Source: Podocnemis expansa (Eukaryota; Chordata; Testudines; Podocnemididae). From it: 64,000 nucleotides of DNA. Shown here piece after piece: positions 1-64,000 of this stretch. Each line of letters opens with the position of its first letter. The first letter of the stretch is position 1. The position numbers and the translations under genes were made by a program. Where the stretch lies: NCBI GenBank assembly GCA_007922195.1, contig ML681994.1:50003018-50067017 (forward strand). The letters are read 5' to 3'. The notes beneath the pieces are model-generated. The model ran no database searches, was not told the DNA's origin, and saw nothing but the letters and a program-made list of their open reading frames with translations.

Positions 1-1208
1 ATACAGGATACAGCACAGACCTTACCCTCCCTCCTTGTCCTCCATGCCAGTTAGACACATACTGATACTGCTCTGTACCAGTACAAACTTTCCCCTACGT
101 CTCAATCTGTCTGTGCACTTTGATACTGGCATGCATTGTGAGTGAGTTTTGCTGCATGGTCTCAGCTATGCTGTGGGCTTCAGGATGTAAGTCTCTTTTG
201 CAAGCACCAGTGCAGCAGCTGGCTCTGCTTCAAGCTGGTCCTAGCTCAAGTTTTGCACTCCTGCACTCTGGTGGTATATGTGTCTCTGTCCCAGCTCAGA
301 GCTGCTTCTTCCGTTCTCTTTTTTCTGAAGTTCTCTTTATATTTTTTCCCAGGCCTGTTCCCTGTCCAACCTCTCCTCAGCTGTGTACTCACTGACTAAA
401 ACCCTCAAGTGGTCTGGAGTTAATTGTGTGTCCTTCTTCTGCAATGGCACCCTCTCTAGACAATCAGGTCTATACATAGTAATTGAGAGCAGAAAATGAA
501 GGGAAAGGAAAACTGTCATCAAGGCCCTTAGTTTGGCTCCAGATAAATGCCTTAGGTCCCATAATCTGAATGTTTAAAAGGGCCTTATCTCCCTAGATAT
601 GAATCTTGATGAAGCAGAGAGATTAGTGACCTGAAAGAGACTGAAATTAGACAACTTTTTAGATAGGAATTAAGCTGATGATGAAAATAAGATTACATTT
701 TCCATATAGAGTATAGCATATGAAGGGCTCCCTTTTGCTTTTGGGACCAAAGTAAAGTATTATTTGTGTGTGGAAAATTCCAAGGAGCGGAAGAACCTGC
801 ACAATTTCTGGAGGACCAGAGTCTGGATATAGATGAATGTCTTGACATCTGAGAAAAATAGTTATGTACATCTGGAATTTGGTGACAATTCTTGGTGCCA
901 TAGAAAGGCACAAAGGTAAAAATATTCAACACATCTCAGAGTTCAGAAACAGATTACCTACCACCTCTAAAATGAGAGGATTCGAAGCTGGGGTACAGAG
1001 ACCGTCTCAAATGTGAAGCTCCTTTACTCCCTAGATTCAAAGATAACTCGGTGAAGACAAACAATGAGAGTTCTTAGGTGTCTCTGGTATCAAGGCAGGG
1101 CTCAGCATCACACAAAACAGCCAATAATGGATACTGTGTACCCTATTCCATATAGTTTCTGGTATTACCATGTTTGAACATCTTTCAGTAATGCACTAAA
1201 CAACATAG
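1..1208. other. No recognisable gene
   Basis: I see no exon-like open frame with splice sites and no recognisable repeat terminus here. Short open frames on both strands have no family resemblance. The right part may hold the 3' untranslated tail of the LINE remnant that starts at 1209, because that remnant reads leftward. Confidence 0.4.
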
Positions 1209-1610
1209 CTAACATCTGCCACATGTGCTGTATTTCCTCTCTTGTCCTCTCTCCATGGGGGAAACTACATGTGGACTAGTCAATCCTTCAATTTTCAGGG
1301 ATCGTTGCCTTCCATAAAATGATAGCCAGTTGTTACTGGTGGATCTGTAATGGCTAATGAAACCAGTTTGGGATCCACAGATCTTGTCACAGTTGGGACA
1401 GACATTTCCCAATGTATGGAGCATATCTGGATTGTTGAGTCAAGCTGTGGTGTGTTCTTTCCTTCTTCCCCATTCTTTTTTTCCTGTTCTCTCTGTTGTG
1501 TCTTGGAATATTGGGATCCTTGCCACAAGGTCCTTTTCCATTTTGTTGATTTAGGGCTTGGGTTTCCAATGAATTTATGTCAGTATTGCACTGCTTCATG
1601 TCAGCTTTGA
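1209..1610 (-). pseudogene. LINE ORF2 C-terminal remnant with zinc-finger-like end
   Basis: On the minus strand, broken frames read a phrase resembling a LINE reverse-transcriptase C-terminus (LKADMKQCNTDINSLETQAL), then a charged stretch, then a Cys/His finger with CPNCDKICGSQTGFISHYR. A C2H2-like finger near the end of ORF2 is a habit of several non-LTR retrotransposon clades; I cannot assign the clade. Frame changes are needed between 1390 and 1530, so it is dead. It faces the plus-strand fragment that begins near 1740. An isolated zinc-finger gene is less likely, because only one finger is present and the upstream text is LINE-like. Confidence 0.5.
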
Positions 1611-1739
1611 GGGTGTCTTTGAATGTTTATTTTGCCTGCACTAGATCATTGACCATTGTTCATTTCATTTCATTCACTAAATGTGCAGACCTGATTTGTA
1701 TGAACACCGTGTTCTACAAAAAAAAAAAAATAAATAAGT

Positions 1740-2510
1740 GCAAGACACTGTGGGAACACATACATTCTAAGTATTTGCATCTGATTGACTACGTCATTGT
1801 CCATGTTCGTGATTATGAAGACTTGTCATCACTAAAGCAGCGACTGATGCAGACAATTATTGGATGGACCATCACTTTATCCATTCCATCATTTCCAGCA
1901 ACCTTTTAACATAATGACAAATGCAGAAGAATTAAGCCAGACAGAAGATCAGTGTCAAGGGTCTTAAGGACCTAAGTAAACATGACCTTTTCTAGCAGTG
2001 CTTCATCCTGAAACTGATGAATATCAAAACCAGATAGAGAACCCCAAGGAACACCAGCAAGTGCTCAAATTGACTATCTGTATTGAGTATGAGGGAACAC
2101 TGGGCTTCTCCATCAGGAAGCATCAATACCAATATGATAAGCAATCCGGAAATCCAACACCTGACTGACTGTGAATACAAATCTTTCTGAGCTTGGCAGA
2201 ATGAGATCAGGTCCAACCAGAAGCAATATGTCTACCATCAGCTCAAAGTTGAGATTCAAAAGAAATGAAGCACAGCTGGTAGAAGAAAAAAGTGAAGGAG
2301 ATCCAACAACTCACTGACATGCACAGGATCTCCTATTAATGACCTGCTTAGAAAGGAGCTCTGGCAGTCAAATGCAAAGAGAGAGAGAATGGGAGAATAA
2401 GCTGCAAGAAGGCAGTTGCTGTAGCTGCTGAGACAGAATGATCTACAAGGGAAGAACCATGACCATGAGTAAGACTTGACTAGGAGACTAAGAACTTGAC
2501 TCCATCTCCT
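1740..2510 (+). pseudogene. LINE endonuclease/early RT remnant, inverted relative to 1209-1610
   Basis: The plus strand reads YLHLIDYVIVHVRDYEDL followed by a frame-broken equivalent of the WTDHHL segment, which is the C-terminal part of an apurinic-type LINE endonuclease. The following sequence is a decayed linker with many stops. Together with the minus-strand C-terminal remnant at 1209-1610 it forms a 5'-inverted insertion. Clade unresolved; RTE-like or L2-like are both possible. Confidence 0.45.
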
Positions 2511-2739
2511 GCTGCTCAGCACCTCCCTCTCCACCATTCTCCCTGCCAAGGGGAATAACTGAATTCAAAGCGAGCTGGGAAGCCTCCTGTCCTGTCCCAG
2601 AAATCATTTTTGGCACCGGGTCAATGGAACCAGAGTCTCTTGTCATGACTGGGGCATGGGTGATCTGATCTACTTATCAGAGCAGAAGTTGGGAGTCAGG
2701 TCAGATCAGATGTCAGGAGGATATAGTTTAAAGCAGGGC

Positions 2740-3202
2740 TAGGGGCATCACTGGTGCTGAGCACACGCGGCACGTGCCCTGAATCCCGGCGCCAGTGCCC
2801 CGGGTCTGGTGGGGCCTGCATCTCCCGGTCTCCAGCCCAATTGGGCCGGAGATCCAGGGCCCAGCCACCCGCAGCCGCGGCAGCCCCGTCCTGGTGGGTG
2901 ATCCGGCAGCCAGCTGCCCGCGACGGTGGCAGCCCCATCCCCAGCCGGGGATCCGGGGCTGAGCCACCCGTGGTCATGGTGTCCCTGGCTCTGGCCCAGG
3001 GATCTGGGGCTCAGGTGCCCGCGGCCACGGAGGTGGCTCCTGGCCCCGTCCCCAGCCAGGGACCAGGGGCTTGGCCGCTTGTGGCCGCTCCCAGCCCCAT
3101 CTCCGGCTGCGGGCATGGCCTGTGGCCAGGGGCATAGCCTCCTGGGAGGGGTGTGGCCTGGGCCAGTGCCTTGGGTGCTTCCCCGGGGCAGTGATGCCCC
3201 TG
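2740..3202 (+). mobile_element. Non-autonomous hAT-like element, family A copy 1
   Basis: Terminal inverted repeats AGGGGCATCACTG at the left and CAGTGATGCCCCT at the right are perfect over 13 bp. The flanks AGCAGGGC (2732-2739) and AGTAGGGC (3203-3210) match at 7 of 8 positions, as expected for the 8-bp target duplication of hAT transposons. The interior is very GC-rich and made of degenerate repeats of about 60 bp built around CCCCAGCCAGGGATC. Long proline/glycine open frames inside are by-products of composition. No transposase is present. Confidence 0.75.
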
Positions 3203-4830
3203 AGTAGGGCAAAATTGAGAGTCAGCTGTTAGGCAAGATCATATTACCAGGAGATTAGTAGCAAGAAGCTAGAGTTGGTATTTCAGGGTAAGCAATCCTA
3301 AGCAGGGAAATTCTAGTTGCAAGGATCACTTCCTGTTCTTGAGCTGGGCTTATATAGAGTTTGTGAACCAATCAGGACACTCAGTTTTGGCCAATTTAGA
3401 TTCCAGGGCTAAAGTCCTCAGTCAGGTTTCAACTTCAATTCTGGAGACTATTAGCAGGTAAGTGAGTGGTGGGCTGGAACTTATGTGCTTCTAAGAGCCC
3501 TGTGGACCAGGGTATCAGAGTCATGATCTCTGATGGTATCCCCACCTCCCTAGGGGCACCCTTAGCTGCATCTTTTGTCTGATTGCATTGGTGGGACCTT
3601 GTTGTTGATGCTGGTCCACATACTGCTCATGATCCACTCTTGCTTTTTTCAGGTGCTTCTTCCTGAGTTTGACAAATCTGCCACACCAGATCTGAGTTAG
3701 CTAAGTTAGCAGAAGATGAAGGTAATTGTGAGTGAAATTGGGGGAGGTACCAGTTAGGACTGAAGCGTGGGAGAATTCTTTTTCCTGATTCATTGTAGTT
3801 TGTATGGGGCAGGAGATGGAATGACCGGAAGCAGAGCTGGTGCTGACATCATTACTTTTCTATGAGGCGAGCCATCAAGAGCTCACATCCACCTACACTG
3901 GCTTAGTTGGAGGCAGCAGTGATGAAGAGTCTTGTTTTTCTCCCATCATTCCTGTAGACAACTGTCAATTCAGGTGGCGGGATCCACAAAGGCATTCAGA
4001 TTCATGACATCTCTACTTGGGCTAATGCATCTCTAATTTCTTTTTGCAGGGCCCATCAGAACCCTGTTAATTTGTTCCAGTATGTATCAGCTATGAGGTG
4101 GCAGAATTGCATGGCATAGGTCAGGCTTCAGTCCTTCCCCATCAGAGCTTCCTCAGGACAGCCTCTGTCATTCAAGTTCAGTGCAGGTCATCAAAAAATA
4201 CCAATATGGCTTGGAGAAAAACCTACTAGTTCCACAACAGTAGGCTATTACACTTCAAGAGGGGGCAAGCGTAATCTACTGCTTCTCTGAATAGCAGACT
4301 GATGACCAGTAATATAACCAATCAACGATATTGGACTGAGTATGCATCAAGTATTGGAGGTGACAGCAGTTTATAAAACCCCAGAATCACTGATGATTAT
4401 TATCAAACCATTCCGACACCTGCATTGGGGATCAGGTCTATATGAGTCATATATGTACTATGCAATTGTCAGCATGCAACTGCATGACTGCAATAGCTCG
4501 TTCTCCAAAGTCAGCTGGACAACCTAGTCCTGCAGGACTCGGTTGTCCTCCTGAAGGCGGGTGACCCTACAATGCATGTCCAATGTTCCTAAAGGGTTAG
4601 CAAGGTTCATTCTACTGGCACTAACCCCACTCCTGTGGCCCGAACAGTAAATGCAACTGACTACTGGCACTTTTCGAGAGCAATCTCAAATACCTTGCGT
4701 ATCCCTTGTCACCTTAGTAACTCCCACTTACCTTCCTGTACAGACTGTGCTAAGTTGGCTGGAAATGCTGTCTGGACGACTTAGCGCTACTTTACTTACA
4801 GGGCTGCAGTTACAGTATCAAGCTGTAAAT
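3203..4830. other. No recognisable gene
   Basis: AT-moderate sequence with short unrelated open frames only. I see no exon with splice sites and no clear repeat terminus. It may contain decayed mobile DNA, but I cannot name it. Confidence 0.35.
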
Positions 4831-5039
4831 CAGGGGTCTCAAACTCAAATCACCACGAGGGCCGCATGAGGACTAATACAGGGCTGCATGAGGATTAGTA
4901 CGTTAGTCCGAGGGCTGCACCACTGAAACCTTTTCATACAATGGTATTGCAAATATCGGTAACAATAGTGTCATCACGGGCCACAGGAAATAGCTTTATG
5001 GGCCGCATGCAGCCCGTGGGTCACGTGTTAGAGACCCTC
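4831..5039 (+). mobile_element. hAT-like MITE, family B copy 1
   Basis: Starts CAGGGGTCTCAAACTCAAAT and ends with a decayed complement near GTGTTAGAGACCCTC. Flanks CTGTAAAT and CTCTAGAT agree at 6 of 8 positions. The interior has GGGCCGCATG blocks typical of small hAT MITEs. The same family lies in opposite orientation at 10102-10288. Confidence 0.7.
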
Positions 5040-5819
5040 CTCTAGATCAATTGAGTGCATCTTGACAGGCTGCTCAATCGAATCCAAAAGAACGAACTGA
5101 CAGCAGCATATTTGCTGCCATCAGTGTAGACATGCCTTTAGAAGAAACTGAAGCAGGTGAAACTAACTTCCCCTTTTATAGCCTCACAACTCAACATGAG
5201 AGAAGGAGAAGGGTAAGTGACCCACACTGATACTGCTCTGTATTCCTAAGATACTGCTGAGATTCTGGAAGCTCATGATGCAGCTGCCTTGGCTCCACAA
5301 GCACGTAGCAACCACTTGAACTGGCAGTTGCTCTGGGGCTAAGTATCACTGCATGAAAAAATGTAAGATCAACATATCATCATAACACACAATCCGCTGT
5401 TTCATAACTAAAATATGGGAAGAATACTTTCTTTTAAATGTCCATTTCTATTGTCTGTCAGCAAACAATTTGAATCTGACAAAACTAACTACTGCTTTAG
5501 AGCAGTAAACTGACTATATCTGGAATGCTGGAAAAAATTCTATTTCAAAGTTCATGTGGATTCACAATCATTTAAGTTTTTCATTAAAAAAACCTTATTT
5601 ATCATTTCAATACAAATAAAATAAACTCATATTTCTGTGAAATGACAAGTTAGCTCTCCCCCCACCCCCGCCAATTGTCTTTACTTGTTATAAGATTGAA
5701 AAACTAAGGAGACAAGAGCAGGGTGATTTGGTTGGGCTGAATGCCAAGTTAGAAAAGAGTTCTGTTTACAAAAGTTAACATATTCACAGTACTAGCCAGG
5801 AATTAAGTGACAATGTGGG
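5040..5819. other. No recognisable gene
   Basis: AT-rich sequence between a hAT MITE and the CR1 copy. I see no coding signal. Confidence 0.35.
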
Positions 5820-8800
5820 AGACCTGGGGGAAGGGATGGAACTTGGGTGGAACGGGGACTGTAACACCAGGGATAAAAGAGAGGGTAGCTAGAACATGGG
5901 GGGCAATCAAATAATCATGTTACATGTTCTAATGAAGCTTTAATACCTGAGGCAGGTGCAGGAGGACAATTCCAGGAGAAAATACAAGGAGGTAGATGTA
6001 ATAGTACTGAAAATTGACTTGGGAAAGTAGGGCAATCAGCCTGGTATCTTAGGTGCCTGTACACAAATGCAAGGAGCCTGGGAAACAAGCAGGAAGAATT
6101 GGTAGTACTGGCACAGACAAGGAACTATGATATAATTGAAATAACAAAGACATGGTGGGATAGCTTGCATGACTGGAGCTCTGCCATGGATGGGTATAAG
6201 TTGTTCAGGAAGGACAGGCAGGGAAGAAAAGGGGAAAGAGTAGTGCTATATGTAAAAGAGCCATATGACTGCTCAGAGCTCCATTATGGAAGGGGAACCA
6301 AGCCAGCTGAAAATCTGTGGGTTAAGCTTAGAGGAGAGAGCAACAAGCGGGATGTTGTGGTGGGTGTCTTCTATAGACCTCCAGACCAGAAGGAGGAAGT
6401 GGATGAAGCATTCTATGGACAACTGGCAGTTTCTAGATCACAGGACCTGGTTCTCATGGGGGACTTCAATTACCCTTACATCTGCGAGGAGGCCAATACA
6501 GCGGTGCACAGGCAATCCAGGAAGTTTCTGGAGAGTGTTGAGGACAACCTTCCTGGTACAAATGCTGGAGGAACCAACTAGGGGCCTTGCACCTCTTGAC
6601 CTGCTGCTCATAGACAGAGAAGAATTGTCTGGGGACATAGAAGTGAATGGCAACCTGGGCAGCAGTGACCATGAGATGGTAAAGTTCAAGATGGTGATTA
6701 ATGGAAAAAAGGAAAGAAGCAAAATGCAGACCCTGGACTTCAGAAAAGCAGATTTTGGCTCCCTCAAGGAACTGATGAGCAGGATCCCTTGGGAGGCTGA
6801 TCTGAAGGGGAAAGGTATCCAAGAGAGCTGGTTGCATTTTAAAGAAACCCTGCTAAAGGCACAGGAAGATACCATTCTGATGAGCAGGAAGAACAGCAAA
6901 TGTAGAAGGCACCCAGTGTGGCTTAACAGAGAACTCTGCACTGAGCTAAAGCACAAAAAGGAAGCTTACAGGAAGTGGAAGCTTGGACAGATAACTAAGG
7001 AGGCATATAAAGATATTGCTTGGGACTGCAGGGATAAAATCAGAAAGGCCAAAGGACAATTGGATTTGCGGCTAGCAAGAGATGTGAAGGATAACAGGAA
7101 GAGGTTCTACATGTATGTCAATAACAAGAAGAGGATCAGGGCTGGTGTAGGTCCCTTACTGAATAGCGCAGGTATCCTCATGATGAAGGATGAGGAAAAG
7201 GCTGAAGTGCTCAATGCTTTTTTACTTCAGTTTTCACAGACAGGGCCAGCTCCCAGCCCACTACACTGGGCATGGCAGATTGGAGAGAAGAAGAGAGGCC
7301 GTTGGTGACAGAAGGTCAGGTTAGGGACTTCCTAAAAAAGCTGGATGTCCACAAGTCCATAGGGCCGGACAACCTGCATCCAAGGATGCTGAGGGAGTTG
7401 GCCGATGAGATAGCAGTACCGCTGGCCATTATCTTTGAAAACTCGTGGCAAACGGGAGAGGTGCTGGAGGACTGGAAAAAAGCAAATATAGTGCCTATCT
7501 TGAAGAAAGGCTAAAAGGAGGATCCAGGGAATTACAGACCTGTCAGCCTCACCGCAATCCCTAGAAAAATCATGGAGCAGATTCTGAAAGAATCCATCCT
7601 GAAACACTTGGAGGAAAATAGAGTGATCAGGAACAGTCAGCATGGATTCACCAAGGGTAAGTCATGCCTGACCAACCTCATCGCCTTCTATGATGAGATG
7701 ACTGGATTTGTGGATGCAGGAAGAGCTGTTGATGTGATATACCTTGACATTAGCAAGGCTTTTGATATGGTTTCCCACAGCATTCTCATCAGCAAGTTAA
7801 GGAAGTATAGGCTGGATTTGTGGACTGTAAGGTGGATAGAAAACTGGCTACATCAACGATTTCAGCGTGTAGGAATCAATGGCTCCATGTCTAGTTGGCA
7901 ACCAGTAACGAGTGGTGTATCCCAGGGGTCAGTCCTGGGGCCAGTTCTGTTCAATATTTTCATTAAAGATCTGGATGATGGGATTTATTGCACACTCAGT
8001 AAGTTTGCGGATGACACCAAGCTGGGGGGAATGGTAGACATGCTGGAGGCCCGGGAGAAGATTCAGGAAGACCTTGACAAATTGGAGCAGTGGGCCAATA
8101 GAAATCTCAAGAGGTTCAACAAGGACAAGTTCAGAGTCCTGCATTTGGGACGGAAAAACCCCATGCACTGCTACAGGCTGGGGAGCGATCAGCTAAGTAA
8201 CAGCACCATAGAAAGGGACCTGGGGGTCCTGGGGCATGGGAAGCTGGATATGAGTCAGCAGTGTGCTCTTGCTGCCAAAAAGACCAATGGCATACTGGGC
8301 TGCATCAGAAGAAGCATTGACAGCAGATTGAGGGACGTGATCATTCCCCTCTATTCTGCACTGGTGAGGCCACATCTGGAATACTGTGTCCAGTTTTGGG
8401 CTCCCCACTACTAAAAGGACGTGGACAAATTAGAAAGAGTCCAGCGGAGGGCAACAAAAATGATCAAGGGGCTGGAGCACAAGCCCTATGAAGAAAAATA
8501 GAAGGAACTAGGCTTATTTAGCCTACAGAAGAGACGACTGAGGGGGGATTTGATAGCAACTTTCAACTACCTGAAGGGATGCTCCAAGGAGGATGGAGCT
8601 CGACTGTTCTCAGTTGTAACAGAGAATAGAACAAGGAGCAATGGTTTCAAGTTGCAGCTGGGGAGGTCGTGGCTGGATATTAGAAAAAACTTTCTTATAG
8701 GAGGGTGGTAAAGCATTGGAATGGGCTACCTAGGGAGGTGGTTGAATCTCCGTCTTTGGAGATGTTTAAGGTCCAGCTGGAGAAAACTCGAGCTGGAATA

Positions 8801-8887
8801 ATTTAGTGGGAGTGGTCTTGCTTTTTTTGGCAGGGGTTTGGACTAGATGACCTCATGATGTCCCTTCCAACACTCTGATTCTATGAA
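5820..8887 (+). mobile_element. CR1 LINE, 5'-truncated, long ORF2
   Basis: A non-LTR retrotransposon of the CR1 clade. The endonuclease domain begins near 6065 (TNARSLGNKQEELVVL) and includes the MGDFNYP motif near 6460. The reading then shifts frame near 6560 for the linker to about 7230, and shifts back for the reverse transcriptase. One stop (7512) interrupts the RT just before the NYRPVSL motif. From 7572 to 8414 an uninterrupted 280-codon stretch holds motif A (YLDISKAFD), SQGSVLGP and the catalytic FADD box. Further stops lie at 8412 and 8500. The 3' end (GGACTAGATGACCTC, then TCTGATTCTATGAATTC) is the CR1 tail. ORF1 is absent. It cannot make a full protein, so it is inactive, though not very old. 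Confidence 0.9.
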
Positions 8888-9133
8888 TTCTTGCACATTT
8901 GTTGCATAATCCAGGATGATAGGTTTCAAACTGTATTTTAAGAGTTAATAAACAGTATGATGATGGGAGCTGCATAAGTATCTAAATGAAGCATTGAAAG
9001 AACGTAATGTGCATCACTCACTATAACAGCTATTTTCCATTAGTTGGTAATTATTTATTGTCTCCACAAATTCTAATTCTTGGCATTGTGCTATAAGCAG
9101 TATAGACTGTTTTAGGAATGAAAATGACATTAC

Positions 9134-10575
9134 CTGAGTATAATGACCACATACGTTAGTGCACTTGCCAGTCTGAAAATCATAGTTCTTGACTTCACTG
9201 TTCCAACTTTTGATGGCTTTAGCAGCATCAAATATTTGGTAACTTCCAGTCCAGATATTCTCTCCAACAGGCACATAATGAGGATGGGACATAAATTTTT
9301 TCTTTAAATATGGACTATGTTTAAAAAGGCATTTATTGGCCCATGCCCTGGCAGTCCGTGCTAAAGCTGCATCCCAGGTCTGCAAAATAATAAAATTGAA
9401 GAATTTGTATTAAGATTTAAATTGCAATGGCATTTGTGTCCATCAGACAAACTAAAGTAGAAATTAAAAGCCTGCTGCTATAAATTGAAATGGATTTAAA
9501 TTGTCTGTGACTTCTGTAAAATTCTGTCAAATAAATATTTTGTCCCCCTTCTGTCACTTGGCCAAGCACTCCAAAAATCCTGGTTTTAGTTACAGATGAA
9601 CTTTAGGGTAGCATTACAGAGTTACTCACAGAAGAGAGACGAGTGAATGAATGATTATTGGATCCAGAGCTGTAACTATGGCAGGGCCAACATGGCAAAG
9701 CCCTGGGTGGTGTGGAGCAGCTGAGCCGCTGTATTAAAGGCTGGCTTGTGTGGGGCCGGGTCCAAGCACTGCTAATGGCAAGGGGTGCGTTCCGATTGAA
9801 ACATGGCCCGGGTGGCAAAAAATAGTGTTATGGCTCTGACTGGATCAACTTCTGCTGGTGGCAGAAACAAGCTTTCAAGCCTCCATGGAGCTATTTGTCA
9901 GGCCTGGAAAACGTACGCAGCAGGGCTGGTGCTACCTGGTAAGCCGGGTAAGCGTTGCAGGGTGGCGCCAATGTTTGAGGGGCACCAAAAGGGGACAGCA
10001 CCCTTGTGCTCCTCTGATCATGTCACTCATCTGCGCTGGCGTTGCTGTGCTCCCAGGGGCCCCCACAAACCCAAACACTGTGCCTGGTACTCAGGATATG
10101 TCAGGGGTCTCAAATGCATGTCCCGCAGGCCCCTTGTGGCTGTAAAGCTATTTCCCGCAGCCCACAATGACGCTGTTGTTACAGAAATTTGCAATATCGT
10201 TGTACGAAAAGGTTTCAGTGGTGCAGCCCTCGGGCTAAGGTACTAGTCTTCATGCGGCCCTCATAGTGATTTGAGTTTGAGGCCCCTGGAGTATGTGTTG
10301 GTGGGACGGACGGACAGACAGACCCCTGCCACCAGCCGCTGGCGCTTGCCCCGTGGGGCCGCAGTCAGGCCATCAGCCCCCCACCCTACCATGTAGCGCA
10401 TGTTGGCGGCGGCCGGCTGCACGGCGGCGCGGTGCGTGTTGTGTTGCCGGACGCAGGCGTCGATGAAGGTGCGGTTGGTGATGCGGGGCAGAGCCGGCCT
10501 GGCCCTCCCGCGCTGAGGGCGGCACACGCCCGCCAGAACCGCCAGCGCCAGCGCCGCCGGCAGCCACAGCCGCAT
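9134..10575 (-). CDS. GLIPR1: GLIPR1-like CAP-domain secreted/membrane protein, exons 1-2 (partial)
   Basis: Two coding exons on the minus strand: 10575-10390 (62 codons) and 9379-9134 (82 codons). Both junctions are phase 0, with donors GTAGGG and GTAATG and acceptor TTTTGCAG. Exon 1 has a signal peptide (about residues 1-18, MRLWLPAALALAVLAGVC) and the start of the CAP domain (FIDACVRQHNTHR). Exon 2 carries the core: a WDAALARTARAWANKC helix, the GENIWTG motif and the CGHYTQ signature, so the CAP His and Glu residues are kept. The wording is closer to GLIPR1 than to GLIPR1L1/2. CAP proteins of this family are exported and often membrane-tethered; a molecular activity cannot be inferred. The start was chosen because it begins the signal peptide, inside a CpG island. 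Exons 3 onward (the part after YTQ) were not found in 1-9133; they may lie beyond the left edge or be too diverged for me to see. Confidence 0.8.
9380..10101. other. Intron 1 of GLIPR1-like gene, repeat-derived in part
   Basis: Intron sequence. From about 9920 (GGGCTGGTGCTACCTGGTAAG) it resembles the left end of a larger hAT-like family also seen at 27966, but I cannot place its right end. No extra exon is seen. Confidence 0.4.
10102..10288 (-). mobile_element. hAT-like MITE, family B copy 2
   Basis: Ends CAGGGGTCTCAAA and TTTGAGTTTGAGGCCCCTG, in opposite orientation to the copy at 4831. Flanks GGATATGT and GAGTATGT agree at 6 of 8. It sits in intron 1 of the GLIPR1-like gene, about 100 bp from exon 1. 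Confidence 0.75.
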
Positions 10576-10780
10576 GGCGCCGCCTCCCTCAGCCGCACTG
10601 CGGGTCGGGGTGAGCCGGGCTGCCTCGTGCTCCAACGGCTGCCCGCGCCCTCGCGCCCAACGGTCGCCGAAACTGACTCCCGGGCCCAGCCCCGCCCCCG
10701 CCCCTCAGACACCGCGCTGCCTGCCCGCCTCCCCTCCGCTCCCTGCTCCCTCCAGCCGCACGGTGTGCTGCCGGGCCCTG
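10300..10780. promoter_or_regulatory. CpG island over GLIPR1-like exon 1
   Basis: Dense CG dinucleotides cover the first coding exon and the 200 bp upstream of it (minus-strand sense). This marks the likely promoter. No TATA box is evident. The minisatellite begins directly upstream. Confidence 0.65.
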
Positions 10781-10784
10781 CACC

Positions 10785-11459
10785 GCTATGCCCCTTCCCC
10801 GTCCGCGAGAGAGACAGACACGGTGTCGTTGTCGTGCCCGTGCCCTACCCGGCTATGCCCCTTCCCTGACAGACAGACAGACACGGTGTCCTGACCGCTC
10901 CCTACAGGGCTATGGCCCTTCCCCTGACAGGAAAACACGCAAGCCAACCCGGTGTTCCGAACGGGCCCCGACCCGCTTATCCCCTTCCCCTGACAGACAG
11001 ACAGACACGGTGTCCTGACCAGGCCCTACAGGGCTATGCCCCTTCCCCTGACAGACAGACACACAGACAGACACGGTGTCCTGACCGGGCCCTGCACCGC
11101 TATGCCCCTTCCCCTGACAGACAGACAGACACGGTGTCCTGACCAGGCCCTACAGGGCTATGCCCCTTCCCCTGACAGACAGACAGACACGGTGTGCTGC
11201 CGGGCCCTGCACCGCTATGCCCCTTCCCCTGACAGACAGACAGACACGGTGTCCTGACCGGGCCCTACAGGGCTATGCCCCTTCCCTGACAGACAGACAG
11301 ACACGGTGTCCTGACCGGGCCCTACACGGCTATGCTCCTTCCCTGACAGACAGACAGACACGGTGTCCTGACCGGGCCCTACACAGCTATGCCCCTTCCC
11401 TGACAGACAGACAGACACAGTGTGCTGACCGCGCCCTACACAGCTATGCCCCTTCCCCT

Positions 11460-11491
<32 letters not shown>

Positions 11492-11876
11492 CAGTGTGCT
11501 GACCGGGCCTTACAGAGCTATGCCCCTTCCCCTGACAGACAGACACACACACTGTACCAACTTGGCCCTACAGAGCTATGCCCCTTTGACAGGCAGACAG
11601 ACAGACACAGTGAACTGACTGGACCCTAGAGAGCTATGCCTATGCCCCTTACGCAGACAGACAGACATACACTATACTGACTGGGCCCTACAGAGCTATG
11701 CCCATTCCGCAGACAGACAGACACTGTACCATCTTGGCGCTACAGAGCTATGCCCCTTCTCCAGACAGACAGACACACACACTGTACCGACTTGGCCCTA
11801 CAGGGTTATGCCCCTTCCCAAGATAGACAGACAGACAGACACACGGTGTACTGACTGGGCCCTACAGAGCTGTGCA
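10785..11876. repeat. 57-58 bp minisatellite with internal CAGA runs
   Basis: About 17 units of a 57-58 bp repeat. Each contains GCTATGCCCCTTCCCCTGAC, then three to seven CAGA steps, then CACGGTGTCCTGACC. Successive ATGCCCC positions at 11102, 11160, 11217, 11275, 11332, 11390 and 11447 show the period. The left part is most uniform; units right of 11500 are more variable (ACTGTACC replaces GGTGTCC). It lies just upstream of the GLIPR1-like promoter. Repetitive open frames in all phases are artefacts of the period. Confidence 0.9.
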
Positions 11877-12203
11877 CAGGGCCATTGCTGGTGCCTGGCA
11901 CATAGGGCACATGCCCCAAGTCCCAGCACCAGTGCCCCGAATGTCTTGTGCACCTGCTGCCTCTCCCAGCCCTGCCTGCAGCTGCATATCCAGGACTGGG
12001 CTCACTGTGGCAGTGCCTGCCTCTGCCGGCCAGCAATTTGAGCCAGGCTGCCCGTGGCAACCACTGCCTCGCCCAGCCCCAGCCCCAGGCAGGCACTGGG
12101 GGCCAGGCTGGCAACAGGACAAGCTTGGGGCCCAAGACTCCGGATTGGGACCAGGGGGTAGGGCCAGGGCCTCGGGTCTTTTCCCGGGGCAACAACACTC
12201 CTG
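11877..12203 (+). mobile_element. hAT-like element, family A copy 2, inserted in the minisatellite
   Basis: Left end CAGGGCCATTGCTGG and right end GGGGCAACAACACTCCTG are decayed family A termini. Flanks GCTGTGCA and GCTGTGCC match at 7 of 8, and both correspond to the GCTATGCC segment of the minisatellite unit. The array text resumes after it (TGTGCCCCTTCCCCAG). Confidence 0.7.
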
Positions 12204-13270
12204 GCTGTGCCCCTTCCCCAGCCAAACACACACATGCCATGCACCGAGCGCTGACTGCATCCCCTCCCTAGACCAGTCCTGACAGACAGCGCTGACTGCC
12301 TCATCTCCACCAGACCAATCTACAAAAACACAAGACTGGCTGTGGTCTTGGTTGGCCCCCACACAGCACTGAGGACAAAGCATTCCACAATAAGTCATTG
12401 CCTTATAATAAATGTGATTTACTTATTACACAATTGCACATCCACACAGCTAGCCATTTGCTGTTGGAGTATGTCTACACTGGGACCACTTGCAACTGCA
12501 AAAGAGGCTGTGTGGGGAAGCTTAGAGATCAAACTCTCAGCCCACTGCAGAGGGAGCTGCAGGAAGCCCACAGCTCACAAGCTGCCAGCTGCTCCCCTCC
12601 CCACTTGGGGCACAGGGATTGTGCCTGGGCTCCCAGCATCCCAACAGGCTCCAAGGTTCCCAGGTCCCTGGCAGCTCCATGGCTCCTACTGCCAGGATTC
12701 TCTGGTGGCTGAAAGCTCCAGCCAGGGTTTCCCGGGTCCCCAGTTGGCTCCCAGACTCCAGCCTCCAGGGTTCCTGGATCCTTGGTGGCAGCAGAGGTGG
12801 AGCTGCCAAGGACTCTTGAACCCTGGCAGCTGCCTGGCTTGCCACCAGGCCTGGGAATCCCAGCAGCTGCAGGTGCAGAGCTGCCAGGGACCTACGAACC
12901 TCAGCAGCAGCCTGCCCCACCACCGGGGAGTCAGGAGCTCCAGCAGCTTCACTCCCCAGGGCAAGCCCCCATCTCAATTTCACTGCTCTAATGCAGCAGC
13001 GAAATTGACATTCCATTACTTGTCATGTTTGCTGCCTTGTTAGAGCAGGGAAATTGACAAGTACGACAGCTCCCAGAGTGGCTTTGATTGGCACTCTGGG
13101 ACATTTCTGGAGGCTTGTAAGTGTGCATTGAATATTCTGCTATGTACACACATTTCATAGTGTGGGAGAATTGTTTTATTGTTCTGAAGTAAGAAGTCTC
13201 TACTAGTGTGCAATAAGAGGGACTCTCATGTAGACAGTGGACTTGTTAATGCACACTAAGATGACTTGGT
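12204..13270. other. Residual array, then GC-rich repeat-like sequence
   Basis: The first 60 bp are minisatellite remnant. From about 12475 (TATGTCTACACTGGGACCAC) a GC-rich stretch with repeated GGTTCCCNGGTCCC-type phrases resembles a MITE interior. I could not find a matching right terminus. No gene is seen. Confidence 0.4.
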
Positions 13271-13602
13271 GGCTGTGTTCACACACAGGGGGTTATTTCG
13301 ATACGGTTGTTTCGAAACAACTTGTATCAAAATAACACCTTATTTCGAAATAACTTAATTCGAATTAACAGTTTGTTAATTCGAACGAAGGAAAAAAGCT
13401 CAAAGCAAAATAGCAGGTTCAGGCAACAGTTATTTCGAAACAAGTCACCGTTGTTTCGAAACAACATGTTCGCACGGCGTTATTTCGTCCCCGCATGGGG
13501 TTTAACTTGTTTCGAAACAACCGTGCGTCATGTGAACAGCCTAAATCTTATTTCGAAACAACCTCTGTTGTTTCGAAATAAGAGGGCTGTGTGAACACAG
13601 CC
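13271..13602. mobile_element. Palindrome-rich MITE with TTTCGAAA core motif
   Basis: Termini GGCTGTGTTCACAC and GTGTGAACACAGCC are inverted repeats, flanked by GGT on both sides (possible 3-bp duplication). The interior repeats the palindromic word TTTCGAAA or close variants (TTATTTCGAAATAA, TTAATTCGAATTAA) many times. There is no coding capacity. The superfamily is uncertain. Confidence 0.7.
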
Positions 13603-13744
13603 GGTGTGTTATAATTCTCAAGAGTAGATGAGCCCTGACTATCCACTCCCCACACATACCATTGGCTGTTCCCCCTCCCCACATCCATTCACACACAATA
13701 CAGCACTTCTGCTCCCTACCCAAACTGCTCCATGGTAACAGGAC

Positions 13745-14203
13745 TACAAATGAACAAGGAATCCTGTAGCACTTAAAGACTAACAAATATATTCATTGCG
13801 TGAGCTTTCAGGGGAGAAAATTCCACTTCATCAGATGCTTTGAAGACTGCGGAATTTACAGGATGGGAGGAAATAAATGCAGGGAAGTATAAGTCATGGA
13901 AACAGGTCGCACTGTAACAGCAAATCAAAACAGTTGTAAAGATTCAAACACCGGAGAACAATATACAGAGGGAGATGAGGTCAAATCACCTGTTGTAATG
14001 AGAGAAAAATCCAATGTCTTTATTAAGTCCTGAAGCAATGCAACTGAATTTGCAAATAAATTCAATTTCAGTAGCCTCTCCTTGAAGCTTTGATTTAGTA
14101 TTCATCTGTGTGGCACAGCAGTTAGCAAATCGTTAATGAAGTGATCAGGAAGATTGAAATGCTGGCCCACTGGTTTTAGAGTGTTGGGATTTCTGATTTT
14201 GCC
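13745..14203 (-). mobile_element. Penelope-like element 3' fragment
   Basis: The minus strand reads the C-terminal part of a Penelope-like ORF, in broken frames, equivalent to GQHFNLPYHSINNL and then ...NRDVGF. It ends in the family tail (ACTCCTTGT preceded by GCACTTAAAGACTAAC in plus-strand sense). It is the same subfamily as the plus-strand copy at 17206. Confidence 0.7.
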
Positions 14204-14715
14204 AAGTTCCAAAGGGACAGCTGTGTTAGTCTAGTCCAGCAAAAAAACCCAAGGAGTTGTGTGGTACTTAAAACTAGCAGATTTATTTTTCACATGAGCT
14301 TTTGTGTGAGAAAATCCCACTTTGTCACATGCTGCAAAGATGGAGGAACTTACAGAATGGAATGAAAATAAATGCAAGGGAGTGTAAAACATGGCATCAA
14401 GTCATACAGCAATAGCAAATCAGAGCAGCCGTAAAGGTTCAAACCCTGGGAAGGCTGAAGTCAAATTACCTGTTGTAATGGGAAAAGAACCCATAGTCTC
14501 AATTTAATCCTGCTTTCACACAATCTAATTTGCATATTAATTCCAATTCAACAGTTTCTCTTTGAAGTCGCGATGTCCCACTGATGTCCCTGAGTACGGT
14601 TGTTAAAAAATCATTTATAGAGTGATTAGAAAGATGGAAGTGCTCAGCAACTGTTTTCTCTGTTTTGTGATTCCTGATGTCAGTTTTGTGTTCATTTATT
14701 CTTATGCTTTGGCGA

Positions 14716-14790
14716 AGTGGGATTTTTCTCCCATGAAAGCTCATGTGAAAAATAAATCTGTTAGTCTTCAAGTGCCACAGGTCTCCTTGT
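14716..14790 (+). repeat. Short inverted Penelope 3'-end chip
   Basis: Within the minus-strand element, 75 bp reading GTGGGATTTTTCTCCCATGA through to GGTCTCCTTGT is the Penelope tail in plus orientation. It is bordered by related TTTGTG-CATTTATTCTT phrases on both sides, suggesting a local duplication at insertion. Confidence 0.55.
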
Positions 14791-15396
14791 GATTTCTGAT
14801 GCAGATTTGTGCCCATTTATTCTTTTGTCCAGAGATTGTCCTGTTTTTCCAATATATAAGGTAGATCTTCTTGCACAAGATGGCATAAATCACATTAGTG
14901 GATGAGCAGGTGAATGAGCCTTTGATGGAGTAGCTGGTAGTCCTGTATTAGTGTCTTTTGTGCAGATATGTGGGCAAAGTTGTCAGTATGGTTTGTTGCA
15001 GGGATATGTCCCTGCTTTAATGGTTTTGTTGTTAGGTCTGTAGTTGCTGGTAAGTATTTTTAATGTTGGGGGGCTGTCTCCCAAGGCTTGAGAAAACGAG
15101 GGATCTTCTTGTAGAACAGGCTATAGATTCTTGAGGATGTGCGTGCAGGTCTGACTTGCAGATTGTAGGTAATGACTAGAAGTGTTCTGTTGTTTTCTTT
15201 CTTGTGCTTCTCCTGTAGTACTTGACTTTGGGGTGGCTGCCTGTCTTTGTCAATCTCTTTCTTCACTTCCGCAGCTGGGTACTGTAGTTTTAAGAATGCT
15301 TGATAAAGATCCTGAAGGTGTCTGTCTGTATCTGAAGGATCAGAGCAAATACGTCTATATCTTAGGGCTTGGCTGTAGACAATGGATCCTATGGGG

Positions 15397-15816
15397 CAGG
15401 GGTTGGCAACACCTGGGAAGTGTCCCAAATCTGGCATGCAGGCTGATCCTGAGTGGCACGCAGGGCTACTCAGGCTTCCCCAGAGGCCCCACCCCCAAGC
15501 ATGGCCTGGAGGTTGGGGCCACAAGAGTTGGAGCAGTGTGGCACAGCATAGCTCAGCACAGCTGGTGCAGCTCAGGGGGCCAGTGCGGCATGGCCCCACA
15601 GTGGAGAGGAGTGGGGCAGCTCAGCCCACTCTCCACCCTGAGGGACCTCAGCCATGCCCCCCCTACACCCCTGGGGCTGCCTGCCCCCAGGACCCTTGCC
15701 TCTCACCTCCCAACCTGGAGTCCCTGGCTTTGTCCCCATTTGGCCCCACCCTGGCACCTTGCTGAGAGTGCAGTGGGTGGGCTTGCATGGGGGCTGGCAA
15801 AGGTTGCTGACTACTG
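15397..15816. mobile_element. hAT-like element nested in Penelope copy
   Basis: Left end CAGGGGTTGGCAACACCTGG; right end GGTTGCTGACTACTG. Flanks CTATGGGG and ATATGGTG agree at 6 of 8. The host Penelope sequence continues across it. There is no transposase frame; the long GC-rich open frames are not family-like. Confidence 0.65.
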
Positions 15817-15870
15817 ATATGGTGAGTTTAGGATGAAAGCTCTAGGAATGTAGGTAGCTACACAGATCAG

Positions 15871-16332
15871 CAGAGCTGTAAATAGGGTGGGGTGAATGGG
15901 GCAAAGACCCAAGTGAGGAATTTTAAAGGGCAGCCAGCAGACCCTGCCTGGCCCAGAAGAGGAATGTACCTTAGGCACATTCCTCCTGTAGACAAGCAGG
16001 GGCTGGGGGAATGTCTCCCGCCCTGCCCCAATGCCCTGGCTGCTCTACCCCAGTGGCAGGGGAGGCACCATCCGCTGGGTCCCTGCTACTTCTTCTTGGT
16101 AGCAGGGGAAACATCCCCTGCCAGCTCCCTTCCGCTCCTCCCGGGCAGCAAGGGAAGCACTCCCCCACCATCCCCTGCCACTCTGTCCTGGCAGCAGGGG
16201 AGGGACTCCCCCCTCCTGGGTCCCTACCAATGTGTCCTGGTGGCAGGGGAGGCACCTTCCCCACCCATCGGGACCGAGGGTCGCCTTTTCAGCTGCTGGC
16301 CCCAGGCACCGGAAACCATAGTTATAGCTCTG
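15871..16332. mobile_element. hAT-like element nested in Penelope copy
   Basis: Termini CAGAGCTGTAA and TTATAGCTCTG are inverted repeats. Flanks CAGATCAG and CCGATCAG match at 7 of 8. The interior carries three or four degenerate GGCAGGGGA units. Confidence 0.7.
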
Positions 16333-16358
16333 CCGATCAGTAAGTTTTTGGTATAGGG

Positions 16359-17152
16359 CAGGGATCAACAACGCAGGCTCAGTGAGCCACCTGTAGCTCC
16401 CTGAGTGTCCCCTTCTGGCTCCCTGCCAATCTCTTCCAGGGAGCCAGGTGTGCTCTGGGGACTCCCAGCTGGCCCCAGAATCAGGGCTGAATAAGGGGGC
16501 TCCCAGCTGGTGCAGGCCCCCCACTTTCAGGGTGCCAGGGTCACCCCCATCCTCCCATAACAACTGCATGAGCCAGAAGTGGCCCAGCCGCCCCGCAGTG
16601 GCCCCTAACGCTGGTTGGGGATGTGCGGGCAGCGCACGCTCTCTCTGTCCCTCCTTATGCTGGCAGGGTGGAGTAGCGCTGCCCCACCTACCCCCAGGCA
16701 GCCGTCCTGCCCAAGAACGGCTGGTAGAGAGCTGCAGCTTGCAGCGGCAGGGCCCTGGAATGGCCCCTTTGCAGAGTTTGGACTGCTTTGACCTGGACAC
16801 TCCAGGCCTGAACAGAGGCCACCTCACCCCCAGGCTCTGGATCGGGCCTATTCAGCCCTGGGGTGGCTGGGTTGAAGCGGCCTGAACTCCACAGATGGGC
16901 CATTCCAGGGCCCTGCCTCTGCAAGCCATGTGATTTTCCTTATTTTTTCTGCATTTTTTTTTCCTCCTTCGTAGGCCCCCAAAATTTTGTAGGCCCTAGG
17001 CACTGTGCCTAATGGGAAATCCAGCACTACGCACACCCCCTGCCAGTGCTAGGAGGCCACAGAGCAGCTGCTGGGCTGGCTCCAGCTCATGCAGTTGTGG
17101 TGGGAGGGTGGGGGGAAATGGCTCTTCTGCTCTTTTGGGTTGCTGACCGCTG
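16359..17152. mobile_element. hAT-like element nested in Penelope copy
   Basis: Left end CAGGGATCAACAAC and right end GGGTTGCTGACCGCTG resemble CAGGGGTCAGCAACCC-type hAT termini. The Penelope text on the two sides is contiguous apart from a few bases, but I see no clear 8-bp duplication. Confidence 0.55.
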
Positions 17153-17774
17153 GTGCTTATGTGTCCCTCCCTAATTAGTGCTGTAGTGTCCAGAAAGTGG
17201 ATCTCAGAACGCCAACTTAGAACACCGTTTTCTCAAGTCTCCTCCCAAAGCACCTTTTCTATACTTACGCTACAATGGTGATATCCTTATTATCCGGACC
17301 CATGAAGATTTCCACAGAGATTTCAACAATTTCCACTCCACCATTAAACTTAGCTTGGAATACTACACACAGGAGATCCACTTTCTGGACACTAGAGTAC
17401 ACATTAGGGATGGACACATCAATACCACCCTATACTGAAAACGGACTGATTGATATAGTTACCTACATACCTCGAGCTTTCATCCAAAACACACCATACA
17501 ATCCATTGTCTATAGCCAAGCCCTAAGATATAGATGCATTTGCTCTGATCCCTCAGATAGAGACAGACACCTTCAGGATTTCTATCAAGATTCTTAAAAC
17601 TACCATACCCAGCTGCAGTAGTGAAGAAAGAGATTGACAGAGGCAGGCGGGTACCCTGAAGTGAAGTACTATAGGAGAAGCCCAAGAAAGAAAACAACAG
17701 AATGCCTCTAGTCATTACCTACAACCCCTAAGTCAGACCTGTACAGCACATCCTCAGGGATCTATAGCCTATTC

Positions 17775-17962
17775 CAGTATTTTCAAAGTTAGGGTCAGGA
17801 CCCAGTACTGGGTCGTAGACCTTCCAGTATTGGGTTGTGGTGCCCGCTGCTCCCACCACCAAAAGACTGGAGTGCATTGCTCAAAGATGAAATTGTTGGA
17901 TCACGAACATACATGATTTTTTTTTCAACTGGGTCCTGAGAAAAAAAAGTTTAAAACCACTG
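17775..17962. mobile_element. hAT-like MITE with perfect target duplication
   Basis: Left CAGTATTTTCAAAGTTAGGG, right AAAGTTTAAAACCACTG. The flanks are both GCCTATTC, 8 of 8. It is inserted in the Penelope RT thumb. Confidence 0.85.
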
Positions 17963-18254
17963 GCCTATTCTACAGGACAATCCCTCAGTCCCTCAAGCCC
18001 TGGGAGACCTCTCCTCACTTGCAGACAACCCCACCACATTAAACAGATACTTACCAGCAACTACAGACCTAACAACAGAACCATTAAAGCAGGGATGTAT
18101 CCTTGCAACAAACCATGCTTACAACTTTGCCCACATATCTGCATAAAAGATACTATTACAGGACTTAACCAAACCAGCTACTCTATCAAAGGCTCATTTA
18201 CCTGCTCATCCACTAATGTGATTTATGCCATCTTGTGCAAGAAATGCCCCTCTG

Positions 18255-18746
18255 CAGTGTTTCCTCTAAGGCCCTAAGGCAGCTGAGCAACTTATGTTGC
18301 TTGCTGCAAGCCCCCCCCGACGTCAGCCCGATCCTGCCCCCCCACTCTCCCAGTCACCCACCCAGTTGGCCCAATCCCATCCCCCCACAACCACCCCAGC
18401 CAAACTGACCTTGTCTTCCCTCCAACCCTCTGTCCCCTTTCATGGCCAGTTGCCCCTACCCTGTCCCCAACCGCCTGCCCCCCACTGCCCCCTTATCTGG
18501 CTGCCGGAGCAGTGTGGCCTGACCCCCCATTGCTCCTCTGGCCAGAGGAAGCTCTCATTGAGCATGTGCAGGGGCTCTGCGCATGCTCAGGGACATCTTA
18601 CTCCAAGCAGGAGTTTTAAAAACTCCCAGCTTGGAGCGGCTCTCAGCCGTCCGGAATTGCAGCTGCCAGTCATGTGTGGCCGGCAGTGTTCCCTGTGCTG
18701 GACAGTGGTGGGGGCTGCGCGGCCACACAGCGCAGAGGGGACATTG
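18255..18746. mobile_element. hAT-like element, family C copy 1
   Basis: Left CAGTGTTTCCTCTAAGG, right AGAGGGGACATTG. The flanks are both CCCCTCTG, 8 of 8. The interior has GCATGCTCAGG (18581) and the palindromic block GGAGTTTTAAAAACTCC (about 18610-18626) shared with other hAT families here. It splits the Penelope GIY-YIG region. Confidence 0.85.
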
Positions 18747-19290
18747 CCCCTCTGCTTTATATATTAAGTAAACAGGACAGTCTGCACAAAAGAATAAAAC
18801 AAATCTGACATCAGAAATCCCAACAGTCTAAAACTGGTGGGTCAGCATTTCAATCTTCCTTATCACTCCATTAACAATTTGCTAATTGCTGTGCTCACAC
18901 AGATGAAAACTAAATCACAGATTCAAAGAGAAGCAACTGAAACTGAATTTATTTGCATATTCAGTTGCATTGCTTCAGGACTTAATAGAGACGTTGGATT
19001 TTTCATTACAACAGGTGATTTGACCTCATCTCCCTCTGTATATTGTTCTCCAGTGTTTGAATCTTTACAACTGTTTTGATTTCCAGTTACAGTGTGACCT
19101 CTTCCCACAATTTACACACTCTTACATTTATTTCCTCCTATATTCTGTAAATTCCCCCATCTTCAAAGCATTTGACAAAGTGGGATTTTCTCCCATGAAA
19201 ACTCATGCAATATTTTTAGTCTTTAAATGCCGCAGGACTCCTTGTTTGTTTGTTTTACTGAACTAGGCTAACACAACTGCCCCTTTGGAT

Positions 19291-19666
19291 CTTGCTAACA
19301 TGATTGATTCCCTCTCTTCCGCAAGCCCATCAATCTATGTACAGTATTTACTGATTCCACTCCCCAGGCTGGTCCACACACAGACAGAACTGACTCATTC
19401 CCTGACAAGAGCCATTCACATACACTGTACTGACTGTGTCCCTCACAATTTGCATTTCTAGAACAGGCCCCTTCTGCACTCAGAGCCTCCTACTGAGTCA
19501 TCACTGCCACTGTCAGCTCTACATCCCACCAAAAAATTTCTCTCAACTTCACTGACCTTAATAAATTTGCCCATCAGGATTCCTCTCCAGCAGCACTTTT
19601 TGTATCCCCCCTCAACAAGTCCTCTGGAAGACCTAATTTAGGTCCCCTTCTTTCCCACTCATAAGC
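19291..19666. other. No recognisable gene
   Basis: Short unique-looking stretch; nothing supported. Confidence 0.3.
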
Positions 19667-19872
19667 TACGTCTACACTGGGGCTTTAAATCAACTGAAGG
19701 GCCCTTAAGTCGACTTAAATAAAGCCCAGTACACACTGCAAGTCAACAAAGTCGACTTTCCCCATTGCTAAAGTCGACTTTATAACTTCTATTTATAAAG
19801 TCGACTTTATTAAGTTGACTTAAGGCAATGTGGCCAGGGAGTTGCCTTAAGTCAACTTAATTAGCCTTCTAA
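19667..19872. mobile_element. MITE with repeated AAGTCGACTT palindrome
   Basis: Starts GCTACGTCTACACTGGGGC. The interior repeats AAGTCGACTT or AAGTTGACTT at least six times. The right end is unclear. It shares the GTCTACACTG-type start with other MITEs in the window. Confidence 0.5.
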
Positions 19873-19949
19873 TTAAACATGGGGATGGGGCCTGGAGAGA
19901 AGGCACAACACAGCTGGGAGCATTCCCAGCTGTGTGGACCACATCCAAA

Positions 19950-20620
19950 CACCCCATGTTTCCCGACTGATCCGGTATCTCTCCCATTCTCTGCTCGACC
20001 CAGCATCTCTCCTGTTCTCAGTCTGACCCCACATCTCTCCCACTTCTCAGCCAATGTTCCCTCTAATTACTTGTAGACTGTGTGCGCAAACAATTTCTTT
20101 GTGTGTGCAAAAACATTTCTTTTGTGAGCACCAATATTAGCACTATTGAATTTTTTGTACACATTTTATTTTGTTGTGCGTGCAGGTTTCATGACCTGTG
20201 TGCGCGCACACACGCACACAGCTTAGAGGGAACAGTGTTCTCAGCCCAATCTGGCATCTTAGCCCGACCTCTGCATCTTCCCCGTTCTCAGCCCAACCCC
20301 ACATCTCAGTCCAACTCACACATCTTCCTGGTTCTCAGCCTGACCCAGCATCTCTCCCCGTTCTCAGCCTGACCCCAGCATCTCCCCAGTTTTCAGCCCG
20401 ATCCCCATGTCTCAGCCCACCCCAGTATCTCTCCCCACATCTCAGTCCAAACCTGCATCTCCCCCACTTCTCAGCCTGACCCGGCATCTCTTGCCATTCT
20501 CCAGCCTGACCCCCCATCTCTCCCATTCTCAGCCAGATCCGCATCTCCCGTTCTCAGCCTGATCCCACGTCTCCCCTGTTCTCAGTCTGACCCTGTTTGT
20601 CTCCCCCATTCTCAGCTCCA
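19950..20620. repeat. Degenerate 27-30 bp tandem repeat
   Basis: Repeats of TTCTCAGCCTGACCC followed by CACATCTCTCCC-type text. Unit length varies. It is interrupted by a hAT MITE at 20052-20237. Confidence 0.75.
20052..20237. mobile_element. hAT-like MITE, family C copy 2
   Basis: Left CAATGTTCCCTCTAAT, right CTTAGAGGGAACAGTG. The flanks are both TTCTCAGC, 8 of 8, which is also part of the surrounding tandem unit, so a chance contribution from the array cannot be excluded. The interior is rich in GTGTGCGC. Confidence 0.8.
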
Positions 20621-20815
20621 CCCTGCCTGTCTCTCCCCTTGTCTGCCCAAACCCATGTGCCCCCCCGTTACCCTTCTCAGGCTGTCCCTGGGTGTCTCCC
20701 CCTTTTCTGCCCAAACCCATTTGTCTCCCCCCTTGCTCTTCTCAGAGCAAGCCTGGGTTTCTTCCCCTTCTCTGCCCAAACTGTGTGTGTTCCCCCTTGC
20801 CCTTCGCAACCCAAC
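20621..20815. repeat. Roughly 66 bp tandem repeat, three units
   Basis: Three degenerate units each contain TCTGCCCAAACCCATNTGT and a CTTGCCCTTCTCAG-like block. Confidence 0.5.
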
Positions 20816-21655
20816 AGGTGGTACCGGGCTGCCCGAAGGTGACCTCGAGCGGTGCCGAGGTGCCGGGGCAGCGGGTCGGTGCCATGGTGGCGCCAGAGAT
20901 GATGGCGAGCGGCGCTGGGGTGATCCGGGTACCAGCGGTACCGGGCTGCCCGAAGGCGACCTTGAGTGGTGCCAAGATGCCGGGGCAGCGGGTTGGTGCC
21001 AGGGTGCCGGGGTTGGCACCAAGGTTGTGCGGCGGCGGCGGCTACTGGCAGTGCGGTGCCGCGCCAGCTCCGGTGCTGAACTGGGTCTCAGTGCTGGGCG
21101 GGAACCCGAAGCCCTGGGTGAAGAGTGCTGGCCCTCCTAGAGCCTAGGGCACGGCACCGTTGTTCCCTCTCCTTGACTGTGCAGTTTGAAGGAGACACAG
21201 ATGAAACAGGCTGAGTCCATGTGGTCTTTGCCCAGGCACCTGACGCACTTCCCATAGGGGTCGTCCCGGGGGAAGGCCTTGCCGCACTCAGCGCAGGGTT
21301 TAAACCCTGGCATGATCGTAGGATGTTCTGGTCTGACGGTGGAAGGCTCTTGTGGTGGAATTAAATCCATGAAGAGATGCTCCCAGTCGGGCAAAAGCTC
21401 ATAGATGACAGGCAGGCTGCTTGCAATTCGCGAGGAGTGGATGTTCCAGATCCAACGCGCAAGGCGGAAGAAATGAAACTGAGGAGGGTCGGGAAGCAGT
21501 TGTATATATAGCCATGGGGTGGCATGAGGGGTGGAGGATGCCTACCCTCTCCTGACAGGCTAGGGCAAAAGTTTTTCCGGTCAATCCTGCGCTCTGGCAA
21601 GGAGACACCTTATTACTGAATGCATCCAAGCAGCACTCGAAGAAGAACCATATTT
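20816..21655 (-). mobile_element. DIRS-like 5' end fragment with gag-like start
   Basis: Reading leftward from about 21650: the terminal repeat (CGAGTGCTGCTTGGATGCAT), a TATA-like TATATATA near 21505, then a frame with MPGFKPCAECGKAF and CVRCLGKDH...CFIC, a Cys/His cluster matching the larger element at 44988-50607. After a low-complexity GGTACCGGG-type linker the element stops at about 20816. A truncated, inactive relative of that element. Confidence 0.65.
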
Positions 21656-22693
21656 AGCTCCAGCAATGACACCCAGTAGTTTCCTGGAACTCACACACAA
21701 CAGCATCACTGACTCTAGCCCTCTCGATGGAGACCACCCATTCCTCAAAACTGCTGCTAACTGCCTCTAAGCAGCATGGCCAGTATTTTGAGCAGCAAAG
21801 TGCCCCTTCTCCTATGCATCTGTCATTCTCTATACTTCTGACAAGTCTAGAGAACATATCTGCCTCCTTGACATGCATAGGTTCAGCTTACATCTTGGTA
21901 AAAAGATATAGCTCCTGACAAACAGGTGTCAGGATGTGTGGTTACATTTGCTGTAGAATCAGAGAGGGCCTAGACTGGTGAAACAACAAGAAGATCTGCC
22001 TTAGAAAATGTTTTAAACAGGTACAACATGGAAACATTTCACAGCTTTCAGAAATGTCAGTCAATGATTGCTAATCTGCTTGTTATAACTCAGTAGTTTT
22101 CCATCCCTATTCTTTCTAACTATATGAACTGTCACAGTTCTTGTCTAATTACATTTTCACTATTGAATAAAATAGCTATATGCTGAATAAAAAGTATGTG
22201 TGTGTCTAGAGTATAATTTTGAAATTGTAAATGCTATTTCTTATCTGTTCAGCTGCAAAAGTACAGTTAATAAGAAAAATTAAATGTTATTAAATATTGA
22301 AGACATATCACCAAGCTAAAACGCTCATGGGAAGGCATTGGACATTACTAAAATCTTTTTCTGTATGTCTGGAGGAGACTTATGTCCTACTTTTTTTAAA
22401 TTAAACAATGGGTTTTGATTGTCATTTTATGTATTGAATGGCTCAATATTGTGGTGTTTCTGTGGCCAGTATTGAGACATGACTGTGGGATTAGAAGTGC
22501 TCCCAAATAGCAATGTTTCAGTGCTGAGTGTATTAGGACTGTATGGCAGCAGGTGCTGCTCCTGTGGTGAGTGTATTAGTGCTGTATGGCAGGCGTCATG
22601 AGCTGGTTCTGTGACCAGTGTACCAGGACCGTACACCACGTGCTGGTTCTGTGAGTATATAAGCACTGCATGTCAGGCACTGCATGCTGGTCC
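21656..22693. other. No recognisable gene
   Basis: AT-rich sequence without exon signals. From about 22520 short direct repeats (GTATTAGNACTGTATGGCAG) suggest a decayed tandem. Confidence 0.35.
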
Positions 22694-23030
22694 CAGGGGC
22701 ATCGCTGGCACCTGGCACATGGGGCATGTGCGCCGAGTTTCAGTGCTGGTTCCCCAAGTGTCCGGGCTGGCCCCATCCCAGACCGGGGACCCTGGCCAGA
22801 GTGCCCTTCACAGCACTTGCCTCTTCCGGCCCCGGCCTGGCCAGGCATTGAGGCTGGGAAACCCGCAGCAGCACCTGCCTCTCCTGGCCCTGAAACCAGC
22901 TGGGGATCTGGGGCCAGGCTGGAGGTGGCAGGAGCCCAAAGAATTATTGGGCCTTGGCGCTGGAATGTGGCCCAAGGGCCGTGGCCTGGGCCCGTGCCCT
23001 GGGTCTTTTCCGGGGCCAGCAATGTTCCTA
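22694..23030 (+). mobile_element. hAT-like element, family A copy 3
   Basis: Left CAGGGGCATCGCTGG, right CCAGCAATGTTCCTA. Flanks GCTGGTCC and GCTGGTCT match at 7 of 8. It has the same interior order as copies at 2740 and 11877. Confidence 0.75.
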
Positions 23031-23621
23031 GCTGGTCTTGCGGCCAGTGTTCCAGGACTGTACACCAAGTGCTGGCTCTGTGGTGAAAGCATTAGCACTC
23101 TACTGCAGGCAACAGATGCTTGATCTGTCCTGAGTGTACTAGGACCGTTCACCACATGCTGGTTTTGTGCTGAGTGTAGTGCTGTATGGCAGCATGTGAT
23201 TGTCCTCTGGTGGGTGTACCAACTGCAGGGGTTAAAGTAGGCTGGAATGACCAGGAACGCTGTTCTGGAGCCCACTGTTTTTAGGGGATCAGTGTTCTGG
23301 TCCCCCTAAAAATAGACAATGGTGCTGGGATGCTGCGTTCTGGGGCTCCCCATTGAAAAACAGCAGGCCCCAGAATGTAGCATTCAAGCACCATTTTCTA
23401 TTTTTAGGGGCCCGAATGCTGGGCCCCGAAAAATAGTGGGCCTCTGAATGGTGTTCTGCCATGTTCCAGGAGGCATGGGGGGCAGGGTCCCCTGCACATG
23501 CACAGGTTGCAGAGTTTCCTGGCCCAGTGCACTGCTGGTGAGTATCAGAGTGGCCCAGCTCATGCTGGGGGGGGGTACTGGGGATGCCCGGGCCTGGGGG
23601 GGGGTGTATGGGGGGCAGGAG
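23031..23621. other. Repeat-like, with internal TTTTTAGGGG palindromes
   Basis: From 23226 (CAGGGGTTAAAGTAGGCTGG) the sequence looks like the left part of another hAT-type element with alternating CCCCTAAAAATAG and CTATTTTTAGGGG. Its right end is not resolved. No gene. Confidence 0.4.
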
Positions 23622-23872
23622 TAGGGTTACCAGAGACCAAAGCACAGAAAGGAAGACAAGGACGTATGAAAAGGAGGACACATGGAGAAAATGTAGTACT
23701 AATGTGATATTCTTTTGCTTTTAGGGGGCCCTGGAAGGCTCCCCCCTAAAAATAGGGTATTGTAAGTAAAACGCCAGACATAATCATGTATTTTTAAAAT
23801 GCCTGCTGGCTGGAGGACGTGAGGGTAGAAAGGAGGGCATGTCCTCCTTTCGCCTGACATCTGGTAACCCTA
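23622..23872. mobile_element. hAT-like MITE with TAGGGTTACCAG ends
   Basis: Termini TAGGGTTACCAG and CTGGTAACCCTA are perfect 12-bp inverted repeats. Flanks GGCAGGAG and GGCAGAAG match at 7 of 8. Confidence 0.75.
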
Positions 23873-23972
23873 GGCAGAAGCGGGTTTGGGGAGCAGGGCC
23901 CGCCAAATTCTCCTCGAATCGCTGGCGGACTGCAGGGCGGCACGCTGCTCCTGTGCAGAGGACTTGCACAGA

Positions 23973-24081
23973 ACATAGTGTGGTGGCTAGCACCTCTGCT
24001 TAACATGTGGAAGGTCCTGGGTTCAATTCCCAGGGGATTGGACTCTATGATCTCATGAGGTCCCTTCCAGCCCGATGATAT
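23973..24081 (+). mobile_element. tRNA-derived SINE adjoining the CCDC107-like CpG island
   Basis: tRNA-like head with A box TGGCTAGCACC (23984-23994) and B box GGTTCAATTCC (24020-24030). The anticodon-loop position reads CTTAACA, which fits a tRNA-Val(AAC) origin. The tail GGATTGGACTCTATGATCTC to CCAGCCCGATGAT resembles the CR1 3' end at 8846-8880. It ends about 200 bp before the start codon of the next gene. Confidence 0.8.
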
Positions 24082-24084
24082 AGA

Positions 24085-24560
24085 GGGCATTACGGCGCCC
24101 ATCGGCCTCGTGCAGGGGTTTGCAGCGAGAGGCGGGTGGGGAGTCGCGAGCCAGGTCCCGCTGGGCGCAGAGGAGGCTGGAGCCCGCACGGGGGCGCCAC
24201 CGGCGGGGCGGAGGAAGCGGCCGGGGGCTGGGCCGCGCCTTGTCGCGAGCTCGGCGGCTCCGTCGTTGCCGCTGGCGGCCGGCCCGGCCATGGCGGTGTG
24301 GGCGCTGCAGCAGTGCGCGGTCTCTGTCGTGCTGCTGCTCTGCCTCTTCGTGGCCGCGCCCAGGCTGTTCGGGGCAGGCGGCGGAGGAGCCGGGCCGGCC
24401 CTGCGGAGGGGCGACGCCGGCCGCGCTCGCTCCGATCCCTCCCCGCTCCCCGCAGGTACGGACCGGCCTCGCCCCCGCCTTTCTGCGCGGGGAGGCCGGG
24501 GTGGGCCTCGTTCTTCCTCCCTAGGCCGGCTGGGCTGGGCTCCGGGGAGCAGGCACCCCC
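24085..24560. promoter_or_regulatory. CpG island promoter of the CCDC107-like gene
   Basis: Dense CG dinucleotides surround exon 1 (24290-24455). No TATA box is seen. The island begins where the SINE ends. Confidence 0.7.
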
Positions 24561-27500
24561 TAGTTGGTGGTAGGGTGGCGGGAGAAGGAGGCGGCAGCTT
24601 TTTCTCCTCTTCCCCTCCCCTGGGTGAGGTTGGGTGGGTTTGTGGGTGTGAGAGAAGATGAAGGTGTGAGCAGGGGGCTGTGGCTGCAGTCTGGGGGGGA
24701 CCTTGTCAGCGCTGCAAAATTACTGGGGCCTAATTCACTTCGGCTCCTGGTCACTGGGGTCATGAAATCCTGCTTGTGGGCGTGCGGGGGCAATTGGCTG
24801 CTCATCTGCACGGCACAGATAGATCCTCACTAGGAAGGTTTCTACGGGTGACATTGATGTGGGCATTTGGTGACTGAACTGCAGGAATAGGTGACGTGAG
24901 TGACACATTGGGCACGTCTGCACTGCAAAGGTCTTTTGGGATAAGGAGCTGCATCCTGAAAAACCTTTTCCCTGTCTGGGGAACCTGTTTTGCTTTTTTG
25001 AAATAAAGCATTCCAGCATATTGAAACAGCAGAGCACTTTTTTGAACAAGCTAAAACAGGCTTATTTCAAACAAGCACTTTTTTTGGAAATAGGCTTTTT
25101 CAGGAAAAAAAGTACCCTGGTATTTCAGTATACCAGAGTGCTTTTTCAAAAGCACTAAACCTGGTTGCCTGCCAGAAAAAAGGATTTTTCAAAATAGCTT
25201 TTTCTAAAAAAGCCATTTTAATTTTTTTTTTTTTTGGAAAAAACCTCCCTATCTTTTAAATTGCTTTCTTTTTTTTTTTTTTTTGAAAAAAGAGGGTCCA
25301 GTGTGGACTGTCTTTTTCAGAAAGAATGAAAATCACCACTTTATTTTGAGACAGTCCTCTTGGACTTCTCTCTCAAAATAACATTTTTTTAAAAAGTTTT
25401 TTTTCAGAATAATTATTTCAAAATATTTTTTCCAGAAATTTTTTTTCAAAAAAGCTCTGCAGTGTAGACATGGCCATTGTGGGGACACTGTGTTAGGTGT
25501 CATGTCAGTTTTACTGTCTTTTGCTTGGGGAGGTGATGTTGCTAATCTAATGTAGCATGGCACTTATGGCGATGACAACCATATTTAATTGACGACAAAG
25601 CAATATCTAGGTCTGTGCAAGGCAGCTTACCTTGACCTAACCATGTAGCATAGATCAGGCCTTAGCCTTTCACTTCCTCTCTGTAATCACTTAAATACTT
25701 GTCTGTAGTGGGAGTCACTTTGTGTTCTCGCATAATCACAGAGCTGCCTAGCTGAGGCTAGCTTGAAAAGAATTTTGTAACGATTAACTCTGGATAAGCC
25801 AAACTCTTTAACTTCTGTGTTGCTCATATGTTATGGTGCATAAGATAAAGGTAACTGTCTGTGATCAGCAGAGTGAAGTCGTGATAAAGGACACACAAGG
25901 CAAAGAATCTCTTGGAGATTGATTAGACAGACTTCTTCATATTGGTTAACAGGGAAGAGGAAATTTGGGGAGGTGAGGGGAATTCTCCCAAAGTTTAAGT
26001 GGTGCTCTGTTCTCAAAAGTCTGTGTTACTTGGCAAACTCCACAATATAGGTAAGAGGCATTGCTTGTAACGAACTGGTATTCTTAGTTGATTTTATTCC
26101 TAATAATTGATAAAAATAGGATGCAGAGAAGGGTGAAAAAGTTGTTAAAAATCTCATTAAGTTCCAGAGAGGTAGCCCTATTTGTCTAGTTCGGCAAAAC
26201 AAATAAGTCTTGTGGTACTTTTACAGACATAACGACTTAACAGTTTCAACAAGGAAATCAGATAATGTTGATTGGTGGATAGTGAGCTAATATTTATTTC
26301 TGGAGTTAAGTAGACACAGTATTGTCAACAGGCATGGGAAAAGACATTTGCTTACAATTAATAATCTTCGGTGCTGGGATTCTAGCTGTTCACTAAGACC
26401 AAATCCTTATCTGGTCTAAATTGGTATGAAATTATGCTAATTTATGTCAGCTAGATTTCTAAAAGCTAAGTGGTCTATTTTAATATGTACAAAAAAGAAA
26501 GTTAAATCTATCTAATTTAGACAGCCTTATGACTTGGTAAGTCAAAGGAAGTTGTAAACCAGGAAAAATAACATAAAGGTTCTGTGATTTATAATGATTC
26601 ACCATTGGATACTTGGAAACAAGACAGGCAATTTATGAGCCTCTGAACAATGTGTAATTATTTTTGAGCAATTTGGAATGGCACTAAAGCTTAGGTTTAA
26701 CCTGTAGAACAGGGGTGGACAAACTTATGGAATTCAAGAGCCACACAAGTTGATTATTAAACCTTCAAGAGCCACACTGAGGCATATAGTCATATACTTT
26801 TACCTACTAAATTGATTTGCTGACATTCTTCTGCGAGCCACACTTTTTCATTCAAGACCCACTTGTGGCTCCCAAGCTGCAGTTTGGCCACACCTGTTAC
26901 AGAATGTTATATTTTCTGGATTTTCTCTTTGGGGCAAGGATGTCTATTTGTTATGTTTGTGTAATGTCTAGCACAATAGAACTGAGGCTTCTAAATGGCA
27001 CCATATTAAATAATTAAAATGCTAATTACGTACATTGTATAAGGTAGTTTGACAGATTTTTCTAAATGATCATTGAAGGGAGGTGTTATCTTAAATACAA
27101 AATAATGAAGAAAAAACGTTCAATAAAAATTCTCACTAAGGCTTCATTCTTCGAGCAGTAGTCTTCCTTTCAAAGTCTTCTATATAGTACTCTGTACAGT
27201 ACAAATTGTGTGGATAACTATAAAATTCTACTGCAATTTTCCATTTGGGGAAGGGAAATTAAGGTTTAAGTCATTCCTGTGGTGAGTGTAAAACCATTGT
27301 CAAACTGTACAATAGTTTTCCCTGATTAAAATTTAGTGCACATCAAGAGGTGTGGGCTGAGAGGTAGAGCAGTTTAGGTTATCTACACTGTTGATGTATG
27401 AGATGATGAAAACCCTCTTATGACAACTATATACTCCAAATGGAGGCCTGAAAAAGTACACAAATCCCAACTTCTTTGCTAGGGTATTTCTTCAACAACA

Positions 27501-30500
27501 AGTGATTAAGCTGTATTCCTGTAAACATCAATAGTCTGGTGGCTCACAAGAATGCTTGTGTAATCAAGGCTGAAGTATATATGTCTTTGAATCTAATTTA
27601 AGCTGCCAGTCATGATGCCCTCTTAGAAATGCATCTTAAAAAAGAACAGTTACAGAATAACAATTTTATGAGATTTGTTTTCCACATGGATTTCACTCTT
27701 AGTGGAATATCCAAGATCAATTCTGTTGGCTAACATTATACACTGTGGCCGTGTCGGTGCTCTAGATGCTCTCTTGCTCCCCTACTTGAGGGTACAAAGA
27801 GCTGAGCGGGCCCAGTTATCCCTAAATTCCTTGCCAGTACAGGATCCGAGGAAAATAGAACTGCATAATAGCAGGGAAGAAGGTCAAAGTCCTGGAATCC
27901 ATGTGGAACTACATCTGAGATACTAGTTACTGAAGTGTATGTAACCACTCTGTGTGACTGTTCTCTGGGCCGGTCCGCCCATAGAGGTGACCTAGGCAGT
28001 CACTTAGGGTGCCGGCCTGTAGGGGGCATCGAGTGCTGTGCTGGGGCCAGTGAGCTTCCCACCCTGCTCTGCTGGCATCGGGCCGCGGGCGGGGAGGCGG
28101 ACTCCGCTGGGGGAGCGAAGCCACTGCCACAATTCAGACCAGCAGGCCGCGCAGTGGCCGCCTGCCACCTGCCCAGGCTTGGAGGGGACATGGGGGGGAG
28201 GGGGGGCACCATGCCACGGCAAGGAGGGGGGTGGACTTGTGTCAGCTTTGATTGTCCTCATTGATTTCAGGCTTGATGTCTAACAAGCTGCCTGTCTGCT
28301 TGGAAGTAGTTACTAGGAGTCTTACTTTAAAGGAGGACTTCAGGACAGCTTTAACAAAATGGGCAACTGATCTGGAAGCCTTTACTGAAGAAAGTATATT
28401 GGAAATGTGTGGCCTGAGCTCCAAGTGGCTGTTCTATAGACTTCAGAGATATGGATGATATTAAAAAAGAAAGCAATCCTTATGGAGGAAACCTGTGTTG
28501 TAGTGTAATCAGCTCTACTGTAGCTAGGCAGATCTAACTTGACTGAACCATAACATGTCCTTTTACAGTTGGAAATTGATTTAGATAATCTCTAGGAAGA
28601 TACGTCCTGACTTTGAATTCTGCCTGCAAAGGCTGCAATCTGTGTATGGTCCTGAATTACGGAACGGTGCTATCCCTTTACACTGATAGGCCAAATATGT
28701 GAAATGTAAGCCCCCAACACCAAACCTGAGTGGGGCTTGGGGAAATGAAGAAATTGATTCACTTGGCGTTCTGCTACTTGAGGAGGAGTTCCTATGTACG
28801 TACAGGAGGAGGAATATATTTCCTTCAAGGGAGGGGTTCTTCCGTAAGGAGTGCCCTGCTGCTGTGACGGGAATGTTGGTGCTTCAGCTGACTCCTTAGC
28901 TAATAATTCAAAAGCTGGTGGGTAGGATGTTTCCACCATCTCTTTCAGGGAGAGTTGATTCCAACACCAGACCCACGCTTAGTACTGAGGAACTTGGCCA
29001 AGAGAGACATGACCTATAGACATAGTGGGTGCCAAAGTGTCCTGTTGCTAATTGGAATCAGAGAATGTGAAGGGTCTTGTCTGGATTTTGGCCCATAGGA
29101 GGTTGGTATGTCTCTCTCTGGAAAACAATACTTGTTTCCTCTCTGGGGTGGTGCTCTCCTTTGCCCCTATCAAAAGATATTGACATTGGAATTGTGGCGG
29201 CTGAATGGGGCATTTATGGCCTGGGAGTTTTGGGTGGAATCCCTGGTATGTGGGTCACTATTGGAGAGAGATTGATGAGATATCTGGCTGGCTGTGGCCC
29301 TCCCTCAATGTCCAAGAAAGTTTGCATTGATCTCCAGAGGAGAAGTAACTTCACTTAGGTTACCATGATGCTTGGAGAAGGCGAAACATCTGGAAAGTTG
29401 CTTGAAATGTTCCCTAATCAGAGTAGGCACTGAGAGTGTCCATCGTTAATAGGCATGAGTACATGGGGAATGTATCTTGAATCTTGGAGACCTAGTTTCT
29501 GCATCTTGCTAATGTCTCTGAACAGAGGTGAGGGTGATGTCTAGCCTGAAGAAAACTTACCTAAGAGACTTCTTTTATTAAGTTAGGCAATTAAATATTT
29601 CTCTAATAACCGATTAATAAAAATACTGATGAAAACTATCCTCATGGGAAGTCTCAGCATCTGGGCTCCAGCCCAAGCCTGAACATTTACAGTTTTATAG
29701 CCCTGCATCCTGAGACCCACTAACTTTAGGTAGCTCACACAGGTGTTTTATTGCAGTGTAAACATACCCTAAATGTTCTTTGGCAGGGGAGAGAACCTCT
29801 GGTGCTCCAACAGACGACACTGCCTGTGAAAGAATCTGATCTTGCACGTACAGGGCATACACCTACTACAAATGGAAACCCCATCGGCGATCGCTTGAAA
29901 ATCTTTCTCTTTTACTAGGGTCCTCTGAATGCCTTCTGGAGGCTTGAGAATTATAATTTATTTTGGTCATCTGGCCAAGGAGAACTAAAGAATTGAACTT
30001 ATTTTATAAATCATCGACTCTGTAATTGTTAGGGATTACCACTGAACAGTGAGAAATCTCTTCGGCATCTGATTATGTTCCTTGATCATTACTGAAGATG
30101 ACTTGAACTGTACGGTGGATAAAAATCAATGCTTTTAAAATTTAAATTATTTAAAAAAACCAAAACTATTCAAAATTAAATGTGAGATTGGCAACTGATG
30201 TTAAGGCCTAATATTCAAGCGGCGCATGTTCTCTGCCAAACTGCTGAAGTGTTGGAAGTCACCAGTTAATCACCTGGAACCACAGTTTGCTGAAGTACTA
30301 TTAAACCATTCTTTGACAGTACTAGTTTCTTCAGATGTAGAGAGAACACTCTTCATTTCAATTTGCTTCAGTGACTGATCTATTCTAAATTAAGCTGATT
30401 GGCTGTTGAAAAAGCAGGCAAGTCCCCCCCCACCTATGAATAAAAATAGGATGTGATCTATTGGTTCTCAAATCCTTACGGATATGGTGGCCAGAAAAAA

Positions 30501-33500
30501 ATGGGCGTACAGATGCTTCCTGTATTTATTAAGAGTTGGCTTTAAATGCAAAATTTATCTTGATAAGTGTTTTTCTTGCATATTTAGTGAATTTAAGGTA
30601 GTTTTATTTAACTAATAAAAACAACCTCCATTTTAAAGTTGCCTTTAATTTAATTCCGATTTCCCATCTACATGCAACTTGACAAAAAGATCACAAGTAA
30701 CAACACATGGATCATTTAGTATGATGTTGTGCCATTTTTTAACATAATAAAAATGTAAAAATTAAGAATCTGAATAAGTCTGTTTAAATTATATAATTAT
30801 ATATATATTGGTTAGCAAAAGAAGTAACACCACCAAATGTAGAGTAATGGCTGTATTTAATTGCAGATCAAGATAATATGCCAGTCAGTGAGATTCCACC
30901 TATCTTTAGAATGAGATAAAAAAAGTACAAATGGGGGTTGGGGTGGAGGGGGATTAAAATTCTTTATTTAAACAGAGATTTTCTACTTGCTTACATAAAT
31001 CATGACAACAAGTGAGGAATTAAATAAATCCATCCTGATGGGATCTGACCCATAGTTCATGTGCATAATGAACTGGTGCAAGTGCTTTGGTATAGTACAG
31101 TGGAAAGTAAAATCATCACCTGGTGGCGCTGTTCCCACTTGTTTTGTTCCCTATATCAATTCAGAAAATACCCAAACTCTGACCCATCGGTAAAGTAACG
31201 TCTTCACACATGTTGGATGTTTGTTGGTAACTCATGCTGCCACTTTTCCCATTTTTTTATTCGTGCAAAAGAAGACAGAAGAAGGTGCAAAAGCTTGCCA
31301 AAAGGAGCTGAAGCTAATATGTCATGAGGACTACCAGACATGAATTGATCCAAACAAATTCTAAGCATGTAGAAATTTTTATATACATTGTTTTAAAAAA
31401 ATAGAAAATAAGAAATTAAAACAATTTCAGGGTTTGAAAGTTGGGCTGTCAAATGATTAAAAAAAATCCCAATTAATTTTGAGATTAAAATAATCACAAT
31501 GAACTGCACTTCAAGCATACTCTTAATAGATTAACAATTTAATTTATAAATATTTTGGATGTTTGTCAAAAAGTGAACATTTGAATCTAGTTGCAGGGAA
31601 AAGACTCCAAACCTTTATATTTTGCAATTCTAGACTAAGGTATCTAATGTGAGAAAACTATCTCAGATGTTTTAGAACCATCAAAACCACCTTCCACCAA
31701 ATGGAATTCAATTTAATAATCTTTCAGTTGTGAGAAAATTGCAATGTCTTTTTATTTCATGGTTGATTTTTATTAGTAGCAACTTGGCATTGCTATCTTG
31801 ATGTAAGATAGTACCAGGGAATATTCTTTTTTTCAAGTACAGTGTTTGCTGCTTTGTCAAGTGATATTGAATGAAACAAGGCTCACACCTCTGGAGAAAT
31901 TAAGGCAGATTGCTCAAAAGGCAACAGATTATGTCCCTAGGTTAGAAACTTTTGGCAGAACTAGTAAGCTTACTATTATTCATGTGAAAGAACTGATGTA
32001 AATTATGTTCTTCATTATTCTCACTCAAAATCCTCAGCAGGATTGGTTTTTTGAAGGATATTAGAAGTTGTGACTGAGCTAGCACCTCAGCTAAGAAATA
32101 TGTTTTAAGTTGCTTATTATCTGGGGAGTGAGGGGAACAGTGCAGTCTGAAACTTCAGAATTTTCATCTTATGGGTGTGTATTTGTTAGCTATGTGCAGC
32201 TTGCTAAAATTTCATTTGCCATTTTCTGGGCATTATTCTTATGTGGGAAGTGAACTTTTCATGCTTCAATACTATTTTTGCCTCCCCTCAATTCAAGTGT
32301 GTTACATTTTTGAAACTTAAGATTCCTTGTTGATTTAATTGTCAGTAGGACATCTTAAATTAGACATAGAGAGAGCCTATCTAGAAATTATTATAAAGTA
32401 TTTGGAAAATGTGTACAGCAGATGTGTAATGTTATATTTGACTTTTCCATTAAATATTTAACTCTACTGAGCTATGACACTCTACATAGGTGTAAGATCA
32501 TTCAGAACAACACTGATCCTACAGCTAAACCCTATATTTTACATAGGCTAAACCTGGTTATTTCAGTGATTTGTTTCTTGCACAGACAGGGCAACATTAA
32601 ATTTTTGTTTGTAAAAGCAGATAAAAATTTTCATTTCAACATTAGTGGAAGAAATAGTGAGAGTTTGATGCTAATAGTGAAAAGCAGTTTCAGCAAGTTT
32701 GAATTAAATGCCAGATTGCTATTTGAATTTTGATTTCAGTGTGTTACTGGTTATATTCAACTTAGCTTCAGTTTGCAATTATTTTGCTAAATTACCTCCA
32801 TTAGTAAGGAAGAAATCTTCCTGATAAATTGTACTGCGTTTTATTTCGTAGCTATGAAGAAAAAGAGAATCTTAGTTTGAGATTTTTTTTTTAATGTACA
32901 TTTTATTGTGCATATGTGCAAGGCTGGCCTGTTGTAACCTTGGGTGTGTGTGTTCTGGAACAGCTTTCAGGTGACATTAATATTAAAGAAATCGTGAACC
33001 TAAAAGAAGGAAAAATCTCAGGACTGTTTCATTTTGAAAGTAATTAGAATAGAATAGAGTCATAGGGTTGGAAGGGACCACATGAGATCATCAAGTCTGA
33101 CCCTGGGCTTGAACCCAGGGCTTGAACCCAGGACCTTCTGCATATTAAGCAGAGGTGCTAGCTACTACACTATTTAATTATATGGCTAAAGTTTATTTTA
33201 AAATATTTAATTTTGCAGGTGGGTCTAAGAGAGTTGATCAGTCTCCTCTGAATTCAGGAAGTTCTGAAAGTAAAACATACCAGAGCTTTCAGCAGATGAG
33301 GAATGCAGTGGAGAAGGACAGGAAGAGTGAGAGAGCTAAAGGACGTGGTAAAGACTTCGCTCTTATCCTCATGCCCTTGTATGCTATTGGTGTGGGAGTG
33401 TTTGCAGCATACAAATTCCTAAAGGTAAATATTAACTATAAATCTCTCAATCGTGGAAGTGAGAGATGGCAAAGGCCTAACAGGCCATTTATTTCTCCCT

Positions 33501-36500
33501 TGCTCTTCTGAAGTGCGTACAGTGTAAATGAGATGAAAGTCAAAACTGGTCAGCATGACAAGAAGTCAGAACACAACAACTGCCTGACTGCTTTTGAGGT
33601 TTCTTCTGTGGGTATCCTGACAGAGAAGAGTTTTAGGGAGGATGAGGTGGTTCTGTGGGTGTTTATGGGGAGCCTCTTCCCATGCATGAAGAGCAATATG
33701 CGAGAGAGCATGAAGGTACTTGTTCGTAACATGCTTGCTTGATTTACAAATACTAGTGTCCTTGTCAGAACAGATTGCTACCTTGATGTATATAGGAGAT
33801 AATAAGGAAGAACAGGAGTTGAAGGGCCTTTAAAAGTGAAGATGAGTAGCTTTTTTTTTTGTTTGTTTGTTTTTTGTTTTTGCTGTAAGGAAAGGGAGGA
33901 ATGTAAAGAGAGATGACATAGTTTTATATATACATTTCGTTATGCTTGGCCTGTTTTTTGGCAGCCTTTGCAATAAATTGTCTGATTCTGAAGAGTGTAG
34001 TTTTTAGTGAGAGTACATGAAAAAATAAAATAGCTTTATTTTATATAATGCTTCTCTTTATATTTTATATAAAGCAACAAAACACGAGGTGTACTAGCAA
34101 AATTAGAATGTTTTGGAAAAATGTTTCATGGATGTTATTTCACAGACTTTAAAGTGTCACTTTTGTCAAAAAATTTGGGTAGTTTCAGTGAGAGCTTTGC
34201 TGTTTTTGACATAGCTTAGTTCAAGGAGTCAGTGGGATCAGGGGTGAATGAAAAAGAACATTACAATGTAAATGGCTGTAACTTTTAATACATTTTAGAA
34301 ACCTTATTTAAGCACATGTCATCTAAAATGCATGCTGAGCTATTATGTTGGCTGAAGTGTAACTTTACTGTTTTTTATAGATGAAATCTAAAGAAGGAAG
34401 TTCTTCCAAGAAAGAGAAAAATACAGAAGATAAGGCAAAAGAAACAGGCAAGGCATAAGTTCAGAACATGCATAATCACAAAATGCAGTATTCCTTCTAC
34501 AGTAAAACAATATGTATTCATTAATTATGTTGCCAAACAAAATCCAATACTTAGTTTATTAAAATGCTTTAAGGAACATTAGCAAGGCTATTAAGTTTAA
34601 AACTAGGTGCTTGGGCACATGATAATGTGGTCGTAAAAATGTGGGGCTGGAAGGGACTCAAAGCAATTGTCTAGCCCACCCTCTGTGTTAAGGCTGCACC
34701 AAGTTTGTCCAATCTTTTCTTAGAAGCCTCTAGCAAGGATTCTGCAACCTCTCTTGAAATCCTGTTTCAGAGCTTAACTATCCTTTGAGTGAAAGGTTTT
34801 TTTCTTAATATCCAACCTACATCTCCACTGCTTCAGATTATGCGAATTACTCCCTGTCTTGCCTTGAGTGGACATGGAGAACAATTTTTATATGCACAGG
34901 CACTCCAAAGTTTTATAGAGAAGGGGTTACTTTATTTTACTTTAATGTATACTCAGCCAAAAACATAATTGACTTTTATTCCTTTGCTACCACTTCATAG
35001 TGAAAACTTGTGTCTAATACGCAGTCTTCTCTTTTAGAACATCAGCTTTTGGAACTGGAGCAGCATCTAGCACAGACGGAGAAAATGTTAAATTCTTTAT
35101 TGACTCAGTTAGACCCCCTGTCAAACTGGTGAGTAATTTCACAGTTTATGCCTTGCATAAAATTGTACTAATTGCCTTCTAACTGTTTAGGTAGTCTGAG
35201 AAATCATATTTCTGAGGTGAGAGGTACTGAGAAGCCTAGTTTGTAACATTTGCATACTGCTCTACAGACAGTAGCTAACTGCAGATTTAAACAGGCAGTC
35301 CTACATACAGCGCCCGTGTTCCCATATAAAGATGAGCACTATAGTAATAGGGGTAATGTTGTGAAGCGGTATTCCTCTTCAAGTGCTTGTTCATGACGCC
35401 CATTGCAGTGGAGGGGTGTGCATCCCCTGAGCACTGCCAGTTGAAAGATTTTTCCCTCAGCGGTAGTGCTGGATTTAGGCGCAAGCCCAAGTAAGCCATG
35501 GCTGAAGGCCTCACATTAGGGCAGGGGTACTCAAAAGGCGGCCCGCGGTCCACAATGCGGACCGCAAAGACCTTTCCTGTGGACCGCGACAGCAGGGGCG
35601 TCACTGGGGCGGGGAGAGACCCAGGGCACGGGCCCTGCCCCCGCCCCCAGAGGGCAGGCCCCACCCCCCAGCCAGAAGGGCACGCCCCCTGGCTTGGGAT
35701 ACAGCCGGGGGAGGCCGCACCGCTGCTGGCAGCTAGGCCGCGGCGCGGCGTGGCGCAGCCCGGCCTGGCCCAGCACGGCCCGCCATGCCGCACAGCTTCA
35801 AGCCTGGAGACCTGGTCTTCACCAAGATGAAAGGGTACCTGCACTGGCTGGCCCGGGTGAGCCCCAGCCCAGCCTGCCTGGGGGCTGCCCTGCCCCTGCC
35901 CCTGCCCCTGCCCCTGCCCCTGCCCCGCGCTGAGGGCGGGGTCTGAGTGTTGAGGAGCTGGGATGCTCCGGGTCATGGGGTGCTGGGGTGGGTGGTGGGG
36001 TGGTTGTTGGGGAAATGGGGTGCAAGGGTGGCTGTTGGCAGAGGTGGGGTGCAGGGGGTAATGGGTCATGAGGTGCTGGGGTGGGTGGTGGGGAAATGGG
36101 GTGCACGGGCGGATGTTGGCAGAGGTAGGGTGCAGGGTGTAATGGGTCACGAGGTGCTGGGGTGGGAGCTAGAGTGTGATGGGGTGTCAGGAGATGGTCC
36201 CGTATTGTGGGGTGCAGAGATGGGTGTTGGAAGAGATGGAGTGAAGAGGGAGAAGATGATGGATTGTGGGGAACAGGGTTGTGGAGAGATGAGGTGAGGA
36301 AAGGGATATGGATTGGGGCAAGAGGACATCAGGGATGACAGTTGGCAGCTGGGGTGGTCGGGTGTGTGTTTTTTTTTGGTTTGGTTTTTTTTTTTTGACA
36401 AAGTTCAAATGTCTTGGTCAAGGTAGGCGAAGGTCCAAATTCAAGAGAAAGCAATCCAAAAAAAGTAAAGAAATAAAAAGAGGTTGGGGTCTGTTCAAAA

Positions 36501-39207
36501 GCACCTGGTGGTCTCGATTTGGCCAGCAGTCTGCATATTGATGGTCTCAGGGATGGGTGAGAGGGGAGGTTCAAGGTACAGGATCCGGGGTGGGGGAGCA
36601 GGATGAATCTCAGCATGGGAGTTGTCCTATGTCGTTGAGAGTTCAAATCAAATCAAATCATAGGGCTGGAAGGGACCTCATGAGATCATCAAGTCCAACG
36701 CCCTGGGAATTGAACCCAGGACCTTCTGCATGTTAAGCAGAGGTGCTAGCCACTAGTTACTGGCTTGTGATTAAGTTCCAGAGGGGGTAGCCGTAGTACT
36801 CTAGTTAAGCAAAAGAAACAAGGAGTCCTATTCCCCAGTGTTTGAATCTAAATTAGTGCATTGATTTGCTGTAACAGTCTGACCTGATCCTATGACTTAC
36901 ACTTCCTTGCATTTATTTTTCTCCCATTCTGTAAGTTCCCCCATCTTCAAAGCATCTGATGAAGTTTGATTTTTCTCCCATGAAAGCTCACGAGATAGAT
37001 AAATTTGTTAGGCTTTAAAAATGCCACAGGACTCCTTGTTGGTTTGGCTTGTTGTTGGGTGTCAGGGGTGGTAGTAACTGCATTGTGATACGTTTGTGTG
37101 GTGTGGCTAAAGTGCTTGGAGAGGGTATGTATGAGACACACAGTACGATGGTATCTGTTGGGGACGGTGTCAAGTGACAGTTCCTGGAGGGGGTGGGGGT
37201 ATATTGGGTATTACTGATGACTGGGAGCGGTCATGGTGTGTGGGGCATACTGTGTGGGTGAGAGTGCATTGGGTAGTGTTCCTGAAAAGTAAAGATGGTA
37301 GAGACCCTAGGGCAGGGGTACTCAAATGGTGGCCCGCGGTCCACAATCTGGACCGCAAAGACCTTTCTGGTGGACTGCGACAACAGGGGCGTTGCTGGGG
37401 CGGGGAGGGACCCAGGGCACGGGCCCTGCCCCCAGCCAGAAGGCCACGCCCCCTGGCTCGGGATAGGGACCCCGATGAATGGTGGAAGGCTGAATGTGGA
37501 CCTGCTCACAAAAAGTTTGAGTACCCCTGCATTAGGGGGAGCCTCTAGAAATGTTGGAAATAACTAAAATTTATCATAATTGAAATTGATAATGTAAATA
37601 AGGCTTTTTGCAAGCTGTGTTTTTTATTTAGTTTTTTTGTTGCAGCTTTGCCTATGTATATATGCAAATATAATGGTTTATCATTTATTTTTTCATTACC
37701 CTTTCAGTGATAATGTAATACACTTTCTTCTCTTTTTTCTTTTTAATGGTATGGAGCCTCTGACTCTCGAGATAGCTTAGGGCCTCATCATGTCTTGGAT
37801 TCCGCCAAACAGGGCTGGATTTATCATGTCGACTCTGGCACCCTCTGGGATTGCGCCTGTTCATAATGCTGGTGTATAGGACCCTCCTGACCTGAATCCC
37901 CTTGTGTTCGTTTTTAGTGCCTGTAATGTTTTCCCAAGTTCTTATTCAGACAAGGCTGTCTAGAATAGTTTTCCTTGTTAATTTCTTCTTTCACGGGGCA
38001 CTTCTTCAGCTGGCACACCCATTGGAAAAATTAAGTCATGAAATCATCCAGCAACTCTATTTCAATTATGATGTGTCCTCTTTTCCTCTCAGTCATCAGG
38101 GAAATGACTTTTGAAAACTTCCCAACAATCTGATTTTTTTTTTTTTTTTTTTTTAATTTTTAAGTTACATATCCGACCATGATAATAGCAATTTACCTGA
38201 AAAAACAGTTCAGTCTAATCTAGAGTCAGAATAATATTTGCAGTGCAGTTTGGGCCAAGTATTCATTTTCAATAGTAGCTTACATGAACCTTCAGCTGTT
38301 TCTGTTTCTCTTCATTTCAGTGTTAATGCACTGGCTTGTGAACAGAAAGATGAAATAATGACACAGCTTCAGTCCATTAGACAGCTGATGAAGGAAAGTG
38401 GATTGGATAAATCAAATATGAACCTAAAAGGTACTTTAATATTCAGTCAATGTTGTAGATCCTCATTACAGTAAAAATCACTGTTGTGCTTATTTGAGTT
38501 GTAAAGAATTTAATGTTCTGTTCATACATCTTGGATGCAATATGTTTCTCGCTTGGAGACTGGTGGATACCAGAAAGTATTTTAAAATCCTATTTTTTGC
38601 TACTATTAGTAGCCTACAAATGTAGCAGCTCACTTCTTGCTTCCAGTGTACCTAGTTTACAAATCGAGATGCTGGCTCTTAAGAGATGAGAACACGGCAC
38701 AGTTGTACTAGAATACACTGCTGCAGTTAGAGCCAGAAATCACCTGCTGCTTTATTAGTGAGACTGGAATTTTGTGAATGTATCATGATCTACTAAGCTC
38801 AAACAGTTGTTTAATGTATTAGTAAGACTTTTTTGAAAAAAATAAAACAGACATCTAAACATGACTTCTGAAACTGAGAACCCTATCACTAATCTTAAAT
38901 CTCTTTTTTTTTTTTTTTTTTAAATTAAGATGTTAATCACACATGTAATGAGAAACTTGAAGATCTCATTCAATCACTTGGCCAACAGGCTAAGGAAAAA
39001 ACACATGACAATGAAGATCGTGGTATGGAAGATCTGCTTGAAGATACTGATAATCATTATGAAAAGGAAGAGGATGAATTGTGTGATGATGAATTCACAC
39101 TTAGTCAGCTGATTGAGCCAAAGGTGATAGAAGTTCAAAAAATAATAGACAGACAGACACTGGAACTGGAGGAGACTGAATTAAGGAGGCGTAATAGATA
39201 TGAATGA
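24290..39207 (+). CDS. CCDC107: CCDC107/RIC3-type membrane coiled-coil protein, six exons, 305 aa
   Basis: Exons: 24290-24455, 33219-33424, 34381-34447, 35038-35128, 38321-38430, 38930-39207; phases are consistent throughout and total 918 nt with stop. All introns are GT-AG except intron 3, whose donor is GC (CAG then GCAAGG). Residues 5-29 are a signal anchor or signal peptide ([14 protein letters not shown]). Residues 101-124 are the RIC3-type membrane segment ([20 protein letters not shown]). Residues 147-172 are a coiled coil ([20 protein letters not shown]). A second helical region ([14 protein letters not shown]) and an acidic C-terminus follow. The LAQTE..LN.L..QLDPL phrase matches CCDC107 as I recall it. 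RIC3 relatives assist receptor folding in the ER; CCDC107 itself has no settled function. Position beside GLIPR1 is not that of human CCDC107, so a paralog is possible. ATG chosen because it starts the hydrophobic segment in the CpG island. Confidence 0.82.
24911..25475. mobile_element. MITE with CAGTGTAGACATGGCC-type ends
   Basis: Left GGCACGTCTGCACTGCAAAG, right CTCTGCAGTGTAGACATGGCC are inverted; ATTG flanks both sides. The interior is full of TTTTTTCAAAAA and TGAAAAAA words that pair with one another. It lies in intron 1. Confidence 0.65.
25476..26709. other. Intron 1 sequence
   Basis: No exon seen. A 65-bp piece at 26161-26225 (GTTCCAGAGAGGTAGCCCTA) is a minus-strand Penelope tail chip. 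Confidence 0.45.
26710..26896. mobile_element. hAT-like MITE, family D copy 1
   Basis: Left CAGGGGTGGACAAACTTATG, right CAGTTTGGCCACACCTG. Flanks CTGTAGAA and TTACAGAA agree at 5 of 8. It has GAGCCACAC repeats inside. Same family as 59953-60497. Confidence 0.65.
26897..27965. other. Intron 1 sequence
   Basis: AT-rich, no supported exon. An open frame at 27675-27926 has no splice context or family match. Confidence 0.4.
27966..28255. mobile_element. hAT-like fragment, GC-rich
   Basis: Starts CTGGGCCGGTCCGCCCATAG and runs through a GC-rich interior. A similar left end lies near 9920. The right end is not identified. Confidence 0.45.
28256..29639. other. Intron 1 sequence
   Basis: No exon signals. 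Purine-rich text around 28690-29400 reads like decayed retroelement spacer, but nothing can be assigned. Confidence 0.35.
29640..29773. mobile_element. Fragment of a MITE ending in GTGTAAACATACCCTAA
   Basis: The right end TATTGCAGTGTAAACATACC resembles the (A)GTGTAGACAT termini of other MITEs in the window. The left part is missing. Confidence 0.45.
29774..33046. other. Intron 1 sequence
   Basis: AT-rich, low complexity in places, no exon seen. An ORF at 32422-32733 has no splice sites that would fit the gene. Confidence 0.4.
33047..33172 (-). mobile_element. tRNA-derived SINE 46 bp upstream of exon 2
   Basis: Minus-strand copy. The B-box region is duplicated in tandem (GGGCTTGAACCCA twice at 33104-33131). 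The tail is AATAG-type. It ends only 46 bp before the exon 2 start at 33219, so it borders the branch-point region of intron 1. Confidence 0.8.
33425..34380. other. Intron 2
   Basis: Bounded by donor GTAAAT and acceptor TTTTTTATAG. No repeat terminus or extra exon identified; poly-T run near 33851. Confidence 0.5.
34448..34449 (+). promoter_or_regulatory. GC splice donor of intron 3
   Basis: Exon 3 must end at 34447 for the frame to join exon 4 (ACA G / AA CAT CAG). The donor context is ACAG then GCAAGG, close to the GC-AG consensus. No GT in the vicinity keeps the frame. Reading through gives Gly-Lys-Ala and then a stop (TAA at 34457). Confidence 0.75.
34634..34900 (-). mobile_element. CR1 3' fragment, minus strand
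   Basis: The minus strand reads the decayed end of CR1 ORF2 (equivalents of LFS...[15 protein letters not shown]) and a GGAAGGGACT-type 3' region in plus-strand sense. It lies in intron 3. Confidence 0.65.
35129..35521. other. Intron 4, left part
   Basis: No exon. It ends with the CATTAGGG target copy (35514-35521) of the composite element. Confidence 0.5.
35785..35856 (+). pseudogene. Captured first coding exon of an HDGF-family gene (HDGFL2-like)
   Basis: ATG at 35785 opens 24 codons beginning [18 protein letters not shown] and ending LHWLAR, directly followed by a GTGAGC donor at 35857. This is the start of the PWWP domain of HDGF relatives. HDGFL2 begins [20 protein letters not shown] by my recall, and these genes break their first coding exon after PAR. 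Both expected Pro codons in the PHWPAR phrase are Leu (CCG to CTG type changes) and the Ala before Lys is Thr. The upstream 80 bp are CpG-rich, like a promoter. Because the splice donor and flanking non-coding DNA are present, it came from genomic DNA, not from an mRNA. Exon 2 of the PWWP domain is absent, so no functional protein is expected. Confidence 0.75.
35940..36330. repeat. Degenerate minisatellite inside the composite element
   Basis: Units near 95 bp repeat GGTGCTGGGGTGGGTGGTGG, GGGGAAATGGGGTGCA and TGTTGGCAGAGGTGGG. At least two good units and decayed flanks. It probably came with the captured intron. Confidence 0.65.
36645..36756 (-). mobile_element. tRNA-derived SINE
   Basis: Minus-strand copy with tail (CAAAT)n at 36645-36660, the CR1-like segment ATAGGGCTGGAAGGGACCTC and the inverted B box GAATTGAACCCAGG. 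It lies inside the composite element. Confidence 0.8.
36770..37047 (+). mobile_element. Penelope-like 3' fragment with short inverted head
   Basis: About 60 bp of tail in minus orientation (GTTCCAGAGGGGGTAGCCGT to AAGGAGTCC) is joined directly to about 210 bp of the tail region in plus orientation ending ACAGGACTCCTTGTTGG. Confidence 0.65.
37313..37529 (+). mobile_element. Complete short hAT-like element, right end of the composite
   Basis: Ends CAGGGGTACTCAAA and TTTGAGTACCCCTG are perfect 14-bp inverted repeats. The left flank CCCTAGGG is not the same as the right flank CATTAGGG, although 6 of 8 agree; this fits the idea that its original right flank was left behind when the composite moved. 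Confidence 0.75.
37530..38320. other. Intron 4, right part
   Basis: No exon; poly-T at 38132. Acceptor TTCATTTCAG at 38320. Confidence 0.5.
38431..38929. other. Intron 5
   Basis: Donor GTACTT and acceptor AAATTAAG after a long T run. Nothing else supported. Confidence 0.55.
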
Positions 39208-39520
39208 AACATGCATATAAAAATTATTGCACATAATGTGTGCACTTTTGAAAGAATGTTCTGCCACTGCTGTATGCTTTATAATTAGCGGTAAATTCCT
39301 GCTCCACTGAAGTCAGTAGGAGTTTTGAAATTGACTTCAGTGGGTGGCAGGCTTTCCCCCAGAGTGTTTACAAGTATTTTCTATTTATTTTTCCTATAAA
39401 AATATTTCTGTACTATCTGTATATAATACACTGAACTTGTACATGGTGTTTCACTAAAGCAGCAAGATTTATTGTAATACTCTATTTGTTTTCATACTTA
39501 ATTAAAAATAAGAGGAATGG
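39208..39520 (+). terminator. 3' UTR with ATTAAA poly(A) signal
   Basis: After the stop at 39205-39207 the candidate signal ATTAAA lies at 39501-39506. A palindromic repeat piece lies at about 39295-39350. Confidence 0.5.
39295..39350. repeat. Foldback repeat in the 3' UTR
   Basis: CTGCTCCACTGAAGTCAGTA and TTGACTTCAGTGGGTGGCAG are inverted with a short loop, so the transcript could form a stem. I believe this foldback is a common ancient amniote repeat. Confidence 0.6.
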
Positions 39521-40199
39521 AAACTGAGAAAAGTAGCTGTTCTGTCCATGTTTTTTAGATACTAGAAGAACTCAAACCAGTTCTGGCTATATTCTTGTAA
39601 CAAACTTTGCAGACATACTGTTATGATTTCTCAAAGGAAAATGAATGATCATTGTTGGAATGTCCTTTAAATAACTTTTCTTTTAACAATTAATATTCTT
39701 GCACATTCCATCTTAAAAACACTGTTTATAAGGTCCTACTTCATTTGTGATATTGCAGATCCTGCAATATTAGATTTCCACTACAATGTTGTTTTAAATT
39801 ACCTTGTTTTACAGAGTCGACAATTTTGCATATAGTTTGAGGTTTGCAATACACAATACACACTTTTTTCTCCATTAGTGCATGAAATGATCCTGGAGAA
39901 TTCTGGATAGAGCTGAAACCAGGTTGGGGTAAATGGAGAAACCACCCAGAGCACAAATGTGAGGGGTGGAGAGAAAAATGGAGCAGAAAAATGGTGGTGG
40001 TGGCAAACCCAGTAGATAATAGAACCTTGCAGTGGACATGGTATTGTCACTCATATCTCTTTGCTGCTGGCAGCGATCCTGGCTTCAGAGCTGGGTGCCA
40101 GGAGAGTGGCAGCTGCTGACTGGCATCAGCTTAAACTGATGTACAAAACTACAGATGGGATCCTATTTCACCTACTACTAAGGAAGTGAATCGATATCA
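39521..40199. other. Downstream intergenic sequence
   Basis: No gene or repeat terminus recognised. Confidence 0.35.
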
Positions 40200-41290
40200 G
40201 ATGAGGAATGCAGCAGCTGTTTAATAACTCTAAGAAAAGAAGCAAGGTCTGTCTCCAGAACTGATCTGGAGAACAGAAGGGTGTTCTGTCTGCCATGAGC
40301 TAAGTTATGGGATGTGCACTTGAATCTGAAGAGCATCCTAATGGGAGCAGGAAAGAATCCATAGATTGTCCGTCACATGGGAACAAATGATACTGCTAGA
40401 TATTCGTTGGAATACCTTAAGAGAAACTATATCAGGCTGGGGAAGGTACTTAAAGAAGCGAAGGCTCAGGCAATCCTGCGTGGGATTTCACCTATTCCTA
40501 GGGGAGGAGAATGAAAGTGAGACACAATTATGATGATCAAGCAGTGGTGGTATTAGGAGTGCTTTGGGATGTTTGACTACAGGGAACCATTCATGGGCTG
40601 AGAACTGTTCTCATGGGATGGAGTCTACCTTAGGGTGGGAGAGAACTTGAGGGAGATGATTGAGAGATAACCACATAGTCTCTGTACCTGATTCCAATAT
40701 TGACTAGGAGGAAAATTAAGAAGAATACAGCAGTAGAGTCAGAAAAAGCTGTAGGCTAGAGAATGAACATGAAGAGGAAGATAACCAGTAAAGCTAAGAG
40801 TCAAGCAATACTGGCAGTAAAACAACTGTAGCAAATTGGGTGAGGAATTTGGGCCAAGCAGAAACAACTGGTTAACTAAAGGGAGGAACTAAAACTACTA
40901 GTGCACAACATGAAACCACATACTATAGGGATAACGGAGCCATGAGAGAGTGATAGTCATGACGAGTATAAGTAGGGAAGGGTATATGCTGTTCCAGAAA
41001 GACAGAAATAAAGGGAAAGCATTGTATGTTAATGAGTAGGCAGATTAAACAAATTAGAAGTGATAGAATAGATAAGACAGTTTTTGTAAAAATCACTTTG
41101 GGAAGTAAACTTACTCAGGGTTCTTGTGGCATAGTGTGTGGAGTAAGCTACTGATAACTGGGATGTGATTTGGAGAAGACCTACTTAATGTTTTAATAAA
41201 ATAAAAGTGCTGCAAATTGTTTATGGGAGACTTTAACTTCCCAGCTGTAGACTGAAGGGCAAGTGAACTAATAATCATAAGACTGGGAGG
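40200..41290 (+). pseudogene. Decayed CR1 5' region (ORF1 esterase and ORF2 start)
   Basis: Plus-strand frames read a HMGTNDT-type esterase phrase (GTNDTARYSLEYLKRN, then AKAQAILRGISPIPRG) near 40377-40500, typical of CR1 ORF1. Downstream are an endonuclease equivalent (GYMLFQKDRNKGKALYVNE) near 40985 and MGDFNFPAVD near 41225. Many stops. This is the part of CR1 missing from the copy at 5820, but from another, older copy. Confidence 0.7.
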
Positions 41291-41332
41291 GACCTTGAGA
41301 GGACTCAGGGCTGGACTATGTGTTATCTAGAT

Positions 41333-42006
41333 CAGGGGTTCCCGACTTACTTAAGGCTGGGGACCCTTTGCCAAGGGAAAAATAACAACGGACCCCTGTA
41401 GGTACCCAGCACTGCCGTGGGCAGAATTTGGTCTGCACAGGGTCAGAATGTGGCCTGTGCTGCTCTCCTGCTGGGGAGCAGGGTCTCCGGGCAGGGGGCC
41501 ATAGCTGCAGCAGCCCCTGCTCCCCAGCAGGGGGATGGGGAGGCTGTGGCAGCTGCCAGACAGGGAGCCATTGCCGTGGCAGCCCCTGGTCTCTGGCAGG
41601 CAGAAGGGGCCTCAGGCAGCTCCCAGGGAGGCAGCCATTGCCATGGCAGCCCCTACTCCCAAGCAGGTGGATGGGGCCACAGCGGCAGCAGCACTGCAAC
41701 CATGGCTCCCTGTCGCCCTCAGTCTTCGCTGCCCCTTCCCCCTTTCTCACCTGGCTGCTGGAGCTCCTGCCACCTGGCCACCTTCCAGGCTACTCTTCCT
41801 GAGCGCATGCTCAGGGTGGGAGTTTTAAAAACTCCCTACTTGGGGGAAGCTCCCTTCTGGCCAGAAGCCTGCATCTCCATGGGAACCGGAGACCCCAGCT
41901 GCATCCAGCCCAGCTCCTAGCCTGTCTACAGCACCCTTGGAGCCTGTCTACAGCACCCTTGGAGCCACTCTGCAACCCCCAAGGGGACCCCAGCTTGAGA
42001 ACACTG
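41333..42006. mobile_element. hAT-like element, family E, perfect target duplication
   Basis: Left CAGGGGTTCCCGACTTACTT, right CAGCTTGAGAACACTG. Flanks are both ATCTAGAT, 8 of 8 (itself a palindrome). The interior has degenerate GGCAGCCCCTG units, GCATGCTCAGGG at 41805 and GGGAGTTTTAAAAACTCCC at 41818-41836. Confidence 0.85.
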
Positions 42007-42328
42007 ATCTAGATGATTCCTGACAGGGATTTGTCCAGATGCTACCAAGGATTTTCAGAACTCTCAGCAATGGTAAGTTAACTGCATCACTACAGGTAGT
42101 TTCAGGAATAAGTCAATCGAAACATAGCACTTCTAAGTGATAAGGATTAATACATGCTTATGTGCTTTTTCTAAAATTACTGTTTATTAGATTTAAGAAC
42201 ACACAGACATAAGCATTAGATTTAAAGTTTTTTAAATAAATACCTATCATGTGGGATGGTACTAAGCAAATGTGGCAGATCAGTGTTGGCTTGATGCTTA
42301 CCTGCCTAGGGACTACAGATGTCAGGAA
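42007..42328. other. No recognisable gene
   Basis: AT-rich spacer. Confidence 0.3.
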
Positions 42329-42809
42329 CTATGTTCCCTGTAAGGTGCATGGGCAGGTGAGCGCACAACCTCCATCGCACACTCGCACAGGGAACAATGC
42401 CGGCCATGTGTGGCTGGCAGCTGCAGCCCCTACCTGGCTGGAAGACACAGTTTTCCAGCTGGCAGAGAGCTTGTCCTAGACTGAGAGCTTTTAAAACTCT
42501 TCCCCTGAGCATGCTCTGACTGAGCATGCTCAGGGCGGGATGGCAGCCCATGGCCTGGCTGCTCTCCTTTGGCAGCCAGGTAAGAAGGTCCTGTGGTGGG
42601 GGAGACTGGGGACAGTCGCGCAGACAGCAGGGAAAGGGCATGGCAGCTTATGGGGGAAGACGGAGTTGAGCAGGTGGGTGGGTTAAGGTAAGAGGAGGGA
42701 TTGGGCCAGCTGTGGGGGGGAAGCAGGCAGGTGGGTTAGCCTCACAAATTGCCACTCAACAAACACCATTAATGTGCTCAGCTGCATTAGCAGCTTAGAG
42801 GGTACATCA
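42329..42809. mobile_element. hAT-like element, family C copy 3
   Basis: Left CTATGTTCCCTGTAAGG, right CTTAGAGGGTACATCA, decayed forms of the family C ends. No clear 8-bp duplication. It carries GAGCATGCTCAGGG and GCTTTTAAAACTC modules near 42487-42540. Confidence 0.6.
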
Positions 42810-43891
42810 AGAATACGTATCTCTCTAAATAGCTTTAGAAAACTCCAAAATACACTGTATTATCTTGTCTTTTTGTATTGATTATCAGAAAACAAATCAT
42901 AGTGACCTCTACTGGATCATCACTTCTAACTTCAGTAACTATGTTTTAACAGCAGTCTTAGTCATAATAAGCTTCTGTATCAAAAGTGATTAAATTTAGG
43001 GTTCCCATCCACTTGTTTTTCTTTGTCTAACATTTTGACCCCCTTCTCCTCCAATTCTGATTAGCAGAAACTGTGAGCCTGCTTTGATCTTGCTTCTAGA
43101 AGCCCTGCTTGTTCAAATTAACCCTTAACCATATGATATTCTATTTTTATTCATGGTGGCTAAATGCACATGGTATGATTGCAATTTAGTTTGATCAGCT
43201 TGTGGGGCAAAATGCCTCAATACCTTCCCCCCTCCACATCCTGATCCTTCCCACACCACACATTGCTGGAGCTCCAGCCACTGGAATTGGCTCCCTGGTT
43301 AGGCCATTCCCATCCTGGGCCACCTGCCTGGGTGTGTTCAGGGCAGGAGATTTTAAAAGGGTGTGGCCTAGTCCTAGCTCTGGCTGCATGTGGTGACTCG
43401 GTGTACTCCATGGGCTGGATAACACCAGCCTCCACCAGCAGGTTCCCTCCACAACTGCAGCCAGATGGAAGGAGTTCAGGGAGGAGGATGGCTCCTCACT
43501 GGTCTCCTGGGCTGGAGCAGGGAAACCACACACATCTCCAGCCATGTGGGCTCCAGTGGGTCCTTAGGCAGTGACTCCCTTCTGCAGTCAGGAAGGACAG
43601 GGGGATGAAAGATTAATACTCCCCTTCTGGCTCCTGCAAGGACCCCAGTGCCTATAGGCCAGAGCAGAGTACTTTGCCATGCTCCCTGCCACCACCAGGG
43701 GGAGGGGAATGCTGATTTCCCATCCCCTTGGTGGCAGCAAGGAGCCTGCACCTGTGTTGTAGACCCACAGAAACCCACTCCACCTGGGTCCTTAGGCAGC
43801 AGGTCCCTTCTGCAGCCAGCATGAGGGGAACTGTGGGCCACTTTGAAAGCCATTGCAGGCCACTTTTGGTTCCTGGGCCACAGGTTGGGAA
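42810..43891. other. AT-rich spacer, then GC-rich repeat-like block
   Basis: From 43200 to 43890 the composition changes to GC-rich with TTTTAAAAGGG and GGCCACAGGTTGGGAAC at its right. This resembles the body and right end of another hAT-type element that the next insertion splits. Its left end is not resolved. No gene. Confidence 0.4.
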
Positions 43892-44417
43892 CAATGTTCC
43901 CTCTAAGGGGAGAGGGCAGCTGAGCAACTCTGGTTGCTCGCTGCACTCCCCCCCCCCCGCGGGGCCCGCTGCGCAGCCCCTCGCCCTGCTCCTGACAGCC
44001 CCGCCGCTGCTCCCGCTCGCCCCCCCTGCTGCTCCTGCTCAGGCCCCCCGCTCCCGCTCGCCCCCCCGCTCCTCCTACTAGCCTTCCTTTCCTGACAGCC
44101 CCCCGCTCGCCCCCCCCCGCTCCCGGCAGCAGCCCCCCCGCTCCTGCTCGCCCCCCCCAACTTACCTTGGGGCTGGACTGGAGCCAGAGGGCCCAGCCAT
44201 AACTCCCGGGCCAGAGGAGCTCTACAGAGCATGCCCAGATTTTCTGGGCATGCTCTGTTGGAGCTTCTCTGGGCGGGAGTTTTCAAAACTCCCAGCCCCA
44301 GAGGAGTTCTGTGGAGGGCCTCCGGCTGCCAGCAGTGTGCTGCCAGCAGCTTTCGCTGCGCTGGCGGCTGTGGCGGGCTGCGCTGCAGCGTGCCAGCGCA
44401 GCTTAGAGGGAACACTG
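43892..44417. mobile_element. hAT-like element, family C copy 4, perfect target duplication
   Basis: Left CAATGTTCCCTCTAAGG, right CTTAGAGGGAACACTG. Flanks are both GTTGGGAA, 8 of 8. The interior is C-rich, with the GGGAGTTTTCAAAACTCCC module at about 44275-44293. Confidence 0.9.
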
Positions 44418-44987
44418 GTTGGGAACCACAGCGGAACATGGTGGGAGTAGTCATAAAAACTACCGAGAGCATCTATGATTTTACATAGTGGATGGTATGA
44501 CCCTTTTATGCTTCCAGTATAATATGAAAAGAGATGCATTTGCTTGAATGTTTCTGCTTATAAGAATTAAAAATAGTAACTGAATGTAAAGCCATGCCAA
44601 ATTATTAATACTATTTTTACTTTTCCCTGTAGTAATATATCAAGACCATTATAATACATCAAAGAGAAAAATCATATTTCATTAAAGAGTTGTGATTTTA
44701 TAAGCTAAAAATGCTGAGACTGTCTTTCATTTTCAAATAGGTATTTCAGTTGAAGTGTCATGTGAGGGTTATAGTGCCTTGCCACATAACTATCTTGATC
44801 TAAAACTGCTTAATTTTCAATTTTACTTGTTTAGTGCACATCATCATGTTATACCTGGAAAAGAGAAGACCAGCAGGATCTTATTTGGGGGGACAAGGCA
44901 GTATGCCACATTTATTATAAGAAAACACAGTTGATAACTACCTACAGTAGTGCCTATGCATATGCACACAAAAACGGTGGATTATTT
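44418..44987. other. No recognisable gene
   Basis: AT-rich spacer before the DIRS-like element. Confidence 0.3.
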
Positions 44988-45002
44988 ACCAGTAACCGTC
45001 CT

Positions 45003-45185
45003 TCTTCCAGATGGGCTGCTCGGATCCATTCAGTAATAGGTGTGTCTGTGCCGGAGCGCCGGATTGGTCGGAAAAACTTTTGTCCTAGCCTGTCAGGAGA
45101 GGGTAGGCAGCCACCCCCCCCACGCCACCCAGTGGCTACATATATGGCCGCCTCCCGACCCCTCCCCAGTTCCTAGGAGTCACTA
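45003..45185 (+). repeat. DIRS inverted terminal repeat, 3' side
   Basis: Inverted relative to 50430-50607; shares TTCAGTAATAGG, GGAGCGCC, GATTGGTCGGAAAAACTTTT and CAGGAGAGGG. Confidence 0.75.
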
Positions 45186-45215
45186 ACTCCAGATGCGGGG
45201 ATGGAGGGGAGGGAC

Positions 45216-45311
45216 CTGAATGGATCCAAGCAGCCCATCTTGAAGAAGGATGGTTACTGGTAAGTAACTCACTGTTCTTCGAGCGCTTCTCGGATGCATT
45301 CAGTAATAGGT
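45216..45311. repeat. DIRS internal complementary region
   Basis: The first half (CTGAATGGATCCAAGCAGCC to GGATGGTTACTGGT) pairs with the near terminus. The second half (GTTCTTCGAGCGCTTCTCGG to CAGTAATAGG) pairs with the far terminus. In known DIRS elements this region is thought to guide circle closure. Confidence 0.7.
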
Positions 45312-45339
45312 GACTACTAGCCATGCTGATGGACGGCAG

Positions 45340-48270
45340 GTGGAGTTAGCTCTTCTACCTTCAGCACAGCAACAGCTTAGAAGGGTATAGGCCCAGTGAG
45401 TAAGGTCCTTCCAGGGACTAAGAGACCAGTTAGGGCTCTTGCCCTGGCAATGGAGTCCTCAATGTAGGGCCAACCCCGAGCAAGGGGTAGGTCCAATCCA
45501 CCAAAGCCAATTAGCGTGCCTGGGTCAGATGGACTAAGTCACCTTACACCAGGGATTTGCAACAGCACAACATGACTAATATGGAGGAAGTCGCGTTCAA
45601 TTGCTGTACTGAGGGTCTAGCCTGAGGTATGAAGGCCAGAGGGTAAATCTTCTGGCCACAGGACACTTCAGCATAAACCTCACAAAGAATCCAGGAGCCT
45701 TAGGGACACCGGGCTGGTCATCACGGTCACTGCCCACTCAGAGAGGAATAAGAGGGGATAAAATATCATCCCTCCAACCACCCATAGAAAGACCCATAAG
45801 TCACATGCCCAAAGGGGTGTGTGTATTTGGTGTACCGTTCAACCCACAAGGGAAAAGGCTGGCGGGATTAAGCGAGAAGATTCTAGAGGCAGAAAGTTCA
45901 AGCTGATTAAGGGAAAAGGAAAAATGGCAGAGGTAGTGCAATTGGCACCACATAGCATCTCAGCCCTGTAGTCCCTGGGCCGGCTGTTGGGGGAATGTGA
46001 CACCAGACCTTCAGTGGTGTCACACAGCCCTGACTCGGGAGACTTCTTATGTTTCAGAAGAAATACCCCAGACCCAAGAGGCACTTGGAAGCCAGCAAGG
46101 TGGGCTTTAGGAAGTACTGTTGGCCTTGGCTGTCTTATGAAGATTCGAGGCAAACCCTCCTGTTGTCCCATCAAGCTCCTCCTAAGATTCCACTACCGGG
46201 AAGACTACGTGAAGAAAATGGAGGGAGTGAGTAAAGCAGAATTTGCAATGCCTCCGACTAGATGCCTAGTTGTGATGACCCAGAGGCCTATGGGATTAGA
46301 AGATACATTGATTTATAAGACCCTGCATGCCTGGGGCACTGGCAGGTGTGATATGGGCCCCTAGCTATGGCGCACCTAAGTGCGAGTCAGGGATGAAAGC
46401 TCGTAAAAGGGAAACTGACCCTTCTGAGTGATAAGGCTTAACCAAGAAGGCAGTGGTCTTCTGTGAAGACCATCTGGCAGGGTTACGATGCTCACAAGGT
46501 ACAGTTGGTTGTTCTGCAGGTGCACCTTGGGTATTTGGAGAATCCGACAAGGGCGACGTTGTTATCTGGTCTTACCCAGGATAGAATTCCATCATGGAGA
46601 AAAATGATTATTTCCCAATTTTCCATGCAAGTCAGAAATCAGGATTTAGTAGATTATGTTTCGTCAAGTAAGCAGACGGAGAAAGCCTTAACAATCTTCT
46701 ATGGCGGGAGTATCATGCAAATGCTACCAACAGTTTCCGGACCTGGGGGGTCCTGCAGAGGAAGACGAATCTTGTCCGCCAGGTGCCTGGGCGACAGTGC
46801 CCTGGGCTAGCCTTGGGTGACCATGGATCTCTAGTAGTCCCAGGGGAGAGGACAAATTAGTATATAGCCGGTTGGGTGTCGGCTATGCGTGGAGCCTCAC
46901 GGTGCACAGCAAGTCTGTCAGTGAGCCATCACCGCTGGATTGGCTAAGGGATAATTGGAAGGCATAAGGCGGGTTTCCCCCAACTCTGTCTGAAAGGGTT
47001 GGGGGGAGAAGGGTAGTATTGCCTCTTCTCCAGTGAATTCCACTGACCTAGTTGAATCTGGGTCGAATATACTGAGTTGCCACGTCAGGACTGTGAAGAG
47101 GGAAGGGACCCCACTTCGTGATGGGGGATACTCTGTTCATGGAACCCAAGCCCCTAGCAACCGTGATAATGGATGCTTCGGACTCAGGTTGGGGAGGGGT
47201 GGAGAGGTACCACCACCTTCCTGGGAGAGTGGAGCCTAATAGGGGCTCCTGATCAAAGATATTCTGGAAAGATATAAATCAGTCCTGGAGAAAACAGGAC
47301 GAATTCTAGTCCATTACAAGTTGATTTCTCCATAGGGAGGGAAGGGGGGAAATGAGGAGCAAGGTAGAGATTCATGAGCATGACTCTGCCTTAGTATCCC
47401 CCTCCAGGGCCTAGAGCAGTGGGTGGTAAACAATACCGAGCGTCGTGCTCCCGTCTAACAGGTGGGATAATTAATAGGATTTATAGTCCTGGGGAGGTCG
47501 CTAAGGACCTACTGGGACCAACTTAGGCTTGCGCACCTACTGGTTTTGTAGGGGTGGGAAAGGTGCCCGGAGGGTCCCTCCCAAGTTCAGGGTGCAGAAG
47601 CAGGTCATACCTGTTGTGGGGCAGGTGACGGACTGGCAAAGGGGCTTCCCAGTAGTCTGGTGGGGACACGCGTCTCCGCAAACCGGAGGTATCTGTAGCT
47701 TTGACTACAGCTACTAGTTGATTTGCCCTTTGGCTTAGGGAAGGTCTGCCTAATGCCTTAGGAGTACGAGGGATTGCCAGCTGAAGCAATACCCGGGGGG
47801 TGGATGGGGAAGGCTTTTCTTCCCCTTCTTGTATTCTTTACCCGTTTCCTTCCTCTGATGATAGCTCTAAGGGCAGCAAAAAATTAAGGACTGTCTGCGG
47901 GAGTGAAGCTGCAGTCTCGGTTGGGCCATTAGTGATTGAGGCGGGCTTGGGTTACAGGGTTAGTGCCCTCCTAAAATCAGAGGAGCAAGGTTAGGACTTG
48001 GTTCCCCCTCCCCGTCCACGCTGTAGAAGTGGAGAGGGGGCTGTGGCGGCCCTAAGAAATTCCCCCTTCTCTAGTTATAGGAAGGAAGGGAAAGAAATGT
48101 TGCCTACCTTCTCTAGAGGTGGGCTGGAGCTGTAGGAATATCCAGTCTGTTGAAAGCCCATGGTGAGGCAGTCACAGATTAATTAGAATAGGCTCCCCTT
48201 CCCTGTGGAGAAAGGGAGGGAGGAAGAGTCTTCTGAGCAGGCCCCAAGATGCTAATTGAAAGGGTGATGG
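45340..48270. other. Interior of DIRS-like element without recognisable pol
   Basis: Moderately GC-rich, many short frames on both strands, none resembling a reverse transcriptase (no xDD box), RNase H or tyrosine recombinase that I can recognise. Confidence 0.5.
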
Positions 48271-48276
48271 GGGGGA

Positions 48277-50330
48277 CTAAGTCCCTACCCAAGTGTCTTT
48301 GGGGAAAAGTGCGGGCAGGGTGGGTCCTGAGCCCGTAGGCCTTATGCGGCCAGGGGGGCATGGGAGGGGCCCTGAGGAGAGGAGGCTGATGTATTCTACT
48401 TCTCCCCTTGGGTCACACGCGGTACCTACTACCACCAGGGTCTCAGGCGAGAACAAGGCGTTGCTACTGAAGGGCAGGTCGAGTGCCACCTGTTGCGAAG
48501 CAGGGGGCACCCTGGCTTCCCTGAGCCAGGCCGCTTGATGGATGGTTACAGCTGAGACCATGGTGCAGGCTGCTTTATCTACTGCATCCCAGCCTGACAG
48601 AAGGAGGTCCTGGGAGATTATTCTTCCCTCCTCTGGGAATGCATCATATTCTTCCTTGGCCTCTGGTGGGAGCAGATGTCTGAACTTTGTGAAGGATTCC
48701 CACACATCCAGCATGTATCTGCTGGTTAGGACCTGGTTGTTTGCAATCCATAGTTGGAAGGTTGAGGAGGAGTAGACCTTACGCCCTAGAAGTTCTAACT
48801 CCCTTGCCTCCCTCGATGCTGGGAGGGGGTTGCTGGGGAGTTCACCCAGGCCTAACGCCATTTGTACCACATCCCAGGGTGGGATTGGGTGGTTGATGAG
48901 GGAAGGGAACTCTGATCCTGGGACTCTATACTTGAGGCCAGTTGTGTCTGACACCGGGGAAATGGAACCCGGGTTCTGCCATCAGGAGGAGGCGAGGTCC
49001 CAAACACTGGGGTGCAGGGGAACCATAACTGGCACCGCTGAAGAAAACACTAGCCCAAATAGGGTATCCCAGGGGGGCTCAGAGGATTGCACCTCCATCC
49101 CCAAATGGGCTGCGGTGCAGTGCAAGAAGTTGAAGTGCGCCGATAGATCGCCTGCATATGAGCCCAGTACCAGGGAGAGAGTGGTAGCGGGTGTCCTCAG
49201 TGGGACTGATGGCAATGACGTCTTATGTGGGGACCATTCATGAGGGCAGAAGTGGAATGGGGACAGTGCCGAAACATGGCGCCAAGGCCACTTGAAGTCC
49301 TTTGATGGACCTTCTTCGGGACTTGAGCAAGGGGAAGCATCGCATGATCCTCAAGGTGGTACTAGAGATGGCAAAGTTATATGTACCTGTGGTGAAGGCT
49401 CTACCGTACCCGGGCCTGAAGGAGTAATGTGCGGCGGGGCTTGAGTGCCCGGGGTCAGAGGGGGGGATGGAGACCCGTGCTGGTTGTGATGCACCCAGGC
49501 CTTTTATATGAAGGCCGACTTGCCCCTCCAAACCAGTACCGGGGAGGAAGGTGTGGGCAACAAAAGGAGTGCCCGTGTGGCTTCCACTGCCTCCAGAGTC
49601 GTTGGGATCCAAAGCGACCCCAAACAGACTCGTGGTGAACCCCTACCAGGAGAGACAGGGCTGCCTTTGTGAAGTAGCACTGGGCAAGAGGGTGAAATTC
49701 GACCCTGCGGTGCCAAGGGTGGCTGGTGGTGAGGCAGACCCAGCACTGTCGGTACAGGGCTGCTGTGAGCTTGCGGTGCTGGCAGTGACCTAGAGTGGCA
49801 CCAGGGCGAGCTCAGTGCCAGTGGACTGTGTTGGCATTGAGGTACCGAAGTTGGTAGTGAGCTCGTCCCCCTGCGGCCTCTGTCAATCAATCAATCAAAT
49901 CATAGGGCTGGAAGGGACCTCATGAGATCATCAAGTCCAACCCCCTGGGAACTGAACCCACGATCTTCTGCATATTAAGCAGAGGTGCTAGCCACTACAC
50001 TAGGTGCCAGGTGGGTCCAGCTGCTGAGTCAGCTTGCGGCACCAGATGGGCTCCTGAAGCCTCGAGAGAGGAGTGCTGAGCCTGTTCAGAGGCTAGGGCA
50101 CGGTGTCTTTGCTTCCTATCCTTGATTGTCCTAGGTTTGAAGGACAGGCATATGGAGCAGGCGGTGACCAGGTGGTCTTCGCCTAGGCACCGGAGGCACT
50201 TCTCATGGGGGTCGTCCCTGGGGAAGGCCTTGCTGCACTCAGTGCAGGGTTTGAACCCTGGCATGGTGAGAGGTGGATTCCAATGTTCCAGCCCGAACGC
50301 TGGAGTCCTCTTTGGTGCAACTGTGTCCAA
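48277..50330 (-). pseudogene. DIRS gag-like coding region, broken
   Basis: Starting near 50330 the minus strand encodes MPGFKPCTECSKAFPRDDPH and a Cys/His cluster (CLRCLGEDHLVTACSIC). A Pro/Ser-rich linker follows from 49890 to 49500. A helical capsid-like region occupies 48954-48277 in a 225-codon frame (RYMLDVWESFTKFRHLLPPE, AVTIHQAAWLREAR, LDLPFSSNALFS). The order finger, linker, helical domain fits DIRS ORF1 products. A SINE and several shifts interrupt it. The same N-terminus is present at 21137-21340. Confidence 0.65.
49882..50002 (-). mobile_element. tRNA-derived SINE inside the DIRS gag-like region
   Basis: Tail (TCAA)n at 49882-49899, ATAGGGCTGGAAGGGACCTC, then inverted B box and A box (GGTGCTAGCCACTACACTA). 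It postdates the DIRS insertion. Confidence 0.85.
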
Positions 50331-50429
50331 AAAGATGCTCCCACTCCGGCATGAAGCTCATACAGTTGTGGACAGGCTGCTTGCTTTTACAAGGAGCGAA
50401 CGTTCTAGATCCGATGCAGAAGGCGGAAG

Positions 50430-50607
50430 AAATGAAACTGGGGAGGGGTCAGGAGGTGGCCATATATATAGCCACTGGGTGGCATGGGAGGCAGTGGCCC
50501 CCTCCCCTCCCCTGACAGGCTAGGGCAAAAGTTTTTCCGACCAATCTGGCGCTCCAGCACGGAGATACCTATTACTGAATGCATCTGAGCAGTGCTCGAA
50601 GAAGAAT
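50430..50607 (-). repeat. DIRS inverted terminal repeat, 5' side
   Basis: Complementary to 45003-45185. Holds CCATATATATAGCCACTGGG and CTATTACTGAATGCATCTGA. Confidence 0.75.
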
Positions 50608-51770
50608 ATGTTCTGCAGTTTATCACGTATAGTTAGCAGTCCTGATTGTTGCTTGAGATCACAGCTTGTGTTCTTTGCTGAAGTTCACAGCTCATGGCAA
50701 CTACCTGGCCAGGGAACCCAGGCATGAGGAAGAGCGGGCTCTCTATCAGGTACACAGCTGTGCACCAACACTCTTGGATACTGTGCAGAACATTACCCGA
50801 AGCTAAGCAGTCTCACCCATCTTTTATATCTTTTTGCCCAGGGATGTTGTGTCCACATTGCCCTAGGGTACCGTATGACCACGTGTCATCAGTTAATGGC
50901 AGATGTGACTTTGATCTTGTTCTTGATAGAACTTTTTGTCCCTTTTGGTCTAGGCTAGGGTGGATTCTTCTTGCTTTTGCAGGTTTGTCTGCATTGTGCC
51001 TCAGCCATTAAGCTGACGCTAGCAATTTGTCATCAGCACAGGCAGGTGGTTGGAGACTGATCCCATCACACATATGACACTCATTTGCACATCAGACTTA
51101 AGTTTATGCATCTAAACCAAGTTTTCAGCAAAACATAGACAGAGCAATACAAAATGAAGTAAACAGTTCAAAATGGAGTTTTGGTTACAATATGGAGTTA
51201 CAAGTGAATGAATTAACATGGTATTTTTATCAATGAATATTCTGTGTAGAAATTTTTATTTGAAGCAATTTGATACAAATTCATGCTTAGTCTCACAATC
51301 ACAGGCCATCTTCATAGCACATCAAAATATTTTTTTAAGTGGCAGTGTATGTACTAGCATTTTATTAAATTGAGGTCTCTGTGTTTATTACTTCTACAGT
51401 TTTTGCTCTGTTCAGTTCTAATCTTCTATAAACAGCCTTAAAAATGATGCCATTTTTTTTCGATGGAGCAAACATCAAGTCGCAAAAATTCAAGTTGACT
51501 GCAGTGGAGACTGAAGTGACAAGTTCTGTATGCACAGCAGTAGTAATGATGTAAACTTCCTGTTATGTTACACATATAAATATAACAAAAAGTAAAGGGG
51601 GAGAGCATGTGGCTACAGTAGCAAACACAATGGCTTAATTCAGCTTTCTGCAATAAAGAGAATAAATGAAAAACAATTGAAGATGATGGAAAGAACCAAG
51701 CTAACCTAATTCCACAGGTCTATACCTGAAATATGAATAACCACTCCGAGCCAGTTTTGAGAAAAAAAAA
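50608..51770. other. No recognisable gene
   Basis: AT-rich; no exon or repeat terminus recognised. Confidence 0.35.
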
Positions 51771-52230
51771 AAAGGCTGAAGGGATCTGGCAGATCCCACT
51801 CCCGGGTACCAGCCTTGCTGGGAGACAGGGGTAAAGTTTAGAAGAGGCAGATGGAGGCACTGCCTCCCCCTGATTGGCAGCTTTCTGCCTTCCTGCTGAG
51901 GTAGGAGTGGGTCCTGGCCGGGAAGCAGTGCTGCAGCGGTGGCCCTGAGTCACCACAGGAGCTGGCTCCCACCTCAGTCCCAGCCAGGGACCCACAGATG
52001 CCGCTGCTGCTGGCAGGAGTCAGATCCAGTCCCAGCCAGGGATGCTGCAGCTGGTAGGAGCTGGATTGGGCCCCAGGTGGGATGCCAGATCTGGCCCTGG
52101 CTGGGGACACTGCCAACAGCAGGAGCTGGATCCGTCCCCAGGCCCAGCTGTAGGGGTTGGATCGGCCCTGGAGCTGGTGAAGGGGCAGCTCCCAAACCCA
52201 CCCATAGTGGGAGAAAAATCCAGCAACAGA
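51771..52230. repeat. GC-rich degenerate tandem, CCCAGCCAGGGA units
   Basis: Units of roughly 60 bp with CAGTCCCAGCCAGGGA and GGAGCTGGAT. The text resembles the inside of family A hAT elements but no termini are seen. Confidence 0.5.
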
Positions 52231-52642
52231 ATCCATAAGCCTAGTGATCATATTAAAAATGACTGCAAGCTTGGATTTGTTGAACCCAGCATCACAACCA
52301 AGACAGTGCTAGGAGAACAGCTACCCAGAACGCAAAGATTGGGGTGGGGGGAAGATATGGAAAAATGGGGTAGAAAAATGATGAACAAACAGTCGGGTTG
52401 TGAATATGCTTGCTCACCTCAGATAGTAAAATGTCTAGCTGCAGCTCTGTGCCAGAGTGGGTGGGTGCAGATTTAAAATAATAAAAAATTAATTTGTTAG
52501 ACAAGACACTCTTTCAGCAGCACACTACAAGGGAGAAAACAAGTACTTCACCATGGTCAGTGTTCTTTTCCCAGGACATTTAATCACCTTGATTGTATTT
52601 GTTTGTGAAAGGTCGACTGACGAGGAAAAAACAACTAATTCA
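52231..52642. other. No recognisable gene
   Basis: Spacer. A single copy of the arm sequence of the next hairpin (AGGACATTTAATCACCTTGA) lies at about 52573-52612. Confidence 0.35.
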
Positions 52643-52823
52643 GAATGGTCACCATCTTTGTATGAGGGCATTTAATCAACTTGACTTCATTTGTTTGCAA
52701 AAAGTTGGGTAGTCGTTGTACATCTGATCTTGTCAATTCATGTACCAAACTGGCCAGCTGACCTTTTGCAAGCAAATGAATTTAAGATGATTAAATGTCC
52801 TTGAACAAGCATGGTGACCATTC
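52643..52823. repeat. Long imperfect hairpin, arms about 65 bp
   Basis: Left arm 52643-52708 (GAATGGTCACCAT, GGGCATTTAATCAACTTGAC, CATTTGTTTGCAAAAAG). The right arm 52757-52823 is its inverse with about 80% match by eye. The loop is about 50 bp. Possibly a foldback MITE. Confidence 0.65.
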
Positions 52824-52849
52824 CATCACTTAGAAAATGACGATCTGAT

Positions 52850-54290
52850 GGCTTTCTAACTGGAGATGAATCCAGACGTCAGGGTCTATATCTGCTGATT
52901 TTTGTTTCTAGGACATTTGGGCTAATTTGATTAAAAAGTCCTAATCTGGGAATTATAGTTGGTCTGATCATGCCCTGCATATATTAGATTAAAACATTGG
53001 AATCAGTGGAAAAACAAAGAGCTTGGTAGGGTGTATGGTTGTGGTTTGGGTTTTTTTTTTGTTTTTTTTTTAGTGACACCTTACTAAAATTGCCTTTGTC
53101 ATATGATACTCTCTTAGAATTCAAGAGCCAGAATAAAATTTTCAGAAACAGAAGAAAATGATAAGGAAGGGATCAGTAAAAGTATTCTTTGGGAAACAAG
53201 AAAGGCAGTATGAGAAGGATCAAGAGTGTTTAGTTAAAGAATGTACAAGATCTAAAGGTATGTTTTTAGAAAACAATAAGATAAGAAAGAATACTAACTT
53301 GTTACAAATAAGTAAGACTCAGCAAACAGATATTTTTAATAAAAATTTGAAATGAGCACTTAAGTTGATGATCTTTTAGGAAAAAAAGCAAACTAAAAAA
53401 ACCAGGATGAATCAGTCATCTCTCTGATTAGAAATGAAAAGGAAGATTTTTCTTTGGCATCAAATAAATTTCTAAAGCATTTGCCAACTTATTCTATCCT
53501 TTGTATGCTTCAGAACACCTTGATCCTGAATTTATGAATAGGTATTTGAGATGTGTGTGACTGCCTCAGTTCTCAGAGAGTGATGTGCACTTTTAGGTAG
53601 TCAAATTGCTGCAGAGAACATTGAAGTGTAATTAAGAATTTAAAATCCAATGAAGCTCCTTGTCCTGATGGGTTTTCTGGGAGTACTGAGAGCTCTAAAG
53701 CAGGTTCCTATTTTAACTGAATTGTTTAATGGCATATTACAGGGGAATGAGAGTCCAAATTCATAGAATGTGGCAAAATAAAAATGTGGCTGATCTAAAA
53801 AAGGAGAACATTTTACCAATTGTGCATCATATGAATTTATTTAAGTAATATGAATGCTAAATATTATGCCAAGGTGCTGGCAAACTGATTTGAATGTCAT
53901 CTTACACGAATAAATTCACCCTGACCAATCTGAGTTTGTTGCTGGCAGGCACCTATCTAGTAATATGCAAAAAACTCTGAATTTGAGGTATGTTAATTCT
54001 AGCAATTCTTCCTGTGCTCTACTCTCTGAATGCTGAAAAAGCTTTGACCAGTTGGTGTGTGAGAACCTCAGACAGATTTTGGTAAGGTTTAGTTTTGGAA
54101 ATCAGTTTTATAGGTCCCTATCAGCCATATATACTCATTTTTTTGGTATCTGCTTTGGTTAATCCTCATCAAATTCCCTCCTTTAATTAATCTAGCAGGT
54201 ATGAGACAAGTTTCTGTTGTTTGCCCTGGGAATAGAGCTATTTGCAATGATTGTGACAGAGCTCTAGGAGCAGCACCTTGAGCACTGACA
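52850..54290 (+). pseudogene. L1/Tx1-type LINE remnant
   Basis: Many stops, but the order is clear: SDHA near 52965 (endonuclease end); NEAPCPDGF near 53655; YAKVLAN near 53868, then HL..INSP equivalents; LNAEKAL near 54020 (RT motif A, normally DAEKAFD); and a decayed GTRQGCPLSP equivalent near 54195. These are L1/Tx1 clade phrases and differ from CR1. Confidence 0.6.
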
Positions 54291-54724
54291 CTGCAGCAGC
54301 ATAAAGAAGATTGCAGGCTCAGCTGTGACCATTAAACAGGTAATGTTGGAGGATTATGAGCACCTGGGTGATCATTACTACTGAGCTAAAGATACAATTG
54401 GAAGGATATAAATAGAAGGAACAGGAAGTAAGAGAGGTTCTGAAAATTAGATGGGCTGAGGAGGAAGGTGCTGTCTGCAAGATATGGATGTTATGCACTG
54501 TGTGCAAATGAGCAGAGGCATAAAAGAATACATGTGATGAAAGGAAAACTACTTTGTAAGATTTTTATTTGTGGAGTGACAGGCTGAATAGTGAAGCACA
54601 CTGAGCAGCTGAAAAAGGGATCTGTGACATAAACCTTATTCAACAGCTTAACAGTCTTGATTCAGAGAAAGTGACTAGAGAGAACCTGCCTGAGAGTAGG
54701 GGAATCTGGACTATATGGAAGAAA
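54291..54724. other. No recognisable gene
   Basis: Spacer; probably the decayed downstream LINE sequence. Confidence 0.3.
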
Positions 54725-55225
54725 AAAACAACAAGGAGTTGTGTGGCACTTTAAGACTAACAGATTTATCTTTTGCATGAGCTTTCGTGGGAGAAGATCC
54801 TACTTCCTAATCACTTGATGATGTTAATGACTGTTGTTAGAGATGTACCTGGGACATCAAGACTTCAAAGAGAAACAGCTGAACTCGAATTAATATGCAA
54901 GCTAAATTCTGTGAAAGCAGGACTTAATTGAGACTATCAGTTCTTTTCCCATTACAAAGGGTAATTTGACTTCAGGCTTCCCATGGTTTGAGCCTGAAAA
55001 CTGCTCTGATTTGCTGTTACTTTATGACCTGATCCTATGTTTTACACCCCCTTGCATTTAGTTTCATTCCTTTCTGTAAGTTCACCCATCTTCGAAGCAT
55101 CTGAGGAAGTGGGATCTTCTCCCACAAAAGCTCATGCAAAAAATAAATCTGTTAGTCTTAAAGTGCCACACAACTCCTTGTTGTTTTTTTTTTACTGGAC
55201 TAGACTAACACGGCTATCCCTTTTG
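54725..55225 (+). mobile_element. Penelope-like 3' fragment with inverted head
   Basis: About 90 bp of tail in minus orientation (AACAAGGAGTTGTGTGGCAC) is joined to about 410 bp in plus orientation, with TSRLQRETAELELICKLN-type coding remnant and the tail ending CACAACTCCTTGTTG and CTAACACGGCTATCCC. Confidence 0.75.
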
Positions 55226-56037
55226 AAATTGACTATCTGGAAGAGACGCTATGCTGCCTAGTGGAGCAACAGAAAGAGTTGGCACATCAGGCATGGTGGC
55301 AAGCATGCCTGGATTGATGAGCAGAGGAGGATACAGAAGTTTATTAGAAAACAGTCTTAACTAGAGTATCTGTTGTTACTGAAGTTAGTAAATTCTAGAA
55401 CAAGAACTAGAAATCCAGGTTTTGAGTTGGAGACTATAAGATAAAAAACCCTGGCTATACTATCTTAACTATCCAGATTGGATGAAAACAGACAATCAGG
55501 CCAAGGGATGCAGAAAGACCTCAAAAGGAGGTTTAAAATTTAGAAAGAAAATTAAGTAATTTAAAGAAAAATAAAGAGTGGAATCAGTATCTGGGCATTC
55601 TGTAGTTTTTAAATTGACAATAAATTGTAGAAAAAGGAACCTTAGAACAAAAGATTAATAAAGGAATCTGACATTTGGCAAATACATGGTTATCTTTCTC
55701 ATGTTCTCTCTCCTATCCATTTTGACTTTCTGCTCCTAAAACATGACCACATCCTTTGCATAAAGCTATCACTATAAATAGGTAACAAGTAAGTGATAGA
55801 GGAAGAGGGGCAGGATAGAGTAGAGAGACATGTTGAAGACTATGGATGAGCTGGAAAAGCAAAATATCAAAGAACTAATTAATAAGGAAGAATTGGTGTG
55901 GCAGAGAGGTCAGATCTGATGGACAGAGCAAAGACTGGATCAAGAGGGATTGGAGACCTCTGAAGTGGTAAGTAACGTGTGCACCTCTGACTACAGAGAG
56001 CAGGACTAACCCAGTCCCCACTCTGTCTGCATCTAAG
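55226..56037. other. No recognisable gene
   Basis: AT-rich, purine-rich spacer between inverted Penelope fragments. Confidence 0.3.
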
Positions 56038-56377
56038 CAGGAGCATTGTTGCCCCAGGAAAAGACCTGGGGCCTGGGCCCTACTCCCTAGGCCCTGGCTC
56101 TGCACCCTGGGCCTTGGCCCCGATCCAGAGTTGGGGCCCTGGGCTCCTGCTGCTGCCAGCCCAGCCCCAGATCTCCAGCTGGGAGAAGCAGCTGCTGCTG
56201 TGGCTGGCCTGGCCCTGATACCTGTCTGGGAAAGACAGGTGCCACTGTGGTGGGCCCAGCCCCAGATACCTGATCAGGGCTGGGGTTGGGAGAGGCAGGG
56301 GGCGCATGATAATTTGGGATACTGGCACCAGAATTTGGGGCACGTGGCCCCTGTGCCAAGTGTTAGTGATGTCCCTG
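56038..56377 (-). mobile_element. hAT-like element, family A copy 4
   Basis: Ends CAGGAGCATTGTTGCCCC and TTAGTGATGTCCCTG; reverse orientation to the other three. Flanks CATCTAAG and GGTCTAAG match at 6 of 8. Confidence 0.7.
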
Positions 56378-56535
56378 GGTCTAAGGTAATCATTTTGCTC
56401 TGACAGAACAGGACCTCCCCTGATGGAACAGACAGGTTTTAAGAAAGGTTGTGTAAGTTAAATTTCTAATATTCAGGGATATAGAATTCATGGGTCTATA
56501 TGTTAATAAAACTAAGTGATTATGATCTGAATTTT

Positions 56536-56915
56536 AAAAGGGATAGCTGTGTTAGTCTAGTCCAGTGAAAAAACAACAAGGAGTTGTGTGGCACTTTAAG
56601 ACTAACAGATTTATTTTTTGCATGAGCTTTCGTGGGAGAAGATCCCACTTCCTCAGATGCTTCGAAGATGGGTGACCTTACAAAAAGGAATGAAACTAAA
56701 TACAAGGGGGTATAAAACATAGGATCAGGTCATAAAGTAACAGCAAATCAGAGCAGTTTACAGGCTCAAACCATGGGAAGCCTGAAGTCAAATTACCCTT
56801 TGTAATGGGAAAAGAATCCATAGTCTCGATTCAGTCCTGCTTTCACAGAATTTAGCTTGCATATTAATTCAAGTTCAGCTGTCTCTCTTTGAAGTCTTAA
56901 TGTCCTGCCATTCTC
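56536..56915 (-). mobile_element. Penelope-like 3' fragment, minus strand
   Basis: Near mirror image of 54840-55225: both read SPIFEASEEVGSSPTKAHAK and KNKSVSLKVPHNSLLF in the same frame. It stops at about 56915, at the same element position where the partner begins its plus part. Confidence 0.8.
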
Positions 56916-57884
56916 TTCTCTACCCTTTCAGTGCCTGTCTGATGCACACTTACTGAATGTTAGGGTCTTTAAGGTTTAATTTGTAAATGTTATAATACTT
57001 AAGGTTAGTGTATAATTTCTGATAGCCTAGGTATTATAGTTTTTTTGATAGTTTGAATATTGCTTTTTCTGTATTGTATATAGCTAATAGCTGTATTGCT
57101 GAATGATTTTCAGTTTAAAACTTAACTGTTAAGGATTAAGAATTAATAAAAGAAGTTTTTGTTTTCAAAGAATTCAAGGTCTGGGTGCCAATCCTTAGAG
57201 CTGAGGACAATATTAGTGCCCTTTCAAGGGTAAACAGAGGCAGGTAGGCTAAAGAGATTTGTTGTGTAAAGCTTAAGTGGCACTCCCCCTATCTGCCTCA
57301 GTGAACCATGGAACATTCTGCAAGATTGTGCACTCTGAGCCACCTTCAGGAAGAGGGCTAAGGAATTCTTGAGGTAACAGTGGCTCTGATGCCTTTCGGC
57401 TGGCATTAGAGCAGATGGCAAGCAGTGCCAGATAGGACAAGAGTGTTTGGACCTTATGGCTGTCTCCCCATCTCATGGCCCCATCATTTCAGGTATGGGT
57501 GTAGATGTATGTGGCACACTAATAAAGGAAACACTCAATTTGGAACAGAAGCTTTTCTCTCATTTTGTTAAAGGTGGACAACTTAGTCATGGTACATTAC
57601 TCATTCAAGTGCAGTTCAATAGCTACTATTTTGTTAACTGTAGTGCCCCCCTCCCAATTTAAAAAAAAAAGTAATCTGCTTCTGTTGTGGGTTCTGTAAG
57701 CCTTCAGGCTGCAAGCACTTCAGGGTGTTGGGTGATGTTTATGTAGAACTGTGCAGTGCTGTGTATGTTTGTGACATTTGTGGGTGACATTCTGTACCCC
57801 ATGTGACCCCTGTATTCTGACATTCACTACTGTTTTATTAAGAAATTCAGTCTGTTGAACACTAATATCTTGTCGAAGTGCATG
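56916..57884. other. No recognisable gene
   Basis: AT-rich then mixed. ORFs at 57224-57662 have no family match or matching splice sites. Confidence 0.35.
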
Positions 57885-58356
57885 AAGGGCCTTCCCTAGG
57901 GGTGGTGAGAGGGGCAATCGCCCCAGGCCCCACAGTTCTGTGGGCCCGTTGCTGTCCCCAGGCCCCACGGTTCTGTGGGCCGCTTGCTGTCCTGCCATGA
58001 GCAGGGCAGCGTGGGACCTGAACTGCTGTACTGTCCCGTCCTCTCCCAGCTGCTTTTGGCACAGAGCTGAAGTCCAGCAGGGAAGGAGGGGGTGGAGTTC
58101 AGAGTTGGCCTCTGCTCCTGGCTGGGTCTTCCCCACGGCCAGCCCAGACGCCAGGCTTCTCCCTCTGGTCCCTCTCCTGAGCGGGCTGTTCTATCCTGGG
58201 GCCAGGCAGGGCTGGCCCAGAGGTGGTGCAGCAGAGCGAAGCCCAGCCCCTGGACTGGCCCACTCTGCCCCTAGGGTCAGGGGAGGGGCAGCAGTGTGGG
58301 ACCAGCCCACAAAGGCCGACTGGCCCTGGGCCTCACACCCCCGTGGGGACAGCCCT
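57885..58356. mobile_element. hAT-like element, AGGGC...GCCCT ends
   Basis: Left AAGGGCCTTCCCTAGGGGTG, right CCCCGTGGGGACAGCCCTG. Flanks AGTGCATG and AGTGTATG match at 7 of 8. The left interior repeats CCCCAGGCCCCACGGTTCTG. Confidence 0.75.
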
Positions 58357-59047
58357 GAGTGTATGGATCTTCATGTGATACATATGATGATCTATACATT
58401 TTAACAGAAATTAATGTTCAACAGATTGACTTTTCAAATGATAAGAATTGCTTTTTGGGAGTCTATGGAATGCACATGGACTAGTACCTCAAGGATAAGA
58501 AAAAAGTGACCATCTCCCAGCCAGACCTTAAGTGACCATCACCACCTATTGTCCAGCAGGTACTTGTAAACAAAGACAGTTGCTTGAGCACATGCACTAT
58601 GGGAACTACCTCCCCCGTGACACAGCAAAGATTACCCCCCAGCACCTGGGGAAAAAGTATGAAAGAGGGACTGGGACATCATTTTGCCTGCCTCTTTATC
58701 TGTCTCCCCACCCCCTCCTCCCTATATCTTTATACAAGGCAGCAAGATTGAGATTTTTAGAAGGGCCTACCTGGATTTCACTGGAAGTCAGACCAGATAG
58801 CCAAAAGTTCACCGCAGTTCAGGTGGAGAAAAAAATCTTTTCTTTTTCTATTTCAAGAATTATTAGCTTGGTAAAGTTTCAGATTTAGCCTGAGGGTTTC
58901 TTGCTATTTTATTTCCTCTTGCAATCAATTCTAATCTTCTATGTCAAGTGTGACACACTGCTCCCGCCAAGCTCATCGTTATACCGTAACCGTGTTGCAA
59001 AGTGCGCCATGTCCGATGTTACTGGAATGCCCATAACATACTGACCT
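58357..59047. other. Possible LTR-like piece, otherwise nothing
   Basis: 58490-58860 has TATGAAAGAGGGACTGGGAC followed by CT-rich text, somewhat like an LTR promoter region. No matching second LTR is seen. Confidence 0.25.
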
Positions 59048-59140
59048 TCATTAGAAGGGCCTGGGTTCAATTCCCAGGGGGTTGGACTCGATGATCTCAT
59101 GAGGTCCCTTCCAGCCCTATGATTTGATTGATTGATTACC
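59048..59140 (+). mobile_element. tRNA-derived SINE, 5'-truncated, next to the CAPS2-like CpG island
   Basis: Keeps the B box GGTTCAATTCCC, the GGTTGGACTCGATGATCTC segment and a GATTTGATTGATTGATT tail. The tRNA A box is missing. Confidence 0.8.
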
Positions 59141-59159
59141 CCTTAGAAGTGTGAAGATC

Positions 59160-59760
59160 GTACACACTGGCCTTGGGCCGGCTTTCCTGCCCCAAGCTTC
59201 TCACGTGCGGTCTCGCGCCCCCTGAGGGGTTGGGACAAGGGGGCGGGGCCTCGTGGGGCCAGGCCGAGGAGGGCGGCGCACACCCCTCCGGGCGCGTGCC
59301 CGCTCGCCCAGTGCACCAATCGCGCGGCAGAGTGGGCGGGCGCGCGGCGCTGACGGGACACTTCAGAACTCGGGAAAGGGGGCCGTGGCCGCAGCGCGCA
59401 GGTGAGCGAGTGGCGCATGCGTGCCTGGGCCGCCGGCAGCGCGCGGGGGTCTCGGCGCGGGGTCCTTCACGGCCTGTGGCTCCGCCCCCCGGCCGGGGAG
59501 TCGGCGCGTTCGCCTGTGTTGACTGGTAACCCAGGCAACGGGCTGGGCGGCGCCCCCGTGTGGGTTCCCGGCCAGAGACACCCCGCTGCTGAGGCCTGCG
59601 GCTGCGGGCCGGGGCCGGGCACAAGCCCCCAACCCCCGGCCTGTGAGCCTGGCCCGCAGGAGGCGAGTGATCGGAGCCTTGTGCGGTTCCTGCCTCTGCG
59701 AAGCCGGGCCCGGCTGCCACAGTGCAGCGTCCCCCGTTAGCGGGAGGGGCTCAGCCCAGC
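59160..59760. promoter_or_regulatory. CpG island promoter with non-coding first exon donor at 59402
   Basis: CG-dense block. GCGCAG ending at 59401 is followed by GTGAGC, a strong donor, giving a likely untranslated exon 1 whose 5' end I cannot place. Long frames on both strands across the island are composition artefacts. Confidence 0.6.
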
Positions 59761-59952
59761 CCCCTGCCCTTCACCAACCAACCCCACGCCTTAAAAACAA
59801 CAGCAGGCCCCCAGCTCGTGCCGAGCAGCCGAGAGGCGTTGGCTTCAGTATGGTGTCAGTCTTCCTCTGCTGCTGCCAGGCTGCCCCAGAGACATCGCCT
59901 CTAAGGGCGAGAGGGTTTCAGCCTGTTCCTCCTCTTCTCTTTTGCTTTACAC

Positions 59953-60497
59953 CAGGAGTGGCCAAATTTACGGAACTCAGGAGCCGCACAAGTAGATTAT
60001 TTAACCTTCGAGGGCCGCACTAAAGGTGTATAGCTATATTTTACCTGCTCCAGAATTAGTAAGTTTAAAACTTGTTGCACACTTTAATTTTATTGTAAAA
60101 AGAGGGCAAATGTTGATCCTGCTAATGTTAGATTCTCATAATTAAGGTTACCAGCAAAACTAGGCCCTGGCCTCTCCAACCATGACATCGTTTCTCCCCA
60201 GCATCCCCACCATGCCACTGCTTCTCCATGCAGTCCCAACCCCCTCCCTAACCCCCAGCTCCTGATGCTGACCCCCCCCCCCAGCACCTCCTTACCCAGC
60301 CCCTTCAGCGGCTAGGCACAGGCTGGGGCCCTCTCCCCTTGCCTTTAAGCCCTGCCTGGTCTGAATATTTAGTATGGCCACTTCAGCAGCTAGAGACAGG
60401 CTGGGAGATTTCAAACTCCTAGGCTAGGGCTCCTTTCCTCTGGCTTTCTGCTGTGAGCTGCACTTTTCATTCAAGAGCAGTGGTTTGGCCGCGCCTG
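59953..60497. mobile_element. hAT-like element, family D copy 2
   Basis: Left CAGGAGTGGCCAAATTTACG, right GTTTGGCCGCGCCTG. Flanks CTTTACAC and ATTTAGAC agree at 6 of 8. A longer relative of 26710-26896. It lies in the candidate first intron of the downstream gene. Confidence 0.7.
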
Positions 60498-61245
60498 ATT
60501 TAGACTGCTAAGAGGTGTGACATGTTGTATAAAGTAATATCTGTTACATCATCTTGTGTTGGTTAGAGAGACAAGGTCTGGAGCCACACAGAGCTCTTGA
60601 GGTAGGGGAAAGGTGCTCCCAAGCATCCCAGCTAAATGCAAGGTGGAACAGATAGTTTTGCATGAGTGGTTAGCACATGAGAACCATTCAAGATAGATTG
60701 GCCCATTTGTGGCCCCATTAACTGTTTATGCTAAGCAATCTGTGCCACCTTGCATTTGATGCTTGGCATACCTTTCCCAGACCTCAAGAAGAGCTACAGT
60801 GGGGCTCCAAAGCTTTCCCCCTAACCAACAGAAGCTGGTCCAAAGAAGATATGATTGCACCCACCTTTTCTCTCTAGTATCCTGGGACTGACACGGTTAC
60901 AAGTACTTGGCATCCTAACAAGACTATCAGTTGTGGTAAAACAAACAAGGAATATAGTGGCACTTTTAGTCTTTAAAAGTACTGGACTCCACAGTTACTT
61001 TAGTGGTTCTTCTGTGATGTGGAAACTTAACCACCTCCAATTGCTAGTAGACTTGTGAGCTTTCTGCTTCCCCAGATTGCTCTTACTGTAAAAGTATGTC
61101 TTTTCTGCTTGGCAGTTAAATCATTATAAACATGTAACATTAACATTTTGACTCTTTAATGTAAAAATACTGTTTTAAAATTGATTAATTTGTGAGTACT
61201 AATAATGAAATGTACACTAGGTTGATAACATTTTTCATGTTATAA
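60498..61245. other. Intronic or intergenic, nothing supported
   Basis: AGAGCTCTTGAGG near 60592 and CCTCAAGAAGAGCT near 60782 form a loose inverted pair, about 190 bp apart; possibly a decayed element. No exon. Confidence 0.3.
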
Positions 61246-61399
61246 CAGGGCTTGACAACACTGGCTCCCAGCTAGGCACCAGCGATTTTACTTTTGGTTG
61301 CTAGAGTGCACTCTGCTGCATTTCCACAGCAGAGCTAGGAGCTAGGCTATTAACCTCAGTCGCCAAGGCAACCGAGCTCCAAAGTTTTGTCAAGCCCCG
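61246..61399. mobile_element. Short hAT-like MITE
   Basis: Left CAGGGCTTGACAACACTGGC, right AAAGTTTTGTCAAGCCCCG. Flanks share a TTAT core but do not match fully. Confidence 0.6.
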
Positions 61400-62130
61400 T
61401 TATGATTACATTATATAAAATTATGAAATTTTATATTATAAAAGAAATGTTGTTTCAGATAATATGAAGATAGATGCATTCTCACTTGAAATAACAAATA
61501 GGCACATCCCCTCCTTTTGAGAAGCAGAAAATGCTTGAAAGTAACATGTGTTGAGTGACTGAAAATAGGACCAACTTATACTGGCCCATGGTTTAGAACA
61601 TAGACCAGGGGGCACCGTGTTTCTTGAAATCTTGAAATTTGGAGGGAAACTGGCAGCTGGTGCAGAACTATAGGGGAGCTAACTTTGCAGAGGGGAAGAT
61701 GTGTGCCATGAAGGGAGAGTTTGGAGCATTTGAAGAGACACCAGCGGGGAACTAGAACGGTTCTTAGGTTATGGCAAAAATTCTGGTCTGCTGAAAACTG
61801 TGTAGGATGTATTTCAGGACTGGGGAAGGTTGATATGTATCTTACAAATTGTAAATACTACTGTTAAGGGGGTGTTAGGGGGAGCCTGAAGCTAAGGGGA
61901 AACAACAGTTTCCAGAGAGTGTTGCTTGGAATTAAGGCAGAAGCCTGGAACTGCTTCAAGCAAAAGGTGAGAATAATGGCAAAGGAAGATGGAAGTCAGG
62001 AGTTGTTGTGGAGAGGAGCATCCAGAGCCAAGTTGGGAGTGATGTGCGTTTTCTTTGTAATTTAATTATTTTTATTTACAATAGTATTTATATAGAAAAT
62101 GTGGCTTTAATGCTTGTTTTTTACTTACAG
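61400..62130. other. Putative intron 1 of the candidate gene
   Basis: No exon or repeat terminus recognised; ends at the acceptor before 62131. Confidence 0.35.
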
Positions 62131-62159
62131 TTTATTGTGAAGTCCATAGTCAAATTTGC

Positions 62160-62240
62160 ATGGATTTGGAGGTTAAAGGAGTTGCTGCATCTCCTAGAGG
62201 GCAAGCTGAGCTGTCATCAAAGGGGAAGAAACTTAGTCAA
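62160..62240 (+). CDS. CAPS2: Candidate first coding exon, possibly CAPS2 (partial)
   Basis: Acceptor TTACTTACAG ends at 62130. The exon would run 62131-62240 to a GTATGT donor. An ATG at 62160 opens 27 codons in phase 0 (MDLEVKGVAASPRGQAELSS ...KKLSQ). Upstream exon 1 would be the CpG-island exon ending at 59401. The gene reads away from the GLIPR1-like gene. In human 12q21, CAPS2 (calcyphosine 2, an EF-hand protein) is divergent from the GLIPR1 cluster, and its N-terminus as I recall it begins similarly; I could not check this. No EF-hand is visible because further exons lie beyond the window or were not recognised. Confidence 0.45.
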
Positions 62241-63689
62241 GTATGTTTAATGGAAAGATTGTTTCTATTTTGGCTCAAAAAACACACCTACAAATATTTC
62301 AGTTGTATTCTGAAGCCCATTTAGCTCTGATTTTTATGTTCAGGGTTTTAAAATAGATTAGTTTATACAATCATTTTAAGGTTACTATGGTATAAAAGAA
62401 AACTTGAATTTATAGGTTAATTTTTGAAATAGATATATTATGGTCTTGGTGAGAATGAATACAGTCTTGGATAATAGTAGCCTTTAGTCTGACTGCTGCT
62501 GACCTGAACATTAATACTTTCTGAATTATGGAACTGTAGATCTTTCCTTTTTTGTTTCATAGGTATTGTGTATGTTACTCTTGTAGATTAAAATACTTAA
62601 GCAAATGGTAATCAGTAATCAGTGCTATTCAAGCCCACATACTTACATTTAACTTCCTTCTCATTGCTAGGTGACCACATTAATGGAATCCAGGATTTAG
62701 CCCTGCCAGCAATGGCAGACTTCCTTTTTCCTGCCTGATATAGAATATAAGACGCCTTCCTAGAGTCCATTGGCAGACCTGTCCCATAGTAACCATCTCA
62801 AAGAAGTACTCTTATGGGAATGCTGTTTTGTACCCCACTCAATCAGTAGATGCTTCTGTAATGTGTTGCAGAAAGGAGTTTTCTTCTTCTTCCCCATTCT
62901 CCCACAGAGTTCAGAATGTAACTACTGTGATATTTCTGCCTCTCATAGCTTGCAAAAGTAAATAAGAGAAAGAACTCATAAAACAAGGTTCAGATTTTGT
63001 TCTCCAAGAGTATGTTGTCTCTAGCCAGCTCAATTGTCTATACTACAATTTTACAGCCCTACAGTCTAAACCTCTTGAGCCTAAGTCAATTAACATGGGT
63101 CAGCCACTGGTGTTTAATTGTGGTGTAGTCATACTCCACATGGAGATTCAGCTGGGTCCTCAATGTTTCCAAATTAAATGTCGGTTCATTTATATACATG
63201 TTTTCTTTCATTCTTCCTCATTAGACTTCTTCCTTATAAGTTCCAGAGGGGACTCCTTGCTTGTTTTCCTTAGAAGGAATCACAGTGAACCTATTATACT
63301 AAAACTGTTCATAAATTCTTTCTCCTCCTTTTGAGATGAAGGCAGCTGAAAAAACCCCAGCAAAGTCATATATTTTTTGTGTTGATTTAATAGGTTATAA
63401 AATTATATTTGATCTGTTGCACCATATGTGTGCTAGTAGCCAAGTATTGTTAGAAGTAAGGTATTCAGGCTAATTCTGTTGTACCGTTAAGTACCTTTGA
63501 GCACAAAGCGGTGTCAGTACACTTGTAAGACCTGACACAGAAGATATCACTTCCCTGAATTAGTACTTTCCTTTTAGAGATTCCTAGAAGATAATGCTGG
63601 GCAAGTGCTAACTTTTCTCTGGGTGCCTTGTGTGGGTGACAAAAGCATGCATGAGCATTGCAAAAAAGGTGCTGTAGGCCACTGTTGGT
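62241..63689. other. Putative intron downstream of the candidate exon
   Basis: No further exon recognised. An ORF at 62770-62961 lacks a matching splice frame. Confidence 0.35.
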
Positions 63690-63945
63690 ATCTTAGTCTA
63701 TGTTTACACTGGCAAATTAGTCTGGACTAAGGAGGCTTAGTCCGGACTAATTTAGCCCATGGCCGCACTAGGCTTTCCCTAGTCCAAACTTAGAAATTTC
63801 TTAGCTCGGACTAAGGAAAGCTTAGTTCAAACTTGTAAGTACTGGGGGGTTAGTTCGGACTTAAAGTTTGAGCTAGGCACGGGCAAGACTTGGACTAACG
63901 CTTAGTTTGAACTAAAAAATATGTTCTAGTTTGAACTGTTGGTTC
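63690..63945. mobile_element. MITE with TTAGTCCGGACTAA palindromes
   Basis: Starts GTCTATGTTTACACTGGC. The interior repeats TTAGTCCGGACTAA and variants (TTAGTTCGGACTTA, TTAGTTTGAACTAA). The right end is unclear near the window edge. Confidence 0.55.
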
Positions 63946-64000
63946 CCAACCGCGATCTCTGGTGATGTCTGCCCCCCTGCGCCCGTGGTCAGTGAGGACA

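Follow-up and report, generated by a model that had tools for sequence, protein, structure and literature searches.

The stretch of DNA analysed here (the window; 64,000 nucleotides from the turtle Podocnemis expansa) contains a gene whose coding parts, at 24290-24455, 33219-33424, 34381-34447, 35038-35128 and 38321-38430, join in frame into a product of 213 residues. This product matches CCDC107: a protein search gave 404 matches with E <= 0.001, of which the best 120 of the 404 were listed. Four of the seven top-scoring matches are from the turtles Gopherus, Lepidochelys, Pelodiscus and Carettochelys, with 75-81% identity over the whole query; the other three are P0121 (89%), P0122 (82%) and P0124 (84%). 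Among the matches listed, identity is 65-69% to Alligator and 63% to Crocodylus, and some birds reach 80-91%, though they score lower and the match covers just 50-76% of the query. A crocodilian origin of the DNA is disfavoured by these values. Exon 2 encodes a RIC3 family domain (E = 2.6e-13). Intron 3, which follows the exon at 34381-34447, appears to begin with a GC donor (ACAG/GCAAGG), consistent with the frame and with the protein relatives.

Intron 4 of CCDC107 (35129-38320) contains a hAT-type block of 2,008 bp (35522-37529), in which a segment of 1,611 bp, two nested repeats included, lies between two hAT copies. A sequence-only reading had placed the insertion in the fourth intron of a host gene, and that gene can now be named. 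The features run as follows (a point marks features without strand):

35038..35128, +, CCDC107 exon 4, upstream of the insertion (reading frame and protein matches)
35514..35521,., left target-site duplication CATTAGGG (letters read and flank test)
35522..35701, +, the left hAT copy, of which the first 180 bp remain, starting CAGGGGTACTCAAA and lacking the right end (aligned to the right copy)
35702..35784, +, 83 bp leading up to the ATG, which would be 5' UTR or proximal promoter of HDGFL2 (position before the exon)
35785..35856, +, copy of HDGFL2 exon 1 (24 codons), altered at three conserved PWWP residues (protein comparison)
35857..36645, +, GTGAGC as splice donor, then what would be HDGFL2 intron 1
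35991-36166, G-rich tandem repeat with an 81-bp unit, within the presumed intron 1
36646..36755, -, first nested repeat, of a dispersed kind, within the presumed intron 1 (copies elsewhere in the window)
36807..37050,., second nested repeat, bounded by inverted ends of 23 nt (inverted pair and copies in the window)
37051..37304, +, remainder of the presumed HDGFL2 intron 1 (bounded by the nested repeats on one side and the inner copy on the other)
37305..37312,., CCCTAGGG, directly to the left of the inner hAT and probably one half of an older target duplication of that copy (TA at positions 4-5)
37313..37529, +, right hAT copy, 217 bp, with both ends, its right end being that of the block (letters and alignment)
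37530..37537,., right target-site duplication CATTAGGG (letters read and flank test)
38321..38430, +, CCDC107 exon 5, downstream of the insertion (reading frame and protein matches)

The left end of the block, CAGGGGTACTCAAA at 35522-35535, returns as its exact inverse at 37516-37529 (14/14 bp), and the flanks of the block are identical (8/8), CATTAGGG standing on both sides; hAT-type ends and a perfect 8-bp flank had both been claimed from the letters, and both hold. The question of whether such an agreement might arise by chance was addressed with all hAT-like end pairs of the whole window (CAGRGK plus an inverse-type end, separated by 100-4,000 bp; n = 1,104). Identical 8-bp flanks occur in a single one of these 1,104 pairs, which is the 2,008-bp block with its 14 of 14 matching end bases, and no such pair was seen in any of 19 controls in which the right flank was shifted by 3-57 bp. 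A looser scan of exact 14-mer inverted pairs at most 3 kb apart found equal 8-bp flanks in 2 of 344, one being the block and the other lying inside a longer inverted repeat. With up to 3 mismatches allowed, the 14-mer end has 8 matches in the window against 8.41 expected, so that only its three exact matches are informative. Terminal inverted repeats of 5-27 bp and a size below 4 kb are characters of hAT elements that the block shares (14/14 exact; 2,008 bp). The definition of the superfamily includes a target-site duplication of 8 bp, as described in the source consulted in part (PMC3517528), and the block has one in CATTAGGG, 8/8. An exact match to the 27-base hAT end was found in neither viral_contigs nor genome_contigs, as expected for a turtle element. 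The inverted pair at 55098/56646 was considered as a second hAT and rejected: it connects one copy of the second nested repeat (36807-37050 type) with another, and since CTTCGAAG, its flank, equals its own inverse, longer inverted arms are the preferred reading of the pair.

The left 180 bp align with positions 1-153 of the 217-bp right copy at 140/153 identical bases with one 27-bp gap, which bears out the earlier statement that the left end repeats the start of the right-end element, and the alignment also shows that both copies point in the same direction. The two differ at 13 of 153 sites (9 of the 13 being transitions) and by the 27 bp, and are therefore distinct copies. The left one is broken off sharply at 35701, a single junction inside the element, and is without its last ~64 bp; the right one would be a complete member of the family, judging from its two ends. 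The search of the window gave no further full copy, and the family is therefore known here from two copies only. The layout expected of a macrotransposon, two linked elements in direct orientation within one target duplication, is thus present, with the left element truncated.

To its left the right copy has CCCTAGGG and not the CATTAGGG of the outer duplication. TA, which makes up 5.4% of the dinucleotides in the window, occupies positions 4-5 in either sequence, and both agree with the target site nnnTAnnn given for Buster-type hATs in the portions of the source consulted (PMC3517528); the agreement concerns two sites only. Since the inner flank is unlike the outer one and both are TA-centred, the right copy was probably once inserted separately in the captured segment; these two sites suggest that it had an older insertion site of its own, and the different flank of a copy that is whole suggests that it arrived together with the donor DNA.

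The origin of the captured segment is clearest in its exon. Among PDB entries it matches HDGFL2 (HDGF-related protein 2) best (E = 2.8e-10), ahead of PSIP1 (7.4e-8), and 21 of the 24 residues are identical to those of turtle HDGFL2 in P0286 (Natator) and P0288 (Emydura), whose first 24 residues are the same; identity to P0285 (Carettochelys) is 20/24. An HDGF-family start exon with an intact donor had been proposed, and the exon, directly followed by GTGAGC, confirms it. Relative to P0286 and P0288 the replacements are A13T, P19L and P22L. A13, P19 and P22 stand in an unbroken motif in 119 of 120 HDGFL2 proteins (the best 120 of 904 with E <= 0.001), the sole exception among those listed being P0304, in which one residue is missing at position 13. 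In a second set (293 proteins with E <= 0.001, best 120 listed), 62 of the 120 passed an ungapped match of at least 10/17 residues and 58 were excluded; among the 62 retained, A13 is present in 61, P19 in 58 and P22 in 62. The present codons at positions 13, 19 and 22 are ACC, CTG and CTG, each apparently one transition away from its likely parental codon. Such transitions are the expected outcome of the decay of methylated CpG.

The 24-residue exon by itself gave no match in Pfam, and tblastn with two turtle HDGFL2 proteins found no other part of this gene in the window. Intron-like DNA follows the intact donor, so that a retrocopy of HDGFL2 is disfavoured, and the non-coding middle of the block would likewise be HDGFL2 DNA, the parent having been identified at the level of protein. 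Two further statements of the sequence-only reading need to be restricted. A CpG-rich segment between the hATs is present at 35702-35860 (GC 0.72; CpG observed/expected 0.67, against 0.30 for the window), but the ratio falls to 0.23 at 35861-36340, so that the CpG-rich stretch is short. Capture of a promoter is unproven, since just 83 bp precede the ATG.

The intron part contains two repeats. That at 36646..36755, which we take to be a CR1-tailed tRNA-type SINE, has matches of 82-95% identity in the window at 23983, 33060, 49889 and 59053 (the last partial), with an additional partial match at 8831-8880 (84%). The second recurs, over 36831-37046, at 13747, 14245, 19046, 54980 and 56570 with 75-81% identity.

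Given these observations, we read the block as a Pack-hAT, a non-autonomous hAT bearing a fragment of another gene, and give its formation by gap repair roughly an even chance. A hAT of ~244 bp would have inserted in CCDC107 intron 4, duplicating CATTAGGG, while a second copy of the family would have sat in HDGFL2 intron 1, flanked by CCCTAGGG. A break at about position 180 of the CCDC107 element may then have allowed its right part to pair with the copy in HDGFL2 intron 1; repair synthesis would have proceeded leftwards, copying first that hAT, then intron 1 with exon 1 and finally the 5' UTR, and the new end would have been joined to the left stump. Both the events and their order are reconstructed, and they lead to the order observed: left hAT 1-180, HDGFL2, whole right hAT. 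We count in favour of gap repair the sharp break of the left copy and the whole right copy with its different, hAT-like flank, and further the outer ends (14/14) with their duplication (8/8), the distinctness of the copies and the loss of conserved residues in exon 1. For primate Pack-TIRs, the parts of the animal survey consulted report that in 91 of 97 cases outgroups have the element undisturbed at the orthologous position, as gap filling predicts, and consider gap filling the source of most single-copy Pack-TIRs (PMC8277862). Two points count against it. According to the same portions of the survey, gap-filling donors are mostly near, 160 of 281 within 15 kb (PMC8277862), and in Carettochelys CCDC107 (P0127) is on a contig of 383.1 Mb and HDGFL2 (P0285) on one of 17.3 Mb; the donor was therefore probably on another chromosome. 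The insert, at 1,611 bp with its nested repeats, is also long against the median of 224 bp reported there (PMC8277862).

The distant donor is easier to accommodate if the whole block moved at once, as the sequence-only reading supposed: same-direction hATs, the left one truncated, would have lain around HDGFL2 exon 1, and transposase acting on their outermost ends would have carried the 2 kb into CCDC107 intron 4. The same-direction copies, the intact outer ends, the perfect new duplication and the older flank of the inner copy all fit, and such moves are documented for maize Ac/Ds, likewise hAT, in the parts of the reports compared (PMC3260210, PMC4270019, PMC9910405). This composite history requires, however, that the HDGFL2 ATG had a hAT remnant ending 83 bp upstream of it, or that a deletion brought one so near, and also that the left copy lost its right end. 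By our count it takes two insertions, that loss and a move, whereas gap repair takes two insertions and one repair; gap repair, being one step shorter, is favoured, and we regard the composite history as possible but the less probable of the two. Both predict a hAT in HDGFL2 intron 1.

Template switching at HDGFL2 during replication (FoSTeST) might also have built the chimera, which would then have been excised and inserted into CCDC107. The model was put forward for multicopy Pack-TIRs with distant donors, in the sections of the survey consulted (PMC8277862), and it is compatible with both the distant donor and the new duplication; the block is known here from one copy, however, and we think this origin improbable.

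Whether the captured CpG-rich exon might serve CCDC107 as a putative alternative first exon is a separate question. It lies on the same strand as CCDC107, its ATG and donor are intact, and transcribed Pack-TIRs frequently form chimeras with their hosts, as the portions of the survey compared report (PMC8277862). When spliced to CCDC107 exon 5, however, it gives 25 residues and then a stop, three conserved residues have been lost and the CpG-rich part is short. A functional captured exon is disfavoured by the replacements A13T, P19L and P22L and by that stop, and a role for the exon in the host appears very improbable; exon and donor are most likely relics in a decaying fragment, and the block today is probably an inert intronic insertion. 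That unrelated hAT pieces happen to surround a duplicated HDGFL2 fragment, or that the assembly was misjoined, is hardly credible: the block is known from a single assembly, but one pair in 1,104 and none in 19 controls argue against chance, and matching ends with a duplication are not expected from a misjoin.

Pack-TIRs are recognised in the survey, in the sections compared, by flanks that are parts of one TIR element, with at least 10 bp of its ends covered (PMC8277862). The alignment of the left and right hATs shows flanks of this kind in the block. The survey also asks for non-TE DNA inside, 100-5,000 bp long and of known parentage, and the block has 1,611 bp inside with two nested repeats, its parent being matched by protein alone. 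The block is a clear example of a type of gene capture already known in vertebrates, and the novelty that the sequence-only reading saw in a vertebrate hAT case was overstated. Tan et al. (2021) report, in the parts of their survey consulted, that 100 animal genomes, of which 81 are vertebrate, yielded 370 Pack-TIRs, 208 of these elements being hAT; the frog element hAT-N8_XT carries the CAPSL 5' UTR and has three target duplications, and the count for the American alligator, all kinds taken together, is 38 (PMC8277862). Animal hAT Pack-TIRs described there share with the turtle block non-TE DNA between parts of one TIR element, a target duplication and a gene-derived insert of 100-5,000 bp (PMC8277862); the turtle block differs from them in that its right part consists of an entire second copy, which has a flank of its own. 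We have not seen a different inner flank on the whole copy described in the literature compared.

Ac/Ds macrotransposons in maize were reportedly described by Huang and Dooner in 2008 with elements in direct orientation. They share with the turtle block linked hATs whose outer ends act as a unit and an 8-bp duplication or footprint, in the portions of the reports compared (PMC4270019, PMC9910405); they were demonstrated by active transposition, whereas the block is a fossil known from its insertion site alone. Gene fragments are described in maize Ds elements, and the compound Ds-like hAT element Ds-l4-483 (2011) shows the turtle arrangement in mirror image: a whole copy is followed by trapped foreign DNA, part of it a transcribed sequence originating on another chromosome, and then by a truncated copy, and the target duplication encloses them all, as far as the source was compared (PMC3260210). 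It differs in being from a plant, in its 7,344 bp and in its whole copy, which is flanked by the target duplication with an additional copy of it at the far end (PMC3260210), whereas the inner flank of the turtle whole copy, CCCTAGGG, is unlike the outer duplication. In the titles and abstract starts of the records listed, our literature search found no published turtle transposon carrying HDGFL2, and its match for a vertebrate composite hAT with direct-orientation copies concerns Kolobok elements instead.

The block is an unusually legible vertebrate Pack-hAT, since one can see in it the gene of origin and the host gene, the target duplication, and two hAT copies that can be told apart; with these parts visible, gap repair and joint transposition predict opposite outcomes at the two loci. 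The survey pipeline, in the sections consulted, dropped cases with TEs within 100 bp of the parental copy (PMC8277862), so that the layout of the turtle block may be under-sampled, and the block points to a class, a parental gene linked to a hAT, that was left out (PMC8277862). Tentatively, and against our own preference, a natural vertebrate hAT macrotransposon may have carried a host first exon and splice donor as a unit between chromosomes; if so, the macrotransposon layout, filtered from the Pack-TIR survey by design to judge from those sections, may be common and uncounted.

Rfam gave no match anywhere in the window. Outside the block, exons of a CAP-family gene, which we take to be GLIPR1-like, lie on the minus strand at 9134-10575; that at 9134-9379 matches Pfam CAP (E = 2.2e-8), and the presumed first exon at 10393-10575, which has no Pfam match, is adjoined by a minisatellite (10759-11875; unit ~57 bp, some 17 copies). 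A long LINE-like stretch, presumably of CR1 type, was spotted by eye at about 5820-8880. Two more hAT-like sequences, at about 4831-5045 and 10102-10290, both start CAGGGGTCTCAAA and by eye look like a family different from that of the hATs in the block.
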